Positions 1 to 64,000 of a DNA stretch of 64,000 nt are shown one piece after another. Below the pieces are notes generated by a model. That model did not search any database. It was not told the origin of the DNA and saw only the letters and a program-made list of their open reading frames with translations. The translations under genes were made by a program, and so were the position numbers. Numbering within the stretch: the first letter of the stretch is position 1; every line of letters starts with the position of its first letter. The DNA lies in contig CACZNH010000002.1 in NCBI GenBank assembly GCA_902782465.1, forward strand, positions 176,998-240,997. The letters run 5' to 3'. This DNA comes from an uncultured Bacteroidales bacterium (GTDB lineage: Bacteria > Bacteroidota > Bacteroidia > Bacteroidales > Muribaculaceae).

Positions 1-79
1 ACATGCGCCACACGTGCCAGCCCACATAACCCTGCATGAGGAGCATCACGGTCAATACCACTATGAAGAATTTTGCCAT
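1..79 (-). CDS. N-terminus of a membrane-anchored protein, possibly metallophosphoesterase (partial)
   Basis: Only the first 26 codons lie in the window; the gene runs off the left edge. The peptide starts MAKFFIVVLTVMLLMQGY and is a hydrophobic membrane segment followed by GWHVWRM. Bacteroidales metallophosphoesterases often begin with a short membrane helix and an N-G-Y-x-x-W/R-x-W pattern like this, but no catalytic residue is visible, so the family is inference. The start is supported by a Bacteroidales -7 box on the minus strand about 30 bases upstream (108-115). It is divergent from the M64 peptidase. Confidence 0.5.
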   Translation of the reverse strand, partial: MAKFFIVVLTVMLLMQGYVGWHVWRM

Positions 80-107
80 ATTTCAGTATCTCAATTGATT
101 TGGGGTG

Positions 108-115
108 CAAAAGTA
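108..115 (-). promoter_or_regulatory. -7 box of the divergent left-edge gene
   Basis: On the minus strand this reads TACTTTTG, matching the Bacteroidales TAnnTTTG -7 element, about 29 bases upstream of the ATG at 79. No clear TTTG was found at the -33 position. Confidence 0.5.
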
Positions 116-139
116 GTAAAAAAGTTTCTAAAAAAGCAG

Positions 140-147
140 TATATTTG
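140..147 (+). promoter_or_regulatory. -7 box of the M64 peptidase gene
   Basis: TATATTTG matches TAnnTTTG and lies 13 bases upstream of the ATG at 161. No good -33 TTTG is present at the usual 19-21 base spacing. Confidence 0.5.
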
Positions 148-160
148 CAGTACTAAAATT

Positions 161-1582
161 ATGAAGACTATGAAGAGAATCTTTCTAACCGTTGCTGTCC
201 TTTTTCTTGCCATGACCACCATGGCACAGCAGTTCGACGAATTCTTCGATGGACGCACGCTGCGACTTGATTATGTGTTTGCGGGCAATCACGATGCCCA
301 GCAGATATATCTGGAACAGATGTATGTAACCCCGCAATGGGCTGGCCGTAAGAGCCGCTTGGCCGAAGTGCCCCTCCAGGGTAATGGCCAAATCCGGGTC
401 AAGGACCATGCCACGGGCCAGGTGCTGTTTGTACACACCTTCTCGACACTGTTCCAGGAGTGGCTGGCAACCGAGGAAGCGACTAAGGTCAGCAAAGCCT
501 TTGCCACAAGTTACAACGTGCCCATGCCCAAGCAGGCTGTGGACATCACCGTGTCGTTGACCGATTTCCACGGCAAGGTTGTGACAAGTCTTACACACAC
601 CGTTGACCCTGCCGATATCCTTATCCGCCAGATTGGCGACAACGGCATCCCACACCATTATATTTGGAAAGGGAAGACAGTAGGGCCTCGCCTTGGCGTG
701 GCCGACCAGCCTGGCAAACGTGACTATACGCCCACCGAGGGTCCCCTTGACGGTGAGCCAGACATTACCGAGTGTATCGACCTGGTGATTGTTGCCGAGG
801 GTTATACACGTGGCCAGATGGGTAAGTTCTACGGTGATTGCCAGCGCGTGGTCGATGCCTTGTTTGCCCATGAGCCGTTCACCTCGATGAAAAATCGCTT
901 CAATGTCGTTGCTGTGGCTGCCGAGTCGCTTACCAGCGGCCCCAGTGTGCCCCACTTGGGACGATGGAGTGATACTCCCGTTGGCACACACTATGACACC
1001 TTCTATAGCGACCGCTACCTGATGACACAGGACATCCATCGCCTCTATGACCTATTGTCAGGTGTTCCCTTTGAGCACATCATCGTGCTGGTTAACAGCG
1101 ACACTTATGGTGGCGGTGGCATTTACAATCAGGTGACAGTCACAACTAGTGACCATCCCACCTTCCATCAGGTGCTGGTTCATGAGTTTGGCCATGCCTA
1201 TGCCGGCTTGGGTGACGAATATTTCTATGACGATGCCTATGAATCGATGTATCCTGCTGACACTGAGCCCTGGGAGCCGAATCTGACGACATTGGTCGAT
1301 TTTCAGAGCAAGTGGGCCGACATGCTTCCCAAGGGAACAGCGATTCCCACGCCTCCTGATCCCAAGGTGCCCAACTATCGCGAAATCAAGAACGAGAAGG
1401 AACAGCGCCTGCTGGATGCTGCAACACAGCGCGTGGGCGTGTTTGAGGGTGGGGGATACCAATCCAAGGGCGTTTACCGTCCAGCCCAGGAGTGTCGCAT
1501 GAAAATCAATGAGGTAAGGGATTTCTGCCCCGTCTGCTCCCGTGCTATCCAGCGCATCACAGACTTCTACACAGCCCATTAA
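161..1582 (+). CDS. Secreted M64-family zinc metallopeptidase
   Basis: A 473-residue protein with a signal peptide (start MKTMKRIFL, hydrophobic core, ending near MAQQ), so it is likely exported to the periplasm or surface. The zinc-binding motif HEFGHAYAGLGDEY is at residues 341-354, the signature of peptidase family M64 (IgA peptidase-like) common in Bacteroidales. An N-terminal beta-rich M64_N-type domain is followed by a linker at about 165-195 and then the catalytic domain. An open frame extends upstream to position 14, but the signal peptide and the -7 box at 140 favour the start at 161; ATG 170 is also possible. Residues about 174-182 of the linker (VGPRLGVAD) are encoded by a copy of a dispersed palindromic repeat (680-705). 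The substrate is unknown. Confidence 0.85.
   Translation: MKTMKRIFLTVAVLFLAMTTMAQQFDEFFDGRTLRLDYVFAGNHDAQQIYLEQMYVTPQWAGRKSRLAEVPLQGNGQIRVKDHATGQVLFVHTFSTLFQEWLATEEATKVSKAFATSYNVPMPKQAVDITVSLTDFHGKVVTSLTHTVDPADILIRQIGDNGIPHHYIWKGKTVGPRLGVADQPGKRDYTPTEGPLDGEPDITECIDLVIVAEGYTRGQMGKFYGDCQRVVDALFAHEPFTSMKNRFNVVAVAAESLTSGPSVPHLGRWSDTPVGTHYDTFYSDRYLMTQDIHRLYDLLSGVPFEHIIVLVNSDTYGGGGIYNQVTVTTSDHPTFHQVLVHEFGHAYAGLGDEYFYDDAYESMYPADTEPWEPNLTTLVDFQSKWADMLPKGTAIPTPPDPKVPNYREIKNEKEQRLLDAATQRVGVFEGGGYQSKGVYRPAQECRMKINEVRDFCPVCSRAIQRITDFYTAH
680..705. repeat. Palindromic repeat copy 1, inside the M64 gene
   Basis: Twenty-six bases here are identical to 46135-46160 and about 22 of 26 match the reverse complement of 55321-55346. 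The centre is the palindrome CGCCTTGGCG flanked by GGCC on both sides. It is in frame and encodes part of the linker of the M64 peptidase. Confidence 0.8.
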
Positions 1583-1599
1583 AGGCTGGGAAATATGTT

Positions 1600-1617
1600 A
1601 CAACGGGCGCGCGTTGT
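1600..1617. terminator. Inverted repeat between convergent genes
   Basis: ACAACG and CGTTGT flank a six-base loop, giving a short GC-containing stem between the stops of the M64 gene and the NlpC/P60 gene. There is no clear T-tract, so terminator function is inferred from position only. It touches the stop codon of the minus-strand gene. Confidence 0.4.
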
Positions 1618-2252
1618 CACTTGGTGATGACGCGCGCTGCTGTATGGAAATGGGTGGCGTAATAGTTCTGCCGCAGGTCATCGACGGCAACACCGCGCGA
1701 CGATGAGGCGTGAACAAACTTGTAGTCTTTCAGGTAAATGCCCACATGGGAGACGTGGCCGTCGCTGCTGGTAATGAAGAACACAAGGTCGCCCTCACGC
1801 AGGTCGTCCACGTCGATGGGTTTGCAGTTCTCCTCCAGCATGCGGGCAGAGTTGCGGTGCACCTTGATGTCATAGACTTTGAGATAAACCTCCATGACTA
1901 GGCCCGAACAGTCGGTGCCCTCGCCACAGGTGTGGGCGGCATAGACGTATGGCGTACCTAGCCAGCGCTTGAGCTCTTTATACAGCTCCTTGTTGTCCTT
2001 CCTGCCCAGCTTGATGTCCAGGCGTGCCCACTCGTCACTAACGAGGCCGTGGCCAGCTGGCGTAATGATGTTTTTGTTTTCTTTGGAGCGAGTGGTGTTT
2101 GTGCCGTCATCCGAAAACGAACCGCTGCGGTTGCGTCTTTCGTCGTAGGGGCGGTAGGTGTGGGTGTTGTTGCTTGATGTACGGCATGATACTACTGGCA
2201 GCGACAAGAATATCGCCGCTGCCAGGTATAGTATCTTTTTGCCGCTTAGCAT
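1617..2252 (-). CDS. NlpC/P60 family cell-wall hydrolase lipoprotein
   Basis: A 211-residue lipoprotein: a signal peptide with lipobox Cys at 23 (VVSC) is followed by a Ser/Asn/Thr-rich linker and a C-terminal NlpC/P60 domain from about residue 85. The catalytic triad is visible as Cys115 (GTDCSGLV), His169 (HVSHVGIYL) and His181. This family cleaves peptide stems of peptidoglycan, often gamma-D-Glu-diamino acid bonds, and the lipid anchor would place it on the inner face of the outer membrane. It is the last gene of the nusB-to-NlpC minus-strand run, separated from the DUF5606 gene by a five-unit heptamer array. Confidence 0.9.
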   Translation of the reverse strand: MLSGKKILYLAAAIFLSLPVVSCRTSSNNTHTYRPYDERRNRSGSFSDDGTNTTRSKENKNIITPAGHGLVSDEWARLDIKLGRKDNKELYKELKRWLGTPYVYAAHTCGEGTDCSGLVMEVYLKVYDIKVHRNSARMLEENCKPIDVDDLREGDLVFFITSSDGHVSHVGIYLKDYKFVHASSSRGVAVDDLRQNYYATHFHTAARVITK

Positions 2253-2255
2253 AAA

Positions 2256-2290
2256 AACTGCTAAAAGCTAATAGCTAACTGCTAAAAGCA
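2256..2290 (-). repeat. Heptamer array A (5 units)
   Basis: Five exact 7-base units; plus-strand units are AANNGCT (AACTGCT, AAAAGCT, AATAGCT, AACTGCT, then AAAAGCA). In the sense of the downstream minus-strand gene (NlpC/P60) they read as units containing TTAG, so a TAG occurs every 7 bases. The array ends 3 bases before the start codon. Confidence 0.8.
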
Positions 2291-2292
2291 AA

Positions 2293-2733
2293 TTATTCTT
2301 TTGTCTCCTCGGTAGTCTCCTCGGACTTGCCTTCCTCTTCCTCCTTGGCGGTGAAATCGGTCATTCCGGCATCTACAAGAATATTGTACCAGGCGATGAT
2401 TTTCTTGATGTCGCTGTTGTGGACGCGCTCGTTATCCCAATTCTCCAGTACACCGCCCATGAACTCATGGAGCTGGTCGGGTGTGGTGTAAGCCTTGGCG
2501 TCAACCACCTTGCCGTCAAACTTCTTGAGAGCATTCTCCAGCACCTGTGACAAGGGTACATCCTCGCTGGTGGTGAAAATGGAAATATCACCCAGTGACA
2601 TCACGCGCTCACGTGAATGGATGGGAAAACGGCGGCCTGCGGGAATAGTTTCAACCAGCAGCATATTCTTGCCGTAGGATACGAGTTGATAAAGTCCGGG
2701 ACGTCCCGAGATAGATAAAATTTTCTTCAGCAT
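2293..2733 (-). CDS. DUF5606 family protein
   Basis: A 146-residue protein beginning MLKKILSISGRPGLYQLVS, the characteristic start of DUF5606, a small conserved Bacteroidota protein of unknown function. The C-terminus is a highly acidic Glu/Thr tail (about residues 128-146), probably disordered. The open frame extends 35 codons further upstream into coaE, but the start at 2733 matches the family. It lies directly after coaE in the nusB operon, an arrangement usual in Bacteroidales, suggesting a housekeeping role. No catalytic motif is visible. Confidence 0.85.
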   Translation of the reverse strand: MLKKILSISGRPGLYQLVSYGKNMLLVETIPAGRRFPIHSRERVMSLGDISIFTTSEDVPLSQVLENALKKFDGKVVDAKAYTTPDQLHEFMGGVLENWDNERVHNSDIKKIIAWYNILVDAGMTDFTAKEEEEGKSEETTEETKE

Positions 2734-2749
2734 AATTGTTATTAAAGTT

Positions 2750-3331
2750 TTATAGTAGTTTAATGACTTGAGGGAGAAGAGGAGTGATGTTGTCGTTGAC
2801 AAGGATGTGTTCGCCGTCGGCAAGGGTGTCTTCATCACGTTGTGCCGCTATGCGTTCCTTTACTTGTGCTGCGGTGAGGCCGCTACGGGTCATAACACGG
2901 TCGATGCGCAACTGCTCGGGGGCGGTGACATGCCACACGTCATCCACAACCCTGTCGAGTCCAGCGGTTCGCAGCAGGGCGGTCTCGACAAAGGCGATTG
3001 TGGCACCTGCATCGGCTTGTTCCTCAGCCCAACGGATGAGGTCGGTTGCCGTAGCGGGATGAACGATGGCATTGAGCCTTGTCAGGGCATTGGGGTCACT
3101 GAATGCCACAGCACTCAGGTGAGCGCGGTTCAGAGAACCGTCATTCAGGTAAGTCTCTTCGCCGAAGGCTTCAGCCAACTGCTGACGCACCATGGAATCC
3201 TGGGTCATCAATTGCTTGGCACGTGAGTCACAGTCATAGACCTGAAAGCCCATCACGTTGACGAGACGTGAGACCACGCTCTTGCCGCTGCCGATGCCGC
3301 CTGTTATAGCGATTAACCTCATTCTGCTCAA
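2750..3331 (-). CDS. coaE: Dephospho-CoA kinase
   Basis: Phosphorylates the 3'-hydroxyl of dephospho-CoA, the last step of coenzyme A synthesis. The 193-residue protein has the P-loop GGIGSGKS at residues 11-18, a CoA-binding-type region (DSRAKQLM) and the HPAT motif of the family. The ATG at 3331 overlaps the ybbR stop by four bases (ATGA), which suggests translational coupling; an internal ATG at 3322 (MRLIAITGG) would also give a complete kinase. Its operon sits next to the operon that carries coaBC, so two CoA steps lie within 7 kb. Confidence 0.95.
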   Translation of the reverse strand: MSRMRLIAITGGIGSGKSVVSRLVNVMGFQVYDCDSRAKQLMTQDSMVRQQLAEAFGEETYLNDGSLNRAHLSAVAFSDPNALTRLNAIVHPATATDLIRWAEEQADAGATIAFVETALLRTAGLDRVVDDVWHVTAPEQLRIDRVMTRSGLTAAQVKERIAAQRDEDTLADGEHILVNDNITPLLPQVIKLL

Positions 3332-4290
3332 TGCTTCTCGATGATGTATTCAACACTGTCGTGTGAGAGTTTCACGTCTTGATAAGCGGCGGGTATTTCT
3401 CCGATATGAACCATCACCTTGTTGCTGGTGGAGTTGAAGTCAACGGAATTGTAATCGACGACAGCTGTGATGCCCGATTCGTCATTGATGCGGCTCATGG
3501 GAGAGCGGTAACTCACTTCCACATCACTCGGGAAGAGAAGCATCTTCAAGCCCGGAGGCGCGTTGCGGACAACAATCTTGACCGAACGCTTTTGGGACTT
3601 GAGTTTCTCGATAGGCACCATGATGTCGATGGCACGAGGCTCAACAACAGCACCGCTGATAGGCGCAATGGTGACCTTGCGGCGCAACGTGTCAGTCAAG
3701 TCAGTCTCCTCAACATGGTAGGTGAAAACCTCGTTGATATCACTCAGCGTCTTGGCATCGCTGAAGACGAGTACCGAGTCCTGGCTCTGTATGAGCGCTC
3801 CGAACAGGGTGTAGTCTTCGCGCGGCTCGACTATGATATCGGTTTTGACAGGTACCTTCTTTCCGGGCAAGTCGGTGAAGCGGATATTGATGTTCTCGGG
3901 CAAGACACTGACAATAGTGGCATGCTTGTTCAAAATGCCCGCCAAGGCCTTCTTGAGATGGCTCTGGTCCACCTTGAAGTAACCGCTGCCGTCGTTATAG
4001 TCACTGAAGCGCAACGTCAGGGGCTGGCTCTTGCGGAACAGATAGGAGAAGAACCGATAACCGCGGTCTGTCACCGTGACAGTGAGTGTGTCAGGCACCC
4101 TCGACAGCAGGTGGACATTGCGGGGCAAATTGATTTTGACCGGTACTTCAATATCAAGTTTCACGTCACGGTTAAAGGTCAGGAAACTCCAGAATACTGC
4201 CGAGATGACAACAAACATCAGGTAGAGCAGAATCGACCTGGTTCGAGGCGATTGCTGCATCTTGTCCCGTATGTTGTCCCAGAGTTGCAT
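3328..4290 (-). CDS. YbbR-domain protein (CdaR-like)
   Basis: A 320-residue protein with one N-terminal transmembrane helix at about residues 19-39, followed by a chain of YbbR-type beta-rich repeats facing the periplasm. In Firmicutes a YbbR protein (CdaR) regulates the c-di-AMP cyclase CdaA; whether that applies here is inference, as no cyclase gene is in the window. It lies between yajC and coaE in a conserved Bacteroidales cluster and overlaps coaE by four bases. Confidence 0.85.
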   Translation of the reverse strand: MQLWDNIRDKMQQSPRTRSILLYLMFVVISAVFWSFLTFNRDVKLDIEVPVKINLPRNVHLLSRVPDTLTVTVTDRGYRFFSYLFRKSQPLTLRFSDYNDGSGYFKVDQSHLKKALAGILNKHATIVSVLPENINIRFTDLPGKKVPVKTDIIVEPREDYTLFGALIQSQDSVLVFSDAKTLSDINEVFTYHVEETDLTDTLRRKVTIAPISGAVVEPRAIDIMVPIEKLKSQKRSVKIVVRNAPPGLKMLLFPSDVEVSYRSPMSRINDESGITAVVDYNSVDFNSTSNKVMVHIGEIPAAYQDVKLSHDSVEYIIEKH

Positions 4291-4329
4291 GTCTTAACCT
4301 GTCGCGATGATGACTGTCACAGTTGTATT

Positions 4330-4650
4330 TTAGGCGTTGGTGGTAACGTCCTGCATCGACTGATAGATGGAGTTCTTATCAATCTTGATGGTCACGTTGT
4401 TGTCAATCTCCAGCAGCACATGGTCGTCTTTGACCTCGCGGATGCGGCCATAGATGCCGCCGGCGGTCATCACCTTGTCGCCCTTCTGGAGGTTGTTGCG
4501 GAATTCATTGATTTTTTTCTGTTTTTTCTTTTGCGGTGCAATCATCATGAAATAGACAATCGCGAATAGGGCTACCATCATCAGCAGCATGGACATGCCA
4601 CCGCCTCCGGGAGGTGTCGGGTTTGCTTGCAGTAAAATTGTGTTAAGCAT
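4330..4650 (-). CDS. yajC: Preprotein translocase subunit YajC
   Basis: A 106-residue protein with a short N-terminal region, one transmembrane helix (about residues 20-37), a basic patch (QKKKQKK) and a small cytoplasmic beta domain containing KGDKVMTAGGIYG, the YajC hallmark. It is an accessory subunit of the SecDF-YajC complex that assists Sec-dependent export. SecDF is not in the window. It is the second gene of the nusB operon. Confidence 0.93.
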   Translation of the reverse strand: MLNTILLQANPTPPGGGGMSMLLMMVALFAIVYFMMIAPQKKKQKKINEFRNNLQKGDKVMTAGGIYGRIREVKDDHVLLEIDNNVTIKIDKNSIYQSMQDVTTNA

Positions 4651-4690
4651 AATTGTTGAAATTATTAGATGAATAATTGTTTTTAGTCAT

Positions 4691-5623
4691 TTATTGCTTG
4701 AGCAGTTTGCCGTCTTTGCGCAGCAGTTTGACAGCATTGTTGAGGATGCCGTTCACAAACTTGCCGCTGGCGGCAGTGCTGAAGTTCTTGGCCAACTCGA
4801 TGTACTCGTTAAGTGTCACGGCAACGGGAATCTTATCGAATGAGCGCAGCTCGGCAAGGGCAGCACACATGATGATGCGGTCCATGAGCACGATGCGGTC
4901 CTTGTCCCAGCGGCTTTCCTCGACTAGATTGTCGATAATCTCGTTGTTCTCGGGCATTTGAGTCACAGTGGCACTGAACAGTTCCTTGCCGAAGTCTCCG
5001 TCCTCTTCGTCCTTGAACATCGGCAGGATAGCATCCTCGGCCCCTTCTGCGATGCGACGGAAAGTCTTGCAAACGAACTGACCCATCAAGTCAATATCGT
5101 CCTCAGTCCAGTAGAGCGAACGCTGCTCGATAGCATCAACCATGTTCTCGTCGGGCAGGATGACCTGCTTGATGAGATGTTGCCACAGCTGGCTGTCGTC
5201 GGCTATGCTGTCCTCGGTGGATGACATGTATTCTTGGTACACGTCACTCTTGATGATCTTGTCAAGCACCAGACGCTCCAGGATGGGGTCGTCATTCCAT
5301 GTTACCGTGTGTTCCTGGGCATACTGTTGCAACTCCTCGTTGGCAGCCATTGCTGCGACGAGGCGGTTGTTGACAAACTTCATGTTGGGATTCAGCTCCT
5401 CTTCCGTCGGCATGTACTTGTTGCGAGCTTCGTCAAGACGCATTTCCTGCAAGTGGGTCAACTCCACGGGAAGACGCATCAGGTAGTGGTACAACTCGTA
5501 GGTCTTGGAAAGGCTCGCATCAAGGTCCTTGAGCGCCTTGTTGAGCGTGCACTCGGGACGTGTGAGGATATAGGAGTACAGATTCTGTACGACTTTGGCG
5601 CGGATTAAAACTCGATTGATCAT
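4691..5623 (-). CDS. nusB: Transcription antitermination factor NusB (long Bacteroidota form)
   Basis: A 310-residue protein, about twice the length of proteobacterial NusB. The start MINRVLIRAKVVQNLYSY and the C-terminal block with RSFDKIPVAVTLNEYIELAK and FVNGILNNAV match the NusB fold; the extra middle region (about residues 60-190) is usual in Bacteroidota. It binds boxA RNA with NusE (S10) in rRNA antitermination. The frame opens 17 codons upstream, but the start at 5623 fits the family and follows a -7 box at 5644. It is the first gene of the operon nusB-yajC-ybbR-coaE-DUF5606-NlpC/P60. Confidence 0.93.
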   Translation of the reverse strand: MINRVLIRAKVVQNLYSYILTRPECTLNKALKDLDASLSKTYELYHYLMRLPVELTHLQEMRLDEARNKYMPTEEELNPNMKFVNNRLVAAMAANEELQQYAQEHTVTWNDDPILERLVLDKIIKSDVYQEYMSSTEDSIADDSQLWQHLIKQVILPDENMVDAIEQRSLYWTEDDIDLMGQFVCKTFRRIAEGAEDAILPMFKDEEDGDFGKELFSATVTQMPENNEIIDNLVEESRWDKDRIVLMDRIIMCAALAELRSFDKIPVAVTLNEYIELAKNFSTAASGKFVNGILNNAVKLLRKDGKLLKQ

Positions 5624-5643
5624 AGTATCTTGTATTGAACTTG

Positions 5644-5675
5644 CAAAGTTAGTGAAAAAAGGCGGTACGGGCAAC
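5644..5675 (-). promoter_or_regulatory. Promoter of the nusB operon
   Basis: The minus strand carries TAACTTTG (5644-5651) as a -7 box and TTG (5672-5674) as a partial -33 box with 20 bases between, about 21 bases upstream of the nusB ATG. Confidence 0.6.
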
Positions 5676-5686
5676 GAATTGGGCGG

Positions 5687-6445
5687 TTATTTCACCGATT
5701 GCCCGTCACCGAGACGCTGACGTACGACTTCATAGATGATGATGCCGCCTGCTACCGACACATTCAGGGAGTTGATGTGACCGAACTCGGGAATCAGCAC
5801 CTGTGTGTCGCACAATTTCATGATTTCGGGAGAAATGCCTTTGTCCTCAGAGCCCAAGACGATGGCAACAGGACCGGTGAAATCGCCCTGGGTGTAAGGC
5901 ATCTGGCTCTTGTCGCTGGTGCCCACAACTTTAAAACCGCTGTCGCGCAGCAGCTTGACGGCACGCACCAGATTGTGCTCGCGGCACACGGGCAGATAGT
6001 TCAGTGCTCCGGCCGAAGTCTTGACGGCATCGGCATTGACACTGACACTTTCACGGTCAGGGATAACGATAGCGCTCACGCCGGCACACTCGCAGGTGCG
6101 GGCCACGGCGCCGAAGTTGCGCACGTCGGTAACACCGTCAAGCACCACGATGAACGGATTCTCGCCATTGTCAAACAATTGTGGCACGATGTCCTCGACG
6201 CGGTAATAGGTCACGGCTGCCAGCAGGGCAAGCACACCCTGGTGATTGCCGCGCGTGATACGGTCAATCTTCTGTACGGGTACCCGCTGAACGGGAACAC
6301 GCAACTCACGGGCACGTTCGGCTATTGCTTGGGCGGTCTCGGCATTCAGTGTTTTGCTCAGCAGGATTTTGTCAATATCCTTGCCGGCGTCAATCGCTTC
6401 CTGAACGGCATGCACGCCGTAGATGTATTGGGTCTTGTCTATCAT
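5687..6445 (-). CDS. rlmB: 23S rRNA 2'-O-ribose methyltransferase RlmB (SpoU family)
   Basis: Methylates the 2'-OH of a guanosine in the peptidyl-transferase loop of 23S rRNA (G2251 in E. coli numbering) using SAM. The 252-residue protein has an N-terminal RNA-binding domain (about 1-80) and a C-terminal SPOUT knot: motif 1 VRNFGAVART around Asn110, motif 2 LGSEDKGI at about 197-204 and motif 3 IPEFGHINSLNVSVA at about 218-232. It is the last gene of the dnaN minus-strand operon, with a 1-base gap to recN. RlmB and TrmH differ subtly; length and the N-terminal domain favour RlmB. Confidence 0.9.
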   Translation of the reverse strand: MIDKTQYIYGVHAVQEAIDAGKDIDKILLSKTLNAETAQAIAERARELRVPVQRVPVQKIDRITRGNHQGVLALLAAVTYYRVEDIVPQLFDNGENPFIVVLDGVTDVRNFGAVARTCECAGVSAIVIPDRESVSVNADAVKTSAGALNYLPVCREHNLVRAVKLLRDSGFKVVGTSDKSQMPYTQGDFTGPVAIVLGSEDKGISPEIMKLCDTQVLIPEFGHINSLNVSVAGGIIIYEVVRQRLGDGQSVK

Positions 6446-6446
6446 A

Positions 6447-8111
6447 TTATTTCTTATTGTTCTTAATCAGTGATTTGGCATTATCGATGGCGGCTTGGTT
6501 AAGGTCTTTGCCGCTCAGCATCCTGGCAATCTCCATAATATGCTCCTCGGCATCCAGTGTTTCGACGTGGGTGAGTGTCTCGTTGGCGTTGTCTGCCTTA
6601 TAGACACGCAAGTGGTGGTCGCCATGAGCGGCAACTTGCGGCAGGTGGGTGATGGCGATGACTTGGATAGTTTGGGCAATCCCTGCCATCATCTCGCCAA
6701 TCATGTTGGCGACATCGCCGCTGACACCGGTATCCACCTCGTCAAAGATGATGCTCGGCAGGCGCATGTGACGGGCGATGATGGCTTTGATACACAGCAT
6801 CACGCGGGAAATCTCGCCACCCGAGGCCGTGTCTTTGACAGGCATCGGTTGCTGGTTCTTGTTGAAGGCCATCAGGAATTCTGCATTGTCGGTACCGCTT
6901 GCCGTCAAGTCGGTAGTGCTGATGTTGGCATCGAAGGCGATATTTTTCAACCCAAGCGGCAAAGCGGCCGCCAACAATTCCTTCTTGAAGCGTTCGGCAG
7001 CCTTCTTGCGCCTCGATGACAACTCTTTGGCAATCTCCATGGCGGCGTCATGTGCTGCGGTGACGCGTTGGGCTAATGCCTCGAGAGTTTCGTCATTATG
7101 TTCTATCTCATTCAGCTGACGCTCATAGCTATGCTGAATTTCCAACAGCTGGTTCACGTCACGAACATTGTGTTTGCGCAGCAACGTGTAGATGATGTCC
7201 AGACGTTCGTTGACACGGGCCAGCTCGGCCGGGTCGTCATTGAGTGTGTCAGTGGTATTGCTTACGCTGTGGGCAATGTCCTTGAGGTCGATGAGGGCGT
7301 TACGTACTCTTGATGAAAAACCCTCGACGTCGTTCAAGGTAGATTCAGCCTCCTCCAAACGTTGCGCTACAGCCGTGAGGCGGTCCAGGATGCTGTTCTC
7401 ATCGCCGTTGAGCTCATTCTCAACTATCCAAAGTGTTTCCTTGAGCTCATTGACATGGCTCAGTTTGCTTTGCATCGATTCAAGATGCTGGTCTTCGTCG
7501 GACTGTAACTGCAATTCTGTCAATTGGTCTAACTGGAAACGGATATAATCCTGCTCACCGCGCAGTTTCTCAATGGCGCGACGGGTTTCCTCGAGTTCGC
7601 GCGAGGCATCGCGATAGTCATGAAAGACCGAACGGTATCGGTCCAGCATGTCGCGGTTATCGGCAATGCTGTCGAGAATGGAGAGTTGGAAAGCAGGTTG
7701 CGAAAGCAGCATGTTGCTGTGTTGGGAGTGGATGTCCAGCAGCCGGGTGCTCAGTTCACGCAATGTGCCCAGTTGGACAGGAGTGTCGTTGATAAATGCG
7801 CGTGAACGGCCGTTGGGCGACAACTCTCTCCTGACCAGGCATTCATGTTCGTCCCAGTCAATATCGTTATCCTCAAAGAATGATTCCAATTGATAACCGT
7901 CGATGTCAAAGGTTGCCTCCACGACAGTCTTGGCGGCCTTGTCACGGATGGCCTTGGTGTCGGCACGCTCACCCATGATGAGTGACAAGGCGCCGAGGAT
8001 GATGGATTTTCCTGCGCCGGTCTCGCCTGTGATGATAGTCAAGCCACCGGCAAACTCAATATCAAGTTTGCGAATGAGGGCATAATTAGAAATATGCAGG
8101 AGCTTTATCAT
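6447..8111 (-). CDS. recN: DNA repair protein RecN
   Basis: A 554-residue SMC-like ATPase used in double-strand break repair. It has Walker A GETGAGKS at residues 29-36, long coiled-coil arms (about 160-370), the signature region DTASGGEISRVMLCI and Walker B IIFDEVDTGVSG near residue 455. The length is typical. It lies between the DUF4835 gene and rlmB in a conserved Bacteroidales operon. E. coli recN is SOS-controlled, but no LexA-type operator was recognised here. Confidence 0.95.
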   Translation of the reverse strand: MIKLLHISNYALIRKLDIEFAGGLTIITGETGAGKSIILGALSLIMGERADTKAIRDKAAKTVVEATFDIDGYQLESFFEDNDIDWDEHECLVRRELSPNGRSRAFINDTPVQLGTLRELSTRLLDIHSQHSNMLLSQPAFQLSILDSIADNRDMLDRYRSVFHDYRDASRELEETRRAIEKLRGEQDYIRFQLDQLTELQLQSDEDQHLESMQSKLSHVNELKETLWIVENELNGDENSILDRLTAVAQRLEEAESTLNDVEGFSSRVRNALIDLKDIAHSVSNTTDTLNDDPAELARVNERLDIIYTLLRKHNVRDVNQLLEIQHSYERQLNEIEHNDETLEALAQRVTAAHDAAMEIAKELSSRRKKAAERFKKELLAAALPLGLKNIAFDANISTTDLTASGTDNAEFLMAFNKNQQPMPVKDTASGGEISRVMLCIKAIIARHMRLPSIIFDEVDTGVSGDVANMIGEMMAGIAQTIQVIAITHLPQVAAHGDHHLRVYKADNANETLTHVETLDAEEHIMEIARMLSGKDLNQAAIDNAKSLIKNNKK

Positions 8112-8126
8112 GGCGAGGGGCTGAGG

Positions 8127-9053
8127 TTAATTGCTGGCCTGCTTTTTAATCTCCTCGAGACGATTGGTCTCACTCGGATAAACCTGGTACAGCATCTCAT
8201 AGACAGCCTCTTTCTCGGTCATATTGGCCTTGCTGTAGATATTGATGAGTTCGTCCAACTTGGCGTCTTTGAACATGGTAAGACACACCGACATCGGGGC
8301 CACCTCGTAGATTTTGGAAAGGTTCTCCAGCGTGTGGGTTATGGCTGCACGGCCTTTGTCAACAGTGACAGCCATCTGGTCAAGGCCCATGCGGTGATAG
8401 TCATAGATTATTTGTCGGATGGGAGCTGTCTGGGTCTCAGTATAAGCACTCAGGACCGCATAGCGGTTGGTGTTGTCTTCAAAAGCTTTCCAGCCGCTTT
8501 CTCCCGAGGTCTGGGCGAGCCGTACGACTTGTTCAGCTTTTTCATAATACGGGTCGCCGCCTTTGAGTTCGAATGAGTCAAAATCCACGGCGATTATCAT
8601 GTAGGCCCAGAAGTTGAGTATGGCCGTCAGGTTGTCTTTCATATCAAGTTCTGAGAATTCCAGTTCCTGACCGCTTCTATAGATGAAACTGACCTTGGTA
8701 TCCCTGAAGTTGATAAGTGCTGTTGTGTAGGAACTGTTGAATACAGGGCGCTGCGACTGAATCTGCAGGTCACCCTCCATCACTCCCGTGTTATTGTCAT
8801 ACGAACTGAGGGTGAGGAGCATCTTACAGTAAATTCTCTCGTTGGTGCTGAAGGTGGCGTTGGTCCACTTGTGGTCGGTGTTCAAGTAGTCGTTGATGGC
8901 CTGTTTAAGTTCACTGAACACCTCCTTGCTGACGTTGGAGATTTTGTCACTGTTGATTTCAAACTCGCAGTTCAGCTCCATGTCGTCGTCATCGGCAACG
9001 ACAGTGAAGGCGCACATCAGCGCCGCTATCAGCATCAATAGTGTTTTCTTCAT
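8127..9053 (-). CDS. DUF4835 / PorD-like exported protein
   Basis: A 308-residue protein with a signal peptide (MKKTLLMLIAALMCAFTVVAD) followed by MELNCEFEINSDKI, the typical DUF4835 start. Members of this family have been linked to type IX secretion as PorD in Porphyromonas, but homologues are also found where no other T9SS gene is evident, and none is seen in this window. The gene overlaps the end of coaBC by four bases, pointing to translational coupling in the dnaN operon. The biochemical role is unknown. Confidence 0.8.
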   Translation of the reverse strand: MKKTLLMLIAALMCAFTVVADDDDMELNCEFEINSDKISNVSKEVFSELKQAINDYLNTDHKWTNATFSTNERIYCKMLLTLSSYDNNTGVMEGDLQIQSQRPVFNSSYTTALINFRDTKVSFIYRSGQELEFSELDMKDNLTAILNFWAYMIIAVDFDSFELKGGDPYYEKAEQVVRLAQTSGESGWKAFEDNTNRYAVLSAYTETQTAPIRQIIYDYHRMGLDQMAVTVDKGRAAITHTLENLSKIYEVAPMSVCLTMFKDAKLDELINIYSKANMTEKEAVYEMLYQVYPSETNRLEEIKKQASN

Positions 9054-10258
9054 TGTTGTGACAGGTATTTATGTAAAATATCAACAATGTCATGGGCAAC
9101 AGCGCGCTTGGACTTGCAATCGCCCTTAATGATTTCGCCTTTATCGGTAAAAATAGTCACCTTGTTGGTGTCGACCTGGAAACCGGCATTCTTATCACGC
9201 AAAGAGTTCATAACAATAAAATTCAGCTGTTTACGCTCGAGTTTACCTTGAGCATTGCTTTCTTCATTGTCGGTTTCCAGTGCAAATCCCACAGTCACCT
9301 GGTCGGGACGTTTGGCTTGCCCAACAGCGCGGGCGATATCAGGATTGGGGGTGAGATGCAGCACGGGGGCGGCATCTTTCTCACGCTTGATTTTCTTTTC
9401 GGCGACGTTGTCAACACGGTAATCGGCTACTGCGGCACACAGGATGACTGCATCGCTCTTGGGCAGTGCGTCCATCACAGCGTCATGCATCTCCTGTGCG
9501 GTGGTTACATCGACACGATGGATATTGCTGTGTTCGGCCTTGAGAGTAACGGGACCGGCAACAAGGGTCACATGGGCACCACGGCTAGCGCACTCCTCGG
9601 CGAGGGCAAAGCCCATTTTGCCAGAAGAAAAGTTGCTGATGTAACGCACAGGGTCGATTTTCTCCACTGTCGGTCCGGCAGTTATCAGCACGTGCTTGCC
9701 CTGAAGGTCCTCTCCCGTTGCGAAGTAGGCTTCCAGTGCCTTGACGATGTTCTCGGGTTCCTCCATGCGGCCCTTGCCGATAAGGTGGCTGGCAAGCTCA
9801 CCCTCGGCAGGTTCGATGATATGGTTGCCGTAGCTGCGCAGCAGTTCCAGGTTGCGCACAGTGCTGGGATGGCGCATCATGTCCAGGTCCATTGCAGGCG
9901 CGACGAACACGGGCGCCTTGGCAGACAGATAGGTTGTCACCAGCATGTTGTCGGCAACGCCGTTGGCCATCTTGCCGATGGTCGATGCAGTGGCGGGAGC
10001 GATGATGAGGGCATCGGCCCACAGCCCCAGGTCAACATGGCTGTTCCACTGTCCGGTGTTGGCAGTGAAAAACTCGCTGATAACGGGTTTGCCGCTTAGC
10101 GTGGAGAGCGTCAAGGGCTGGATGAACTGTTTGGCATTGGGGGTCATAATGACTTGCACCTCGGCGCCGGCCTTGATGAGCAGGCGCGTGAGTGTCGCAC
10201 ATTTATAAGCAGCAATGCCGCCCGTGATGCCCAAGATGATGTGTTTGCCTTTCAACAT
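9050..10258 (-). CDS. coaBC: Bifunctional phosphopantothenoylcysteine decarboxylase / phosphopantothenate-cysteine ligase
   Basis: Catalyses two consecutive steps of CoA synthesis. The N-terminal CoaC flavoprotein half (about 1-180) shows GGIAAYK, the APATASTIGKMANGVADN motif and PAMD. The C-terminal CoaB half (about 185-402) shows TAGPTVEKIDPVRYISN, FSSGKMG, AAVADYRV and the lysine-rich KKIKR segment. The 402-residue length is normal. It lies between dnaQ (24-base gap) and the DUF4835 gene (4-base overlap). Confidence 0.96.
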   Translation of the reverse strand: MLKGKHIILGITGGIAAYKCATLTRLLIKAGAEVQVIMTPNAKQFIQPLTLSTLSGKPVISEFFTANTGQWNSHVDLGLWADALIIAPATASTIGKMANGVADNMLVTTYLSAKAPVFVAPAMDLDMMRHPSTVRNLELLRSYGNHIIEPAEGELASHLIGKGRMEEPENIVKALEAYFATGEDLQGKHVLITAGPTVEKIDPVRYISNFSSGKMGFALAEECASRGAHVTLVAGPVTLKAEHSNIHRVDVTTAQEMHDAVMDALPKSDAVILCAAVADYRVDNVAEKKIKREKDAAPVLHLTPNPDIARAVGQAKRPDQVTVGFALETDNEESNAQGKLERKQLNFIVMNSLRDKNAGFQVDTNKVTIFTDKGEIIKGDCKSKRAVAHDIVDILHKYLSQQ

Positions 10259-10281
10259 GATGCGTCCTGGTAGGGTGATGG

Positions 10282-11064
10282 TTATTTTTTCTTGAACTGT
10301 ATGTATAACTTGGTGATGACCTGCTTGGTGTTCTCGGCGAAGTCGCTTTTCATCATCCAGTCATAATATCCCAAGTCAAGCTTGGTGAAAACGTCTTCTA
10401 CGGTTTTGCCCTTGTGCTTGCCGAAATTGAACACGGGCTGTTTTTGCTCGTTATAGATGATGCGGCCTGCCAGGTCCACATTGCGGTTGTGAGACGAGTA
10501 CTGCGACAGGTAGTCCACGTCATTCTGCAACGGCTCGGCATCGTTGGCATAGTGGTCGAGTTGTGCCTTGAGTACCTCCAGGGTCGTTCGGGCATCATCC
10601 TCGGCGCTGTGATGGTTCTTCATCGGATGGCCGCAGTAGAAAATGCATGCTGCTTCCAAATCACGTTTTTCACGCTTGTGGTAAATGGTCTGCACGTCAA
10701 TGAACTTGTGCTGCGACGGGTCAAAGCCTACGCCCGCTTTGCTCATCTCCTGGGCCAGCAGGGGAATGTCAAAGTGGTTGCTGTTGAAACCGGCGATGTC
10801 GCTGCCCTCAAACACGCGTGCAATGTCATGGGCACGCTCCTTGAAGGTGGGTTCATGCTCCAGCATTTCGTTGGTGATGCCGTGTACGTCAATGGCCTGT
10901 TGCGGAATCACCTTCTCGGGGTTGAAACGGAAGGTTCTGCTCTCCTCTTGGCCATTGGGGTACACCTTGACATAGGACAGCTCAATGATGCGGTCCTCGG
11001 TGATGTTAAGACCCGTCGATTCCAGGTCAAAGACCACTAAAGGTCGTTTCAAGTTCAATTCCAT
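10282..11064 (-). CDS. dnaQ: DnaQ-like 3'-5' exonuclease with C-terminal GKxKGK domain
   Basis: A 260-residue DEDDh exonuclease. Exo I has Asp13 and Glu15 (FDLESTG), Exo II has Asp99 (NSNHFDIPLL), and Exo III has His152 and Asp157 (HHSAEDDA). This is the proofreading epsilon fold of DNA polymerase III. The C-terminal part (about 205-260, FNFGKHKGKTVEDV) resembles the small DUF3820-type domain often fused to such exonucleases in Bacteroidota. It follows dnaN in the operon, which fits a replication or repair role. Whether it is the true polymerase III epsilon or an accessory exonuclease cannot be decided here. Confidence 0.88.
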   Translation of the reverse strand: MELNLKRPLVVFDLESTGLNITEDRIIELSYVKVYPNGQEESRTFRFNPEKVIPQQAIDVHGITNEMLEHEPTFKERAHDIARVFEGSDIAGFNSNHFDIPLLAQEMSKAGVGFDPSQHKFIDVQTIYHKREKRDLEAACIFYCGHPMKNHHSAEDDARTTLEVLKAQLDHYANDAEPLQNDVDYLSQYSSHNRNVDLAGRIIYNEQKQPVFNFGKHKGKTVEDVFTKLDLGYYDWMMKSDFAENTKQVITKLYIQFKKK

Positions 11065-11090
11065 GATTCTTTCAGGTTTCTAGTCCTATA

Positions 11091-11111
11091 GAACGCAAAA
11101 TCTGGCGTTTC
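11091..11111. repeat. Degenerate GAGACGCAAAA palindrome
   Basis: The sequence GAACGCAAAATCTGGCGTTTC is a decayed copy of the palindrome found intact at 35279-35300. It lies in the spacer between dnaN and dnaQ. Confidence 0.55.
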
Positions 11112-11132
11112 CTTGAGCAGAATGCCATTTTT

Positions 11133-11160
11133 TTAACTATTCTCTATCAACTATTAACTG
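11133..11160 (-). repeat. Heptamer array B (4 units)
   Basis: Plus-strand units TTAACTA, TTCTCTA, TCAACTA and TTAACTG. In the sense of the downstream minus-strand gene (dnaQ) they contain TAG, TAA and TGA triplets. The array starts 3 bases after the dnaN stop. Confidence 0.6.
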
Positions 11161-11163
11161 AAA

Positions 11164-12282
11164 TTAAATCATCATGGGCATCTGCAGCACGATGAGGTCT
11201 TCACCGGCCTTCTGCTCCGAGGGGAGGAACACACCTGCGCGGGCAGGGTCGAGCAGCTTAAGGAAGATGCCGTCGCAGTCGATGTTGCTCACCACGTCGA
11301 TGACGTCGGCACTCTTGAAGCCGATGTTCATGGGTTCGCCATTGTATTCACAAGCGATGGTCTCCTCGGCCGATGTGGAGTGGTCCACGTCCTGGGCGGT
11401 AAGCTTCACTTGAGTCGGTTGCAGGTCCAGGCGCACCAGGCCGCCCACGTTGGCAAATACAGCCACGCGGCGAACTGCGTTGAGAAGCGTCTGGCGGTCA
11501 ACAGCCATCGTGTAGGGGTTGTCCTCGGGGATGACGCTGTCATACTTGGGGTAACGTCCGTTGATGAAACGGCATGACAGCTCATAGTCAGCGTTCTCAA
11601 AGGTGGCACTGCTCTCGTCCACAGTGATGTTCACCGGCTCATCGCTGTTGCGGTCGATGATGCTTGCCAGGATAGCGGCAGGCTTGGTGGGAAGGATGAA
11701 CTGACGTTCAAAGTTGGGAGTCACGTCGGTCTGGCGATAGCGAACGAGCTTGTGGGAGTCGCTGGCGACATACACGATTTTGTCACTCATGATGTCCCAG
11801 AAGATGCCTGAGAACTGAGGATGCATCTCGTCGTTACCCACAGCGAACAGTGTGTGGCCGATACCGGCGGCAATGCTCTTGGCGGGCAACGTGAAGTGCT
11901 TCACGTCGTTGGCCGTGGCTGCCTTCTCGGGGAATTCGTCGCCATTAAAGGCCATGGCATCGTAATAACCATTCACGTAGGTCACCTTCACAGCCAGGGT
12001 CTCATCATTGATTTCAAAGGTCAACGCAGTGTCAGGCAACTCTTTCAGAGAGTTGATGGTGCGTTTCACGTCAAGGGCAAATTTGCCGCTGCCTTCCACG
12101 TTCTGGACCTCGATATTGGTCGTCAGACGGATTTCCATGTCGCTGCCGGTCACAATCAGACGGTCGCTCTGCAACTCAAACAGGAAGTTGTCGAGAATGG
12201 CATACGCGTTCTTGCTGCTCACCACTTTGCTCACAGCGTTCAGACGGGTGAGCAATAATTTACTTTGGACGTTGAATTTCAT
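11164..12282 (-). CDS. dnaN: DNA polymerase III sliding clamp (beta subunit)
   Basis: A 372-residue ring clamp that tethers DNA polymerase to the template. The start MKFNVQSKLLLTRLNAVSKVV, the repeated three-domain topology and the C-terminal hydrophobic pocket end (VLQMPMMI) are characteristic. It is the first gene of the operon dnaN-dnaQ-coaBC-DUF4835-recN-rlmB. It is preceded by a complete promoter embedded in a hairpin repeat (12336-12366), leaving a 5' leader of roughly 45 bases. dnaA is not nearby, as is usual in Bacteroidales. Confidence 0.97.
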   Translation of the reverse strand: MKFNVQSKLLLTRLNAVSKVVSSKNAYAILDNFLFELQSDRLIVTGSDMEIRLTTNIEVQNVEGSGKFALDVKRTINSLKELPDTALTFEINDETLAVKVTYVNGYYDAMAFNGDEFPEKAATANDVKHFTLPAKSIAAGIGHTLFAVGNDEMHPQFSGIFWDIMSDKIVYVASDSHKLVRYRQTDVTPNFERQFILPTKPAAILASIIDRNSDEPVNITVDESSATFENADYELSCRFINGRYPKYDSVIPEDNPYTMAVDRQTLLNAVRRVAVFANVGGLVRLDLQPTQVKLTAQDVDHSTSAEETIACEYNGEPMNIGFKSADVIDVVSNIDCDGIFLKLLDPARAGVFLPSEQKAGEDLIVLQMPMMI

Positions 12283-12335
12283 ACAGTTATGTCTCTTTAT
12301 AGTGTGATTAATTTTTTGATTTCTATTTTAACCTA

Positions 12336-12366
12336 CAAAGATAGTGCAAGTCGAGCAAAGAACAAA
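12336..12366 (-). promoter_or_regulatory. dnaN operon promoter inside a hairpin repeat
   Basis: On the minus strand TTTG (12363-12366) and TATCTTTG (12336-12343) are separated by 19 bases, a perfect Bacteroidales primary-sigma promoter. The -33 box and part of the -7 box lie within hairpin repeat copy 1. Confidence 0.75.
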
Positions 12367-12405
12367 AAGAATTTATTCTTTTTTTATTTCGAGACGCCGC
12401 CTATC
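12340..12405. repeat. Promoter-carrying hairpin repeat, copy 1
   Basis: Long imperfect palindrome: GATAGTGCAAG at one end, CGCCGCCTATC at the other, and a central perfect stem AAAAAGAAT/ATTCTTTTT with a 2-base centre. The whole 81-base segment 12340-12420 is repeated exactly at 12422-12502. Its outer end overlaps the -7 box of dnaN. Confidence 0.85.
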
Positions 12406-12421
12406 TTCGCCGCCAGGCAGC

Positions 12422-12487
12422 GATAGTGCAAGTCGAGCAAAGAACAAAAAGAATTTATTCTTTTTTTATTTCGAGACGCCGCCTATC
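12422..12487. repeat. Promoter-carrying hairpin repeat, copy 2 (tandem)
   Basis: Exact direct repeat of copy 1 with a period of 82 bases. On the minus strand its -7 position reads TATCGCTG instead of TATCTTTG, so this copy has probably lost promoter activity, although its internal -33 TTTG is intact. Confidence 0.85.
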
Positions 12488-12519
12488 TTCGCCGCCAGGC
12501 AGGATTCATATTTACAAAT

Positions 12520-12549
12520 GAAAGCCGGGGATGTGAATCCTCGGCTTTC
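12520..12549 (-). terminator. Terminator of the Omp28-like gene
   Basis: GAAAGCCG pairs with CGGCTTTC, and the inner GGAT pairs with ATCC around a GTGA loop. On the minus strand the stem is followed by ATTTGT. It lies 20 bases after the stop at 12570. Confidence 0.7.
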
Positions 12550-12569
12550 ATTGTAGCTGTATGATATGA

Positions 12570-13631
12570 TCAGTCGTTCATCAATAACAAATCGATGATA
12601 CCGGTAATATCGGCAATTGTGAGAACGCCATCGTTGTCAATATCGGCATTTAACAAGTTAAATGATTCCACCTCATTTCCGAGCATATAGTCAATGAGGT
12701 CAGTAATGTCGGAGATGCCCACGATGCCGTCATCGTTTGCGTCGCCAGGCACCACAACGGGTACAAACTCGTCGATGTAGCAACGATTGGCATTGATGAC
12801 CTTCTTAGTGCCTTTGTCGACGATGATGGCAATCACGTGCAGGTTGTCCTTGTTCTGGATGAGGGAGGGCTTAGGCAGATTGCTGAGCGTGAAGGTGTAG
12901 TCAAAGTCGTAGATTTCATTGGCTACAATGCTGGTAGGCAGACTGTTTATTACCACACCGCTGGTGCCGACAAGCACATCGTTGAAGTGGAGGCCCTTGA
13001 CGGATGATGCCTTGGTGGTCCATTCTCCCAGATAGGGGTCGTCGGCAAAATAGGAGGCGTAGATGCGGAAATAGTTGGCCTGCGACCAAGCTGAGGAACT
13101 TCCATATAGGTCATCGGCAATGAGCATCACCTCGATGGCATACTTGCCGGTAGAACTGCTGCTTGTTAAAAATGTCGACACATGCACATTGATGTCGGTT
13201 TTGTCTGCGCTTGTCCATTCAGCAGCAACGCCAATCGCTGCAGCCGATTCACGAGAGGCAAGTCGCTGCATGAAATCGATAATGGCAGCAGGAGTATCAT
13301 CGGTAACGCCATAATAAGGGTCAACCTCACGTGACCTCTCCACGAAGGCACTGGGGAAACCTGAGATGTCACTGGGATACTGGCTTACTGTGAGCACGGC
13401 CATCGGGTCGTCGTTGTGGATGGCTACACCGATGAAATCCTCGCCAAAGGTCTCACTTAGCAATTCCATACCGACATAACCTCTTGGGCACCAACCGCAC
13501 CACGTGCCCGTGTACTCCTCAATCAGGGGACGATGTTGGGTCGTCAAATTGTCTCTAGAACTGGCGGCATTAACACTCAACGCTATCATCCCTGCCAGGA
13601 TGAACATGAATAGTTTGGAAGTTTTTTTCAT
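12570..13631 (-). CDS. Secreted Omp28-like thioredoxin-fold protein with C-terminal dockerin
   Basis: A 353-residue exported protein: signal peptide (residues 1-22), then a thioredoxin-like domain with the redox pair Cys45-x-x-Cys48 in TGTWCGWCPRG, as in Omp28-related proteins of Bacteroidetes. A beta-rich middle region (about 150-290) is followed by a type I dockerin-like EF-hand pair at 294-353 (DANDDGIVGISD and DIDNDGVLTIAD). It probably acts in the periplasm or at the surface; a disulfide or thiol role is inference from the CxxC motif. A near-consensus promoter lies upstream (13714-13744). It is one of five dockerin-carrying proteins in the window. Confidence 0.85.
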   Translation of the reverse strand: MKKTSKLFMFILAGMIALSVNAASSRDNLTTQHRPLIEEYTGTWCGWCPRGYVGMELLSETFGEDFIGVAIHNDDPMAVLTVSQYPSDISGFPSAFVERSREVDPYYGVTDDTPAAIIDFMQRLASRESAAAIGVAAEWTSADKTDINVHVSTFLTSSSSTGKYAIEVMLIADDLYGSSSAWSQANYFRIYASYFADDPYLGEWTTKASSVKGLHFNDVLVGTSGVVINSLPTSIVANEIYDFDYTFTLSNLPKPSLIQNKDNLHVIAIIVDKGTKKVINANRCYIDEFVPVVVPGDANDDGIVGISDITDLIDYMLGNEVESFNLLNADIDNDGVLTIADITGIIDLLLMND

Positions 13632-13713
13632 AATTACAATAGTATTAAAACTATGAATAAATATTAATTATACTTGATATCTGTTTATGTTTGGTTAATA
13701 TTGATTTAGGTCA

Positions 13714-13744
13714 CAAAGGTAAATGGTTTATTTGATTATTCAAA
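13714..13744 (-). promoter_or_regulatory. Promoter of the Omp28-like gene
   Basis: On the minus strand TTTG (13741-13744), 19 bases, then TACCTTTG (13714-13721): a perfect Bacteroidales promoter. It implies a 5' leader of about 75 bases, AT-rich. Confidence 0.75.
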
Positions 13745-13805
13745 GAATAATATTGTTTTTTTATGTTATTCGATTTAAGTCCCGCGATTTGGCATCACGA
13801 AGAAA

Positions 13806-13837
13806 AGCGTTAACGGCTCAGACAAACCGTTAACGCT
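13806..13837 (-). terminator. Rho-independent terminator of the DUF1015 gene
   Basis: An 11-base perfect stem (AGCGTTAACGG / CCGTTAACGCT) with a 10-base loop, followed on the minus strand by TTTTCTT. It lies 27 bases past the stop at 13864. Confidence 0.85.
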
Positions 13838-13863
13838 ATGATGTGTGTATGTTATCTCAGTGA

Positions 13864-15108
13864 TTAGTCCAGCTTGTGGATGATGAGACCCGAGCGCAGC
13901 TTCGGCTCGAACCAGGTAGCCTTCGGGGGCATGATTTTGCCGCTGTCGGCGATGTCGATAATCTGCTTCATGGTGACGGGATAGAGGGCAAGCGCCATCT
14001 TCATCTCGCCACTGTCAACGCGACGCTTCAACTCGCCCAGGCCGCGGATGCCGCCCACGAAGTCGATGCGCTTGTCGGTGCGCAGGTCGGTGATGCCCAG
14101 AATGTCGCGCAGGATGTAATCGCTGCTGATGGTCACGTCGAGAACGCCGATGGGGTCGTTGTCGTCATAGGTGCCTTCCTTGGCGGTCAGTGAGTACCAC
14201 TTGCCACCCAGGTACAGCGAGAAGTTATGCAGCTTGGCGGGCGTGTAGATTTCTGTGCCCTTCTCCTCGACGATGAATTTCTCTTCCAGCTTCTTCAGGA
14301 ACTCTTCCTCGGTGTTGCCGTTCAGGTCAACAACCACGCGGTTGTAGTCCATCACCTTGAGGTGTGACTGCGGGAAGCAGACTGCCAGCAGATAGTTGTA
14401 CTCCTCGGTGCCGTTGTGGTTGGGGTCAGCCTTGGCCTTCTCCTCGCCCACATGGGCAGCAGCGGCGGTGCGGTGGTGACCGTCGGCGATGTAGAGGTAA
14501 GGAATCTCACCAAACTCACGGGTGATGGTGTCGATGGTCTCCTTGTCCTTGATGACCCACAGGGTGTGGCCGATGCCGTCCTCGCTCACGAAGTCATATT
14601 CGGGAGTGGTCTGGGCGGTGCGGTCGATGATATCCTCCAGGGTGTTGTTATCGGGGAAAGCCAGGAACACCGGCTCGATGTTGGCGTTGTTGATTTCGAT
14701 GTGGTGCATGCGGTCGGCTTCTTTCTCACGACGGGTGAGCTCATGCTTCTTGATGCGGCCGGTGAGGTAGTCCTCAACGCTGGCGCCTACCACAAAGCCA
14801 TACTGTGTGCGACCATCCATGGTCTGGGCATAGATGTAGTAGCAGTCCTGGTCGTCCTGTACCAGCCAACCCTTGTCCTGGAACTTCTTGAAGTTCTCAA
14901 CGGCCTTGTCATAGACCTTGGGCTCATGCTCGCCAGTGCCGGGCTCGAAGTCGATTTCGGGCTTAATGATGTGATACAGACACATCTCGTTGTCGCCGGC
15001 CTCGGCACGTGCCTCCTCACTAGAGAGGACATCGTAGGGCTTGGATGCAACTTTTTCTACATACTCTTTCGGCGGTCTAACGCCACGGAACGGTTTTACT
15101 TTAGCCAT
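13864..15108 (-). CDS. DUF1015 family protein
   Basis: A 414-residue protein starting MAKVKPFRGVRPPKEYVEKVASKPYDV, the typical start of DUF1015 (PF06245), widespread but uncharacterised. Conserved blocks such as HTLWVIKD, YIADGHHRTAAA (about 215-226) and FVGGIRGLGELKRRV are visible. The histidine-rich DGHHR motif suggests a metal- or nucleotide-binding site, but this is inference. In many anaerobes the gene lies near serine or glycerate pathway genes; here no such partner is present. It is a single gene with its own terminator. Confidence 0.85.
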   Translation of the reverse strand: MAKVKPFRGVRPPKEYVEKVASKPYDVLSSEEARAEAGDNEMCLYHIIKPEIDFEPGTGEHEPKVYDKAVENFKKFQDKGWLVQDDQDCYYIYAQTMDGRTQYGFVVGASVEDYLTGRIKKHELTRREKEADRMHHIEINNANIEPVFLAFPDNNTLEDIIDRTAQTTPEYDFVSEDGIGHTLWVIKDKETIDTITREFGEIPYLYIADGHHRTAAAAHVGEEKAKADPNHNGTEEYNYLLAVCFPQSHLKVMDYNRVVVDLNGNTEEEFLKKLEEKFIVEEKGTEIYTPAKLHNFSLYLGGKWYSLTAKEGTYDDNDPIGVLDVTISSDYILRDILGITDLRTDKRIDFVGGIRGLGELKRRVDSGEMKMALALYPVTMKQIIDIADSGKIMPPKATWFEPKLRSGLIIHKLD

Positions 15109-15164
15109 GATAAATTAACGGTTTTAAAAGTGTTAAATAGGTTTCTTTTATTGTTATTACAAAG

Positions 15165-15671
15165 TTATTTGCGTTTCTCTTTTTTGTCGTCTGCAGCCTT
15201 GGCTCGCTTCGACTTGCGGGCACAGGAGCTGCAAGTGCCATACACGTACAGACTGTAGTGGTCGGTGTTGAAGGCATTGAAGCGACGGGCGTTCATGAAT
15301 GCCGCGAAGTTCGGGTCGCGCACCTCCTTCACCCTGCCGCATGTGGTACAAATCAGGTGGGTGTGGGGCAGGGTGATGCGCTCATACTGCGCCTGCATGC
15401 CCTCAAACACATGCCGTCGCAGCATTTTTGCCTCTATCAGCAGCTCCACGGTATTGTAGAGGGTTGAGCGGCTCACGCGAAAACCGTCCGCATCAATCAG
15501 TTGCTGCAGCTCCTCGATGGTGAAGTGCCCGTTGATGTTCATGATGTGGCTCAAAATGGCATAACGCTCGGTGGTGCGGCGCAGGCCATGCGCATCAATA
15601 AACTCGTTGAACTTGCGCACAACGGGGTTGTTGCTGGCAGCAAAATCTTCGATATTTGGATCGGTTCTCAT
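15165..15671 (-). CDS. Fur-family metal-responsive regulator
   Basis: A 168-residue Fur/PerR-type repressor. The N-terminal winged helix (about 15-90) contains the recognition helix RVSRSTLYNTVELL. The C-terminal dimerisation domain has HTHLICTTCG and the structural zinc Cys pairs C108/C111 and C147/C150. The tail is strongly basic (KSKRAKAADDKKEKRK). It could sense iron, peroxide or zinc; the sequence alone does not decide. The start MRTDPNIEDF at 15671 is chosen over the longer frame because a perfect promoter (15680-15711) lies just upstream, which leaves a very short leader. Confidence 0.88.
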   Translation of the reverse strand: MRTDPNIEDFAASNNPVVRKFNEFIDAHGLRRTTERYAILSHIMNINGHFTIEELQQLIDADGFRVSRSTLYNTVELLIEAKMLRRHVFEGMQAQYERITLPHTHLICTTCGRVKEVRDPNFAAFMNARRFNAFNTDHYSLYVYGTCSSCARKSKRAKAADDKKEKRK

Positions 15672-15679
15672 CGGTGTGA

Positions 15680-15711
15680 CAAAGGTACAACCAATTTTGC
15701 AATCAAGCAAA
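15680..15711 (-). promoter_or_regulatory. Promoter of the Fur-family gene
   Basis: On the minus strand TTTG (15708-15711), 20 bases, then TACCTTTG (15680-15687). The -7 box is only 9 bases from the start codon at 15671, so the message may be nearly leaderless. Confidence 0.75.
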
Positions 15712-15731
15712 GAAATTCTGATAAGAATGTT

Positions 15732-16382
15732 TTATCTGTCGAAGTTGAGCAGTTCTTCAACGCTCAGTTGGCTCACGGCATCGATGGTCATGTCGCTCAG
15801 TTCCTTGACGGCATCGGCGCTCAGTGTTGTGGCAACACCGATGACTTTGGCTCCCGAGGCGCGGCCTGCGATGAGTCCGTTGCGTGAGTCCTCAAACACG
15901 ATGCAGTCCTTGATGTCAACGCCCAGCAGCTTGGCTCCCAACAGGAAACAGTAAGGGTCGGGTTTGGCTTTGGTAACCATGTCGCCTGTGATAATCTGGT
16001 CAAACAGGGTGGGGAAGTCAGGATGCTGCCGATAGAGCGATTGCATCTTCATGCGGTCGCTCGATGTGACGATAGCCATCGGGATCCCGGCATCACGCAG
16101 TTGCTTCACAAACTCCAGCGCACCGGGAAAGAACTCGTAACGCATCTCCCGCTCAAATTCCAACAGCTTGTCAACCACCTGCTGGCGCACTTCATCGTTT
16201 TCAAAGTAGCTCAATATCCTGTTCAGGTGGAACCCCTTGATGAAACTGGCGAAATTGTCGATGCCTGTGGGGTATTCCTTTTCCATTTGTCCCCAAAAGA
16301 TGCTGTATCGGCCCTCGCTGTCGAGCAGTACGCCGTCAAGGTCAAAAAGCACACCGCACCGTTTAGTTGTATTGTCACTCAT
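15732..16382 (-). CDS. HAD-superfamily phosphatase (beta-phosphoglucomutase-like)
   Basis: A 216-residue HAD hydrolase of subclass I. The nucleophile motif DLDGVLLDSE has Asp14 and Asp16, followed by an alpha-helical cap (about 20-90), motif II VTSSDR, the lysine of motif III (KAKPDP) and motif IV FEDSRNG. These enzymes act on small phosphorylated sugars; whether it is a mutase or a phosphatase cannot be told. It is divergent from the FAD oxidoreductase, with -7 boxes for both in the shared spacer. Confidence 0.88.
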   Translation of the reverse strand: MSDNTTKRCGVLFDLDGVLLDSEGRYSIFWGQMEKEYPTGIDNFASFIKGFHLNRILSYFENDEVRQQVVDKLLEFEREMRYEFFPGALEFVKQLRDAGIPMAIVTSSDRMKMQSLYRQHPDFPTLFDQIITGDMVTKAKPDPYCFLLGAKLLGVDIKDCIVFEDSRNGLIAGRASGAKVIGVATTLSADAVKELSDMTIDAVSQLSVEELLNFDR

Positions 16383-16411
16383 AATTGTCGTCTTGTGGAT
16401 GAATTAGTGCG

Positions 16412-16419
16412 CAAAATTA
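16412..16419 (-). promoter_or_regulatory. -7 box of the HAD gene
   Basis: The minus strand reads TAATTTTG, 30 bases upstream of the ATG at 16382. No clear -33 TTTG. Confidence 0.45.
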
Positions 16420-16441
16420 CTGAATATACCCCAATTTTCAC

Positions 16442-16449
16442 TAATTTTG
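16442..16449 (+). promoter_or_regulatory. -7 box of the FAD oxidoreductase gene
   Basis: TAATTTTG, back to back with the minus-strand box at 16412-16419. The start codon is at 16539, so the leader is about 80 bases and contains heptamer array C. Confidence 0.45.
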
Positions 16450-16499
16450 CACCACAAAAAATAGTTCACTGTTGTAAAGCTTCAGACGATAGTATTCGT

Positions 16500-16534
16500 A
16501 CTTAAAACTTACAACTTAAAACTTACAACTTGTA
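16500..16534 (+). repeat. Heptamer array C (5 units)
   Basis: Units ACTTAAA, ACTTACA, ACTTAAA, ACTTACA and ACTTGTA, directly before the start codon at 16539. TAA triplets occur in alternate units on the sense strand. Confidence 0.75.
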
Positions 16535-16538
16535 ACCA

Positions 16539-18113
16539 ATGATACAGGAACTGCAACTCCGCGTCAGTCCGCGCACGGCGGCAAGCATGAGCGAAATCGT
16601 GCGCCATCTCGACAAGTATAACGACATACCTGCCCAGCGCATTCAGGGCGTGAGAATCCTCAAGCGCTCTATCGACGCCCGCCAGCGTCAGGTGGTGGTC
16701 AACCTCAAGATTCGTGTCTATGTTGATGAACCCATGACGCAGGACTACCTGGTGCCGCCTATCGACTACAAGCCCGTTGACGGCAAGCGTCAGGCAATCG
16801 TCGTGGGTATGGGCCCTGGCGGCTTGTTTGCGGCATTGCGGCTCATAGAACTGGGCATCAAGCCCATCGTGCTCGAGCGCGGCAAGGACGTGATGAACCG
16901 CCGCATCGATGCTTCACGCATCCAGCGCGAGGGTATCGTCGATCCCGAAAGCAACTACTGCTTTGGAGAGGGTGGGGCAGGAGCCTATAGCGACGGCAAA
17001 CTCTATACCCGCAGCAAGAAGCGCGGCTCGGTAGACCGCATCCTGGGCATCTTTGTCCAGCATGGTGCCCGCGAGGACATCCTCATCGATGCCCACCCCC
17101 ACATCGGCAGCGACAAGTTGCCCGGCGTCATCAAGGCGATGCGCGAGACCATCCTGCGTTGTGGCGGCGAGGTGCATTTCGAGACCCGCGTCACCCGCCT
17201 CATTGTCGAGGACAGCAAGGTCACTGGGGTAGAGACAGCATCGGGCGAGCATTTTGACGGTCCTGTCATTCTGGCAACGGGCCACTCGGCACGAGACGTC
17301 TATCAGATGCTCCACGACAGTGGCATAGCTATCGAGGCCAAGGGCATAGCCGTAGGTGTGCGCCTCGAGCATCCCCAGCGCATCATTGACCAGATTCAGT
17401 ACCACACCGTACTGGGGCGCGGTGATTATCTGCCTGCCGCAGAGTACAACTTTGTCACCCAGGTGGATCATCGAGGCGTGTATTCCTTCTGCATGTGTCC
17501 CGGCGGCTTTGTAGTGCCAGCCGTGAGCGAGACCGACGGCCTGGTGGTCAACGGCATGTCTCCCAGCAACCGCGGTTCGCATTGGGCTAACTCGGGCATG
17601 GTGGTTGAGATTCATCCCGAAGACTTGCCCGACCAATATAAGCAATATGGCGAACTGGCGATGATGATGTTCCAGCGTGACATGGAGCGGCGCGCCTTTG
17701 CCGAGGCGGGCAACACACTCATTGCCGGCGCCCAGCGCATGAAGGACTTTGTCGATGGCAAGCCCTCGCGCAATATCCCGCCATCGTCCTATCTGCCTGG
17801 CGTGCAGCCCTCAAGGCTCGACCTGTGGATGCCCCCCTTCGTTGCCAACCGTCTGCGCAAGGGCTTTAAGGTCTTTGGCAAGAACGCCCGCGGCTTCCTT
17901 ACCAACGACGCCATTGTCATCGGTGTTGAGACCCGCACCTCATCCCCCCTGCGCATTCCCCGCGACAACGAGACCCTGCACCATATCACCCTCGACGGCC
18001 TTTACCCCTGCGGTGAAGGGGCAGGCTACGCCGGCGGCATCGTCTCCAGCGCCATTGACGGCGAACGCTGTGCCGAAGCCCTGGCCACCACCATATTTCA
18101 CGCTGAGCCGTAA
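16539..18113 (+). CDS. FAD-dependent oxidoreductase (COG2509-like)
   Basis: A 524-residue flavoprotein. An N-terminal ferredoxin-like domain (about 1-65) precedes the Rossmann FAD-binding motif VVGMGPGGLFAA (glycines 90, 92, 95). A second conserved block contains CFGEGGAGAYSDGKLYTR, and the C-terminal ATG-type motif is PCGEGAGYAGGI. This layout fits the uncharacterised FAD-dependent dehydrogenases of COG2509, related to geranylgeranyl-reductase and HI0933-like proteins. The substrate is unknown. It is a stand-alone gene preceded by a heptamer array. Confidence 0.88.
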   Translation: MIQELQLRVSPRTAASMSEIVRHLDKYNDIPAQRIQGVRILKRSIDARQRQVVVNLKIRVYVDEPMTQDYLVPPIDYKPVDGKRQAIVVGMGPGGLFAALRLIELGIKPIVLERGKDVMNRRIDASRIQREGIVDPESNYCFGEGGAGAYSDGKLYTRSKKRGSVDRILGIFVQHGAREDILIDAHPHIGSDKLPGVIKAMRETILRCGGEVHFETRVTRLIVEDSKVTGVETASGEHFDGPVILATGHSARDVYQMLHDSGIAIEAKGIAVGVRLEHPQRIIDQIQYHTVLGRGDYLPAAEYNFVTQVDHRGVYSFCMCPGGFVVPAVSETDGLVVNGMSPSNRGSHWANSGMVVEIHPEDLPDQYKQYGELAMMMFQRDMERRAFAEAGNTLIAGAQRMKDFVDGKPSRNIPPSSYLPGVQPSRLDLWMPPFVANRLRKGFKVFGKNARGFLTNDAIVIGVETRTSSPLRIPRDNETLHHITLDGLYPCGEGAGYAGGIVSSAIDGERCAEALATTIFHAEP

Positions 18114-18183
18114 GACGCTAAGTTATTTATCATCAAATATTTGTTATGGCACACTCTCCTTAATGCCCGTTATCCAGCGAGTG

Positions 18184-19032
18184 TCAATGCCAGTTGCCTG
18201 ATAGCAGATAGTCAATCAATGTGGTCATATCGTGGATGTTGACCACACCATCGCCATCCACGTCACCATTGGAGAGGCTGTCAGCCGCGACATTCAGCAG
18301 GAGATCGGTTAGGGTGGTGACGTCGTCAATGCTCACGTGACCGTCGCAGTTCACGTCTCCGCTAATTATGATTGCACCTTCGTACTCTATCGGCTCCCCG
18401 TCGTTGTGGTCATAGACAATCCAGCCTTTGGCTCTCGCAGCAGCGACCTGATCAATAGAGCAAACGTTCATTTCGTTAATGTCTTGCTTGTTGACGACAA
18501 CCAATTCACCATTTTCCACTGTTGGCAGACTTGCTATCAGTTCATCCATCGCTTCTCCAGCGATTTGGTTGCCATAGCACACTAAACGGGTCAGTTTGGG
18601 ATTGTGTGCAAAATTGAGCGAAGTGAATAGATTGTTGGCACAAAGCACCTCCCACAACTCGGTATTGTACTGAAAATCCACTTCGGCAATCTCGTTATTG
18701 CAACAATCAACTCGCGTTGCGCCTTCGAAGATCTCTATCGATTGTATCGAATGATACTTCTGTATTGAAGTTTCCCCATTAAGATCCCATACTGCGTCCC
18801 AGCCGGCTTGTCTTTCATCCCGAGCCGTCATCTCTTCGAATGAGATAGAACCGTTCTTGTCGCTATCGACAGCGTCAAATAATCTTTTCCAAGCAGTATC
18901 GTTAGCGAATTCCACAAAATCAAGTGACCCATTTTTATCAATATCATGTTCAAAAAACCTGGTGTATTCCCTAGCATTGGCGGCAAGAGAGATTACCATG
19001 CCATAAAATAACAAAACTAAAAACCGTTTCAT
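18184..19032 (-). CDS. Secreted EF-hand protein with C-terminal dockerin
   Basis: A 282-residue exported protein. The signal peptide (MKRFLVLLFYGMVISLAANA) is followed by two canonical EF-hand calcium loops, DIDKNGSLDFVE (about 30-41) and DSDKNGSISFEE (about 56-67), a leucine-rich-like middle (LTRLVCYGNQI), and a dockerin pair at about 224-282 (DVNCDGHVSIDD, DVDGDGVVNIHD). Four predicted calcium sites suggest Ca-dependent folding or adhesion. An in-frame TTG at 19041 could also be read, but the ATG at 19032 starts the signal peptide. The function is unrecognised. Confidence 0.8.
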   Translation of the reverse strand: MKRFLVLLFYGMVISLAANAREYTRFFEHDIDKNGSLDFVEFANDTAWKRLFDAVDSDKNGSISFEEMTARDERQAGWDAVWDLNGETSIQKYHSIQSIEIFEGATRVDCCNNEIAEVDFQYNTELWEVLCANNLFTSLNFAHNPKLTRLVCYGNQIAGEAMDELIASLPTVENGELVVVNKQDINEMNVCSIDQVAAARAKGWIVYDHNDGEPIEYEGAIIISGDVNCDGHVSIDDVTTLTDLLLNVAADSLSNGDVDGDGVVNIHDMTTLIDYLLSGNWH

Positions 19033-19099
19033 CTGTATCAAGTTTATATTAAATAATTAGTTGTTTCTTGTATCTCAAAAAATGCTCTATCGTTGGCGC

Positions 19100-20344
19100 T
19101 CAGTTGCTGTTGAGCAGGGTGTCAATTAGGGTGGTGACGTCGTTGACGTTGACCTCACCGTCGCTGTCGCAGTCGCCGTTTGGGATAGCGGAGGCAGTGC
19201 TGCTCAGCAGGGCGTCGACCAGGGTGGTGACGTCGTCGACGTTGACCTTACCGTCGCAGTTCACGTCTCCAATCAACTTGAGGCAGATGACCACGTCCTG
19301 GGCCGGCATGGTGAGGACCCATGTGTCAGAACCCTTGTATCTAAGTTTGCCGCCACTGACCCATAGTTCAGCGTTAGCTTTCAGTATTCTGCCGTTCACA
19401 CTAAGAAAAAGTTCCGTTCCCTGATTAGCACCAGCATATACAGTGTCGTTATATGTCATACCAAAACCGCTATCCATATTTTTTTTGACCGTAACACCAC
19501 CAGCGCCCGAAATTTTGTAGCCTCTAGTTATCATTTCGCTGGTATAGTCTCCACTGAGGTTTTCACCGTCACAATCACCAGCATAATAATTGCTGTAAAC
19601 GTACTTAAAAATTTTCAAATGATCGATGGTTTCGCTATATAATGCAACAATAGTATTATATCCATAATCGGCAGTGACCTGACCAAGCATGAGACAACCT
19701 GTAATCAAGCCTCCTGCAGCAGCTTCGGCGACAAAACCACCCACGTAGGCAGATCCAGTCACATCGCCCATATTAGTACAGTTTTGAACATCTCCAACAT
19801 ATCCCAGTCTAGCACAGATACCTCCAACTGTTCTTGTACCAGAAACATCTGCCATATTAACACAATTGTATATACGTCCGTCACAGGTCTCGGCTATACT
19901 GCCAACATGAGTAGTGCCTTTGAACACGCAATTCGGGCCAACAACAATGTTGCTAATGCTGCCATGCCGTCCAATATACCCAAATAAACCTACCAGCAAT
20001 TGATTAGTTGCTGATTTGTCGATGACCACATTGTCAATCATATGGCCATTGCCATGAATAATGCCATTGAAAGGTTTCGCACTAAACCATCCAATCATCT
20101 GATATTCAATGCCGCTGAAATCAAGATTAGATGTGAGTTCAAAATATTTGGAATTATAGCTGTTCCCGTTATTAACATCGTTGGCGATCTGGAGCCAATG
20201 TTCGGGCGTTGAGATAATGTACGGGTCGTCATGAAATCCGCTTCCGCCTCCGAAAGCGCTGTCGGCCCACAGCGAAGCGGGCATGGTGAGGAGCGTGGCC
20301 ACGGTGATGGCGAATGTTCTCCAGAATGTCTGCTTGGTTGTCAT
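19100..20344 (-). CDS. Secreted GLUG-repeat protein with C-terminal dockerin
   Basis: A 414-residue exported protein. The signal peptide ends near SLWAD; a GGGSGFHDDPYIISTPEHW start is typical of GLUG-motif proteins. GLUG-type beta-helix repeats at about 105-215 (GSISNIVVGPNC, TRTVGGICARLG, SAYVGGFVAEAA) are followed by a small beta domain and a dockerin pair at about 355-414. GLUG proteins are usually surface adhesins. The frame extends 44 codons upstream into the XRE gene, but the signal peptide fixes the start at 20344. It follows the XRE gene by 44 bases and may share its transcript. Confidence 0.82.
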   Translation of the reverse strand: MTTKQTFWRTFAITVATLLTMPASLWADSAFGGGSGFHDDPYIISTPEHWLQIANDVNNGNSYNSKYFELTSNLDFSGIEYQMIGWFSAKPFNGIIHGNGHMIDNVVIDKSATNQLLVGLFGYIGRHGSISNIVVGPNCVFKGTTHVGSIAETCDGRIYNCVNMADVSGTRTVGGICARLGYVGDVQNCTNMGDVTGSAYVGGFVAEAAAGGLITGCLMLGQVTADYGYNTIVALYSETIDHLKIFKYVYSNYYAGDCDGENLSGDYTSEMITRGYKISGAGGVTVKKNMDSGFGMTYNDTVYAGANQGTELFLSVNGRILKANAELWVSGGKLRYKGSDTWVLTMPAQDVVICLKLIGDVNCDGKVNVDDVTTLVDALLSSTASAIPNGDCDSDGEVNVNDVTTLIDTLLNSN

Positions 20345-20388
20345 AAAAATGTTGATGAAATTAATTGGATAATAAAAATGTGATAGAA

Positions 20389-20643
20389 TTATTGAGGTTC
20401 CAGGAGGTCGATGTCGAGGGTGAGCGAAATCAAGGCTAACGTCGAGAGCGTGAAATTGTGCTTGCCGTTGAGCCAACGCGACACCACGCCCTGTGAATGG
20501 TTGATGAGGGCAGCGAAGTCCTTGTGCGACATCTCGCGCTCAAACAGTTCCCTATTCACACGGTGAGCAATCCGCTTGGACATCTCATGCATGAGCTGCT
20601 CCTGCCTTGCCTGAATCTCTTCTTGTGACATCTGTTTTACCAT
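20389..20643 (-). CDS. Small XRE-family helix-turn-helix regulator
   Basis: An 84-residue protein with a Cro/CI-type HTH at about residues 37-62 (MSHKDFAALINHSQGVVSRWLNG), resembling HigA/antitoxin-type regulators. No toxin-like small ORF was found beside it. A -7 box at 20663-20670 lies upstream. It may control its own message together with the GLUG-dockerin gene downstream. The second ATG (residue 5) is an alternative start. Confidence 0.85.
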   Translation of the reverse strand: MVKQMSQEEIQARQEQLMHEMSKRIAHRVNRELFEREMSHKDFAALINHSQGVVSRWLNGKHNFTLSTLALISLTLDIDLLEPQ

Positions 20644-20951
20644 ATTCCTTATTTTTGTGATGCAAAGTTATAAGAAATCCATGGAGTAATTGCTATAAAT
20701 GACAAAATAATTTCATTAAACGGCAATTATTTAACCTTTGATAACAATATTTTACTAAAATACACAAAACCATATTAAGAATAATTCTGGAACAAAAACA
20801 GAGGAAAACTGTAGTTGTAGTTCCATTAAGTCACTTTTGATTGAATAAATTTAGCCATGAAGTGTAATTTTTTGCCTGTTGGACACAATATGGCGTGCTT
20901 TTTGCAGTTAATGATGCGATTAAGGTTTATATTTAAACAGATGACACTATT
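20644..20951. other. AT-rich spacer between divergent genes
   Basis: About 308 bases without a gene. It holds the -7 box of the XRE gene at 20663-20670; the rest is AT-rich. No confident plus-strand TAnnTTTG box for the SIMPL gene was found, and no repeat or RNA gene was recognised. Confidence 0.6.
20663..20670 (-). promoter_or_regulatory. -7 box of the XRE gene
   Basis: The minus strand reads TAACTTTG about 20 bases upstream of the ATG at 20643. No -33 TTTG at the expected distance. Confidence 0.5.
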
Positions 20952-21653
20952 ATGAAAGAGAAAATGATCATTTCGTCAGCCCTCATCGCGCTGAGTGTAT
21001 TCTGCTTGGGCTGGTTCATCAAGGCTGGTATTGATGATTTTGCAAGCAAGGACCGCAAGGTCACTGTTAAGGGTCTCGCTGAGCAGGAAGTGCAGGCCGA
21101 CAAGGTGACGTGGCCCATCGTCTCTAAAGAGGTGGGTAACGACCTGCCGGGTCTGTATGACCGCATCGCTGCCACTCAGTCCAAAATCAAGGCTTTCTTG
21201 ATTAAGGGTGGTGTCAAGGAGGACGAAATCAGCCTCAATGCCCCGCAGGTGGTCGACTTGACCGCTCGTGAGTATGAGACCAACAAGGCCTACCGCTACA
21301 TCGTGACCTCGGTGCTTACCGTGACGAGCAAGAATGTAGACCAGGTGCGTCAACTCATCGCCAAGCAGGGCGACCTCTTGCGTGAGGGTGTGGCCATCAC
21401 CGGCGACAGCTATGAGAATCAGATACGATATGAGTTTGTCGCCTTCAAGGAGATGAAGCCCAAGATGATGCAGGAGGCCATCGAGAATGCCCAGACCACT
21501 GCCGAGCAGTTTGCCAAGAACTCCCACAGCAAACTCAACAAAATCGTGAGTGCCGATCAGGGCCAGTTCTCCATCGACAACCGCGACGAGTACACCCCGT
21601 GGATTAAGAAAGTGCGCGTTGTCACCACCGTCACCTATTCACTCAAGGACTGA
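20952..21653 (+). CDS. SIMPL domain (DUF541) membrane-anchored protein
   Basis: A 233-residue protein with an N-terminal membrane anchor or uncleaved signal (about 5-25) and a SIMPL/DUF541 domain ([20 protein letters not shown]). SIMPL proteins are periplasmic, form ring-like oligomers in some species, and have been tied to stress and signalling, but the function is not settled. It is a single gene followed by a strong terminator at 21690. Confidence 0.85.
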
Positions 21654-21689
21654 CGCTCATTGGTTCATGAAACAATTCAGTTTTCCTAT

Positions 21690-21727
21690 AAATCCAGTTG
21701 TTTTATCATTACAACTGGATTTTTTTG
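21690..21727 (+). terminator. Rho-independent terminator of the SIMPL gene
   Basis: A 12-base perfect stem AAATCCAGTTGT / ACAACTGGATTT with a 9-base loop, followed by a run of T. It lies 36 bases after the stop at 21653. Confidence 0.9.
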
Positions 21728-21735
21728 TACTTTTG
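21728..21735 (+). promoter_or_regulatory. -7 box of the mtnN-luxS operon
   Basis: TACTTTTG directly after the SIMPL terminator and 30 bases before the mtnN ATG. No -33 TTTG at normal spacing. Confidence 0.5.
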
Positions 21736-21765
21736 CAGCAAAATTTCTAGACACATTTTAAAGGT

Positions 21766-22446
21766 ATGAAGATTGGAATCATTGTGGCGATGCGTAAGGA
21801 GCTGGATCTGCTCTTGCCGTTGCTGCACGACAGCGAGGAGAGCTGCATGAGCGGCTTTGAGTTCCACTGTGGCAAGATGGGTGGTCATGACGTGATGGTG
21901 ATGCAGTGCGGCATCGGCAAGGTGAATGCCGCGATGGGCGCATTGATGCTCGTCAACCATTTTGCTCCCAATTTTGTGATTAACAGCGGCGTTGCCGGCG
22001 GTGCTGACAAGTCTGTCAATGTCATGGATGTGGTGGCCGGTGCACGTGTCGCTTATCATGACGTGTGGTGCGGCCCCGAGAGCGAGTTGGGTAGGGTACA
22101 GGGCTTGCCCCTCTATTTCGAGGGAGCCTCACGCCTGCTTGAGCTCTTGCCTGAACGTGAAGACATCCACAAGGGCCTGATTTGCTCCGGTGACCAGTTC
22201 ATCGACAAGATGGAAGACGTGAACCGCATCAAGGGCAACTTCCCCGAAGCGCTGGCGGTGGATATGGAATCGGGCGCTATAGCCCAGGTATGCCACCTGT
22301 GCAAGGTGCCTTTCATGGCACTGCGTGTCATCAGCGACTCGCCCGGTGCCAGTCATGACAACACCAAGCAGTATATGGACTTCTGGACCGATGCCCCGCA
22401 AGAGACCTTCAAAATCCTTAAAGACCTCATCTCCAAACTAAACTGA
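21766..22446 (+). CDS. mtnN: 5'-methylthioadenosine/S-adenosylhomocysteine nucleosidase
   Basis: Hydrolyses MTA and SAH, releasing adenine; from SAH it makes S-ribosylhomocysteine, the substrate of LuxS encoded next. The 226-residue protein has the start IGIIVAMRKELDLL with Glu12, the INSGVAGG motif, VDMESGAIAQVC with Glu168 and the catalytic aspartate Asp191 in ISDSPG. The length is normal. Its stop codon TGA is part of the first unit of the heptamer array that separates it from luxS. The two genes form a complete SAH detoxification and AI-2 pathway. Confidence 0.95.
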   Translation: MKIGIIVAMRKELDLLLPLLHDSEESCMSGFEFHCGKMGGHDVMVMQCGIGKVNAAMGALMLVNHFAPNFVINSGVAGGADKSVNVMDVVAGARVAYHDVWCGPESELGRVQGLPLYFEGASRLLELLPEREDIHKGLICSGDQFIDKMEDVNRIKGNFPEALAVDMESGAIAQVCHLCKVPFMALRVISDSPGASHDNTKQYMDFWTDAPQETFKILKDLISKLN

Positions 22447-22531
22447 CAACTGAAAACTGAAAACTGACAACTGAAAACTGAAAACTGAAAACTGAAAACT
22501 GACAACTGACAACTGAAAACTGACAACTGAA
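22441..22531 (+). repeat. Heptamer array D (13 units)
   Basis: Thirteen consecutive 7-base units of AACTGAA or AACTGAC in perfect register, running from the last Asn codon and stop of mtnN to one base before the luxS ATG. TGA occurs in every unit and so in all three frames. It is the longest array in the window. Confidence 0.95.
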
Positions 22532-22532
22532 T

Positions 22533-23015
22533 ATGGAAAAAATCGATAGTTTCAAGATTGACCACACCAGGTTGCTGCGTGGCATCTACGTTTCCCGTAA
22601 GGATTACCTGAGCGGTGGCGATGTGATTACCACTTTTGACATTCGCATGAAGTTGCCCAACCGTGAGCCTGCCGTGAGCCAGAGTGCCTTGCACACCATT
22701 GAGCATCTGGCAGCAACCTATCTGCGCAACCATCCCGTGTGGGGCGACAAGGTTATTTATTGGGGACCCATGGGCTGCTGCACAGGCAATTACCTCTTGC
22801 TCAAGGGCGACCTCACGAGCCGTGACATTGTGCCCCTGATGCAGGAACTGTTCAAGTGGATTACCGAGTTTGACGGCGACATTCCCGGTGCCAATGCCCA
22901 CGACTGTGGCAACTACATGCTCAACAACCTGCCCATGGCCAAATGGGAGGCCCGCAAGTACTATGTCGAAGTCCTGCAGGACATCAAGGAAGAAAACCTT
23001 GTCTATCCCGACTGA
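22533..23015 (+). CDS. luxS: S-ribosylhomocysteine lyase
   Basis: Cleaves S-ribosylhomocysteine into homocysteine and DPD, the precursor of autoinducer-2. The 160-residue protein carries the metal ligands His54 and His58 (HTIEH) and Cys125 (HDCGNY), and the catalytic Cys in GCCTG (about 82). All key residues are present. It is co-oriented with mtnN and separated from it only by heptamer array D. A strong terminator follows. Confidence 0.97.
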   Translation: MEKIDSFKIDHTRLLRGIYVSRKDYLSGGDVITTFDIRMKLPNREPAVSQSALHTIEHLAATYLRNHPVWGDKVIYWGPMGCCTGNYLLLKGDLTSRDIVPLMQELFKWITEFDGDIPGANAHDCGNYMLNNLPMAKWEARKYYVEVLQDIKEENLVYPD

Positions 23016-23034
23016 ATCCCATCGTAATGGCTAT

Positions 23035-23074
23035 AATAAATTGGGGTGCGAAATTACTCGCACCCCAATTTATT
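23035..23074. terminator. Bidirectional terminator between luxS and ackA
   Basis: A 16-base perfect stem (AATAAATTGGGGTGCG and its complement) with an 8-base loop. A- and T-rich ends on both sides suit termination of luxS (+) and ackA (-), whose 3' ends face each other. Confidence 0.9.
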
Positions 23075-23102
23075 AGTATAATTCGCGTTATTCGAAGTTG
23101 AA

Positions 23103-24317
23103 TTACGGCTCGCGGCCCTCAATGATGGCTTCGGTGTCGTGGGCAATCATGTACTCCTCGTCGGTGAGCACAACAACCACCTTGACCTTGCTGTCGGGGG
23201 TGCTGATTTCGCCTTCCTTGCCACGCCACAGCGTGTCGTTCAGTTCCTCGTCAATCTTCACGCCCAGGTAGGACAGCTGGCGGCAAACGCGCTTGCGGGT
23301 CTGGAACTGGTTCTCACCAACACCGCCGGTAAAGGCGATGATGTCCACACCGTTCAGCTCGGCTGCATAGGCGCCGATGGTCTTCAGGATGCGCAGCTCA
23401 TACATGTCCAGAGCCAGCTGTGCACGCTCGTTGTGGTCCTTCTCGGCAGCATCAACCACGTCGCGCATGTCGCTGCTCAGTCCGGTAATGCCCAGTACAC
23501 CGCTCTTCTTGTTGATGATGTTGAGCATCTCCTTGGGACTCAGGTTGTACTTCTCCATGAGGAAGAGCAATGCACCCGGGTCAACGTCACCCGAGCGGGT
23601 ACCCATCATTAGACCCTCGGTGGGGGTGAGGCCCATCGTGGTGTCGATGCTCTTGCCTTCCTTGATGGCGCTGATGCTGGCACCGTTGCCGATGTGGCAG
23701 CAGATGATGCGCTTGCCCTCGGGGGTAGTGCCCAGCATTTCACACACGCGCTGTGCAATGAAGCGGTGGCTCGTGCCGTGGAAACCGTAGCGGCGCACAT
23801 GGTCGGTGGTGTAATACTCCATGGGCAGCGGATACATAAAGGCCTTCTTGGGCATCGTCTGGTGGAAGGCGGTGTCAAACACTGCTACCTGGGGGACACC
23901 GGGCAATACGGCCTCGATGGCCTCGATTCCGGCCATGTTCACGGGATTGTGGAGCGGGGCGATACCGTAGCACTCGCGAATCATGTCCTTCACCTCGTCG
24001 GTGATGAGGACGCTGCGGCTGAATTTCTCGCCGCCATGTACCACGCGGTGACCAACGGCGTCAATCTCCTTCAGGTCCTTGATGCAACCATACTCGGGAT
24101 TTACCAGGGCATCCAGGATGGCCTTGATGGCACCCTTGTGGTCGGTAAGACCCAGGTCGATGTTCTTCTTGCTGCCGTCGTCAAATTTGAGCTTGATAAA
24201 GCCGTCAGGCAGACCGATTTTTTCTACACCGCCCTCAGCCAGGGTCTTGTTCTCCTTAATCTCAATGAGTTTATACTTGGCAGAGCTGCTGCCGCAATTC
24301 AAAACTAAAATATTCAT
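23103..24317 (-). CDS. ackA: Acetate kinase
   Basis: Converts acetyl phosphate and ADP to acetate and ATP, the ATP-yielding step of acetate fermentation. The 404-residue protein has the ASKHA start ILVLNCGSSSAKYKLIE, HRVVHGGEKF, CHIGNGASI, the GLTPTEGLMMGTRSGDVDP signature and FTGGVGEN. The length is standard. It is downstream of pta on the same strand, separated by heptamer array L. Confidence 0.97.
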   Translation of the reverse strand: MNILVLNCGSSSAKYKLIEIKENKTLAEGGVEKIGLPDGFIKLKFDDGSKKNIDLGLTDHKGAIKAILDALVNPEYGCIKDLKEIDAVGHRVVHGGEKFSRSVLITDEVKDMIRECYGIAPLHNPVNMAGIEAIEAVLPGVPQVAVFDTAFHQTMPKKAFMYPLPMEYYTTDHVRRYGFHGTSHRFIAQRVCEMLGTTPEGKRIICCHIGNGASISAIKEGKSIDTTMGLTPTEGLMMGTRSGDVDPGALLFLMEKYNLSPKEMLNIINKKSGVLGITGLSSDMRDVVDAAEKDHNERAQLALDMYELRILKTIGAYAAELNGVDIIAFTGGVGENQFQTRKRVCRQLSYLGVKIDEELNDTLWRGKEGEISTPDSKVKVVVVLTDEEYMIAHDTEAIIEGREP

Positions 24318-24318
24318 A

Positions 24319-24346
24319 TAATTATCAATTATCTATTATCTTATAT
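24319..24346 (-). repeat. Short ATAATTA-type heptamer stretch before ackA
   Basis: Three to four loose 7-base units (TCAATTA, TCTATTA, TCTTATA on the plus strand) sit just upstream of the ackA ATG. In the ackA sense they contain TAA, TAG and TGA. Confidence 0.5.
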
Positions 24347-24353
24347 ATAAAAT

Positions 24354-24409
24354 CTAACGCCTAACGCCTAACGCCTAAAGCCTAAAACCTAACGCCTAAC
24401 GCCTAAAGC
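24354..24409 (-). repeat. Heptamer array L (8 units)
   Basis: Eight exact 7-base units on the plus strand, CTAACGC with variants CTAAAGC and CTAAAAC, then two degenerate units that run into the end of the pta frame. In the ackA sense each unit contains TTAG. Confidence 0.9.
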
Positions 24410-24412
24410 CTC

Positions 24413-25423
24413 TTACCTATTAATCGCCTGGTTGCAGGTCAGGATAACGGTGCGGTAGATGTCGTCCTCGTTGCACCCGCGTGACAGGTCGTTGACGGGA
24501 GCGGCAAGACCTTGCAGGACGGGGCCCACAGCCTTGGCTCCGGCGATGCGCTGCACCAGCTTGTAGGCGATGTTGCCCACACCCAGGTCGGGGAACACGA
24601 GCACGTTAGCGTTACCGGCGATGTCACTACCGGGAGCCTTGCTGGCACCCACGCTGGGAACGATGGCGGCATCAGCCTGCAGCTCGCCGTCAATCTTCAG
24701 GTTGGGGTTCATCTCCTTAGCGAGACGGGTAGCTTCAACAACTTTGTCGACGCGTTCATGCTTGGCGCTGCCCTTGGTCGAGAAACTCAGCATGGCAATC
24801 TTGGGATCGTCGATTTCGGCAAGGGCACGGGCGGTACGGTCGGCGCTCACGGCAATCTGTGCCAGCTGCTGTGCGTCGGGGTCGGGCACCACGGCGCAGT
24901 CGGCAAACACCATCACGCCGTTGTGGCCGTAGGGCGAGCCCTCGGGCAGCAGCATCAGGAAAGCACCGCTCACTGTGCTGATGCCGGGAGCGGTCTTCAG
25001 TACCTGGAAGGCGGCACGCAGCACGTTGCCCGTGGTGTTCATTGCACCGGCAACCTGACCGTCGGCATCACCGTTCTTGATGAGCAGGCAACCCAGATAC
25101 AGCGGGTCGAGCACCTTCTTGCGGGCATCCTCGATGGTCACACCCTTAGCCTTGCGCAGCTCGTAATAGAGCTGGGCATATTTCTCGACAGCCTCGGCAT
25201 CGTTGGGGTTGATAACCGTTGCCTTGTCGATGTTCTTGAGTCCCAGTTCAGCGGCCTTGGCAAGGATTTCGTCCTTGTTGCCAATGAAGTACACGTCGGC
25301 GATGCCGTCGGCAATGATGCGGTCGGCGGCCGTCATGGTGCGGGGTTCAGTACTCTCAGGGAGAACGATGCGCTGCCTCTTGGCAATCGCGTTGCTTTTC
25401 AGCTTCTCAAATAAAGGTTCCAT
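24413..25423 (-). CDS. pta: Phosphate acetyltransferase
   Basis: Interconverts acetyl-CoA and acetyl phosphate, feeding ackA. The 336-residue protein is the short class I form without the N-terminal regulatory domain. It shows the start MEPLFEKLKSNAIAKRQRIVLPE, the VFPDLGVGNIAYKLVQR block and the GPVLQGLAAPVNDLSRG motif. An open frame extends 33 codons upstream, but the start at 25423 fits the family and lies downstream of a -7 box at 25479. Confidence 0.96.
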   Translation of the reverse strand: MEPLFEKLKSNAIAKRQRIVLPESTEPRTMTAADRIIADGIADVYFIGNKDEILAKAAELGLKNIDKATVINPNDAEAVEKYAQLYYELRKAKGVTIEDARKKVLDPLYLGCLLIKNGDADGQVAGAMNTTGNVLRAAFQVLKTAPGISTVSGAFLMLLPEGSPYGHNGVMVFADCAVVPDPDAQQLAQIAVSADRTARALAEIDDPKIAMLSFSTKGSAKHERVDKVVEATRLAKEMNPNLKIDGELQADAAIVPSVGASKAPGSDIAGNANVLVFPDLGVGNIAYKLVQRIAGAKAVGPVLQGLAAPVNDLSRGCNEDDIYRTVILTCNQAINR

Positions 25424-25478
25424 GTTTGATTTTTGATAGTATTTTAGGAAAACTGATTTGAAATAGATTTTGTTGCCC

Positions 25479-25486
25479 CAAAGGTA
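25479..25486 (-). promoter_or_regulatory. -7 box of the pta-ackA operon
   Basis: The minus strand reads TACCTTTG, 55 bases upstream of the pta ATG. No -33 TTTG at normal spacing. Confidence 0.55.
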
Positions 25487-25555
25487 CTGCTTTTTTCCCA
25501 ATAATGTAGTATAACTTGCCATATTTTCTTTTTACCATGGCAAGAAAAAACAATC

Positions 25556-25580
25556 AGGGCCGCTCACTGGGAACGGCCCT
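25556..25580 (-). terminator. Terminator of the alanine-rich lipoprotein gene
   Basis: AGGGCCG pairs with CGGCCCT; on the minus strand the stem is followed by GATTGTTTTTTC. It lies 48 bases past the stop at 25628. Confidence 0.8.
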
Positions 25581-25627
25581 AATCGTTTTATAGAAGGATT
25601 AATCTTTTCTTCTCTTAGCGGGGAGAA

Positions 25628-26182
25628 TTACTTCTTCAGCTCGTCAGCTACAGCCTGAGCAGCCTCAGCGCCCTTCTCCTTGGCAGCGTCAACAGCGTCG
25701 CCAGCGGCGTCCTTAGCAGCGTCAACAGCGCCCTCTACCTTCTCGGCAGCAGCGTCGGTAGCAGCGTCAACAGCCTCACCAACCTTCTCGGCAGCAGCCT
25801 TAGCTACGTAGTCAGCAAAACCAGCCTTCAGAGCCTCGGGAACCTCAATATAACCAGTCATCTTCTCAGCCAGGGTCGGGATCTTAGCGAGGATGGCCTC
25901 CTTGTTGTTCTCCCAAACGGTCTTGAGGATGTTGATGATGTTGAAGTAACCAGCCTGGTCACCGCCATCGAGCAGTTCCTGAGCCTTAGCCTTGATGCCA
26001 TCGAGCAGGCTAACAGCAGCAGCCTCGTCAGCGCAGTTCAGCAGGTCAGCGGCAACGCCGTCAACGGTGTACTCAGCTACGGGAGCCTCTTCTACAACCT
26101 CCTCAGCGGGCTTGGTCTCGGTCTTGCAACCAACAAATGCGATAGCAGCAACAGCTGCAAACATCAATAAAAACTTCTTCAT
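25628..26182 (-). CDS. Alanine-rich lipoprotein with LEA-like amphipathic repeats
   Basis: A 184-residue lipoprotein with lipobox Cys19 (AFVGC). Residues about 40-120 form a helical domain, and the C-terminus (about 128-184) consists of Ala/Lys/Asp/Glu repeats of the type AADAAAEKVEGAVDAAKDAAG with an 11-residue-like periodicity, resembling LEA and apolipoprotein-type amphipathic helices. Codon choice is strongly biased, suggesting high expression, and a perfect promoter lies upstream. A role in envelope stress or membrane binding is only inference. Confidence 0.75.
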   Translation of the reverse strand: MKKFLLMFAAVAAIAFVGCKTETKPAEEVVEEAPVAEYTVDGVAADLLNCADEAAAVSLLDGIKAKAQELLDGGDQAGYFNIINILKTVWENNKEAILAKIPTLAEKMTGYIEVPEALKAGFADYVAKAAAEKVGEAVDAATDAAAEKVEGAVDAAKDAAGDAVDAAKEKGAEAAQAVADELKK

Positions 26183-26235
26183 AATAAAACAACTTTTTGA
26201 TTAAATGATTAATAATAAAACTAAATTCAACGCCG

Positions 26236-26266
26236 CAAAAGTAACGGCTATTTTTGAATTACCAAA
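26236..26266 (-). promoter_or_regulatory. Promoter of the alanine-rich lipoprotein gene
   Basis: On the minus strand TTTG (26263-26266), 19 bases, then TACTTTTG (26236-26243): a full consensus promoter, leader about 50 bases. Confidence 0.75.
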
Positions 26267-26338
26267 CTTTTTTGTCTGAAATTTTCAATTTTTTGCACTT
26301 TTATTGCCCTTTTGGGCTGATTTGCGGACAAAAAACTA

Positions 26339-26346
26339 TAACTTTG
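26339..26346 (+). promoter_or_regulatory. -7 box of the Zn-peptidase-hisS run
   Basis: TAACTTTG; start codon at 26452, so the leader is about 100 bases. TTTG at 26321 is too close and TTTG at 26311 slightly too far for the usual -33. Confidence 0.5.
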
Positions 26347-26451
26347 CGGTGCAGAATCTTGTCCGTCATGCTACAATACAACTATCGTGCCAAACTTGAT
26401 TCTTGCGGCAAAAAATTGAAAACTAACATCTAACAACAAAAAATTGACGAT

Positions 26452-27132
26452 ATGTTTGCATATATTTTAATGGGATTAATCGCAGTTCTGAGCATGATTG
26501 TTCAGAGCTCCCTCAAGTCAAAATTTGCCACTTACAGTAAGGAACCCCTGGCAGTACCCATGTCAGGACGTGACATTGCAGCTGCCATGCTGCAGCAGAA
26601 CGGTTGTGGCGACGTGCAGGTGACCAGTGTGAGCGGCCAGTTGACCGACCACTTCAATCCTGCCAACAAGACGGTGAACCTGAGTGAACCCGTGTATGGC
26701 ACCAACAGCATTGCAGCTGCAGCTGTTGCCGCCCATGAGTGCGGCCATGCCGTGCAGCACAAGGTGGGTTATAGCATGTTGCAGCTCCGTTCCAAGATGG
26801 TTCCTGTCGTTTCTTTTGCTTCCAAATCCGTCAGCTGGCTGTTGATTGCCGGTATTGCTTTGTATGAAATGACTCCGCTGCCCTTGTACATCGCTTTGGC
26901 CATGTTTGCCATGACAGTGCTGTTCAGCTTTGTGACTTTGCCCGTAGAGGTAGATGCCAGCCGCCGCGCCATCAAGTGGCTTGAGGGGTCAGGCATAGCC
27001 AGCGGTCAACAGCTGGAGCATGCCAAGGACGCCTTGAAGGCCGCTGCCTATACCTATGTCGTTGCAGCCATCGGCTCACTTGCCACATTAATCTATTATG
27101 CAGCAATGTTTTTGGGCGGAAACAGAAGATAA
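26452..27132 (+). CDS. Membrane zinc metallopeptidase (YugP family)
   Basis: A 226-residue integral membrane protein with helices at about 1-20, 112-135, 140-160 and 200-222, and the zinc motif HECGHAVQH with His95, Glu96 and His99. This matches the Zn-dependent neutral peptidase family PF04298 (YugP). The substrate is unknown; a role in membrane protein quality control is inference. hisS follows after 45 bases with no separate promoter seen. Confidence 0.88.
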   Translation: MFAYILMGLIAVLSMIVQSSLKSKFATYSKEPLAVPMSGRDIAAAMLQQNGCGDVQVTSVSGQLTDHFNPANKTVNLSEPVYGTNSIAAAAVAAHECGHAVQHKVGYSMLQLRSKMVPVVSFASKSVSWLLIAGIALYEMTPLPLYIALAMFAMTVLFSFVTLPVEVDASRRAIKWLEGSGIASGQQLEHAKDALKAAAYTYVVAAIGSLATLIYYAAMFLGGNRR

Positions 27133-27177
27133 CCAGTACAACACATTATTTATAGTAGAACAATATTAAATTAGATA

Positions 27178-28542
27178 ATGGCACAAAAACCATCCATCCC
27201 CAAGGGGACACGCGACTTCTCACCGATTGAGATGGCGCGTCGCAACTATATCTTCGACACAATCAAGGACGTTTTCCTGCTTTACGGATTCCAGCAGATT
27301 GAGACCCCTGCCATCGAGAACCTGTCAACGCTGATGGGCAAGTATGGCGAAGAGGGCGACAAGCTGCTGTTCAAGATCCTGAACAGCGGCGATTACCTCA
27401 AGGATGCTCCTGATGACCTGTTGTCGGCGCATGACTCGTTGCACTTGACGACAAAAATCAGCGAGAAGGGTCTGCGTTATGACCTCACGGTGCCCTTCGC
27501 CCGCTATGTGGTCCAGCACCGCAACGACCTGCAGATGCCTTTCAAGCGCTATCAGGTGCAGCCCGTGTGGCGTGCCGACCGTCCGCAGAAGGGACGTTAC
27601 CGTGAGTTCTACCAGTGCGACGCCGACATCGTGGGCAGCGATTCACTCTTAAATGAAGTGGAACTGGTAACGATGATTGATGAGGTGTTCAACCGCTTCA
27701 ACATCAATGTTGCCATCAAGCTCAATAACCGTAAGATTCTGAGCGGTATCGCCGAGGTCATTGGCGCTGCCGACAAGATTATCGATATCACTGTTGCTAT
27801 CGACAAGCTCGACAAAATCGGTATTGACAACGTCAACGCCGAGTTGAAGGAAAAAGGACTGAGTGAAGAGGCTATCGCTACCCTGCAACCCCTGTTGGCA
27901 CTTGATGGATCCAACGAGGAACGACTCACTTCATTGGCCGCCATGTTGGCAAATAGCGAAATCGGCATGAAGGGCATTGAGGAAATGCGCTATGTGCTTG
28001 ACCACGTGGGAGCCCTCGGCACTCGTGCTAAAGTGGAAATGGATGTCTCGCTGGCACGCGGCCTGAACTATTACACGGGCACCATCCTCGAAGTCAAAGC
28101 GCTGGATGTCGCTATTGGTAGCATCACGGGCGGTGGCCGTTACGACAACCTGACGGGCGTGTTCGGCATGACGGGATTGTCGGGCGTGGGCATCAGCTTC
28201 GGTGCCGACCGCATCTATGACGTACTGAATGCCTTGGACCTCTATCCAGCTGATACGATGGCCACGGCAAGGGTGATGTTTGTCAACTTTGGCGAACAGG
28301 AGGCTTCGGCTTCACTCAAACACATCATGGCATTGCGCCAGGCTGGTATCAGTGCCGAACTCTATCCTGATAGCACCAAGATGAAGAAGCAGATGAACTA
28401 TGCCAACGACAGGCAGATTCCATTTGTTGCCATTGTGGGTGCTGACGAGGTCCAGAACGGTACCATCGCACTGAAAAACATGACTACAGGTGAGCAGCAG
28501 ACGCTCACTATCAGTCAGGTGATAGAACAGCTGGGCGTGTAA
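27178..28542 (+). CDS. hisS: Histidyl-tRNA synthetase
   Basis: Charges tRNA-His. A 454-residue class II synthetase: motif 1 region KGTRDFSP, motif 2 with [14 protein letters not shown], the histidine loops (RGLNYYTG) and motif 3 GGGRYDNL followed by GISFGADR, then a C-terminal anticodon-binding domain (about 355-454). The length is typical of Bacteroidota. It precedes the Crp-type regulator by 15 bases. Confidence 0.97.
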
Positions 28543-28557
28543 TCTACAATACCAGGC

Positions 28558-29235
28558 ATGACAAACAAGTATCAACAGCTGATGCAGCTGCCGCTCTTTC
28601 AAGGCATCAGTGCGGAGAAAATCACCGCACTGGTTGAGAAATTGCCGTTCCATTTCCTCAAATTCAATCCTGGCGAACAGATCGTTGAGGCGGGTGACCC
28701 CTGCACTCATGTGAAGTTCGTGGTTTCTGGACAGGTCAAACTGATGACCCCTTTTTCCAGACTGAGGGTTTCGCTACATCAGAAATTGTCATCGCCTCAT
28801 GTGTTGGCTCCCGATTGCCTCTTTGGACGTGAAAACAATTATCCCTACACCGTTGTTGCCGATGGCGTGTGTGGCATCCTGCAGTTGCGCAAGAGCGATT
28901 ACATCAAGATGGTGTGCAGTGACAAGGTGTTCCTGTTCAATATCTTGAATTACTTGTCGACAGGAAGCCAGCGGGGTCCTGCTTTGGCTACGGCTATCAA
29001 AAACGGAACTGTCGCAGAACGCTTGGCGATGTTGCTCGATGTGCTTGTCGTGAACGGGGCGACAGATATTGCCTTGATTTATAAGCAGAAGGATCTTTGT
29101 ACGTTGTTGGGAACCCAGCGCACTACTATCATATCCACACTGGAACGATTGAGCGATGATGGAGTTCTGGAATATGATAGCAAGGAGTTACATGTGTTGG
29201 ACTATAAAGGTTTGATGAGCAGATTAAACGATTAA
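28558..29235 (+). CDS. Crp/Fnr-family transcription regulator
   Basis: A 225-residue protein with an N-terminal cyclic-nucleotide-binding-type beta-roll (about 20-130) and a C-terminal winged helix (about 155-220, KDLCTLLGTQRTTIISTLERL). No Cys cluster of the Fnr type and no clear cAMP-binding RxSE motif are visible, so the effector is unknown. It is closely followed by the TSCPD gene (7 bases) and may be in the hisS transcript. Confidence 0.88.
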   Translation: MTNKYQQLMQLPLFQGISAEKITALVEKLPFHFLKFNPGEQIVEAGDPCTHVKFVVSGQVKLMTPFSRLRVSLHQKLSSPHVLAPDCLFGRENNYPYTVVADGVCGILQLRKSDYIKMVCSDKVFLFNILNYLSTGSQRGPALATAIKNGTVAERLAMLLDVLVVNGATDIALIYKQKDLCTLLGTQRTTIISTLERLSDDGVLEYDSKELHVLDYKGLMSRLND

Positions 29236-29242
29236 TCAGATA

Positions 29243-29497
29243 ATGCGATATACCTATTATACTCAAGGCACTTGCTCTTCTCAGATAGATTTTGAGATTG
29301 ACGAGAACGGCATTATCGGTGATGTGTTTTTCACTGGTGGATGCCATGGTAACCTTCAGGCTGTATCAATTCTGGTGCGCGGTATGAAGGCTAGCGAGGC
29401 AGTGGCTAAACTGCAGGGAATCAGGTGTGGCTATAAAAACACGTCCTGTCCCGACCAGTTGGCACAGGCATTGAGACAAGCAATGAACAATAAGTGA
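29243..29497 (+). CDS. TSCPD-domain small protein (TIGR03905-like)
   Basis: An 84-residue protein with the family signature NTSCPDQLAQAL near the C-terminus and conserved cysteines at the start (GTCSSQIDFEI) and in TGGCHGN. TSCPD domains occur alone and at the C-terminus of B12-dependent ribonucleotide reductases, so a metal- or nucleotide-related role is possible but unproven. It follows the Crp-type gene by 7 bases. Confidence 0.88.
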   Translation: MRYTYYTQGTCSSQIDFEIDENGIIGDVFFTGGCHGNLQAVSILVRGMKASEAVAKLQGIRCGYKNTSCPDQLAQALRQAMNNK

Positions 29498-29530
29498 TTG
29501 ATAGACTAATAAAAATTTTTAAGACAGAAT

Positions 29531-29935
29531 ATGAAGAAGATTTTATTGATTATGACGGCTGTTGTAGCCGTATCGTTAATGGGATGTGACAATACCGTTA
29601 ACTACAAAGCCGAGGGCGAAAAAATGGCCAAGGAACTTGACAGACTGTGTGAACTCAAGGATTCGGCTGCAGTTATTGCATTTGACGATAGCATTCATGC
29701 TGTGGAAGCCCGAATTATGGCTAATGGTGACACTGTGGCCATTAAGCAGTTCCAAAAGGCTCTGGAAGATGCCCGCAACCGTAATGCCGCCTATATCGCA
29801 ACATTGAAGGTGAATAGAGGCACTACCAAAGAAGATGTCGTTGAGGAAATGAGTCAAGACGTGCTGAATGGCAGCATGGATATCGGTGCCATCACCGGTG
29901 CCATCGATGAGATGAATGAGGCGTCTCCTGAATAA
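29531..29935 (+). CDS. Small lipoprotein, unknown
   Basis: A 134-residue protein with lipobox Cys19 (SLMGCDN) and a mostly helical, charged body. No recognised family. It has an upstream AAAATTTTT-rich spacer. The next gene starts immediately after its stop codon (TAA then ATG), so the two lipoproteins are very likely co-translated. Confidence 0.7.
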   Translation: MKKILLIMTAVVAVSLMGCDNTVNYKAEGEKMAKELDRLCELKDSAAVIAFDDSIHAVEARIMANGDTVAIKQFQKALEDARNRNAAYIATLKVNRGTTKEDVVEEMSQDVLNGSMDIGAITGAIDEMNEASPE

Positions 29936-30901
29936 ATGGTAAAGTATCGGGCGCATAGCTCTTTTCGCTGGCAGTATCTCCTGGCAAGCTGGTGTGTGGC
30001 CACGGCAACAATGATGATGGTGTCGTGTGGTACAGGCATTGAGGTGACCGAACGCGTGACCGATAAGGATGTCATGAAAGTCATTAACCAGGTGGATAAC
30101 CGACCGCAGTTGAGTACGCTTGATACTTACACCGATTCAGTGCCGGCATGGAAAGTCGGCAAACGTTTCTGGGTTGCCGATAATCAGGCACGGTTGTTGT
30201 TTGCCCACTCCAATGAATATGACATTGACACGGTGTCACTTGCAGGGCACGAACTCACCTATGCGGGATTTGACACTGGAGGCATCTATGACAACCGCAA
30301 TACGGTAAATCTGCATTTTACTGACGGCGATAAACTCTATGTCTATCGCACAGGGAAGACTCTGGACGACTTTCTCTCCAGATTTTCAATTCCTTTGCTC
30401 ATAGACTTGGACATGGTCGATTTCGTTTCTCGTCAGATAAAAGGCAAGGATTACTACATTCGCACAGGTATCTGGTATGACCGCCAGAATGAACAAATGA
30501 CTGACGGGAGGCATTTCATTAAGGTGCACATTGATGACGTGCTGCCGGGAAATGCTGTCCTTCCATTGCGCGTTCATTTCACGGCTCTTGACAGTGGTGA
30601 GCGGGCGATGGTATGGATGAGCGAGAATACATCGACCATGCTGGGACGCGATTTCGATGCCTTGTTTGTCGAGAAGAATCCCAGGATGGACTATCCTACT
30701 ATCAATGATGAGAATTGGGAACGGATAACAAAGGCACAAGTCGCTTTGGGCATGACCAAGGAGGAATGCCGACTGTCATTGGGAGCCCCAAAACGCATCA
30801 ATGAGATTCCTGACCAGGGTGGTCTGAGGGAGTATTGGTATTATGATGGCGGGGCATACCTGTTCTTCGTTGACGGCTTGCTAAGTCAATTCAGGAAATG
30901 A
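29936..30901 (+). CDS. Lipoprotein with C-terminal BamE/SmpA-like segment
   Basis: A 321-residue protein; signal with lipobox Cys31 (MMVSCG). The middle part is beta-rich and unrecognised. The last 60 residues (WERITKAQVALGMTKEECR, SLGAPKRIN, REYWYYDGGAYLFF) look like the SmpA/BamE fold, in which a short helix pair is followed by strands with G-x-P; this is a pattern match only. Its start abuts the previous stop and its end overlaps the MBL gene by four bases, indicating a tightly coupled operon. Confidence 0.72.
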   Translation: MVKYRAHSSFRWQYLLASWCVATATMMMVSCGTGIEVTERVTDKDVMKVINQVDNRPQLSTLDTYTDSVPAWKVGKRFWVADNQARLLFAHSNEYDIDTVSLAGHELTYAGFDTGGIYDNRNTVNLHFTDGDKLYVYRTGKTLDDFLSRFSIPLLIDLDMVDFVSRQIKGKDYYIRTGIWYDRQNEQMTDGRHFIKVHIDDVLPGNAVLPLRVHFTALDSGERAMVWMSENTSTMLGRDFDALFVEKNPRMDYPTINDENWERITKAQVALGMTKEECRLSLGAPKRINEIPDQGGLREYWYYDGGAYLFFVDGLLSQFRK

Positions 30902-31671
30902 TGGGACTGTCGACACTTGAAATAGAATTTCTTGGAACAGGGACTTCACATGGGGTGCCCATGTTGAGGTGCCGTTGCCCGGTGTGCTTGAGTGATGATC
31001 CTCGTGACAAGCGCCTGCGCACCTCGGCGATTGTTCGGTACCAGGGAGTGCGGCTACTGATTGATTGCGGTCCTGATTTCCGCACACAGATGTTGCGTGC
31101 CAGCGACGACAATCTGGATGCAGTCCTCTTGACGCATATCCACTTTGACCATGTGGCAGGACTCGATGACTTGCGGTCCTATTGTCGTGAAAAGCCCTTC
31201 CCCCTCTATGCCCGTGCCGACGTGTTGGAGAATTTGCATAAGCACATCCCTTATTGTTTTGCCGATAATCCATATCCCGGTGTGCCACGCTTTGAGGAAC
31301 ATGTAATTGGCGATGAGCCGTTTATGGTCGAGGGGGTTAAGGTTGAACCGCTTCCCGTGATGCATTATAACTTGCCGATAGTCGGTTTCCGCATTGGTCC
31401 GCTCGCTTATATCACCGATGCTAAGGTCATCAGTGATGAGGTGATTGAACGTCTCAAGGATGTACCTTTGCTGGTCATTAACTCGTTGCGAACGGGTACT
31501 CATCTCACGCATATGTGCCTTGACGAGACGCTTGACGTCATCAATAGGGTCAAACCTGAGCGTGCTTACCTCATTCACATGAGCGACCGTATGGGTCTTC
31601 ATGCCGATTCTCACAAGTTGCTGCCGGCAGGTGTGGAACTGGCTTATGACGGATTGATAGTAAAAGTGTAG
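30898..31671 (+). CDS. MBL-fold metallo-hydrolase (PhnP-like)
   Basis: A 257-residue metallo-beta-lactamase-fold protein. The metal motif LTHIHFDH has His80, His82, Asp84 and His85; further ligands follow (VMHYNLP, LIHMS). The N-terminal CRCPVC (about 25-30) is a structural zinc site typical of PhnP-type phosphodiesterases. It may hydrolyse cyclic phosphodiesters, but the substrate is unknown. The start overlaps the preceding stop (ATGA); a second ATG follows at once. Confidence 0.88.
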   Translation: MMGLSTLEIEFLGTGTSHGVPMLRCRCPVCLSDDPRDKRLRTSAIVRYQGVRLLIDCGPDFRTQMLRASDDNLDAVLLTHIHFDHVAGLDDLRSYCREKPFPLYARADVLENLHKHIPYCFADNPYPGVPRFEEHVIGDEPFMVEGVKVEPLPVMHYNLPIVGFRIGPLAYITDAKVISDEVIERLKDVPLLVINSLRTGTHLTHMCLDETLDVINRVKPERAYLIHMSDRMGLHADSHKLLPAGVELAYDGLIVKV

Positions 31672-31677
31672 CTGACG

Positions 31678-32106
31678 ATGGATAATATCACCATATCAGA
31701 GGTCAAACCCGAGGAGAAGACCTCAGGACTACAGTTCTTTGAGGCACGCATTCAGGCAGGATTTCCAAGTCCTGCACAGGGTGAATATGCCGACACCATC
31801 GACTTGAACCACGCCCTCATTACCAACCCTGCAGCAACGTTTTGTGCAAGGGTGATAGGCAACTCTATGGTCGATGCCGGTATCAACGAGGGTGATTTGC
31901 TCATCATTGACCGCTCAATAACCCCTCATGACGGTTGCATTGCCGTTTGCTTCATTGACGGCGACTTTACGGTCAAGCGCCTTGCCGTGCGCGACGACGG
32001 CATATATCTCATGCCTGCCAACGCAAAGTTTCCCGAAATGAAAGTGAACGAGTGCAGCGATTTCCAGGTGTGGGGTGTTGTTTCCCATATCGTCAAGAAA
32101 GTATAA
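31678..32106 (+). CDS. umuD: UmuD-like autocleaving S24 peptidase
   Basis: A 142-residue LexA/UmuD-family protein: cleavage site Ala27-Gly28 (QAGFPSPAQ), catalytic Ser63 (GNSMVDAGI) and Lys100 (FTVKRL). There is no DNA-binding domain, so it fits the polymerase V accessory subunit UmuD rather than LexA. In most genomes umuC lies directly downstream; here the next gene is an LtaS-like sulfatase, and no umuC is in the window. It follows the MBL gene by 6 bases. Confidence 0.9.
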   Translation: MDNITISEVKPEEKTSGLQFFEARIQAGFPSPAQGEYADTIDLNHALITNPAATFCARVIGNSMVDAGINEGDLLIIDRSITPHDGCIAVCFIDGDFTVKRLAVRDDGIYLMPANAKFPEMKVNECSDFQVWGVVSHIVKKV

Positions 32107-32127
32107 CCCTCATCTGCGGTCAGTGTC

Positions 32128-33888
32128 ATGGAAATGGGGTCTGGATACGGCAAATGGCGTGACACGGTTATTTTTGTGTCATGTGTCGCTGTGGCAGCAT
32201 GGCAGTGCTTTTACGTTGCCCTTGACACGCGATTGGGCGGACTGGGCAACGTTTTCCATGAGTGGCACGCTGTGGCTGTTTCTGTTGCCAACGCATTGGT
32301 GCTGCTGTCTCCCTATTGGCTGCTCAAGCCACGCTGGCGTGGACTGGTTTGGATTCCCTTGTCCTTATTGACACTATGGTGCCTGATGCAAGTTTGCTAT
32401 TGCAGGGCCTATGATGACTTGATGCCCGTGCGCAGTCTGCTGATGACTGAAAATGTCAACAAAACGTTGACCGACAGTTTTCTGGACTTGCTGCGTTGGC
32501 GCGATTTGCTCATTGTGGTGCCATTCCTGCTATTGCCGTTTGTTATCCGAGCGGTGGTTACTGAACAGAAATTCCGTGTCAAGGCATTCTCTTTGACACT
32601 GCTTGCAGCGTTCCTTTTTGGCGTTGTGGGCTATTACACCTCTGACGGAAATTACGAGAAACGGTTCCTGTACAATTTCAGCAACAGCGACTATTTTGCT
32701 CTTAATGGTTTGATTCCTTACGGCCTATGTTCTATCCATCAGGCCATCTCACACAGCCACACGGTGACCGATGCCGAGCGTGCCGAAATCGATAGATTCC
32801 TGCATGAGCAATGTCCGCAATATCATGATAACCGGTACTGTATTGCACCCTTGCAGCGCAACTTGGTGCTCATCATCGTCGAGTCGCTGCACACCTGGCC
32901 CATCGGCATGCAGGTTGATGGCCGAGAAGTAACGCCAACGCTTAATCGCCTTATCGCTGCCGAGGGTGCAATCTATGCCCCTCACGTCCTGTTCCAGACG
33001 GGACACGGCCATTCCAGTGACGCCCATTTCATATACAACACGGGCTTGTTACCCCTGCGCGACGATGTGGTGGCAGTAAATTACGGCGATGGACCCTATC
33101 CATCGTTGGCTGATGCGCTTAAGGGTTATGACTGCCGCATGATGGTGTGTGATGACAAGGGATATTGGAATCAGGCGGTCACTTCCCAAAGTTATGGCTT
33201 TGACACGTTGTACTGTCATGACCAGCTGGCAGCCAGTGGCGCTTTGAAGCGTCATGCGGGAGTAGATGATGCTGCCCTGACCGACTATGCGGCATTGCTG
33301 TTGCCGCAGCTGCATCAGCCTTTCTTCCTCGAGATGGTGACAATGACAATGCACACGCCTTATCCACAGGACAAGGTGCGTCACTCCTGGATTCTTGACA
33401 GTGACACCCTCAATGCCGAAGCTCGCAGCTACTTGAACTGTGTCAACCTCACCGATAGTTGCATTGGTGCCTTCATGGATAACTTGCAACGCAACGGGCT
33501 GGCTAGTAATACGGTGGTCGCTATCTTGAGCGATCATACGCAACTTTACCGCAATCGCATCATGGGGTTGACAGATTATGATGCTGTCCCCGACGATTGG
33601 GGCATCCCGATGATTATCACGGGTTGTGACACCACTTTACGTTATGAACCGGTCCTCGGACAGGTAGACGTGTTCCCGACTTTGCTGGATGTGATGGGCG
33701 CTAATGGCTATCCTTGGAAAGGTTTGGGTCACAGTCTGTTGCGCTATGATGTGAGGAGCGCCATCCAGCCACGCAACATGTCGGTCTTGGGCGACAGCAC
33801 AGCCTTGACGCCCCAGCAGCGGCAGGCTTGGGACATATCCCGCCTGCTCATCCTGGACCGTGCCCACTACTTCAAAACTGACAACTGA
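32128..33888 (+). CDS. LtaS-like membrane sulfatase / phosphotransferase
   Basis: A 586-residue protein with about five N-terminal transmembrane helices (residues 15-175) and a periplasmic alkaline-phosphatase/sulfatase-fold domain (about 245-560). The likely nucleophile region is TGHGHSSDAHF (Ser296/Ser297), where LtaS has Thr in GKTSD; further sites are LVLIIVESLH and LSDHTQLY. It may transfer phosphoglycerol or phosphoethanolamine to an envelope glycan; the acceptor is unknown. Its last codons and stop (Thr-Asp-Asn-stop) are encoded by heptamer array E. Confidence 0.85.
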   Translation: MEMGSGYGKWRDTVIFVSCVAVAAWQCFYVALDTRLGGLGNVFHEWHAVAVSVANALVLLSPYWLLKPRWRGLVWIPLSLLTLWCLMQVCYCRAYDDLMPVRSLLMTENVNKTLTDSFLDLLRWRDLLIVVPFLLLPFVIRAVVTEQKFRVKAFSLTLLAAFLFGVVGYYTSDGNYEKRFLYNFSNSDYFALNGLIPYGLCSIHQAISHSHTVTDAERAEIDRFLHEQCPQYHDNRYCIAPLQRNLVLIIVESLHTWPIGMQVDGREVTPTLNRLIAAEGAIYAPHVLFQTGHGHSSDAHFIYNTGLLPLRDDVVAVNYGDGPYPSLADALKGYDCRMMVCDDKGYWNQAVTSQSYGFDTLYCHDQLAASGALKRHAGVDDAALTDYAALLLPQLHQPFFLEMVTMTMHTPYPQDKVRHSWILDSDTLNAEARSYLNCVNLTDSCIGAFMDNLQRNGLASNTVVAILSDHTQLYRNRIMGLTDYDAVPDDWGIPMIITGCDTTLRYEPVLGQVDVFPTLLDVMGANGYPWKGLGHSLLRYDVRSAIQPRNMSVLGDSTALTPQQRQAWDISRLLILDRAHYFKTDN

Positions 33889-33917
33889 CAACTGACAACT
33901 GACAACTGACAACTCAA
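33876..33917 (+). repeat. Heptamer array E (6 units)
   Basis: Five AACTGAC units and a final AACTCAA, spanning the end of the sulfatase gene (stop TGA at 33886-33888 inside the array) and reaching to one base before the ATG at 33919. Confidence 0.92.
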
Positions 33918-33918
33918 T

Positions 33919-34623
33919 ATGAAATCAACCAAATCACGCCTATTCTCGGCAGATGGCCGCCTGAGCGACCTGATTACCGCTCATCCGTCATTGCTCACGT
34001 TATTGACCCGCCTGGGCATCTCGTTAGGCTTCGGCGACCGTTCCATTGCCGACGTCTGCGAGGCGAGTGGGGTAGACACCTCATTCTTCCTGCTCATCTG
34101 CAACGTCTATACCTTCAACAACTACATCCCCTCGACGCCCACCATCCTCGACACCGACATGAATGGACTGGTGCCCTACTTGGAGAAGTCGCACAAGTAT
34201 TACGTCGACAAACGCTTGCCGCACATCGAGCGTCACCTCGATGCCATAGCCCAGAAGTTGGGCGGGCGCATCGGTAAGGTATTCATCAGTTTCTTCCAGC
34301 AGTACAAGCAGGAGGTCGAGGAGCACTTCAGCCACGAGGAGCGTGACGTCTTCCCCCACATCCGTGCACTGATGTCGGGCGAGCGCGACACGTCCTACAG
34401 CATCGGCATGTTCCTGCACACACACAGCGACATCGAGGGCAAACTCGATGACCTGCTCAACATCGTCTTCAAGTACCTGCCGCCACAGGTCGATGACGAC
34501 AACGTGATGGATGTGGTCTATGACATCCTGCGCCTGCGCGAGGACCTCAAGAAGCACACCTTCATCGAGGAGAAGATTATGGTTCCACTGGTTTGTCACC
34601 TCGAGAGCGCGATGAAGTCATGA
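33919..34623 (+). CDS. Hemerythrin-like domain protein
   Basis: A 234-residue helical protein. The N-terminal 65 residues resemble the ScdA/YtfE N-terminal region, but without its Cys. The C-terminal domain (about 85-230) has the His/Glu pattern of hemerythrin-like di-iron proteins: SHKYY, LPHIERH, EEHFSHEERDVFPH and MFLHTHSDIEGK. Such proteins bind O2 or NO or repair Fe-S clusters; which one applies is not clear. It overlaps the LuxR-type regulator by four bases, so the two probably form one sensing unit. Confidence 0.85.
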   Translation: MKSTKSRLFSADGRLSDLITAHPSLLTLLTRLGISLGFGDRSIADVCEASGVDTSFFLLICNVYTFNNYIPSTPTILDTDMNGLVPYLEKSHKYYVDKRLPHIERHLDAIAQKLGGRIGKVFISFFQQYKQEVEEHFSHEERDVFPHIRALMSGERDTSYSIGMFLHTHSDIEGKLDDLLNIVFKYLPPQVDDDNVMDVVYDILRLREDLKKHTFIEEKIMVPLVCHLESAMKS

Positions 34624-35189
34624 AAAAGCGTGTGTTAATAGTAGAGCCCTCCGAGGTCATAACCGAGGGGCTGAAATCCATCCTTGAGGACCAAATCCGC
34701 TTCAAGGTGCTGGACCCTGTGGCCGATGTGGACAAGCTGGCCGAGCGCATCATCGCCTCCCGGCCCGACATCCTCCTCATCAACCCCACGATGGTCGACA
34801 ATGTCATGCAGTTGCCCGGCAAGCAGGAGATGACCGTCGTGGCGCTGGTTTATCAGTATGTGAGCCGTGATGCTCTCAAGAACTACGATGCCATAGTGGA
34901 CATCTGCGACAGCCGTGCTACCATCATCGAGACACTGGCACAAGCCACGGCCGACGAGTCCAGCGCTGCCCACAGCAACTACGAACTCACCAAGCGCGAG
35001 ACTGCCGTTCTGGTCGAACTGGCCCAGGGAAAAACCAACAAGGAGATTGCCGACTCCCTCAACGTCAGCGTCCACACCGTCATTTCCCACCGCAAGAACA
35101 TCACCCACAAGACCGGCATCAAGAGCGTCGCAGGCCTCACCGTCTACGCCATGCTCAACAACCTCCTCGACGAATCGGCCATCATCTAG
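34620..35189 (+). CDS. LuxR-type regulator with degenerate receiver domain
   Basis: A 189-residue protein laid out as receiver plus LuxR HTH. The HTH (about 128-180) is intact: LTKRETAVLVELAQGKTNKEIA and VSVHTVISHRKNI. In the receiver (1-118) the phospho-acceptor position reads LLINPTMV with Asn55 in place of Asp, and the acidic pair after strand 1 reads IVEPSE, so normal phosphorylation is unlikely. The start at 34620 overlaps the hemerythrin stop (ATGA) and is preferred over the upstream in-frame start. It is followed by a strong terminator. Confidence 0.9.
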   Translation: MKKRVLIVEPSEVITEGLKSILEDQIRFKVLDPVADVDKLAERIIASRPDILLINPTMVDNVMQLPGKQEMTVVALVYQYVSRDALKNYDAIVDICDSRATIIETLAQATADESSAAHSNYELTKRETAVLVELAQGKTNKEIADSLNVSVHTVISHRKNITHKTGIKSVAGLTVYAMLNNLLDESAII

Positions 35190-35224
35190 CCCGTGAGTTC
35201 AGCTGGGTATCAGTGAGTACATGT

Positions 35225-35246
35225 AGATACGCAAAATCTTGCGTCT
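35225..35246. repeat. GAGACGCAAAA palindrome, one mismatch
   Basis: A 22-base near-palindrome (GATACGCAAAA / TCTTGCGTCTC) followed by CCAATCGTTAGGTGATA. The flank resembles that after the copy at 59283 (CCAACCATGTGGCGATA), so the repeat unit is longer than the palindrome. Confidence 0.75.
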
Positions 35247-35278
35247 CCAATCGTTAGGTGATACCAAATGCTGCCCAT

Positions 35279-35300
35279 GAGACGCAAAATTTTGCGTCTC
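35279..35300. repeat. GAGACGCAAAA palindrome, perfect copy
   Basis: A perfect 22-base palindrome of two GAGACGCAAAA half-sites meeting in the centre, in the spacer between the LuxR gene and its terminator. Confidence 0.85.
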
Positions 35301-35350
35301 TTCATGCCTCCGTGCTTTATTATCATCGAACTCACTTTAACACAGCAACA

Positions 35351-35400
35351 AACAACGCGTCCATCCATCTATTCTATTTATCCAGGACGCGTTGTTTTTT
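35351..35400 (+). terminator. Terminator of the hemerythrin-LuxR operon
   Basis: A 12-base stem AACAACGCGTCC / GGACGCGTTGTT with a 22-base loop and a following T-run. It lies about 160 bases past the LuxR stop, beyond two palindromes. Confidence 0.85.
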
Positions 35401-35478
35401 TGATAAATCAGGTTCCATCACCGAGACGTTGCAGCATGATGGCCCAAGCGACACAAAGTCCAGTCCCAATGATGCACG

Positions 35479-37620
35479 TTATTTCTTCATCTTCTCCTTC
35501 ATGATTTCAATACTCAATGCAACATCTTTGGTTTTGGGATTCTGTTCTCCCAATTTTATCTTACGAATTTCATAAGCCTTTTCAAAATACTCCAACGCCT
35601 TTTTATAGTCTCCCTGTTCTCTATAAACCCACCCGATGTTGTTGTAATCTGTGGCCGTGTCAGGGTGTTCTTTGCCCAATACTTTCTCTTTGATGTCCAA
35701 AGCCTTGAAATGGAACTCCAGCGCCTTGTCGTATTCGTCTTGACTATCGTAAACCAAACCGATGTTATTGTATGACGTGGCCGTGTGCGGGTGTTCTTTG
35801 CCCAATACTTTCTCACGGATATCCAAAGCCTTGAAATGGAACTCCAGCGCTTTGTTGTATTCGCCTTGTTTCTCGTAAACCACACCTATGTTATTGTAAT
35901 TTATGGCCGTGTCAGGGTGTTCTTTGCCTAATTTTTTCTCATCGATGTCCAAAGCCTTGAAATGGTACTCCAGCGCCTTGGCGTATTCGCCTTGGCGATA
36001 GTAAACCAAACCGATGTTGTTGTAGGACTGAGCCGTGTCAGGATGTTCTTTGCCCAATACTTTCTCACGGATGTCCAAAGCCTTGAAATAGTACTCCAGC
36101 GCCTTGTCGTATTTACCTTGGCTCTTGTAAACCACACCGATGTTGTTGTAATCTATGGCTGTGTCAGGGTGTTCTTTGCCCAATACTTTCTCATCGATGT
36201 CCAAAGCCTTAAAATAGAGCTCCAGCGCCTTGTCATATTCACCTTGGCTCTTATAAACCAACCCGATTTCATTGTATGACGTAGCCGTGTCAGGGTGTTC
36301 TTTACCCAATACTTTCTCACGGATTTCAAGTGCCTTTTTATGGAACTCCAGCGCTTTGTCGTATTCACTTTGGTACCAGTAAACCCCACCGATGTTATTG
36401 TAGGAAGTGGCTATCTCTTTGCTATCTGTGCCATATAGTTTTTCGGTTATGGCAATTTGGCGGAGATAGACATCAATGGCTTGCTTATAGAAAGCATAAT
36501 CATAAAGAAACCCAGCATAGTCAAGCAGCAGTTGGGCATATTTCTTATCGTCGTAGTCGCTGCGCTTTGCCCAATCGTCGGCTTTTGCGTATATCTCTGC
36601 TATACGTTTGATGCGCTCCTCGATGGGCTTCTCTGCTTCTGCCATGACGGTCTTGATTTGCAGCAATTGGGCTTCGATGTGTTCATGCATCTGTTCATGT
36701 TTTGTGTCAATTTCCTCCATGAGTTGCTCGCCGTCTTTCTCCAATTTTTGAAGCAAACTATTAGCTAAATCGAGGTTACCTGACTTAAAAGCATTGATAG
36801 CGTCTTGCAGTTTCTTGCTGACTTGTTGTTTGCTAAGTTCGGCAATTTGCTTTGCAGCACCTAATAGGGCATTCTGTTGACGTTCAAACTCTTGCAATAT
36901 TTCATTGCGCTCAATTTGATTCTGGCTTAAAGTGGCCGAAAAATCGGGATCCTCAGGATATTTCTCGATACTTTTCCTTACCGACTCGATGTTTTTATCC
37001 AGCCATTGCAGCCTTTTTTTCAACTGCAAGTATTCTTTATTGTTAAAAGCAAAAGCAAGCTCAGACATATCGACGATAGGTACATCGCCCAAAGTAATCT
37101 CGCCTTTTTCCACTTTAAGTTCGCTGTTGCCGCCGAACAGGAGGCTGTCGAGCCACAAAACATAATCCAGATGGAGTTCGGGTGTGGTATTATAGCTGCC
37201 CCAAAAGTGTTCTAGCTGTAGCTCGATATGGTTTTTGAATTTGGTCAATTCCAATGATTCTTTTTCATTTTGACCATGCTCGCTCTCCTTGAAATAGATG
37301 AATAATGGTAGTTTGCGTTTTCTGTTCTCTTCTTCGGCTACAGTGAATTCTTCCATTGTAAAACCACCAGCTTTGAGATAAAAGAGTACTACAAACACAT
37401 CACAGTTCCTGACATACTCGTTATACTCATTCTGCTTCCGTTCATCCATATAAGCAGGGTCAAGATATTCCCAGATATCCAGTATAATTGAGATGCCTCG
37501 ATCAGCATAATGATGGTTTAGTCGGGAGATTAATCTCTCAAAACCTTCTCGGTCTTGTTTCAGTTCACTGGACGATGCCAGGAAAACTCTAAAAGTATTT
37601 ACCGTTTTTGTTTTCATCAT
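35479..37620 (-). CDS. TIR/DUF4062-like N-domain fused to coiled coil and TPR repeats
   Basis: A 713-residue soluble protein. Residues 1-120 (FRVFLASSSELKQDREGF, NCDVFVVLFY, GGFTMEEF) match the start of DUF4062/TIR-like domains that in other proteins act as nucleotide- or NAD-linked effectors. Glu in FTMEEF sits where TIR domains have their catalytic Glu, but activity is not proven. Residues about 195-345 are charged coiled coil. Residues about 370-700 hold eight TPR units of the TPR_12/kinesin-light-chain type; the last seven have a fixed 42-residue period and are nearly identical (YNNIGxVYxxQGEYDKALE, KVLGKEHPDTA). No signal peptide. It is divergent from an EEP nuclease. TIR-TPR fusions occur in defence and signalling, so a role in immunity is plausible but inferred. 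Confidence 0.78.
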   Translation of the reverse strand: MMKTKTVNTFRVFLASSSELKQDREGFERLISRLNHHYADRGISIILDIWEYLDPAYMDERKQNEYNEYVRNCDVFVVLFYLKAGGFTMEEFTVAEEENRKRKLPLFIYFKESEHGQNEKESLELTKFKNHIELQLEHFWGSYNTTPELHLDYVLWLDSLLFGGNSELKVEKGEITLGDVPIVDMSELAFAFNNKEYLQLKKRLQWLDKNIESVRKSIEKYPEDPDFSATLSQNQIERNEILQEFERQQNALLGAAKQIAELSKQQVSKKLQDAINAFKSGNLDLANSLLQKLEKDGEQLMEEIDTKHEQMHEHIEAQLLQIKTVMAEAEKPIEERIKRIAEIYAKADDWAKRSDYDDKKYAQLLLDYAGFLYDYAFYKQAIDVYLRQIAITEKLYGTDSKEIATSYNNIGGVYWYQSEYDKALEFHKKALEIREKVLGKEHPDTATSYNEIGLVYKSQGEYDKALELYFKALDIDEKVLGKEHPDTAIDYNNIGVVYKSQGKYDKALEYYFKALDIREKVLGKEHPDTAQSYNNIGLVYYRQGEYAKALEYHFKALDIDEKKLGKEHPDTAINYNNIGVVYEKQGEYNKALEFHFKALDIREKVLGKEHPHTATSYNNIGLVYDSQDEYDKALEFHFKALDIKEKVLGKEHPDTATDYNNIGWVYREQGDYKKALEYFEKAYEIRKIKLGEQNPKTKDVALSIEIMKEKMKK
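35521..36402 (-). repeat. Seven tandem 126-base TPR-coding repeats
   Basis: Seven in-register units of 126 bases (42 codons) with very high DNA identity inside the TPR gene, for example the recurring phrase TTCTTTGCCCAATACTTTCT on the plus strand. The near identity suggests recent duplication or gene conversion. Confidence 0.9.
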
Positions 37621-37646
37621 TCAGTCGGCTTGGTGGTTTTAACCTG

Positions 37647-37654
37647 CAAATATA
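37647..37654 (-). promoter_or_regulatory. -7 box of the TIR/DUF4062-TPR gene
   Basis: The minus strand reads TATATTTG, 27 bases upstream of the ATG at 37620. No -33 TTTG at the usual spacing. Confidence 0.5.
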
Positions 37655-37723
37655 ATAAAATCCGTGAGAAATTTCAGATAAATCTGCTGTTTCGTGAGGT
37701 TGATGCGCTTTTTCCTTGTCTAT

Positions 37724-37755
37724 TTTGCATAATTGGGGGAGATTCTTTATTTTTG
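37724..37755 (+). promoter_or_regulatory. Promoter of the EEP nuclease gene
   Basis: TTTG (37724-37727), 20 bases, then TATTTTTG (37748-37755): a full Bacteroidales promoter, leader about 30 bases. Confidence 0.75.
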
Positions 37756-37791
37756 CAGGGAATATTAATCTCTATCTAAAACTGTAATCTT

Positions 37792-38772
37792 ATGGCAACG
37801 AAGAAAGAAACACAACAAGCCACTATCTATGATGAAATACCTATCGAGATAGCCCAGAATCTTGCCCTGCTCAGGGAGGACCTGGACCAGAAAATCCCAT
37901 CCAAGGAACTCGACCGCAACCTGCTCATCGCCACCTGGAACATCCGTGAATTTTCCGGACTGACCCGCAAGTGGATGAGTGAGACCAAGGACTCGCCGCG
38001 CCGTGACCTGCATTCGGTATTCTGCATCGCCGAGATATTGAGCCGCTTTGATGTCATCGCCATCCAGGAGGTGGGCGGCAGCCTCAGGGCGTTGCGCGAC
38101 ACCCTCAAGCTGCTGGGCGATAACTGGTCGATGATATTGACCGATGTCAACAAGAGCGCTTCGGGAGGCTATGAGCGCATGGCCTATCTGTTTGACACAC
38201 GCAGGGTCCAGCTATCGGGCCTGGCTGGCGAAATCGTCATCCCCAACGAGTGGGTCAAGGACCCCGAGAAGGTCATCAACGAACAGTTCGTACGTTCCCC
38301 CTATGCCGTCAGCTTCCGCACCTGTGACAAGACGTTTATCCTGGTAACGGTTCACATTATCTATGGCAAATCTTCCAACGACCGCATCAAGGAGGTTAAA
38401 GGCATCGCCAAGTGGCTCAGCGATTGGGCCAGCGATATCAATGCCTATGACCAGAACTTGATTGTGCTGGGCGACTTCAACATCGATGAGCGCGGTGATT
38501 TGCTGGACAAGACGTTCTTGAGCGAGGGCCTGTATGTCCCCGAACAATTGCAGCAACTGACGCGTTCCATCTTTGACGCCACCAAGTACTATGACCAGAT
38601 TGCCTGGTTCAACACCAAGAAAGGCAAGCGACCCAAGCTGTCGCTGGAATTCTTGGATGCCGGCAACTACGACTTCGTCCCGACGGCATTGAGCAACCGC
38701 GGCCTGGCCAAGACCTCCCTCTCGTTCATGATGTCCGACCACTATCCCCTCTGGGCTAATTTCCAAATTTAA
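37792..38772 (+). CDS. Endonuclease/exonuclease/phosphatase (EEP) family protein
   Basis: A 326-residue DNase I-fold protein without a signal peptide. All catalytic motifs are present: TWNIREF (Asn50), IQEVGG (Glu93), VHIIYG (His), LGDFNID (Asp228, Asn230) and SDHYPLW (Asp316, His317). It may cut DNA or RNA or act on a phosphodiester; the substrate is unknown. An N-terminal 40-residue extension is helical and charged. It is divergent from the TIR/DUF4062-TPR gene with a promoter for each in the 171-base spacer, and is closed by a large hairpin terminator. Confidence 0.88.
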   Translation: MATKKETQQATIYDEIPIEIAQNLALLREDLDQKIPSKELDRNLLIATWNIREFSGLTRKWMSETKDSPRRDLHSVFCIAEILSRFDVIAIQEVGGSLRALRDTLKLLGDNWSMILTDVNKSASGGYERMAYLFDTRRVQLSGLAGEIVIPNEWVKDPEKVINEQFVRSPYAVSFRTCDKTFILVTVHIIYGKSSNDRIKEVKGIAKWLSDWASDINAYDQNLIVLGDFNIDERGDLLDKTFLSEGLYVPEQLQQLTRSIFDATKYYDQIAWFNTKKGKRPKLSLEFLDAGNYDFVPTALSNRGLAKTSLSFMMSDHYPLWANFQI

Positions 38773-38795
38773 AAGGAGATACCGCTTCAATCTAA

Positions 38796-38846
38796 TGTCT
38801 GGTCCCGAAAAGCGTTGTTTTTCTTCAACGTTTTCAGGACCAGACA
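38796..38846 (+). terminator. Terminator of the EEP gene
   Basis: Long hairpin: TGTCTGGTCC pairs with GGACCAGACA and the inner CGAAAAGCGTTG pairs imperfectly with CAACGTTTTC around a TTTTTCTT loop. Confidence 0.8.
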
Positions 38847-38960
38847 TACTTTTGTCTGTCCGTGTCCGTTAAAGACGTGATGGCAAAAGATAAGAACCAT
38901 TCACGATTAGTATTGACTAAAAAACTAGAGTCTTGGGATTATAGTGTGAAGTCTTTTTAT

Positions 38961-38968
38961 TATCTTTG
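38961..38968 (+). promoter_or_regulatory. -7 box of mlaE
   Basis: TATCTTTG, 23 bases upstream of the ATG at 38992. The -33 box is weak (TTG at 38933, spacing too long). Confidence 0.5.
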
Positions 38969-38991
38969 CAGGTTGAAATAATACGAAAGAT

Positions 38992-39738
38992 ATGTTATTG
39001 ACTAAAATGCTCGATAAGTTTGGAGACTACTGCATGTTCATGTGGAGGGTTATTGCCATCCCTGACAAGTGGAAAGTGTTCTTCAAACGTTACCTTGATG
39101 AAATCGGCAAGTTGGGTATCGATTCCATCCCGCTGATTATCATCGTGTCGCTGTTTATCGGTTCGTTGTGTACGATTCTGATTAAGCTCAACATCTCCAA
39201 TCCCCTGCTGCCGCGCTACACGGTGGGTCTGACCACGCGTGAGATTATCCTGCTGGAGTTCTCATCGACCATCCTGTGCCTGATTCTCTCGGGTAAAATC
39301 GGTTCCAACATCGCGAGTGAGATTGGAACGATGCGCGCCACCGAACAGATTGATGCCCTCGATATCATGGGTATCAACAGCGCCAATTTCCTGGCAGCGC
39401 CCAAGATTTTGGCCCTCATCACCATTCTGCCGTTCCTGGTGGTTATCTGTATGGCAACCAGCCTCTTCGGCGGTTGGCTTATCTGTATCATCACGGGAAT
39501 TGTCGACCCCGATACCTACATATTTGGTATCCAGTCGCTGTTCATTGAGTGGTATGTGTGGTTTGCCCTCATCAAGTCGCTGGTGTTTGCCTTCCTGATG
39601 TCAACCATTGCCTGCTATTACGGTTACACGGTGCAGGGCGGTTCGGTCGAGGTGGGTAAGGCCAGTACCGATACCGTAGTGGTGAGCAACATCATGATTC
39701 TAGTGGCGGATGTAATCCTGACGCTGCTATTGCTTTAG
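38992..39738 (+). CDS. mlaE: ABC transporter permease MlaE
   Basis: A 248-residue integral membrane protein of the MlaE family, with about five transmembrane helices and the conserved segment SGKIGSNIASEIGTMRATEQIDALDIMGI that couples to the ATPase. The MlaFEDB-type system moves phospholipids between the inner and outer membrane. mlaF follows after array F; the MlaD substrate-binding subunit is not found here. Confidence 0.92.
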   Translation: MLLTKMLDKFGDYCMFMWRVIAIPDKWKVFFKRYLDEIGKLGIDSIPLIIIVSLFIGSLCTILIKLNISNPLLPRYTVGLTTREIILLEFSSTILCLILSGKIGSNIASEIGTMRATEQIDALDIMGINSANFLAAPKILALITILPFLVVICMATSLFGGWLICIITGIVDPDTYIFGIQSLFIEWYVWFALIKSLVFAFLMSTIACYYGYTVQGGSVEVGKASTDTVVVSNIMILVADVILTLLLL

Positions 39739-39744
39739 TCTGAT

Positions 39745-39786
39745 AACTGACAACTGAAAACTGAAAACTGAAAACTGACAACTGAA
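39745..39786 (+). repeat. Heptamer array F (6 units)
   Basis: Six units of AACTGAC/AACTGAA between mlaE and mlaF, ending two bases before the mlaF ATG. TGA occurs in every unit. Confidence 0.92.
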
Positions 39787-39788
39787 AT

Positions 39789-40583
39789 ATGATTGAAGTC
39801 AAGCATTTATCCAAATCCTTCAAGGAAGACGGTGGCGTGCGTCAGGTATTGTTCGACGTGAGCTGTAAACTGTATGACGGCAAGACCAACCTCATCATCG
39901 GACAGTCAGGCTCGGGTAAGACGGTGCTGATTAAGAACATCGTCGGCCTGTTTGACCCCGATGAGGGCGAAATCCTGTATGACGGTCGCGACATTACCAA
40001 GATGAACCGCAAACAACGCAAGGACTTGCGCAAGGAAATCGGTATGCTGTTCCAGGGCTCGGCCTTGTTCGACAGCGAGACGGTGATGGGTAACGTCATG
40101 TTCCCCCTGGTGATGTTTGGCGGCATGGCAAACAGCGAGATGCGTGACCGTGCCCAGTTCTGTATCGACCGCGTGAACCTCACGGGTAGCGAGAACAAGT
40201 TTCCCAGCGAGCTCTCGGGCGGTATGCAGAAGCGCTGTGCCATTGCCCGCGCCATAGCCTTGAATCCCCGATACCTCTTCTGCGACGAGCCCAACTCGGG
40301 CCTTGACCCCAAGACTTCGATTGTCATCGACGAATTGTTGAGCGACATCACCCACGAGTTCGGCATCACCACCATCATCAATACCCACGACATGAACTCG
40401 GTGATGGGTATTGGCGAGAACATCGTGTTTATCAATAAGGGTCATGTGGGATGGATTGGCAACAAGGACGAGGTCTATAATGTTGACAACGATGACTTGA
40501 ACAATTTCGTCTATGCCACCGACCTGTTCCGTGACGTGCGCAAGTACCGTCGCGAACACGGCTACAAACCAACGAGGAGTTAG
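39789..40583 (+). CDS. mlaF: ABC transporter ATPase MlaF
   Basis: A 264-residue ABC ATPase: Walker A GQSGSGKT (about 38-45), Q-loop, signature LSGGMQKRCAIARA (about 140), Walker B YLFCDEPNSGLDP and the switch His (NTHDM). It powers the MlaE permease encoded just upstream. The stop codon TAG is part of heptamer array G. Confidence 0.94.
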   Translation: MIEVKHLSKSFKEDGGVRQVLFDVSCKLYDGKTNLIIGQSGSGKTVLIKNIVGLFDPDEGEILYDGRDITKMNRKQRKDLRKEIGMLFQGSALFDSETVMGNVMFPLVMFGGMANSEMRDRAQFCIDRVNLTGSENKFPSELSGGMQKRCAIARAIALNPRYLFCDEPNSGLDPKTSIVIDELLSDITHEFGITTIINTHDMNSVMGIGENIVFINKGHVGWIGNKDEVYNVDNDDLNNFVYATDLFRDVRKYRREHGYKPTRS

Positions 40584-40625
40584 GAGTTAGGAGTTAGAAG
40601 TTAGAAGTTAGAAGTTAGAAGTTAG
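40577..40625 (+). repeat. Heptamer array G (7 units)
   Basis: Three GAGTTAG then four AAGTTAG units; the first unit contains the last bases and stop codon of mlaF. TAG occurs in every unit. Downstream, CTATAGCATCTATA occurs twice with an 18-base period (40637-40650, 40655-40668). Confidence 0.92.
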
Positions 40626-40690
40626 AAGTGACTTCTCTATAGCATCTATAAATACTATAGCATCTATATCATCAAGAGTTAGAAAAATCA

Positions 40691-41323
40691 ATGAAAACCA
40701 GCGATATCAATTGTAAAGAAGAAATCCTTGAGCTGTTGCGTTCCACGGGACGTGAGGGCATCGAGGATGTGATTGGCGATTTGGAGGCTTGGGGTTTTTT
40801 CACGGCTCCCGCATCGGCCGGACATCACCTGAACACCGAGGGCGGACTGGCACGCCATTCACTCAACACCTGCAAGGCTGCGCTTGCCGTTTGGGAGGCG
40901 ATGAAGGCGATTGAGCCAAGCCTGGAGCATGAGGTGAAGCGTGAGAGCATCATCCTGGCCAGCCTGCTGCATGACGTCTGCAAGTGTGACATCTACAAGC
41001 GCTCTGTCAAGAAGCGCAAGAATGCTTTAGGCATTTGGGAAGATGCCGAGGGTTATAAGATTACCTATAAAGGCTTCCCGATGGGGCATGGCGAGAAGTC
41101 GCTCACCCTGTTGCTGTGCAGTGGTCTGCCCCTCAATGACGACGAGATGCTGGCCATCCGTTGGCACATGGGCGCTTGGGGCGTGAACCAGAACAGCTAT
41201 GAGGATGTCCGTAACTATGATGCCGCCCGCAAACTATATCCCCTCGTCACCATTGTGCAGACCGCCGACGGCTTGGCTGCCAGCATTATGGAACGCACGG
41301 GCGAGGAAATCGACGAGTTATGA
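40691..41323 (+). CDS. HD-domain phosphohydrolase-like protein
   Basis: A 210-residue protein with HD-superfamily residues: ARHSLNT (His), LLHDVCKCDIYK (His-Asp), later HGEKS and RWHMGAW. The pattern resembles the HD domain of YhaM-type 3'-5' exoribonucleases and small hydrolases, but there is no OB domain. The substrate is unknown. It overlaps the following amidotransferase gene by four bases. Confidence 0.82.
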   Translation: MKTSDINCKEEILELLRSTGREGIEDVIGDLEAWGFFTAPASAGHHLNTEGGLARHSLNTCKAALAVWEAMKAIEPSLEHEVKRESIILASLLHDVCKCDIYKRSVKKRKNALGIWEDAEGYKITYKGFPMGHGEKSLTLLLCSGLPLNDDEMLAIRWHMGAWGVNQNSYEDVRNYDAARKLYPLVTIVQTADGLAASIMERTGEEIDEL

Positions 41324-42033
41324 TGCGCATCAACATCCTGCTCTGCGACACCTTCCCAGGTCGCTTGCCTGATTTCATTCCCAACTATGAATCATTGTTC
41401 ATGGACTTGTTTGCCAGCATTGGCGAGCAGCCTGAATATCGCATTTTCCAGACCTGGCAGGGCGAAGTCCCGGCTGACATCCACACCGATGAACTCTATC
41501 TGATTCCCGGCAGTCTGGATTCGGCCTACGACGACCAACCCTGGATTCTCAATCTGCTGCAATGGATTCAACGTGCCTATCACGGTGGTGCCAAGATGAT
41601 GGGCATATGTTTCGGCCATCAGGTCATCGCACGTGCCCTTGGCGGCAAGGTGTGTCCCTTTGATGGCGGCATGGGCGTCGGCATCAGGACTTCGCAGGTA
41701 ATCGATGAGCAGATGAAGCCATATTTTCATGGTCAGGAAATGCGTTTGCTCTACAGCCACCATGACCAGGTAATGGCGTTGCCGCAGGATGCTGTGCTGT
41801 GTGCCACCAGCGATTTCTGCAAGCACGAATCCTTCAGGATTGGTCGGCAGGTAATCACTTTCCAGGGCCATCCCGAGTTTACGGTAGCCTACAGCCGCCA
41901 CCTGCTCAACAACTTCTGCGAAGACTTGGACGATGCTGTCAAGCAAACGGCTTTGCAAAGCCTTGACCGCATGGAGCCGCAAGGCCAAGCCGCGGCCCGA
42001 TATGCCCTCGACCTGCTATTCGGCAGAAACTAA
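41320..42033 (+). CDS. Class I glutamine amidotransferase-like protein
   Basis: A 237-residue single-domain GATase of the type found as stand-alone GMP-synthase-like proteins. The nucleophile is Cys97 in GICFGHQV; the His184-x-Glu186 pair is in FQGHPEF. Such proteins hydrolyse gamma-glutamyl compounds or act in purine metabolism; the true substrate is unknown. It starts inside the stop of the HD gene, and array H separates it from queF. Confidence 0.85.
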   Translation: MMRINILLCDTFPGRLPDFIPNYESLFMDLFASIGEQPEYRIFQTWQGEVPADIHTDELYLIPGSLDSAYDDQPWILNLLQWIQRAYHGGAKMMGICFGHQVIARALGGKVCPFDGGMGVGIRTSQVIDEQMKPYFHGQEMRLLYSHHDQVMALPQDAVLCATSDFCKHESFRIGRQVITFQGHPEFTVAYSRHLLNNFCEDLDDAVKQTALQSLDRMEPQGQAAARYALDLLFGRN

Positions 42034-42037
42034 AAAA

Positions 42038-42072
42038 AACTGACAACAGACAACTGAAAACTGAAAACTGAA
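42038..42072 (+). repeat. Heptamer array H (5 units)
   Basis: AACTGAC, AACAGAC, then three AACTGAA, ending two bases before the queF ATG. The second unit lacks TGA because of one substitution. Confidence 0.88.
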
Positions 42073-42074
42073 TT

Positions 42075-42545
42075 ATGGCAAGAACTGATCAAGAACTGGA
42101 GGGCGTGACGCTGCTGGGCAACCAGGGCACAAAGTATGAGTTTGACTACCGCCCCGATGTGCTGGAAACTTTCGAGAACAAGCACCCTGAGAATGAGTAT
42201 GTGGTGACGCTCGATTGCCCCGAGTTCACGTCGTTGTGTCCCAAGACGGGCCAACCCGACTTTGGCCGCATCATCATCAACTATATCCCTCGCCAGCGCA
42301 TGGTCGAGAGCAAGAGCCTGAAGCTGTACCTCTTCAGCTTCCGCAACCATGGTGACTTCCATGAGGATTGTGTCAACATCATCATGAAGGACCTGGTCAA
42401 GCTCATGGACCCCAAGTATATCGAGGTTATCGGACTGTTCAACCCTCGCGGCGGCATCAGCATCAAGCCGTTTGCCAACCATGGCGATGCAGAGCACCAG
42501 GAAATGGTGCGCGCCCGCCTCATCAGCAATTTCCACAACGAATGA
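42075..42545 (+). CDS. queF: NADPH-dependent 7-cyano-7-deazaguanine reductase
   Basis: Reduces preQ0 to preQ1 in queuosine synthesis. The 156-residue type I (unimodular) enzyme has the active-site Cys55 in [13 protein letters not shown] and the partner Asp62; the QueF motif [15 protein letters not shown] binds NADPH. queC follows after 1 base, so the two consecutive-acting enzymes are co-expressed. queD and queE are not in the window. Confidence 0.96.
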
Positions 42546-42546
42546 C

Positions 42547-43200
42547 ATGAAAGACGCGGTTATCATCACATCGGGCGGCATGGACTCGACAACCATGCTC
42601 TATGAGTACAAGGACGAAATAGCGCTGGCCATAACCTTTGACTACGGCAGCACGCAGAACGGTCGTGAGCGCCGCTGTGCCATTATGCACTGCGAGCGAC
42701 TGGGCATCAAGCACCTGATTATCCCGTTGGACTTCATGCACAAGTATTTCAAGAGCGCTCTGCTCGAGAGCGCCGACGCTATCCCCGACGGCAACTACAA
42801 CGACGAGAATATGAAATCGACGGTGGTGCCCTTCCGCAACGGCATCATGCTCGCCATCGCATGCGGCATTGCCGAGAGCAATGGCCTCAAACGCGTGATG
42901 ATTGCCAACCATGCCGGTGACCATTCTATCTATCCCGATTGCCGCTCTCCGTTCATCGAGGCGATGAGTACGGCAATGATGACGGGCACCTACGAGGGAA
43001 TCAAGGTCTATGCTCCCTATACCGACCTGAGCAAGGCCGACATCGCCCGCCATGGCGCGGCATTGGGGCTGGATTACAGCGAGACTTATTCATGCTACAA
43101 GGGTGGTGAGAAGCACTGTGGCACCTGCGGCACCTGCACCGAGCGTCGTCAGGCCCTGCGTGATGCGGGCATCGACGACACCACCGAGTACCTTGTGTGA
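42547..43200 (+). CDS. queC: 7-cyano-7-deazaguanine synthase
   Basis: Makes preQ0 from CDG with ATP and ammonia. The 217-residue protein has the PP-loop SGGMDSTTM near the start and the zinc site CYKGGEKHCGTCGTC near the end (about 190-205). The start MKDAVIITSGG at 42547 is chosen over the longer frame into queF. The product is the substrate of QueF, encoded immediately upstream. Confidence 0.96.
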   Translation: MKDAVIITSGGMDSTTMLYEYKDEIALAITFDYGSTQNGRERRCAIMHCERLGIKHLIIPLDFMHKYFKSALLESADAIPDGNYNDENMKSTVVPFRNGIMLAIACGIAESNGLKRVMIANHAGDHSIYPDCRSPFIEAMSTAMMTGTYEGIKVYAPYTDLSKADIARHGAALGLDYSETYSCYKGGEKHCGTCGTCTERRQALRDAGIDDTTEYLV

Positions 43201-43202
43201 AA

Positions 43203-43311
43203 GATATTGGATAATAGATATTAAATAATAGATGCTTGGAGAACAAGAGGTTAGATGCTTGTTTCTTGATTTTGAAATCTTTTATCTATTATCTTTTAAC
43301 TATTATCTAAA
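43203..43311 (+). repeat. Inverted pair of 7-base arrays before fabD (array I)
   Basis: GATATTG, GATAATA, GATATTA, AATAATA (43203-43230) form one arm; ATCTTTT, ATCTATT, ATCTTTT, AACTATT, ATCTAAA form the opposite arm (about 43276-43311). Between them is a 45-base unrelated segment with GATGCTTG twice. The first arm carries TAA and TAG in the sense of fabD. Confidence 0.65.
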
Positions 43312-43320
43312 AAAAATGCC

Positions 43321-43328
43321 TACCTTTG
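43321..43328 (+). promoter_or_regulatory. -7 box of fabD
   Basis: TACCTTTG, 53 bases upstream of the ATG at 43382. No -33 TTTG at the normal spacing. Confidence 0.55.
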
Positions 43329-43381
43329 CCGCCGTTTTAAAGAAAAATTTCCATAATTAATCAGATATCAAGAAAAGAAAA

Positions 43382-44260
43382 ATGAAAGCATTCGTATTCC
43401 CTGGCCAGGGCGCACAGTTTGTCGGTATGGGCAAGGACCTGTATGACAACAACCCTCAAGCCAAAGAATTGTTTGAAAAAGCCAATGAGGTGCTCGGCTT
43501 CCGCATCACCGACCTTATGTTTGAAGGTACCGAGGAAGACCTCAAGCAGACCAAGGTGACTCAGCCTGCCGTATTCCTTCATTCCGTTATTCTCGCTCTC
43601 ACCATGGGCGAGGAGTTCAAGCCCGACATGGTTGCCGGTCACTCGCTGGGCGAGTTTTCGGCACTGGTCGCTGCAGGCGCACTGCCCTTTGAGCAGGGTC
43701 TGAAGCTGGTCGAGGCACGTGCCCTGGCCATGCAGAAGGCTTGTGAGGCAGCTCCCTCGACGATGGCTGCCATCATCGGTATGGATGACGAGAAGGTGGA
43801 GGAAATCTGCGCTACCATTGATGGCGTATGTGTCCCCGCAAACTACAACTGCCCCGGTCAGGTGGTTATCTCGGGTGAGATTGCCGCTATCGAGGCCGCT
43901 TGTGAGAAATTCAAAGAGGCTGGTGCACGCCGTGCATTGCCCCTCAAGGTGGGTGGTGCCTTCCACTCGCCCCTGATGGAGCCTGCCCGTGCTGAGTTGG
44001 CCGAGGCTATCGAGGCTGCCGATTTCTCGGCTCCCGTTTGCCCCATCTACCAGGATGTGGACGCCAAGCCCCACACTGACCCCGCTGAAATTAAGGCCAA
44101 CCTGCTGCAACAGCTCACCGCTCCCGTGCGTTGGAGCCACATCGTTGCCAACATGGTTGCCGACGGCATGACTGAGGCCGAGGAGCTGGGTCCTGGCAAG
44201 GTGCTGCAAGGCCTCATCGCCAAGACTAACCGCGACGTCGTCCTCACAGGCCGCCAGTAA
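43382..44260 (+). CDS. fabD: Malonyl-CoA:ACP transacylase
   Basis: Loads malonyl onto acyl carrier protein for fatty acid synthesis. The 292-residue protein has FPGQGAQFVGMG at the start, catalytic Ser88 in GHSLGE and His195 in GGAFHSPLM. The length is normal. It is a single gene followed by a terminator; other fab genes are not in the window. Confidence 0.96.
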   Translation: MKAFVFPGQGAQFVGMGKDLYDNNPQAKELFEKANEVLGFRITDLMFEGTEEDLKQTKVTQPAVFLHSVILALTMGEEFKPDMVAGHSLGEFSALVAAGALPFEQGLKLVEARALAMQKACEAAPSTMAAIIGMDDEKVEEICATIDGVCVPANYNCPGQVVISGEIAAIEAACEKFKEAGARRALPLKVGGAFHSPLMEPARAELAEAIEAADFSAPVCPIYQDVDAKPHTDPAEIKANLLQQLTAPVRWSHIVANMVADGMTEAEELGPGKVLQGLIAKTNRDVVLTGRQ

Positions 44261-44287
44261 TCAGTCAAACAACAATAACAACTAACT

Positions 44288-44327
44288 ACAACCCAAACAA
44301 CTGATATTTTAAAGTTGTTTGGGTTGT
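44288..44327. terminator. Bidirectional terminator between fabD and lptB
   Basis: A 14-base perfect stem ACAACCCAAACAAC / GTTGTTTGGGTTGT with a 12-base loop between two convergent genes. Confidence 0.88.
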
Positions 44328-44366
44328 TTATTGTTGTTCAAGTTTTTTGAAAGATTTGTGTTAGGG

Positions 44367-45221
44367 TCAATCGAATTTCTTGCGACGGAAGATAAAATTG
44401 TGGCCCAGGTACTTGTCGCGCACAGTGGGATTGTCGGCCAGTTCCTCGCTGGTGCCTTGGAACAGGATTTTGCCTTCAAACAGCAGATAAGCCCTGTCGG
44501 TGATGCTCAGCGTCTCAGGGGCGTTATGGTCGGTGATGAGGATGCCGATGTTCTTGCTCTTCAGGCTATAGACGATGCTCTGGATGTCCTCCACGGCGAT
44601 GGGGTCAACACCGGCAAAGGGTTCGTCGAGCATGATGAAGCGCGGGTTGATGGCCAGGCCGCGGGCAATCTCGGTGCGGCGGCGCTCGCCACCTGACAGG
44701 CGGTTACCCAGGTTCTTGCGCACCTTCTGCAGGTGGAACTCACTGATGAGCTGTTCCAAACGGTCTTTTTGCTCAGCGGGGGTGAGGGTTGTCATCTCCA
44801 GCACGGTGCGGATGTTGTCCTCAACACTCAGCGTGCGGAAGACCGATGCTTCCTGAGGCAGGTAGCCAATGCCCAACTGGGCACGTTTATAGACGGGTAG
44901 GGTGGTGATGTCAACATCGTTGAGGAATACGCGTCCTTCGTTGGGTGTGACAAGGCCGGTGGTCATATAGAAGGTCGTCGTCTTGCCGGCACCGTTAGGT
45001 CCCAACAAACCGACAATCTCGCCTTGATGCACGTCGATGGATACATGATTCACGACGATACGTTGGCGGTACTTCTTCACCAGGTTATCGGTGCTCAGTA
45101 CCAGCGTGCCCGCTTCGCCCGACGCGTTCAGCCGTGCCGCAGTCGCCTTGTCGCCAGGCTTCACTGCAGGCTTGCCGCCCTCATCGCCGTCTTTTCCTTT
45201 ATTTCCCCAAGGAATCTTCAT
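44367..45221 (-). CDS. lptB: LPS export ABC transporter ATP-binding protein LptB
   Basis: A 284-residue ABC ATPase of the LptB family: Walker A GPNGAGKT (74-81), Q-loop QEASVFR, signature [14 protein letters not shown], Walker [21 protein letters not shown] and the switch LITDHN. It drives LPS transport with LptFG. It has a 40-residue charged N-terminal extension not found in E. coli LptB. It is downstream of udk, and an LptD-like gene lies divergently 1 kb away, so two LPS-transport genes share the neighbourhood. Confidence 0.94.
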
Positions 45222-45227
45222 CGTTGA

Positions 45228-45297
45228 TCAGTTTTCAGTTTTCAGTTTTCAGTTGAATGCGGATGCTGCTGACATCTGACAACTGATGACTGAAAAC
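45228..45297 (-). repeat. Composite heptamer array J with inverted arms
   Basis: Plus strand: four TCAGTTT/TCAGTTG units (45228-45255), a spacer AATGCGGATGCTGC, then four TGACATC/TGACAAC-type units (45270-45297). The arms are inverted relative to each other, so the transcript can fold. It lies exactly between the udk stop and the lptB start. The spacer core TGCGGATG is shared with 50695-50771. Confidence 0.85.
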
Positions 45298-45921
45298 TTA
45301 TTTCTTTTTATTCATTGTCAGGCGACCCTTGATGTAGTCGGTGATCAGGTTGATGGCCACCTCGTTGTTGCCGCCCTCGGGGATGATGATGTTAGCAAAT
45401 TTCTTGGTCGGCTCGATGTGCAACTGGTGCATGGGCTTGAGCACGCGCTGGTAGCGGTCAATGACAGCCTGTGCAGTGCGGCCGCGCTCGATGCAGTCAC
45501 GCGAGATGACGCGAATCAGGCGGTCGTCACCGTCGGCATCCACAAATACCTTGATGTCCATCATCTTCCTCAGGCGCGAGTCCACCAGCGCCATGATGCC
45601 CTCGATGAGCACCACGTCGTGCGGGTCCATGTGCTCGGTCTCCTTCTGGCGCGAGCAGGTCAGGTAGCTGTAGGTGGGCATCTCGATGGGCTCACCCTTC
45701 TTGAGCATCTTGACGTGTTCCAGCAGCAGATTCCAGTCAAAGGCTGCCGGTTCATCAAAGTTAATGTTCTGACGCTCCTCGGGCGGAACGTGGCTTGAAT
45801 CCTTATAATAGGAGTCTTGAGAAATCACACCCACCTCGCCTTCGGGCAAGCGTTCCATGATTTTACGCACCACAGTCGTTTTTCCTGAGCCGGTACCTCC
45901 GGCAATACCGATGATAATCAT
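45298..45921 (-). CDS. udk: Uridine kinase
   Basis: Phosphorylates uridine and cytidine in pyrimidine salvage. The 207-residue protein has the P-loop GGTGSGKT (8-15), the VISQDSYYKD motif, NFDEPAAFDW and FVDADGDDRLIRRVISRD-like phosphate-binding residues (DDRLIRVISRD). The length is normal. It precedes lptB on the minus strand with a composite array between them. Confidence 0.95.
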   Translation of the reverse strand: MIIIGIAGGTGSGKTTVVRKIMERLPEGEVGVISQDSYYKDSSHVPPEERQNINFDEPAAFDWNLLLEHVKMLKKGEPIEMPTYSYLTCSRQKETEHMDPHDVVLIEGIMALVDSRLRKMMDIKVFVDADGDDRLIRVISRDCIERGRTAQAVIDRYQRVLKPMHQLHIEPTKKFANIIIPEGGNNEVAINLITDYIKGRLTMNKKK

Positions 45922-45989
45922 AACATTAACTTGATTTTAGAAGTCATACTTGAAGTCGAATCCAGCCCATCAGGCACGATTCAAACATA

Positions 45990-45997
45990 CAAAGTTA
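45990..45997 (-). promoter_or_regulatory. -7 box of udk
   Basis: The minus strand reads TAACTTTG, about 69 bases upstream of the ATG at 45921. No -33 TTTG at the usual spacing. Confidence 0.5.
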
Positions 45998-46102
45998 CAA
46001 ATAAAAGTACACTTATACTTGATTTTTCAAGAAAAAGTTGAAAAAAAACTAATTCCCGCTAAATTATTGCTCCCTTGTTGCGCATTAGAACGAGTTTTGC
46101 AG

Positions 46103-46110
46103 TAATTTTG
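46103..46110 (+). promoter_or_regulatory. -7 box of the LptD-like gene
   Basis: TAATTTTG, 50 bases upstream of the ATG at 46160. A palindromic repeat copy (46135-46160) lies between the box and the start codon. Confidence 0.5.
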
Positions 46111-46134
46111 CACGATATTTGCCTAATGGCGAAT

Positions 46135-46160
46135 GTAGGGCCTCGCCTTGGCGTGGCCGA
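46135..46160. repeat. Palindromic repeat copy 2, 5' leader of the LptD-like gene
   Basis: Identical over 26 bases to 680-705. Its last base is the A of the start codon at 46160, so it would form a hairpin right at the ribosome entry site. Confidence 0.8.
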
Positions 46161-48880
46161 TGTATAGAGTATTGACAGGTAGATGCCTCCATATCGCGAT
46201 GATTATGGCAGCAGTATTATTGCTGTTGCCCAGTTTGTCGTATAGTCAGGTGAATAGCGGCGTTGCCACTATCGACACTTTGGCTATGGTGGGTGATTCG
46301 ATAGCTCCCGTTGATACGGTGCAGCGTGTGAAGAGCCCCTTTGTGAAGGAGCGGGTGGACCTGGACCATGTGGTGCAGTTCAATGCTAAGGACAGTATCA
46401 TCCTGTTTGGCCGCAATCATGCGGTGATGTATGGCGGCAGCAAAATCCTGTATGGCGACATTGACATGACGGCGTCGCAGATCAGCATGGACATGGACAG
46501 CAGCCAGGTGCAGGCCGTAGGTGTGACCGACAGCATTGGCGAACTCGTCGGCACTCCGGTCTTTAAGGACGCCAGCGGTGAGTATGAGTCGCGGGTGATG
46601 AAGTACAACTTCAAGACCAAGCGTGGCTACATCACCGACATCGTTACCGAGCAGGGCGAGGGCTACCTCACGGGCGGCATTACCAAGAAGACCGAGGACG
46701 ACTATTATTATATCAAGGATGGCCGCTACACCACCTGCGACGACCATGAGCACCCGCACTTCTACTTCCAGCTGACCAAGGCCAAGGTCAAACCCAAGCA
46801 GAATGTGGTGACCGGCCCTGCCTATATGGTGCTGGAAGACTTACCGCTGCCCATCGCGGTGCCCTTCGGCTTCTTCCCCTTCAGCGAGAAATACCAGAGC
46901 GGTATCCTGGTGCCCACCTTTGGTGAGGACTACAACCGTGGTTTCTACCTGCGCAACGGTGGCTATTACCTGGCATTGAGCCAGCATGCCGACCTGGCAC
47001 TCACGGGCGAAATCTACACCCGTGGCTCGTGGGGACTGTCGGCGCAGTCGTCCTACTCATGGCGTTACAAGTTCTCGGGTTCCTTCAGCGTCAATTACCT
47101 GACCACAGTAACGGGCGAGAAAGGTGACCCTGACTACAACAAGATGCGCAACTTCCAGGTGCTGTGGAGCCACAGCCAGAGCCAGAAGGCGAATCCTTAC
47201 CTGACCTTTTCGGCCAGCGTGAACTTCGCAACGTCTGGCTATTCCCGCAATAGCCTGAACACCTATTACACGAGCGCCTTTACCGAGAATACCAAGAGCA
47301 GTACCGTCAACCTGACCTACAAGATTCCCAATAGCAAGTGGACCATCTCATCGACCGCCAACGTGTCGCAGCGCACGGCCGACTCCACGCTGACCGTTTC
47401 GTTCCCCAATTTCACCATCAACATGAGCCAGACGGCTCCCTTCAAGCGCAAACGGGCTGTGGGCGACGAGCGGTGGTATGAGAAAATCAAAATCAGCTAT
47501 TCGGGACGCTTCCAGAATTCGTTGACCGCTAAGCAGGACGAGTTTTTCCACAAGAGCCTGGTCAAGGACTGGCGCAATGGCATGAGCCACACGGTGCCCG
47601 TTCAGGCGACCTTCAATGTGATGAAGTATTTCAACATCACGCCCTCGATGACCTTGAACGACCGCATGTACTCCAGCAAGATACGCCAGCAATGGGACCC
47701 CAATGCCAGCGCGATTGTGCGTGACACGACCTACGGCTTCTACAACATCTTCGACTTCAATTTCTCGCTGTCGTTGAGCACCAAGGTCTATGGCTTCTTC
47801 AAGCCGTTGAAGTTCTTGGGCAAGCTGAGCGAGAAGCTGATGATGGTGCGCCACGTGATGACGCCCACCATCTCGTTCTCGGCAGCGCCTGACTTCGGTG
47901 CGCCATTCTGGGGCTATTACGGCAACTTGGACTATGTGGATGCCGGTGGCACACAACGCCACTCCCACTACAGCTATTTCCAGCACGGCTTGTTCGGCGG
48001 TGGACCGTCGGGCAAGTCGGGGACCTTGTCGTTCAACATCGCCAACAACCTTGAGGCCAAGGTCAAGAGCGACAACGACAGCACCGGGTTCAAGAAGATT
48101 TCCCTCATTGAGAATTTCACCCTGAGCCAGTCCTGCAACTTTGCTGCCGACTCGATGAAGTGGAGCAACCTCAACACCAGCATCATGCTCCGTCTAACTA
48201 AGGGCTTTAACCTCAACCTGAGTGCGACCTGGGACGTCTATAAGTATGGCCTTAACGAGTATGGCAACCCGGTGCGCATCAACAAGCTGCGCTTGTTCAA
48301 CGGTGGCGGATGGGGACGTCTGTCCAGCACTGGCACCTCGTTCTCTTATACCTTCAACAACGACACCTTCCGCCGTAAGAAGGGCACAACAGACAATACC
48401 AAGGAAAACCAAAAGACGACAGACCGACGTGACGGCCTTGATGAAGAAGAAGAGGAAGAAAACGATGGACGTACAGGCCCGACAACCGACCTGGAGCTGA
48501 TTGACGGCTATGCCAAGTGGGACTGCCCGTGGAGCCTTACCTTGAACTACTCGTTGTCCTATGGCTACGGCTCGTTCAACTACAAGAAAATGGAGTATAG
48601 TGGCAAGTGGACCCAAAACCTGAGCATGAATGCCTCAATCCGTCCGACCAAGAATTGGTCCATCACGGCATCGGCCAGCTATAATTTCGATACACACAAG
48701 ATTGCCTATATGAATTGCAGCATCTCACGTCAGATGCACTGCTTTGAGATGAGTGCCAGTTTCGTGCCCGTGGGGCCTTACAAGAGCTACAACTTCCATA
48801 TTGCCGTCAAGTCGTCCATCCTGCAGGATGTCAAGTATGACAAACATTCCAGCATCAACAATGGCGTCACTTGGTATTAA
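46160..48880 (+). CDS. LptD-like outer-membrane LPS assembly protein
   Basis: A 906-residue protein with signal peptide (residues 1-30, ending SYSQ), an OstA-type N-terminal domain (about 65-200: DHVVQFNAKDSIILFGRNHAVMYG and similar) and a C-terminal beta-barrel of the LptD family rich in aromatic strand ends. The YGDIDMTASQISMDMDSSQVQAVGV stretch is characteristic of the jellyroll. An acidic, low-complexity loop with DEEEEEE-type residues lies near 770. An in-frame TTG at 46148 is possible, but ATG 46160 starts the signal peptide. It would deliver LPS to the outer leaflet. Confidence 0.88.
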   Translation: MYRVLTGRCLHIAMIMAAVLLLLPSLSYSQVNSGVATIDTLAMVGDSIAPVDTVQRVKSPFVKERVDLDHVVQFNAKDSIILFGRNHAVMYGGSKILYGDIDMTASQISMDMDSSQVQAVGVTDSIGELVGTPVFKDASGEYESRVMKYNFKTKRGYITDIVTEQGEGYLTGGITKKTEDDYYYIKDGRYTTCDDHEHPHFYFQLTKAKVKPKQNVVTGPAYMVLEDLPLPIAVPFGFFPFSEKYQSGILVPTFGEDYNRGFYLRNGGYYLALSQHADLALTGEIYTRGSWGLSAQSSYSWRYKFSGSFSVNYLTTVTGEKGDPDYNKMRNFQVLWSHSQSQKANPYLTFSASVNFATSGYSRNSLNTYYTSAFTENTKSSTVNLTYKIPNSKWTISSTANVSQRTADSTLTVSFPNFTINMSQTAPFKRKRAVGDERWYEKIKISYSGRFQNSLTAKQDEFFHKSLVKDWRNGMSHTVPVQATFNVMKYFNITPSMTLNDRMYSSKIRQQWDPNASAIVRDTTYGFYNIFDFNFSLSLSTKVYGFFKPLKFLGKLSEKLMMVRHVMTPTISFSAAPDFGAPFWGYYGNLDYVDAGGTQRHSHYSYFQHGLFGGGPSGKSGTLSFNIANNLEAKVKSDNDSTGFKKISLIENFTLSQSCNFAADSMKWSNLNTSIMLRLTKGFNLNLSATWDVYKYGLNEYGNPVRINKLRLFNGGGWGRLSSTGTSFSYTFNNDTFRRKKGTTDNTKENQKTTDRRDGLDEEEEEENDGRTGPTTDLELIDGYAKWDCPWSLTLNYSLSYGYGSFNYKKMEYSGKWTQNLSMNASIRPTKNWSITASASYNFDTHKIAYMNCSISRQMHCFEMSASFVPVGPYKSYNFHIAVKSSILQDVKYDKHSSINNGVTWY

Positions 48881-49496
48881 ATTCATCCATGTTTTGTTGC
48901 TATTATGTCTTGCCTTGCCATTGTCGGGGCAGGCTGTTCGGGAATTGAACGAGGGCGATTTGCTCTTTTGTTGCTCTGACTCGGCCAATGCGATAACGCA
49001 GGTCACCAGTGGGGTAGAAGACTTGCCCATCGACCATGTGGGCATTGTGCACCGCATCGGCGGTGACGTGGGTCCGCTCTTTGTCATCGAGGCGGTCAAG
49101 CCACAGGTCTGCCTTACGCCCATCGACACGTTTCTTGTCAATAACACTCACATTATCGTGGGGCGTGTGAATGTTGCGATGGATGTTTTCGGGTCAATCA
49201 GGCGCTGTCTGGCGATGGTGGGCAAGCCTTATGATGACCTCTATCTACCTGGCGACAGCGCCGTCTATTGCAGCGAACTGGTGCAGATGAATTTTGTCAA
49301 TACCGATGGAGGACTCATTTTTGACCCCGTGCCCATGTCGTTCCATGACGACTCAGGACAGGTCACCGATTATTGGAAGGATTTCTATTCACGCCGTGGC
49401 ATGACTGTGCCCGAGGGCGCTCCAGGGTCTAATCCTGGTGAACTCTCCCGCCGCCCACAAGTGACCATCGTGGGCAAATATCCGATTATATTATAA
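48861..49496 (+). CDS. YiiX/YebB-like NlpC/P60-type cysteine hydrolase
   Basis: A 211-residue exported protein. The signal peptide MASLGIKFIHVLLLLCLALP is followed by NEGDLLFCCSDS, DHVGIVHRIG (His) and YCSELVQMNF (Cys), the arrangement of permuted papain-like (YiiX, C92) amidases. The substrate is unknown, perhaps lipid- or peptide-amide bonds. Its start overlaps the end of the LptD-like gene by 20 bases, so the two are coupled. Confidence 0.82.
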   Translation: MASLGIKFIHVLLLLCLALPLSGQAVRELNEGDLLFCCSDSANAITQVTSGVEDLPIDHVGIVHRIGGDVGPLFVIEAVKPQVCLTPIDTFLVNNTHIIVGRVNVAMDVFGSIRRCLAMVGKPYDDLYLPGDSAVYCSELVQMNFVNTDGGLIFDPVPMSFHDDSGQVTDYWKDFYSRRGMTVPEGAPGSNPGELSRRPQVTIVGKYPIIL

Positions 49497-49505
49497 AAGA
49501 TGTGA

Positions 49506-50693
49506 TTAGGGCAAAGACACCTTGCCCAAGATGCCCTTGATGTGCGCGATGGTGATGCCGTAGTTGGTCATCGGGACGCCCTGCTGGCGGCATTGTTCCA
49601 CACGTGAGAGCATGAACTTGCGGTTGAACATGCAGCCACCGCAATGAATGACCAGGTCATAGCCTGACAAATCGCTGGGGAAATCCTTGCCGGCAACAAT
49701 ATCTACCGTCAAGCCTTGCCCAACGCGCTTGCGCAGCAGGCGGGGTATCTTTTCGCGTCCGATGTCCTCGGCCAGCGGGGCATGGGTGCAGGCTTCGGCA
49801 ATCAGTACGCGTGACCGTTCTGTCAGTTTGTTAATGGCTGGGGCACTCTCTACGAAGTACTGAATATCGCCCTTATGAGCCGCCATCAGTACTGAGAACG
49901 AGGTGAGCAGACTCTCGGCAGGCTTCTTCTGCTCTACGATGTCAAACACCTGTGAGTCGGTGATGATGAGATGTGGCGGTTCCTTCAGGGCTGCCAATGT
50001 GCGGTCTATATCCTCGGTCGTGCAGCAGATGGCGATACACCCTTTGTCCATCAGGTCGCGCAGGGTCTGCACCTGCGGCAGAATCAATCGGCCTTTAGGT
50101 GCCTGCGGGTCTTGCGGCATCACCAGCAGCACGGTGTCGCCGGCCAAGGCGAGGTTGCCTGTCAGCGTCTGCTTGCCGCTTTCAGGAGCTAAACCCGCCA
50201 ACGTTTGTCGCAACAGGTCAAGCCCTGTCCCTTTCAAGGCACTTACGGGAATCACGTCACAGCCCAGCCGTTTGGCGATGTCGGCAAGTATGGCAGAAGG
50301 AACTTCGTCCTGCAAGTCCACCTTGTTCAGTACGGCAACGAAAGGCACATTAGCCTGCTTCAACAGGCCAGCCCATGCCGCCTCATCGTCGAGAGTGGTG
50401 CCGTCGGTAACGATGATGGCGATATCGGTCTGCTTGATGACCTCACGTGTGCGCTCGGTGCGCAGGTCGCCCACTTTGCCGCTGTCGTCAAATCCCGCCG
50501 TGTCAATGAGTACGCAAGGCCCTAGCGGCAGGATTTCCATCGACTTCATCACCGGGTCGGTCGTGGTGCCAGGCACATCGCTCACCAGGGCTGTCTGTTG
50601 TCCAGTCAGTGCATTGATGAGCGAAGACTTGCCCGCATTGCGCCGTCCAAACAGCGCAATGTGCAGCCTTTCACTCCTCGGTGTATTGTTCAT
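49506..50693 (-). CDS. hydF: [FeFe]-hydrogenase H-cluster maturation GTPase HydF
   Basis: Scaffold for assembly of the 2Fe subcluster. The 395-residue protein has a GTPase domain with G1 GRRNAGKS (16-23), G3 DTAGF and G4 NKVD, a dimerisation domain, and a C-terminal [4Fe-4S] domain with HCGGCMFNR (Cys351, Cys354) plus a later Cys (EQCR). It is downstream of hydG, separated by a composite heptamer array. Confidence 0.95.
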   Translation of the reverse strand: MNNTPRSERLHIALFGRRNAGKSSLINALTGQQTALVSDVPGTTTDPVMKSMEILPLGPCVLIDTAGFDDSGKVGDLRTERTREVIKQTDIAIIVTDGTTLDDEAAWAGLLKQANVPFVAVLNKVDLQDEVPSAILADIAKRLGCDVIPVSALKGTGLDLLRQTLAGLAPESGKQTLTGNLALAGDTVLLVMPQDPQAPKGRLILPQVQTLRDLMDKGCIAICCTTEDIDRTLAALKEPPHLIITDSQVFDIVEQKKPAESLLTSFSVLMAAHKGDIQYFVESAPAINKLTERSRVLIAEACTHAPLAEDIGREKIPRLLRKRVGQGLTVDIVAGKDFPSDLSGYDLVIHCGGCMFNRKFMLSRVEQCRQQGVPMTNYGITIAHIKGILGKVSLP

Positions 50694-50694
50694 T

Positions 50695-50771
50695 ACAGTT
50701 TTCAGTTTTCAGTTTTCAGTTGTCAGTTGAGTGCGGATGATGCTGAAAACTGACAACTGAAAACTGACGAC
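50695..50771 (-). repeat. Composite heptamer array K with inverted arms
   Basis: Plus strand: five ACAGTTT/TCAGTTT/TCAGTTG units (50695-50729), spacer AGTGCGGATGATGC, then four TGAAAAC/TGACAAC/TGACGAC units (50744-50771). Same design and spacer core as 45228-45297, located between the hydG stop and the hydF start. Confidence 0.88.
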
Positions 50772-50775
50772 TAGT

Positions 50776-52191
50776 TTAGAAGTAGAAGTCGCGTTTGCCG
50801 GTGCCGATATCCTGGATGTGCTTGGCGGCGATTTCGCGTACGCGCTCGTTGGGCATCTTGGCCAGTTCGCGCTCGATGAGGGCGTTGCCCTTGGCGATGG
50901 TGTCTTCGCTGGCAAAGTCCATGAGGTATTCCTTGAGCGTCATCAGCGCATTGGGCGTGCAGATGTCACCAATCTTGCCGGCTTTAACCAATTCCATAAA
51001 GCGGTCACCCGTGCGTCCCGAGCGGTAGCAGGCGGTGCAGAAACTGGGCAGGTAGCCGATGGACAGCAGCCAGTTGATGACCTCGTCGAGGGTGCGCGTG
51101 TCGCTCACGTCAAACTGTGCTGTCTCGTCATGGCGCTCAACGGTGGTATAGCCGCCAACGCTGGTGCGGCTGCCGCCACTGATCTGCGAAACGCCCAGGT
51201 CAAGCACCTTGGAACGCACGCTCTGGCTCTCGCGGGTAGAGATAATCATGCCGGTATAGGGCACTGCCAGGCGGATAACGGCGATGATGCGGCAGAAGAT
51301 GTCATCGGGCAGCACATCGGGGAACTCGTCGAGAGTGATGTCCTCGGCAGGGCAGATGCGCGGCACGCTGATGGTGTGCGGTCCCACGCCGAACTTGGCC
51401 TCCAGGTGCTCGGCATGCATCAGCAGACCCACGAAGTCATAGCGGTAGGTGGTCAGGCCGTACAGCACGCCGATGCCCACGTCGTCACAACCGCCCATTT
51501 GGGCACGGTCCATCGCCTCGGTATGGTAGCAGTAGTTGCTCTTGGGGCCCGTGGGATGCAGCGCCTCGTAGTTCTTGCGGTTATAGGTCTCCTGGAACAG
51601 GATATAGGTGCCGATGCCAGCGGCCTTGAGTTTCTCGTAGGCCTCGACCTCGGTAGCGGCGATGTTCACGTTCACGCGACGGATTTCGCCATTGCCCACC
51701 TTGGTGTCATAGATGGTGTGAATTGAGTCGATGATATACTCCAGCGGATTCATCGTCGGGTGCTCGCCAGCCTCCAGTGCCAGACGCTTGTGACCCATCT
51801 TCACCAGCGCCTCGACCTCCGAACGGATTTCCTCCTGTGTCAGTTTCTTGCGCGGGATGGTTTTGTTCTTGGCATGGTAGGGACAATAGACGCAGCCGTT
51901 GATGCAGTAGTTGGACAGGTACAGTGGCGCAAACATCACGATGCGGTTGCCGTAGAAGCGCTGTTTCACCTCGCGGGCCAGTTGCTCGTATCGCTCAATC
52001 AGGTCGGGCTGGTCGCAGTCCAGCAGCACTGCTGCCTCGCGGTGCGTCAGGCCCTTGCACTTGGCGGCTTTTTCAATGATTTCCTCAATCAGGGCACGAT
52101 TGCTCTTGTTTTTCTCAGCGTAGGCTAGGGTTTCCAGTATCTCGCTATCGTCGATGAATTCATCGGCATGATTTGACTTAACGTTATACAT
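50776..52191 (-). CDS. hydG: [FeFe]-hydrogenase maturase HydG (radical SAM)
   Basis: Cleaves tyrosine to make the CO and CN ligands of the H-cluster. The 471-residue protein has the radical-SAM motif Cys96-x3-Cys100-x2-Cys103 (CINGCVYC) and the C-terminal cluster motif CTACYRSGRTGDRFM (Cys385, Cys388) with Cys411, which separates HydG from ThiH. The start MYNVKSNHADEF at 52191 fits a promoter at 52225. HydE and the hydrogenase itself are not in the window. Confidence 0.95.
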   Translation of the reverse strand: MYNVKSNHADEFIDDSEILETLAYAEKNKSNRALIEEIIEKAAKCKGLTHREAAVLLDCDQPDLIERYEQLAREVKQRFYGNRIVMFAPLYLSNYCINGCVYCPYHAKNKTIPRKKLTQEEIRSEVEALVKMGHKRLALEAGEHPTMNPLEYIIDSIHTIYDTKVGNGEIRRVNVNIAATEVEAYEKLKAAGIGTYILFQETYNRKNYEALHPTGPKSNYCYHTEAMDRAQMGGCDDVGIGVLYGLTTYRYDFVGLLMHAEHLEAKFGVGPHTISVPRICPAEDITLDEFPDVLPDDIFCRIIAVIRLAVPYTGMIISTRESQSVRSKVLDLGVSQISGGSRTSVGGYTTVERHDETAQFDVSDTRTLDEVINWLLSIGYLPSFCTACYRSGRTGDRFMELVKAGKIGDICTPNALMTLKEYLMDFASEDTIAKGNALIERELAKMPNERVREIAAKHIQDIGTGKRDFYF

Positions 52192-52224
52192 GATATTAAT
52201 GTAGTTATTAGTTGTTTCAACCTG

Positions 52225-52255
52225 CAAAGATAGTGCAAGCTGAACACAATGACAA
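52225..52255 (-). promoter_or_regulatory. hydG promoter inside a hairpin repeat
   Basis: The minus strand has TTG (52253-52255), 20 bases, then TATCTTTG (52225-52232). As at dnaN, the -33 lies inside the hairpin and the -7 overlaps its end. Confidence 0.7.
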
Positions 52256-52298
52256 GAAAATAAGGATTTTTCTTGCAATTGTTGAAGCGCCGCCTATC
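52229..52298. repeat. Promoter-carrying hairpin repeat, copy 3
   Basis: The ends GATAGTGCAAG and CGCCGCCTATC are identical to the copies at 12340 and 12422, but the stem between them is different and still self-complementary (for example ACAAGAAAAT against ATTTTTCTTGC). Confidence 0.8.
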
Positions 52299-52395
52299 TT
52301 GCCCGACCGCAGGGAGGGAAAGTTACTACAAATAGACGACAAGGCAACAATATAAATGGTAAAATCATCTATCGTTTTCTACATGTGCGTCCTTA

Positions 52396-52427
52396 TTTGA
52401 TTATTCATATTATTATTTGTACATTTG
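52396..52427 (+). promoter_or_regulatory. Promoter of the FISUMP-dockerin gene
   Basis: TTTG (52396-52399), 20 bases, then TACATTTG (52420-52427), leader about 23 bases. Confidence 0.75.
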
Positions 52428-52456
52428 CAGAATCAAATAACTGCATTAACCGAAAT

Positions 52457-54856
52457 ATGAAGAAGCAATTACTTTCTATTCTTTTGGTCATGATGTCGCT
52501 CGGCGCGGCAGCCCAGTCGATGTACGGTGATGTCAACGGTGACGGCGTGGTCAACATCAGCGATGTCAACCACATCATCAACATCATCCTTGCTGGGGGC
52601 TATGACTCCAACTCCGATGTCAACAGCGACGGCCAGGTCAACATCACTGACCTCAACGTCATCATCGAACTCATCCTCAACCCACCTGTAGAGGATGCTG
52701 TGGTCCATGTTTATGGCGATGACGGCCCGACCGAGGGAAGTGTCGTCAATGTCACCGACGGCACGGTCACCATCACCTGTGACCCGTCCCATGTTCCCGT
52801 GGCCGGCGAGATTATCGTCAGCGGCGTTGCCGACAACGCTCCTGTGGGCTTCCTGCGTCGGGTTGAGAGCGTGCAGGCCTCGGGTGGACAGTATGTGATC
52901 ACCACCACCAACGCCTCACTCGAGGAGGCCTTGCCCGACGGCGACTACGACCTGCCCGTGCCGATGGAGCAGGAGGGCCAGTACGTTACCATTCAAGTTC
53001 CAGGCCAGGCGCCCCAACGCGTCGGTTTCTCCTCCACTTTCAAGCTGGGTGTGAAGTACGGTAAAGGCGGCTGGAAGATTGCCGGCAACGTGTCAGCAGC
53101 CGATGCCCTTGAAGGTGATCAGGACAAGAATAATCCAGTGACAATCATCGCTCAATTGTCTCCATCAATCGACGTGAACTTCATTTATAGCTCGCGCAAT
53201 AAGCGTGTTCAGCGCATCGGCTTGAAAGGCAATGCTGACATCAGTGCCGAGATTTTGGGCAAGATTTCGTTAGAGGGAAAAGTATCCTTGTTTAAAGACG
53301 ATGAATTCAGACTATTCAGGGTCAACCTCAAGCCAATAGTGGTGATGGCGGGCTACGTCCCCATCGTGTTTACTCCACGCATCGATGTGTACCTGATTGC
53401 TGACCTCACAGGCGAGATATATCTGAAAAGCAAGTTTGTGGCAGCCAAGGCAGAGGGTGGCTTCAGCTACATCTACACCCCCACGCCCGACCCAATTACA
53501 GGCAAGAACCACAACTTCACCACCAACTTCTCTTGCAGTGCGCTGGGCGACGGTCAGTTGAACGACCGCCAGACAGAGTCGTTCGCTCCCAAGTTGGGCA
53601 TAAATGGCGCACTTACCGCTACCTTAAGCCCTACTTTAAATGTGAGTCTGTATGGTGCAAACGACATCTTCAATGTTGGTGTGCCCATCAGCCCGTGGCT
53701 CAAGGCCGAAGGCAACTTGGCATTAACCCTCAAGAAAGATATTGAGTTGGATTACGATAACAAGATGACCGTCTCAGGCGGTGTGGACATCGGCGTGTCG
53801 GCCAAGTTCAAGCTCGGCAAGAAGAATTACAAGTGGCAACAGGACATCACCCTGTTTGAGACCAACCTCTATGATAACTGCGTCATCACGCCTGGAGTAG
53901 CTGACTTCCAGGTGACTCCCGATAGTCCGATGCCCAACAACACCGAGCAAATCCGTTTCTCGATGGACTTTACCAAGCCGCGCTACCAGTTATTGCCCGA
54001 CCAGGATTATGGCTTCGCCTATGGCCTTGCCAGTCAAAGCCGCGACACATGGACGTTTGTCAGTCTGAAGTCCCAATATGACTCGGAGTTCACCCCCAAC
54101 AACTACACGCAGTACATCGAGACCTACATTAATACTAATGGGCTCAAGAAGGATTCGACCTACCGCGTGTGCCCCTATGTGATGATATTCGGCACCGATA
54201 TTTTCAGGAAAGGAGCCAACTTCACGATTGAGGGCGAGGAGGGCGACTGGGTGGATTTGGGGCTGCCAAGCGGCACGATATGGGCGACGTGCAACATCGG
54301 GGCCAGCAGCCCTGAGGAATACGGCTCTTACTTCGCCTGGGGAGAGACCTCTCCCAAGGAAGTCTATAACTGGAACACCTACAAGTGGGGATATTTCGAT
54401 AATAAAGGCAATTGGCAATGGACGAAATACTATTTCAGTTATTATGATAATTCGTCACAATCGACGATAACAGGGGATAATAAGACTGAGTTGGACCCCG
54501 CTGACGATGCTGCAACAGCTAACTGGGGCGCATCTGCGCGCATGCCTTCCATGGAGCAGATACATGAGTTGAGAGATAAATGTTCCTGGCAATGGACTCA
54601 GAGAAACGGCGTTTATGGCCAACAGGGTACAGGTCCCAACGGAAACACCATCTTCTTGCCCGCAGCGGGCTACCGCTGGGATGAGTCGCTCGGCAGCGCG
54701 GGCTCGTACGGCTTCTATTGGTCGCGCACGCTCGATTCCAGCCGCTCCTACGGCGCGTGCTACCTGACGTTCAATTCGAATGGCGTGCACTGTTACATCT
54801 ACTACTACTACGGCCGCGGCTACGGACACAGTGTCCGTGCCGTGCGTGTCTCGTAG
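52457..54856 (+). CDS. Secreted protein with N-terminal dockerin pair and C-terminal FISUMP domain
   Basis: A 799-residue exported protein. The signal peptide (MKKQLLSILLVMMSLGAAAQ) is followed at once by a dockerin-like EF-hand pair (DVNGDGVVNISD at about 25, DVNSDGQVNITD at about 57), an unusual N-terminal position. A long beta-rich region of unknown type (about 90-600) precedes a FISUMP domain (Fibrobacter succinogenes major paralogous domain) at about 597-799 with WVDLGLPSGTIWATCNIG, SYFAWGE, RMPSMEQIHEL and SVRAVRV. The upstream frame from 52385 is ignored because the signal peptide fixes the start. Probably a surface protein; ligand unknown. Confidence 0.85.
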   Translation: MKKQLLSILLVMMSLGAAAQSMYGDVNGDGVVNISDVNHIINIILAGGYDSNSDVNSDGQVNITDLNVIIELILNPPVEDAVVHVYGDDGPTEGSVVNVTDGTVTITCDPSHVPVAGEIIVSGVADNAPVGFLRRVESVQASGGQYVITTTNASLEEALPDGDYDLPVPMEQEGQYVTIQVPGQAPQRVGFSSTFKLGVKYGKGGWKIAGNVSAADALEGDQDKNNPVTIIAQLSPSIDVNFIYSSRNKRVQRIGLKGNADISAEILGKISLEGKVSLFKDDEFRLFRVNLKPIVVMAGYVPIVFTPRIDVYLIADLTGEIYLKSKFVAAKAEGGFSYIYTPTPDPITGKNHNFTTNFSCSALGDGQLNDRQTESFAPKLGINGALTATLSPTLNVSLYGANDIFNVGVPISPWLKAEGNLALTLKKDIELDYDNKMTVSGGVDIGVSAKFKLGKKNYKWQQDITLFETNLYDNCVITPGVADFQVTPDSPMPNNTEQIRFSMDFTKPRYQLLPDQDYGFAYGLASQSRDTWTFVSLKSQYDSEFTPNNYTQYIETYINTNGLKKDSTYRVCPYVMIFGTDIFRKGANFTIEGEEGDWVDLGLPSGTIWATCNIGASSPEEYGSYFAWGETSPKEVYNWNTYKWGYFDNKGNWQWTKYYFSYYDNSSQSTITGDNKTELDPADDAATANWGASARMPSMEQIHELRDKCSWQWTQRNGVYGQQGTGPNGNTIFLPAAGYRWDESLGSAGSYGFYWSRTLDSSRSYGACYLTFNSNGVHCYIYYYYGRGYGHSVRAVRVS

Positions 54857-54920
54857 TATTAAACGCACCCTTGACACGAAAGAATAACCAACCGCCAACA
54901 GACGGCACCTAGACCGTGTT

Positions 54921-54959
54921 GGGGGCAAGAACAGGCGGCTCACCAGAGCCGCCGCCCCC
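54921..54959 (+). terminator. Terminator of the FISUMP gene
   Basis: GGCGGCTC pairs with GAGCCGCC around ACCA, with outer GGGGGC pairing GCCCCC. Very GC-rich; no T-tract, so the activity is likely but not certain. Confidence 0.65.
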
Positions 54960-55046
54960 AAGACGGACGGTGTGCCGCCGACTATATCCTTGAACCCATA
55001 CTAACGTGAAAGGGTCGCCTCCAGCGACATTTGACAGTTTGTACTA

Positions 55047-55102
55047 ACCCCGTGTGATTTATTCCACCTCGCTATCGCTCAGCGGAATAAATTAAGCGGG
55101 GT
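55047..55102. repeat. Long imperfect hairpin of unknown role
   Basis: AACCCCG pairs with CGGGGTT, and inside it ATTTATTCC pairs with GGAATAAAT around a 20-base centre (CTCGCTATCGCTCAG). It is followed by a small GCC/GGC hairpin (GCCGCCCTTTGGGCGTC). It could be a dispersed element; only one copy is in the window. Confidence 0.6.
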
Positions 55103-55230
55103 TATTCAGATAGCCGCCCTTTGGGCGTCTTGTATTCGGTTGTGCATCCGTTTAATCCGCATAATCCCCGACAGAAAACCGAGTGTGGATGCCATCAGTA
55201 TAATCAGACTCATCAGTTGTTAGAGGTTTG

Positions 55231-55256
55231 TGTCAGTTTTGCTGACAATGTGTCAG
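55231..55256 (+). promoter_or_regulatory. Candidate activator or repressor site upstream of dnaK
   Basis: Perfect palindrome TGTCAG-TTTTG-CTGACA at 55231-55247 with a further TGTCAG at 55251-55256. It lies about 31 bases upstream of the sigma-54-like -24 element. It may bind an enhancer-binding protein or a heat-shock repressor; this is inference. Confidence 0.55.
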
Positions 55257-55277
55257 CCTGCCCGTGGTGGCATGGGG

Positions 55278-55295
55278 TTGGCACACGGTTTGCAT
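55278..55295 (+). promoter_or_regulatory. Candidate sigma-54 promoter of dnaK
   Basis: TTGGCACACGGTTTGCAT: GG and GC are separated by exactly 10 bases, and the flanking bases match the TGGCAC-N5-TTGCA consensus. It lies about 105 bases upstream of the dnaK ATG. No TAnnTTTG box is seen between it and the gene. Confidence 0.6.
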
Positions 55296-55320
55296 CTTGT
55301 CGGGCGGTGACTTGTGTCAC

Positions 55321-55346
55321 GTGGCCACGCCAAGGCGGGGCCGTAC
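55321..55346. repeat. Palindromic repeat copy 3 (inverted), dnaK leader
   Basis: The reverse complement matches about 22 of 26 bases of the copies at 680-705 and 46135-46160, including the core CGCCTTGGCG. It lies between the candidate dnaK promoter and the start codon. Confidence 0.75.
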
Positions 55347-55399
55347 AATTAGAACAAACAAACATTAACAACATAAAAAAAAGAAAGAGAGATTTTATT

Positions 55400-57325
55400 A
55401 TGGGAAAGATTATTGGTATCGATTTAGGAACGACTAACTCGTGCGTTTCGGTTCTGGAAGGCTCCAAGCCTGTTGTGATTCCCAACAGTGAGGGCCGCAA
55501 CACGACGCCTTCGGTAGTAGCCTTCAAGGATGGCGGCGAGCGCATCGTGGGTGATCCCGCCAAGCGCCAGGCCATCATGAACCCCACGGGTACCGTATTT
55601 TCTATCAAGCGTTTCATGGGCGAGCAGTATGACCACGTCCTGAAGGATGTGGAGCGCATGCCCTACAAGGTGGTGAACAACGGCAGCAACCAGCCCCGCG
55701 TGGAGATTGCAGGCCGCCAGTACACCCCGCAAGAGATTTCGGCCATGATTCTCCAGAAGATGAAGAAGACTGCCGAGGATTATCTGGGCACCACCGTTGA
55801 CGAGGCTGTCATCACCGTGCCTGCCTACTTCAACGACGCTCAGCGCAAGGCCACCAAGGAAGCCGGTGAGGTTGCCGGCCTGAAGGTGCAGCGCATCGTG
55901 AACGAGCCTACCGCAGCCGCTCTGGCCTACGGTCTGGACAAGGACAACAGCGACAAGAAGATTGCCGTCTTCGACTTGGGTGGCGGTACCTTTGATATCT
56001 CTATCCTGGAACTGGGTGACGGCGTGTTTGAGGTAAAGGCCACCAATGGTGACACCCACCTGGGCGGTGACGACTTCGACCAGCGCATCATCACCTGGCT
56101 TGCCGACGAGTTCCAGCAGGAGAACAACATGGACCTGCGCAAGGACCCCATGGCCCTGCAGCGTCTGAAAGAGGCAGCCGAGAAGGCCAAGATTGAGCTC
56201 TCCAGCTCGACCAGCACCGAGATCAACCTGCCTTATATCACGCAGCTCGACGGTATGCCCAAGCACTTGGTAAAGACCCTGACTCGCGCCAAGTTTGAGC
56301 AGTTGTGCGATGACCTGATTCAGAGCACCATCGAACCCTGCCGCAAGGCTCTTGCCGACGCCGGCCTGAGCACCAGCGACATCAACGAGGTCATCCTCGT
56401 GGGCGGTTCGACCCGTATCCCCGCTGTTCAGCAGATCGTGGAGAAGTTCTTCGGCAAGGCTCCCTCCAAGGGCGTTAACCCCGACGAGGTAGTGGCCGTG
56501 GGTGCCGCCATCCAGGGCGGTGTGCTCACCGGTGACGTCAAGGACGTGCTGCTGCTCGACGTAGTGCCCCTGAGTGTGGGTATCGAGACACTGGGTGGCG
56601 TGATGACCAAGCTCATCGAGGCCAACACCACCATCCCCGCCCGTCGCAGCCAGATTTTCTCGACCGCTGCCGACAACCAGCCCGAGGTTGAAATCCACGT
56701 GCTGCAGGGCGAGCGTCCCATGGCTAAGGACTGCAAGACCTTGGGTCGTTTCCACCTCGATGGCATCGCTCCCGCTCCCCGTGGCATTCCTCAGATTGAG
56801 GTGACCTTTGAGGTCGATGCCAACGGTATCATGAACGTGAGCGCTAAGGACAAGGCAACCGGCAAGGAGCAGAGCATCCGCATCGAGGCTTCGAGCGGTC
56901 TGAGCGACGCCGAGATCCAGCGCATGAAGGACGAGGCTACCGCCAACGCCGCCGCCGATGCCGCCGAGAAGGAGCGCATCGACAAGATCAACGGCGCCGA
57001 CGCCCTCATCTTCCAAACCGAGAAGGTCCTCAAGGACAGCGGTGACAAGCTGCCCGCCGACATCAAGGGCCAGATCGAGGGTGCCCTGGGCAAGCTCAAG
57101 GAGGCTCACAAGAACCAAGACCTCGCTGCCATCGACACCGCAACTGCCGAACTGAACTCGCTCTTCGAGAAGATGTATCAGCAGGCAGGTGGAGCACAAG
57201 GCCAGCCCGGTGCAGGCTTCGACCCCAACAACATGGGCGGTTTCCAGGGCGGTCCCCAGCAGGGAGGCCCCTCCAACCAGGGCGGCGACAACGTCGAGGA
57301 CACCACCTACGAAGAAGTAAAGTAA
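55400..57325 (+). CDS. dnaK: Molecular chaperone DnaK (Hsp70)
   Basis: A 641-residue Hsp70. The ATPase domain shows [14 protein letters not shown] (4-17), [14 protein letters not shown] and [11 protein letters not shown]; the substrate domain starts near 390; the C-terminus is Gly/Gln-rich and ends DTTYEEVK. The codon pattern is that of a highly expressed gene. dnaJ and grpE are not adjacent. The open frame continues 93 codons upstream, but the family start at 55400 is clear. The leader holds a palindromic repeat and a sigma-54-type promoter. Confidence 0.98.
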
Positions 57326-57357
57326 GTTTCATAATTAATAGGTATAATTTCTTCATC

Positions 57358-57390
57358 GGCGTGTTGCAACAACTGCAGCACGCCATTTTT
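57358..57390 (+). terminator. Terminator of dnaK
   Basis: GGCGTG pairs with CACGCC and the inner GCA with TGC; the stem is followed by ATTTTTG. Confidence 0.8.
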
Positions 57391-57445
57391 GTGCTAACAC
57401 CCGAAGAGCCGTTTTGTCTCGGAAATATCTGTGTGAACACGCAAA

Positions 57446-57472
57446 CGAAACGAACAAAACAAACAAAACGAA
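57446..57472. repeat. Nine-base tandem repeat CRAAACRAA
   Basis: Three units: CGAAACGAA, CAAAACAAA, CAAAACGAA, with a partial unit before. The minus strand would read as repeated Phe-Val-Arg-type codons but no gene is supported. Confidence 0.65.
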
Positions 57473-57598
57473 TGAATCCTACTGAAACAAGGAGCAAAGG
57501 GGACGATTGGTGATTGAAATTGAAGCATTTGGGTAATCGTTTGCATAAATCTGTACGGTTTTTCATATAAATATGGTGTAAAATTGAGTATTTTTTTG

Positions 57599-57606
57599 TA
57601 CCTTTG
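57599..57606 (+). promoter_or_regulatory. -7 box of the glycogen synthase gene
   Basis: TACCTTTG, 33 bases upstream of the ATG at 57640. No good -33 box. Confidence 0.55.
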
Positions 57607-57639
57607 CGGCTTGATTTGACAATGTTTAACTGCTGAGCA

Positions 57640-59283
57640 ATGTTGGACTTACTGTTTGAAACCAGTTGGGAGGTTTGTAACAAAGTGGGGGGCATCTATG
57701 CGGTGCTTTCGACTAAGGCGAAAACTCTCCAAAAAAGATATAAAGATAACCTCATCTTCATAGGGCCGGACTTGTGGACGCCCGAGCATCCGTCACCCTC
57801 GTTCATCGAGGGCCGTACTCCGCTCGCCACATGGCAACGCCAGGCACATCTGCCCGACGGTGTGAAGGTGAGGGTAGGGCGCTGGGACGTCCCTGGCAAA
57901 CCCCTTGCGGTGCTGGTGACCTATGATGCCCTGTATCCCTACAAGAATGAACTGTATGCCGATATGTGGAACCGCTTCGGCGTTGACTCGTTGCACGCCT
58001 ATGGCGACTACGACGAGTCGTGCATGTTTGCCACGGCCGCTGCCCTCGTCATCGAGAGTATTGTGTCATGGCGTGAGCAGCCCGACCTGCATGTCATCGC
58101 CCACTTTGACGAGTGGACAACGGGCATGGGACTGCTCTATGTCAAGGCGCGTCTGCCCCAGGTGGCAACGGTCTTCACAACCCACGCCACGAGCATCGGG
58201 CGCAGCATCTGCGGCAACGGCAAGCCCCTGTATGACTACATGCCGGGCTACTTTGGTGACCAGATGGCCGAGGAATTGAACATGCAGTCCAAGCACTCGC
58301 TTGAGAAGGCCGCTGCCCATGCCGCCGACGCATTCACCACGGTGAGCGAGGTGACCGCCCGCGAGTGCGAGCAGCTGCTGGAGCGCCGTCCTCTGGTAAC
58401 GCCCAACGCCTTTGAGCAGAACTATGTGCCCAAGGGTGCCAAATTCACCAGCACGCGCACAGCAGCCCGCAAGCGTATGCTGAAAATGGCTACCGCCCTC
58501 ACCGGTCAGCGTTTCCCCGAGGACACGATGATCATTGCCACGGCAGGTCGCCTGGAGATGCGCAACAAGGGCATCGACGTCTATCTTGACGCCCTGTCGT
58601 CGCTGCGTGAATCCCTGGAACGTGTGACCAGTCTCGAGCGTAAGGTGCTGGCTCTCGTCCTCGTTCCCGCCTGGATGAAGTCGCCCCGCACCGACCTCAT
58701 GGACAATATGTCATCCCGCAAGCCTCACCGCTTGTTTGACCCTGTGATTACCCATAACCTGTTCAACCCTGACAGCGACCCGATTTATAACCGCATCAAT
58801 GCCCTGGCCTTCCACAACGAGCCCCAGGACAAGGTGACGGTGATTGACGTGCCCTGCTACCTGAACGGGGATGACGGCATCATGGACATGACCTATTACG
58901 ACCTGCTGGCAGGGCTTGACGCAGCGGTGTTCCCCTCCTATTATGAGCCATGGGGCTACACGCCGCTTGAGAGTGCCGCATTTGGGCTGCCCACCATCAC
59001 GACCGACCTGGCAGGCTTCGGCCAGTGGGTGCTGGACAACTTCGGTGACGACAGCGACCTGAGTGGTGTGAAAGTGGTTCACCGCACCGACAGCAACTAT
59101 GCCGACACCGTGCAGACCGTCGTCTCGGGCCTCATCAACCTCTATGTGATGGAACCCAAGATGATGCAGAGTGTGCGCAAGGGTTCGCGTGACACCAGCA
59201 AGGCTGCCTCGTGGGAAAACTTCATCAAGTATTACGATGAGGCCTACGAGCAAGCCCTCGCCAAGGCCGAAGAACGTCTATAG
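57640..59283 (+). CDS. Glycogen synthase, GT3 (eukaryote-like) type
   Basis: Elongates alpha-1,4-glucan. The 547-residue protein begins LLFETSWEVCNKVGGIYAVL and has a long N-terminal domain with HFDEWTTGMG and FTTHATSIGR and a C-terminal segment SYYEPWGYTPLESAAFGLPTI typical of GT-B synthases. The pattern is that of family GT3, which Bacteroidota share with fungi and animals, rather than the bacterial GlgA of GT5. The alpha-glucan phosphorylase follows after array M, so synthesis and breakdown enzymes are encoded together. Confidence 0.9.
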   Translation: MLDLLFETSWEVCNKVGGIYAVLSTKAKTLQKRYKDNLIFIGPDLWTPEHPSPSFIEGRTPLATWQRQAHLPDGVKVRVGRWDVPGKPLAVLVTYDALYPYKNELYADMWNRFGVDSLHAYGDYDESCMFATAAALVIESIVSWREQPDLHVIAHFDEWTTGMGLLYVKARLPQVATVFTTHATSIGRSICGNGKPLYDYMPGYFGDQMAEELNMQSKHSLEKAAAHAADAFTTVSEVTARECEQLLERRPLVTPNAFEQNYVPKGAKFTSTRTAARKRMLKMATALTGQRFPEDTMIIATAGRLEMRNKGIDVYLDALSSLRESLERVTSLERKVLALVLVPAWMKSPRTDLMDNMSSRKPHRLFDPVITHNLFNPDSDPIYNRINALAFHNEPQDKVTVIDVPCYLNGDDGIMDMTYYDLLAGLDAAVFPSYYEPWGYTPLESAAFGLPTITTDLAGFGQWVLDNFGDDSDLSGVKVVHRTDSNYADTVQTVVSGLINLYVMEPKMMQSVRKGSRDTSKAASWENFIKYYDEAYEQALAKAEERL

Positions 59284-59304
59284 AGACGAAATATTTTGCG
59301 TCTC
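59283..59304. repeat. GAGACGCAAAA-type palindrome, 3' of the synthase gene
   Basis: GAGACGAAATA / TTTTGCGTCTC, with the same type of 3' flank as the copy at 35225. It starts at the last base of the synthase stop codon. Confidence 0.75.
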
Positions 59305-59328
59305 CAACCATGTGGCGATAGAAATCAT

Positions 59329-59363
59329 ACTTAAAACTTACAACTAAAAACTAGAAACTAGAA
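59329..59363 (+). repeat. Heptamer array M (5 units)
   Basis: ACTTAAA, ACTTACA, ACTAAAA, ACTAGAA, ACTAGAA, then TAGAATATG at the start codon of the phosphorylase. TAA or TAG is present in four of the five units. Confidence 0.8.
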
Positions 59364-59369
59364 TAGAAT

Positions 59370-61922
59370 ATGAAATTTCAAGTAAGCAACAGCAATGACC
59401 CGCAGTGGAGAAACATCACTGTGAAGTCGGAGTTACCTGGCAAGCTCCAGAAACTCAACGAACTGTCTCGCAACCTGTGGTGGGCATGGAATACCGAGGG
59501 CAAGACCCTGTTCCATGACCTGGACCGTGACACGTGGCGTGCCACCAGCGAGAACCCTGTGAAGACGCTCCAGCGCCTCTCCAACGAGAAAATCAAAGCT
59601 ATCCAGAGCGATTCGGCCATGATGGCTCGCATCGACAGCACCTACGAACTCTACAAGGAATACATGAAGAAGCCGTTGCGCAAGGACATCCCCTCGATTG
59701 CCTACTTCAGCATGGAGTACGGCCTGTGCAACGCCATCAAGATTTACTCGGGTGGCCTGGGAATCCTCGCCGGCGACTATGTCAAGGAGGCCAGCGACCG
59801 CTGCGTCAACATGACCGCCGTGGGCTTCCTGTACCGCTACGGCTACTTTACCCAGACGCTCGCCATGGACGGCCAGCAGATTGCCAACTACGAGGCACAG
59901 AACTTCCACCAGCTGCCCATCGACCCCGTGCTCGACGAGAACGGCAAGCAGCTGGTACACGAGGTGCCCTATCCCGGCCGCACCATCTATGCCAACGTGT
60001 GGAAGGCCAACGTGGGACGTGTCACCCTGTACCTGCTCGACACCGACGTGGAACAGAACAGCGACTATGACCGCGAAATCACCCACAAGCTCTACGGTGG
60101 CGACTGGGAGAACCGCATCAAGCAGGAGTACCTGCTGGGCATCGGCGGCGTGCTGCTGCTCAAGCGACTGGGCATCAAGGCCGACATCTATCACTGCAAC
60201 GAGGGCCACGCCGCACTGTTGAACCTGCAGCGCCTGGTGGACTATGTTGAGGAGGGTCTGGACATCAACCAGGCACTCGAGATCGTACGCGCTACCTCGC
60301 TCTATACCGTACACACCCCCGTGCCCGCCGGTCACGACTACTTTGACGAGGAACTCTTCGGCAAGTACATGGGCGGCTTCCCCGAGCGCCTGGGCATCTC
60401 GTGGCAGGAACTCATGGACATGGGCCGTGAGAACCCCGGCAGCGATGAACGCTTCTGCATGAGCACCTTCGCCCTGAATACCTGTCAGGAGAGCAACGGC
60501 GTGAGCTGGCTGCACGGCGAGGTGAGCAAGAAGATGTTCTCCGGCATCTGGAAGGGCTATGCCCCCGAGGAGTCGCACGTGGGCTACGTCACCAATGGCG
60601 TACACATGCCCACCTGGGCTGCCAGCGAGTGGAAGATATTCTACAAGCAAGTGCTGGGCGAGGACTTCCTGGAGCACCAGGAGCTTGAGTCGTCATGGGC
60701 ACCCCTGATGAACGTCCCCGACGAGAAGATTTGGGAGATGCGCATGATGCTGAAGCAGAAGTTCATCCGCTTCGTCAAGCGCGACTTCAAGGAGAGCTGG
60801 CTCAAGAACCAGGGTGACCCCACCCGCATTGCCAACATCGTGGACAAAATTAACCCCGATGCACTGCTCATCGGCTTTGCCCGCCGTTTTGCCACCTACA
60901 AGCGTGCCCACCTCATCTTCAATGACCTGGAACGCCTCAAGAAGATTGTCAACGACGAGCGTTACCCCGTGCAGTTCATTTTTGCCGGCAAGGCTCACCC
61001 CGCCGACGGTGCCGGTCAGGGCCTGATCAAGCGCATCATCGAAATCAGCAAGATGCCGGAGTTCCTGGGCAAGATTATCTTCCTCGAGAACTACGACATG
61101 ACGCTCTCCAAGCGCCTCATCACCGGTGTTGACGTGTGGCTGAACACGCCGACGCGTCCCCTGGAGGCTTCGGGTACTTCGGGCGAGAAGGCCGAGATGA
61201 ACGGTCTGCTTAACTTCTCGGTGCTCGACGGCTGGTGGTATGAAGGTTACCGCGAGGGTGCCGGATGGGCATTGACCAGCAAGCGCACCTACACCGACCA
61301 GAGTCAGCAGGACAAACTCGACTCGGCAACCATCTACTCGATGCTCGAAAACGAGATTATCCCCCTGTACTTTGCCAAGAACAGCAAGGGCTATTCCCCC
61401 GAGTGGATTCAGTACATCAAGAACTCGATGGTTCACATCGCCCCCAACTACACCATGTCGCGCATGATGCGTGATTACTTCGACAAGTTCTACCGTCCGC
61501 AGGCCGAGCGTGCCCACAAGCTCATCGCTAACAAATACGCCCTAGCCAAGGAAATCGTGGCTTGGAAGGAGAAGGTCGCTGCTCGTTGGGACGATGTTCA
61601 CCTCGTGGGCGACATCATGGGCAACCGCGACGCCATCGCCAGCGGCACGGCCGACATCGACATCACGATGCGCATCGACACTGCAGGACTGGGCAAGGAT
61701 GTGAAGCTCGAACTCGTCGTTTACAGGGAGGAAGAGGATGGCCAGATTAAGTTCTTCCGTGCAGAGCACTTCAATGTAGTGGCACAGGATGGCGACATCT
61801 TCACCTACAACTGCAAGGTGCCCTTCCACGAGAACGGTACGTTCCGCTTTGCCTATCGTGCTTATCCCTGGAACGAGAACCTGCCTCACCGTCAGGACTT
61901 CGCCTACCTCAAGTGGTTCTAA
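59370..61922 (+). CDS. glgP: Alpha-glucan phosphorylase (GT35)
   Basis: Releases glucose-1-phosphate from glycogen or maltodextrin. The 850-residue protein belongs to the short bacterial alpha-glucan phosphorylase type with a DUF3417-like N-terminus ([11 protein letters not shown]), the SMEYGL and [17 protein letters not shown] motifs, and the pyridoxal-phosphate region containing [19 protein letters not shown]. The pairing with the GT3 synthase indicates glycogen turnover. A convergent terminator follows. Confidence 0.95.
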
Positions 61923-61936
61923 ACCACCCGTGAGCA

Positions 61937-61995
61937 TAGGATAAAAAGTAGCCCGCAAGACCTCACCGTCCTGCGGGCATCTTGTCTTTATCCTA
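61937..61995. terminator. Bidirectional terminator between glgP and the BspA-like gene
   Basis: Inner stem GCCCGCA / TGCGGGC (61951-61978) and outer stem TAGGATAAA / TTTATCCTA, between two convergent genes. Confidence 0.85.
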
Positions 61996-62011
61996 CGTAC
62001 CGTTATGGCAA

Positions 62012-63553
62012 TTATCCGTTGAGCAGATAGTCAATCAACGCTGTCACGTCCGAGACGTCAATCCGGCCGTCACCATTCACATCGGCAGCCTCCAGATAGA
62101 TACCAGATGAGTTGTCGTTCAGTATGTAGTCAACCAAGGCCGTGACATCAGAGATATCCGCAATGCCGTCACCATTCAAATCACCACGTTCCAAAACGAA
62201 GGGTGAGAAATACCCTGGGTTATCTGGACCGCCATCGATATGAGCATATGCGGCATCTAGATGGTTCACATCATAGGCTGTGCCCAAGCCACCTACAAGA
62301 CTGAAGCAATCATAGAACATGTTTCTGGAACCGGTGACGTTGTCTGTATTCCAATAGTTACTAACATAGATTGTTGCTAAGTTATAGCTACTTCTGAACA
62401 TGAAACTCATTGTGGTTACCTCATGCGTGTTGAACCTACTCAAGTCAATACTTGTCAAACCATAACAATATTCAAACATGCAGGTCATATCCGTCACTTG
62501 CTCGGTATTGAAACTGTTCACGTCAAGGTTCAACAAATTAATGCAACTACTAAACATCCATGCCATGCTGGTCACTTGTTGAGTATTGAAATTGCTAAGG
62601 TCAAGACTAGTCAAACCATAGCATTTATAGAACATACTGCCCATGCTAGTCACTTGTTCGGTGTTAAAGTTGCTCACGTCAAGGTTCGTCAAACTATGGC
62701 AATCAGCGAACATGCTATTCATGGAAGTCACTTGCTCGGTGTTGAAGTTGCTCAGGTCAAGGTTCGTCAAACTATGGCAATCAGTGAACATGTTATTCAT
62801 GTTAGTCACTTGTTCAGTGTTGAAGTTGCTCAGGTCAAGGCTCGTCAAACTTTCACATTTGAAGAACATGGCGCCCATGTTAGTCACTTGTTCAGTGTTG
62901 AAGCTGCTCACGTCAAGGTTCGATAAACTGAGACAATTATCAAACATGCCAGCCATGTATTTCACGTTAGCAGTGTTGAAATTGCTCAGGTCAAGGCTAC
63001 TCAAACCACTGCAATAGTAGAACATGTTATTCATGTCAATGACGTTAGCGGTGTTAAAACTGCTTACATCAAGGTTTGTTAAACCACTGCAATTGTAGAA
63101 CATAGAGCTCATGTCAGTGACTTTAGCAGTATTGAAGTTGCTCACGTTAAGGCTCGTTAAACCACTGCAGTTGTAAAACATAGCATACATGTATTTCACC
63201 TCTGATGTGTTGAGATATTCGATGCGTTCGATCGATTCGAGGTTGTTCATATTATAAAACCAACCAGAGGTTGAAGTGGGACGGGCAGATGCAAAAGATG
63301 GGTCAAAAATTACCTGAGTCACAAGAGTAGTAATGTCATAGTATGCCCAAGTAGGAAAATAATTACCATCATTCAGATTATAGATAGTGCCGGGGCGGGT
63401 ATTGCGCTGGGTGTCGTAGTAGAACGTCAGCGTCATGTTGTCGGTCGTGTTGTCGGTCGTGATCACTGCGTAGGCTTCCTGGGCCAGTGCACTCATTGAA
63501 CACATCAGTAATGCCATCAGGGCAAGCATTTTTGTTGGAAATAATCGTTTCAT
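62012..63553 (-). CDS. BspA-like DUF285 repeat surface protein with C-terminal dockerin
   Basis: A 513-residue exported protein. The signal peptide (start MKRLFPTKMLALMALL, end ALAQ) is followed by about twelve 26-residue DUF285 repeats of the type LDLSNFNTEQVTNMNNMF, which form a leucine-rich-like solenoid found in BspA-type adhesins. At about 455-513 there is a dockerin pair (DLNGDGIADISD, DVNGDGRIDVSD). The repeats are nearly identical at DNA level. The frame extends 17 codons upstream; the start at 63553 fits the signal peptide. Likely a surface adhesin; ligand unknown. Confidence 0.86.
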   Translation of the reverse strand: MKRLFPTKMLALMALLMCSMSALAQEAYAVITTDNTTDNMTLTFYYDTQRNTRPGTIYNLNDGNYFPTWAYYDITTLVTQVIFDPSFASARPTSTSGWFYNMNNLESIERIEYLNTSEVKYMYAMFYNCSGLTSLNVSNFNTAKVTDMSSMFYNCSGLTNLDVSSFNTANVIDMNNMFYYCSGLSSLDLSNFNTANVKYMAGMFDNCLSLSNLDVSSFNTEQVTNMGAMFFKCESLTSLDLSNFNTEQVTNMNNMFTDCHSLTNLDLSNFNTEQVTSMNSMFADCHSLTNLDVSNFNTEQVTSMGSMFYKCYGLTSLDLSNFNTQQVTSMAWMFSSCINLLNLDVNSFNTEQVTDMTCMFEYCYGLTSIDLSRFNTHEVTTMSFMFRSSYNLATIYVSNYWNTDNVTGSRNMFYDCFSLVGGLGTAYDVNHLDAAYAHIDGGPDNPGYFSPFVLERGDLNGDGIADISDVTALVDYILNDNSSGIYLEAADVNGDGRIDVSDVTALIDYLLNG

Positions 63554-63590
63554 AATAGTATGGTTTTGGTTAATAATGTTGTGCTGGTTG

Positions 63591-63598
63591 CAAAGATA
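63591..63598 (-). promoter_or_regulatory. -7 box of the BspA-like gene
   Basis: The minus strand reads TATCTTTG, 38 bases upstream of the ATG at 63553. Confidence 0.5.
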
Positions 63599-63679
63599 AT
63601 ACATATTCCGTAATAATTATCACATTTTTGGCAAATTATATCACATAAAATCCACATTATCAAAAAAGCGAACACAAAA

Positions 63680-63700
63680 AACTGTTAACTGAAAACTATT
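63680..63700 (+). repeat. Heptamer array N (3 units)
   Basis: AACTGTT, AACTGAA, AACTATT just upstream of the -7 box of tsaB. Short, but in the same register and sense as the other arrays. Confidence 0.5.
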
Positions 63701-63703
63701 TCG

Positions 63704-63711
63704 TAATTTTG
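63704..63711 (+). promoter_or_regulatory. -7 box of tsaB
   Basis: TAATTTTG, 20 bases upstream of the ATG at 63732. Confidence 0.5.
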
Positions 63712-63731
63712 CACGTTTTTAAATAGAGCAG

Positions 63732-64000
63732 ATGGCTGTTATCCTGAATATAGAGACTTCGACTGATGTGTGCTCGGTGGCATTGACCAGCGAGGGCCAG
63801 GTGCTGGACCACCGTGAGAACTACGAGGGCCAGACCCATGCCACGCTGTTGAGCCAGTATGTGAAAGAGATGTTGGACTATGCCCGCACGCGTGAGATGA
63901 AAATCGACGCCATTGCCGTGAGCATCGGGCCGGGTTCCTACACGGGTCTGCGCATCGGCCTGAGCGAGGCCAAGGGGCTTGCCTTCGGCCTGCAGGTGCC
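63732..64000 (+). CDS. tsaB: tRNA threonylcarbamoyladenosine biosynthesis protein TsaB (partial)
   Basis: The first 89 codons are in the window; the gene runs off the right end. The start MAVILNIETSTDVCSVALT and the motif SIGPGSYTGLRIGLSEAKGLAFG (about 65-87) are the hallmarks of TsaB, the inactive ASKHA partner of TsaD that supports t6A modification of tRNAs. It is a new transcription unit divergent from the BspA-like gene. Confidence 0.93.
   Translation, partial: MAVILNIETSTDVCSVALTSEGQVLDHRENYEGQTHATLLSQYVKEMLDYARTREMKIDAIAVSIGPGSYTGLRIGLSEAKGLAFGLQV

Follow-up and report, generated by a model that had tools for sequence, protein, structure and literature searches.

Tandem heptamer arrays between neighbouring genes of a rumen-type Bacteroidales bacterium

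Tandem arrays with a period of 7 nt are a leading feature of gene boundaries in the sampled part of a rumen-type Bacteroidales genome (3.13 Mb, 45 contigs). Our analysis establishes the period, location and anchoring of these arrays, the strand rule that they follow, their stop content on both strands and their turnover at three spacers. In the sense strand, arrays next to start codons are A+C-rich and arrays next to stop codons are mostly G+T-rich, a mirror rule that connects repeat expansion in a simple and testable way with translation initiation in the absence of a Shine-Dalgarno (SD) sequence. We consider it reasonably probable that slippage-prone, dispersed heptamer arrays are sorted by translation and RNA structure.

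Heptamer arrays in the window and in the genome sample

In the window, the whole 64-kb stretch of this genome that was analysed, thirteen AACTGAM units lie between an mtnN-like gene and luxS (Table 1). This array, first pointed out in an earlier note on the same DNA, is genuine, because the unit series can be read directly and a period-7 scan returned the segment 22441-22530. The array shares 6 nt with the end of mtnN, and 2 nt separate it from the luxS ATG; no RNA structure is predicted for the region 22430-22545 (fold MFE 0).

Ten period-7 segments scoring at least 14 were found in the window, compared with a mean of 0.0 in 10 Markov shuffles; the same scan found no segment of at least 14 for periods 2-6 and 8-11. 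The earlier note had listed eleven places, including the array before luxS, and nine of these hold a detectable array. Those at 16500, 24354, 33876, 39745, 40577, 42038 and 59329 were all recovered by the period-7 scan with a score of at least 11, and the one at 2256 was detected by TRF alone (2260-2289, score 39). At 11133 and 63680, two or three degenerate pieces are present, in which neither TRF nor the period-7 scan detects an array. Three pairs had been missed, namely 45228-45254 (TRF and period-7 scan) with 45269-45298 (TRF), 50696-50729 with 50743-50767 (TRF and period-7 scan), and 43202-43233 (TRF) with 43277-43309 (TRF and period-7 scan). The arrays at 24354 and 40577 do not end near a start codon, as the earlier note had described for most arrays; both are anchored at the upstream stop codon instead.

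Table 1. Heptamer arrays, apex cores and the two genes flanking the luxS array in the 64-kb window.
Feature	Positions	Strand	Context
mtnN-like gene (PF01048)	21766-22446	+	stop codon inside array unit 1
AACTGAM array, 13 units	22441-22531	+	occupies whole mtnN-luxS spacer; A+C-rich in sense
luxS (PF02664)	22533-23015	+	
Core-B-like apex GACGATAGTATTCGTACT	16485-16502	+	runs into AACTTAM array
AACTTAM array	16500-16531	+	divergent spacer; 7 nt before a start
Short ATAATAG-type array	24321-24341	-	adjoins acetate kinase gene start
G+T-rich GGCGTTA array	24354-24411	-	begins 1 nt after phosphate acetyltransferase gene stop; 36 nt short of downstream start
AACTGAC array	33876-33914	+	13-nt overlap with sulfatase-family gene end; 4 nt before hemerythrin-domain gene
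AACTGAM array	39740-39785	+	spacer between MlaE-family gene and ABC ATPase gene
G+T-rich GTTAGRA array	40575-40629	+	9-nt overlap with ABC ATPase stop codon; 61 nt short of next start
AACTGAM array	42038-42072	+	2 nt before queF
A+C half AACTGAA, class A composite	45228-45254	-	adjoins ABC transporter gene start
Core A apex CAGCATCCGCATTC	45255-45268	-	
G+T half, TCAGTTK type	45269-45298	-	after uridine-kinase-like gene stop
A+C half AACTGAM, class A composite	50696-50729	-	adjoins hydF-like gene start
Core-A-like apex CATCATCCGCACT	50730-50742	-	
G+T half, TCAGTTK type	50743-50767	-	8 nt after radical-SAM gene stop
Core-B-like apex GGCGATAGAAATCATACT	59314-59331	+	
AACTTAM/AACTAAA array	59329-59363	+	precedes phosphorylase-family gene

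A known RNA family was ruled out as the identity of the arrays by a search with Rfam 15, which gave no match at the gathering score in the window. The window also contains a perfect 82-bp tandem duplication (two copies, 12340-12502) between called genes, and long repeats inside genes at 35620-36411 (126/252 bp) and 62493-63193 (78/234 bp); the latter belong to a DUF285-repeat protein with a dockerin domain.

The genome sample consisted of stretches in two sets, set A with 455,727 bp (window included) and set B with 400,000 bp, giving 855,727 bp in total. Four hypotheses, the mirror rule among them, were fixed ahead of the held-out set B. Genes were taken from our own codon-usage caller, which may have placed some starts wrongly and which missed queF in the window. 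In total, 118 period-7 arrays scored at least 14 (64 in set A and 54 in set B), and 142 scored at least 11 (79 and 63). The period of 7 given in the earlier note was borne out, since every other period from 4 to 15 except 14 yielded 0-5 arrays per set, and one Markov shuffle of set A yielded none over periods 4-15. A period-7 segment (score of at least 9) occupies part of the last 25 nt before 84 of 596 called ATG starts, a raw, unshuffled count.

Altogether, 33 distinct units (strand-collapsed) occur in 856 kb. What had been taken for different motifs is mostly one related set, with 27 of the 33 units chaining at one mismatch; in 60 sets of shuffled units the largest cluster held 23% on average and 61% at most. 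Three consecutive AACTGAN units (AACTGANx3) gave 223 overlapping matches in the genome (112 forward, 111 reverse) and the reversed pattern gave none. In 44 arrays containing AACTGA, the core is intact in 211 units and altered at one position in 20, and a further 37 units are other heptamers. The seventh base of the 211 intact units is A in 146, C in 62 and G in 3, so that it varies in 65 units and the six core positions together in 20, with a bias towards an intact core because the arrays were chosen for containing AACTGA. Of six long AACTGA arrays, some show a seventh base that recurs in two-unit or four-unit blocks, as in AAC.AAC.AAC.AAA and CAACACACACACACA. Among the matches listed, this base is mostly A/C in our genome and in G020, and mostly T/C in G010.

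Placement, strand rule and stop codons

Arrays are almost confined to spacers, with 1 of the 142 arrays scoring at least 11 lying within a called gene. An array is present in 53 of 179 aligned spacers in set A and 45 of 180 in set B, in 7 of 35 and 2 of 29 convergent spacers, and in 2 of 35 and 2 of 36 divergent spacers, the last being a lower share than in aligned spacers (p = 0.0025 and 0.0076 for sets A and B). The nearness to start codons claimed in the earlier note holds for A+C arrays, which end 0-6 nt before the start in 35 of 66 cases (8.9 under random placement) at a distance that is not fixed. For G+T arrays, the first base falls within -10 to +6 of the stop in 30 of 46 cases (11.2 expected). 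Among 113 arrays in aligned spacers 20-300 nt long, 21 include the stop codon of the upstream gene.

At starts, the sense strand is A+C-rich in 23 of 23 arrays in set A and again in 23 of 23 in set B. At stops it is G+T-rich in 22 of 29 arrays (one tie) in set A and in 19 of 22 in set B, or 41 of 51 overall. These counts omit arrays touching both gene ends, which make up 13 of 36 (A) and 8 of 31 (B) start-proximal and 13 of 42 (A) and 8 of 30 (B) stop-proximal arrays. Because the non-array sequence of aligned genes is mostly A+C-rich on both the start side (157 of 236) and the stop side (141 of 233), the rule at starts strengthens an existing bias, and the rule at stops goes against it. In stretches from eight relatives, 17 of 38 arrays, from four species, could be classed; those at starts were A+C-rich in 5 of 5 cases, and those at stops were G+T-rich in 8 and A+C-rich in 4.

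Flipping the array in place at starts increased the predicted structure in 36 of 46 cases (median 4.5 kcal/mol, p = 6.6 × 10−6), and flipping it at stops decreased the structure in 39 of 51 (p = 1 × 10−4). Structure around the SD region of a 5′ UTR lowered expression five-fold in Prevotella bryantii (PMC3155529), and initiation in Flavobacterium is tuned by structure and by an A at -3 (PMC6847099), according to the sections of these papers that we drew on. The strand rule looks tied to an unfolded mRNA start rather than to stop signals.

A possible, although doubtful, explanation is that the A+C arrays are leaders for SD-less initiation, that is, an unstructured landing site as MacGregor 2015 (PMC4679880) proposed for TAACTGA in the part used here, to which ribosomal protein S1 or a different RNA-binding protein might bind. 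Their anchoring at 0-6 nt before starts, the A+C-rich sense strand in 46 of 46 arrays, the lower structure compared with the flipped array and the mostly constant core with a free seventh base all argue for such a role. In addition, a single AACTGA precedes starts without a period-7 segment 15 times in our genome compared with 3.9 in letter shuffles, and TCAGTT 0 times compared with 1.9. Orthologues nevertheless manage without arrays, and the distance to the start is variable. AACTGA was also absent before starts in samples of the genomes G004 (0 of 102) and G046 (0 of 56), which says little against it as a universal start motif and carries little weight here because just 0.8 and 0.4 occurrences were expected.

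Stop codons were central to the earlier note, which had proposed translation insulation, with arrays kept because three units halt ribosomes in any frame before the next start. We regard this as quite unlikely, even though the sense-strand stops are there: in sense, every one of the 67 start-proximal arrays closes two or more frames and 56 of them close all three, 28 of the 67 close none in antisense, and where the strands differ in closure the sense strand wins by 18:3 and 17:2. All-frame closure was found in just 56 of 236 non-array 35-nt pre-start regions of aligned genes, a loose yardstick because array lengths differ. A sense stop is present in 19 of 20 distinct start-proximal units, compared with 10.3 expected from letter shuffles, and this excess likewise favours insulation. 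The single stop-bearing orientation that had been claimed is not supported at this level, however, because an antisense stop is present in 17 of the same 20 units. The per-unit asymmetry nearly vanishes because CTAA, TTAG and CTAG give stops both ways, and 23 of the 33 strand-collapsed units have stops on both strands (7.3 in letter shuffles). Random orientation without a stop excess, the outcome named beforehand as refuting the proposal, did not occur; the stop excess is real, but it is two-stranded.

Arrays with equal frame closure on both strands still mostly follow base composition in their orientation, with A+C:G+T ratios of 13:2 and 11:1 at starts and 6:20 and 4:14 at stops (both-end arrays included). 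The stop-less unit AACTTAC is not avoided: it occurs 9 times compared with 32 for AACTTAA, a ratio that does not differ (p = 0.84) from that of the always-stop control (55 AACTGAC and AACTAAC compared with 169 AACTGAA and AACTAAA), which is uneven in its two parts (54 vs 138 for AACTGA, 1 vs 31 for AACTAA). Stop-proximal arrays showed no consistent preference for the stop-rich strand (12:4 and 5:7, or 3:4 and 3:5 without both-end arrays). The halves at 45269 and 50743, which read TCAGTTK in the transcript sense and sit just past stop codons, contain no stop codon, contrary to the expectation of sense-strand stops in almost every array. Because 27 of the 33 units are related, the effective sample for insulation is also small. 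Two-stranded stops, composition-driven strand choice, unavoided AACTTAC and stop-less TCAGTTK arrays led us to reject stop insulation as the main driver, and the stop excess may instead result from survivorship at gene ends together with common descent of the units.

Composite elements and turnover among relatives

In 292 aligned spacers, a G+T array occurs at the stop in 48 and an A+C array at the start in 67. Both occur together in 20 spacers compared with 11.0 expected (p = 0.0013). These composites have the order G+T array, conserved apex, A+C array and start codon. The apex is core A in nine of the 20, core B in six and neither in five. Class A reads (TCAGTTK)n-CAG-CGGCATCCGCATTC-AACTGA(AAACTGA)n with an inner hairpin GCGG-CAT-CCGC, and class B reads (GTTAGGN)n-TTAGGCGATAGTAATCNTACT-(TAAAACT)n. 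The window holds two class A composites (45222-45297 and 50694-50775), for which hairpins of -26.9 kcal/mol (45210-45310, z -4.0) and -35.7 kcal/mol (50680-50790, z -6.6) are predicted.

Composites could represent a dispersed hairpin element (REP/BIME- or MITE-like) of which single arrays are decayed or expanded halves, a possibility that we judge unlikely. The two apexes are conserved: of 101 genomes of the genus, 53 contain core A (GGCATCCGCATTC, 13 nt exact) and 13 contain core B. The arms of core A fold better with each other than with swapped arms at 49 of 68 intergenic sites from six of nine sampled species (p = 1.5 × 10−6), the arms being heptamer arrays as well as unrelated sequences. 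Core B leads into at least three AACT-type units at 14 of 15 sites inspected out of 50 listed, with about two units at the remaining site, and the shared spacers (20 of 292 compared with 11.0) point in the same direction. The pairing of the two arrays, by contrast, was better than with swapped partners in just 14 of 20 composites (p = 0.10), the six with core B pairing poorly, and a G+T partner is missing from 47 of the 67 spacers that carry an A+C array. A Y1 transposase (PF01797) was found in 92 of 101 genomes, including G004 with no AACTGANx3 match, and was not found in the array-bearing genomes G064 and G089.

Cognate pairing of both arrays in all composites was rejected on the basis of the non-significant 14 of 20; the arms of core A do match. 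An element driven by a Y1 transposase looks doubtful as well, since the presence of the gene does not match that of the arrays, in a rough presence-or-absence comparison that counted any Y1 protein in incomplete MAGs.

The core A word also builds intrinsic-terminator-like hairpins. As CATCCGCA it forms inverted pairs in our genome on contig C1 near 126929, 237657 and 245114, and a T run follows the latter two; the 20 array composites lead on into an A+C array and a start codon. In another genome (G015, C11 9200-9650), core A occurs three times at 88-bp spacing with near-identical repeated flanks.

Related species carry other or related 7-mers, or none, at three spacers. Period-7 segments (score of at least 9) were found in 6 of 12 relatives in the mlaE-mlaF spacer and in 9 of 12 in the mlaF-HD spacer, with 12 of 13 species covered (G029 was not recovered). 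The units of the relatives include GTCTAAA, AACTAGG, GACTAAG and GTTAATA, compared with AACTGAM or GTTAGAA in our genome, and a GTTAGGA-like array at the mlaF stop is common to G082, G072 and our genome. In several species, the mlaF-HD spacer contains a further tandem word, approximately ATCCGTTTC/GTCCGTTTT, between the stop-side array and the start. In the queF spacer (42034-42074, between the GATase gene and queF), all five recovered relatives, each a different species, have no array and have a TTTGC-type sequence, which we take to be of a promoter type; our genome has the array and no TTTGC-type sequence. It looks as though the array replaced a promoter there.

The mtnN-luxS spacer is 5-81 nt long in 23 relatives and contains a few degenerate units at most (6 of 30 loci were dropped because luxS was not found there). 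Among the best 80 of 191 loci, the best named matches to mtnN were uncultured Bacteroidales MAGs of the Muribaculaceae or Prevotellaceae, many of them labelled as ruminant-derived and possibly without our own genome among them. After 23 of these 80 loci were dropped, AACTGA adjoined the luxS start in 6 of 27 close MAGs (protein identity of at least 79%) and in 0 of 30 distant ones, by our own count.

AACTGANx3 was found in 49 of 101 genomes of the genus. A scan of the phylum found it in 39 of 392 genomes, our own included, and because the reversed control matched 15 genomes (our own count), the excess over the control is modest outside the genus. In G004 (160 kb), no period-7 array scored at least 11 and AACTGANx3 had no match. 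A 100-kb stretch of G046 had no array scoring at least 14; that genome nonetheless has 107 AACTGANx3 matches. These stretches speak against the presence of arrays in all relatives.

Origin of the arrays and comparison with known heptamer repeats

A length of 7 nt is expected to escape mismatch repair, and start codons of Bacteroidetes are reported to be SD-less. In the reading that we favour, arrays would lengthen and shorten in 7-nt steps through slippage or unequal exchange, and would disperse partly as modules with the two conserved apex cores. The signs of length change are the blocks within some arrays and the turnover between species, each represented by one genome. Selection would decide which arrays survive, with coding sequences and promoters excluding them. 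Before start codons, just the unstructured A+C-rich strand would be tolerated, or might even serve as a leader. At the 3′ ends of genes, units with stops would survive because an array running past a stop codon has to provide another, whatever the frame, which would make frame closure a condition of survival and not an insulating device.

Several observations count against this sorting of dispersed arrays. Stop capture accounts for the stop excess just where arrays touch the stop codon (21 of 113). Drift alone leaves unexplained both the recurrence of AACTGA in Beggiatoaceae and elsewhere and the unequal variation of seventh base and core (65 vs 20, in AACTGA-selected arrays). Because the G+T rule at stops opposes an A+C-rich background (141 of 233), a model of pure tolerance misses some positive cause.

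Tandem repeats between promoter and start are a known type of switch, as in the UspA2 case cited in the part of PMC4679880 used here, and the arrays might accordingly be phase-variable contingency repeats that switch expression via copy number. This is very unlikely given that the window arrays adjoin housekeeping families (luxS, acetate kinase, phosphate acetyltransferase, queF, hydF, mla, glycogen synthase and phosphorylase). Among 20 window proteins no association with surface or antigen genes was seen, and no array was detected beside the gene of a surface-like protein at 62012-63604 (DUF285 repeats, dockerin).

The earlier note had known of no described role for such repeats in Bacteroidales. 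A precedent that includes Bacteroidetes exists, however: in the sections of MacGregor 2015 (PMC4679880) that we drew on, TAACTGA direct repeats are reported from marine Beggiatoaceae, some Cyanobacteria and five Bacteroidetes. It was the one Bacteroidetes paper on such heptamers among the matches listed in the open-licence literature; the excerpt of a Thiomargarita paper (PMC4853749) restates its finding. According to the same sections, TAACTGA repeats in the BOGUAY genome are mostly forward and just before start codons without SD, three-frame stops were already named as a factor governing their distribution, and indels between two Cyanothece strains are mostly in steps of 7. BOGUAY uses one fixed heptamer in 2-6 copies per set, with up to 43 copies in other species. 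Both repeats are intergenic and the core is identical in another register (TAACTGA = AACTGAT), and in our genome, too, AACTGAN direct repeats run forward to a nearby start, with reversed TCAGTTK arrays following stops. Related heptamers are rarely repeated in BOGUAY, whereas we found 33 distinct units. A family of related heptamers, a free seventh base and paired G+T/A+C arrays with apex cores set our arrays apart from the TAACTGA repeats as described there, and neither an apex core nor a mirror rule appears in those sections.

The G-rich heptamer arrays GGGAATC of Xanthomonas and GGGGAYT of Nostoc resemble our arrays in layout, as far as the sections of Rehm 2015 (PMC4692102) used here describe them. 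They too prefer aligned ORFs, are under-represented in coding and divergent regions and overlap stop codons; inverted pairs are frequent in Xanthomonas, and the G-rich strand is coding after stops and non-coding before starts, which corresponds to our mirror rule. Their units contain runs of three or four G and are G-quadruplex-capable, whereas just one of our 142 array consensus units contains three consecutive G on either strand and the other 141 never exceed two.

Heptanucleotides are the most abundant STRR/LSSR class in most genomes, according to the summary of Mrazek 2007 in PMC4679880. Tandem heptanucleotides at many loci, for which slippage was proposed, describe our arrays equally well (118 scoring at least 14 in 855,727 bp and 0 in one shuffle of set A); the unit sequences differ, and anchoring and a strand rule are absent from that summary. 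In the sections used of PMC2700814, Geobacter metallireducens has dispersed elements of tandem heptamers, one class being MTYCTGA, and its GGGACCG class, unlike our arrays, also lies within genes; the repeats number four or five per element.

In the parts of these papers that we consulted, the cause of 7-nt arrays is a matter of proposals alone, and we did not find there interchangeable units with conserved apex cores that are replaced by other heptamers at the same spacers. Speculatively, and with considerable doubt, heptamer arrays may be an element that evolved convergently at the gene boundaries of bacteria with few or no SD sites. A 7-nt lattice would then be built anew time and again in the same spacers, each time from differing units, and would govern ribosome release and re-entry between aligned genes, with separate origins in Bacteroidales, in Beggiatoaceae and, as G-rich arrays, in Xanthomonas and Nostoc. 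If so, one half of the lattice, following the stop codon, would be rich in G+U, and the other, ahead of the following start, in A+C. The recurrence of this layout in phyla that are not related suggests that 7-nt arrays have a cause in common.
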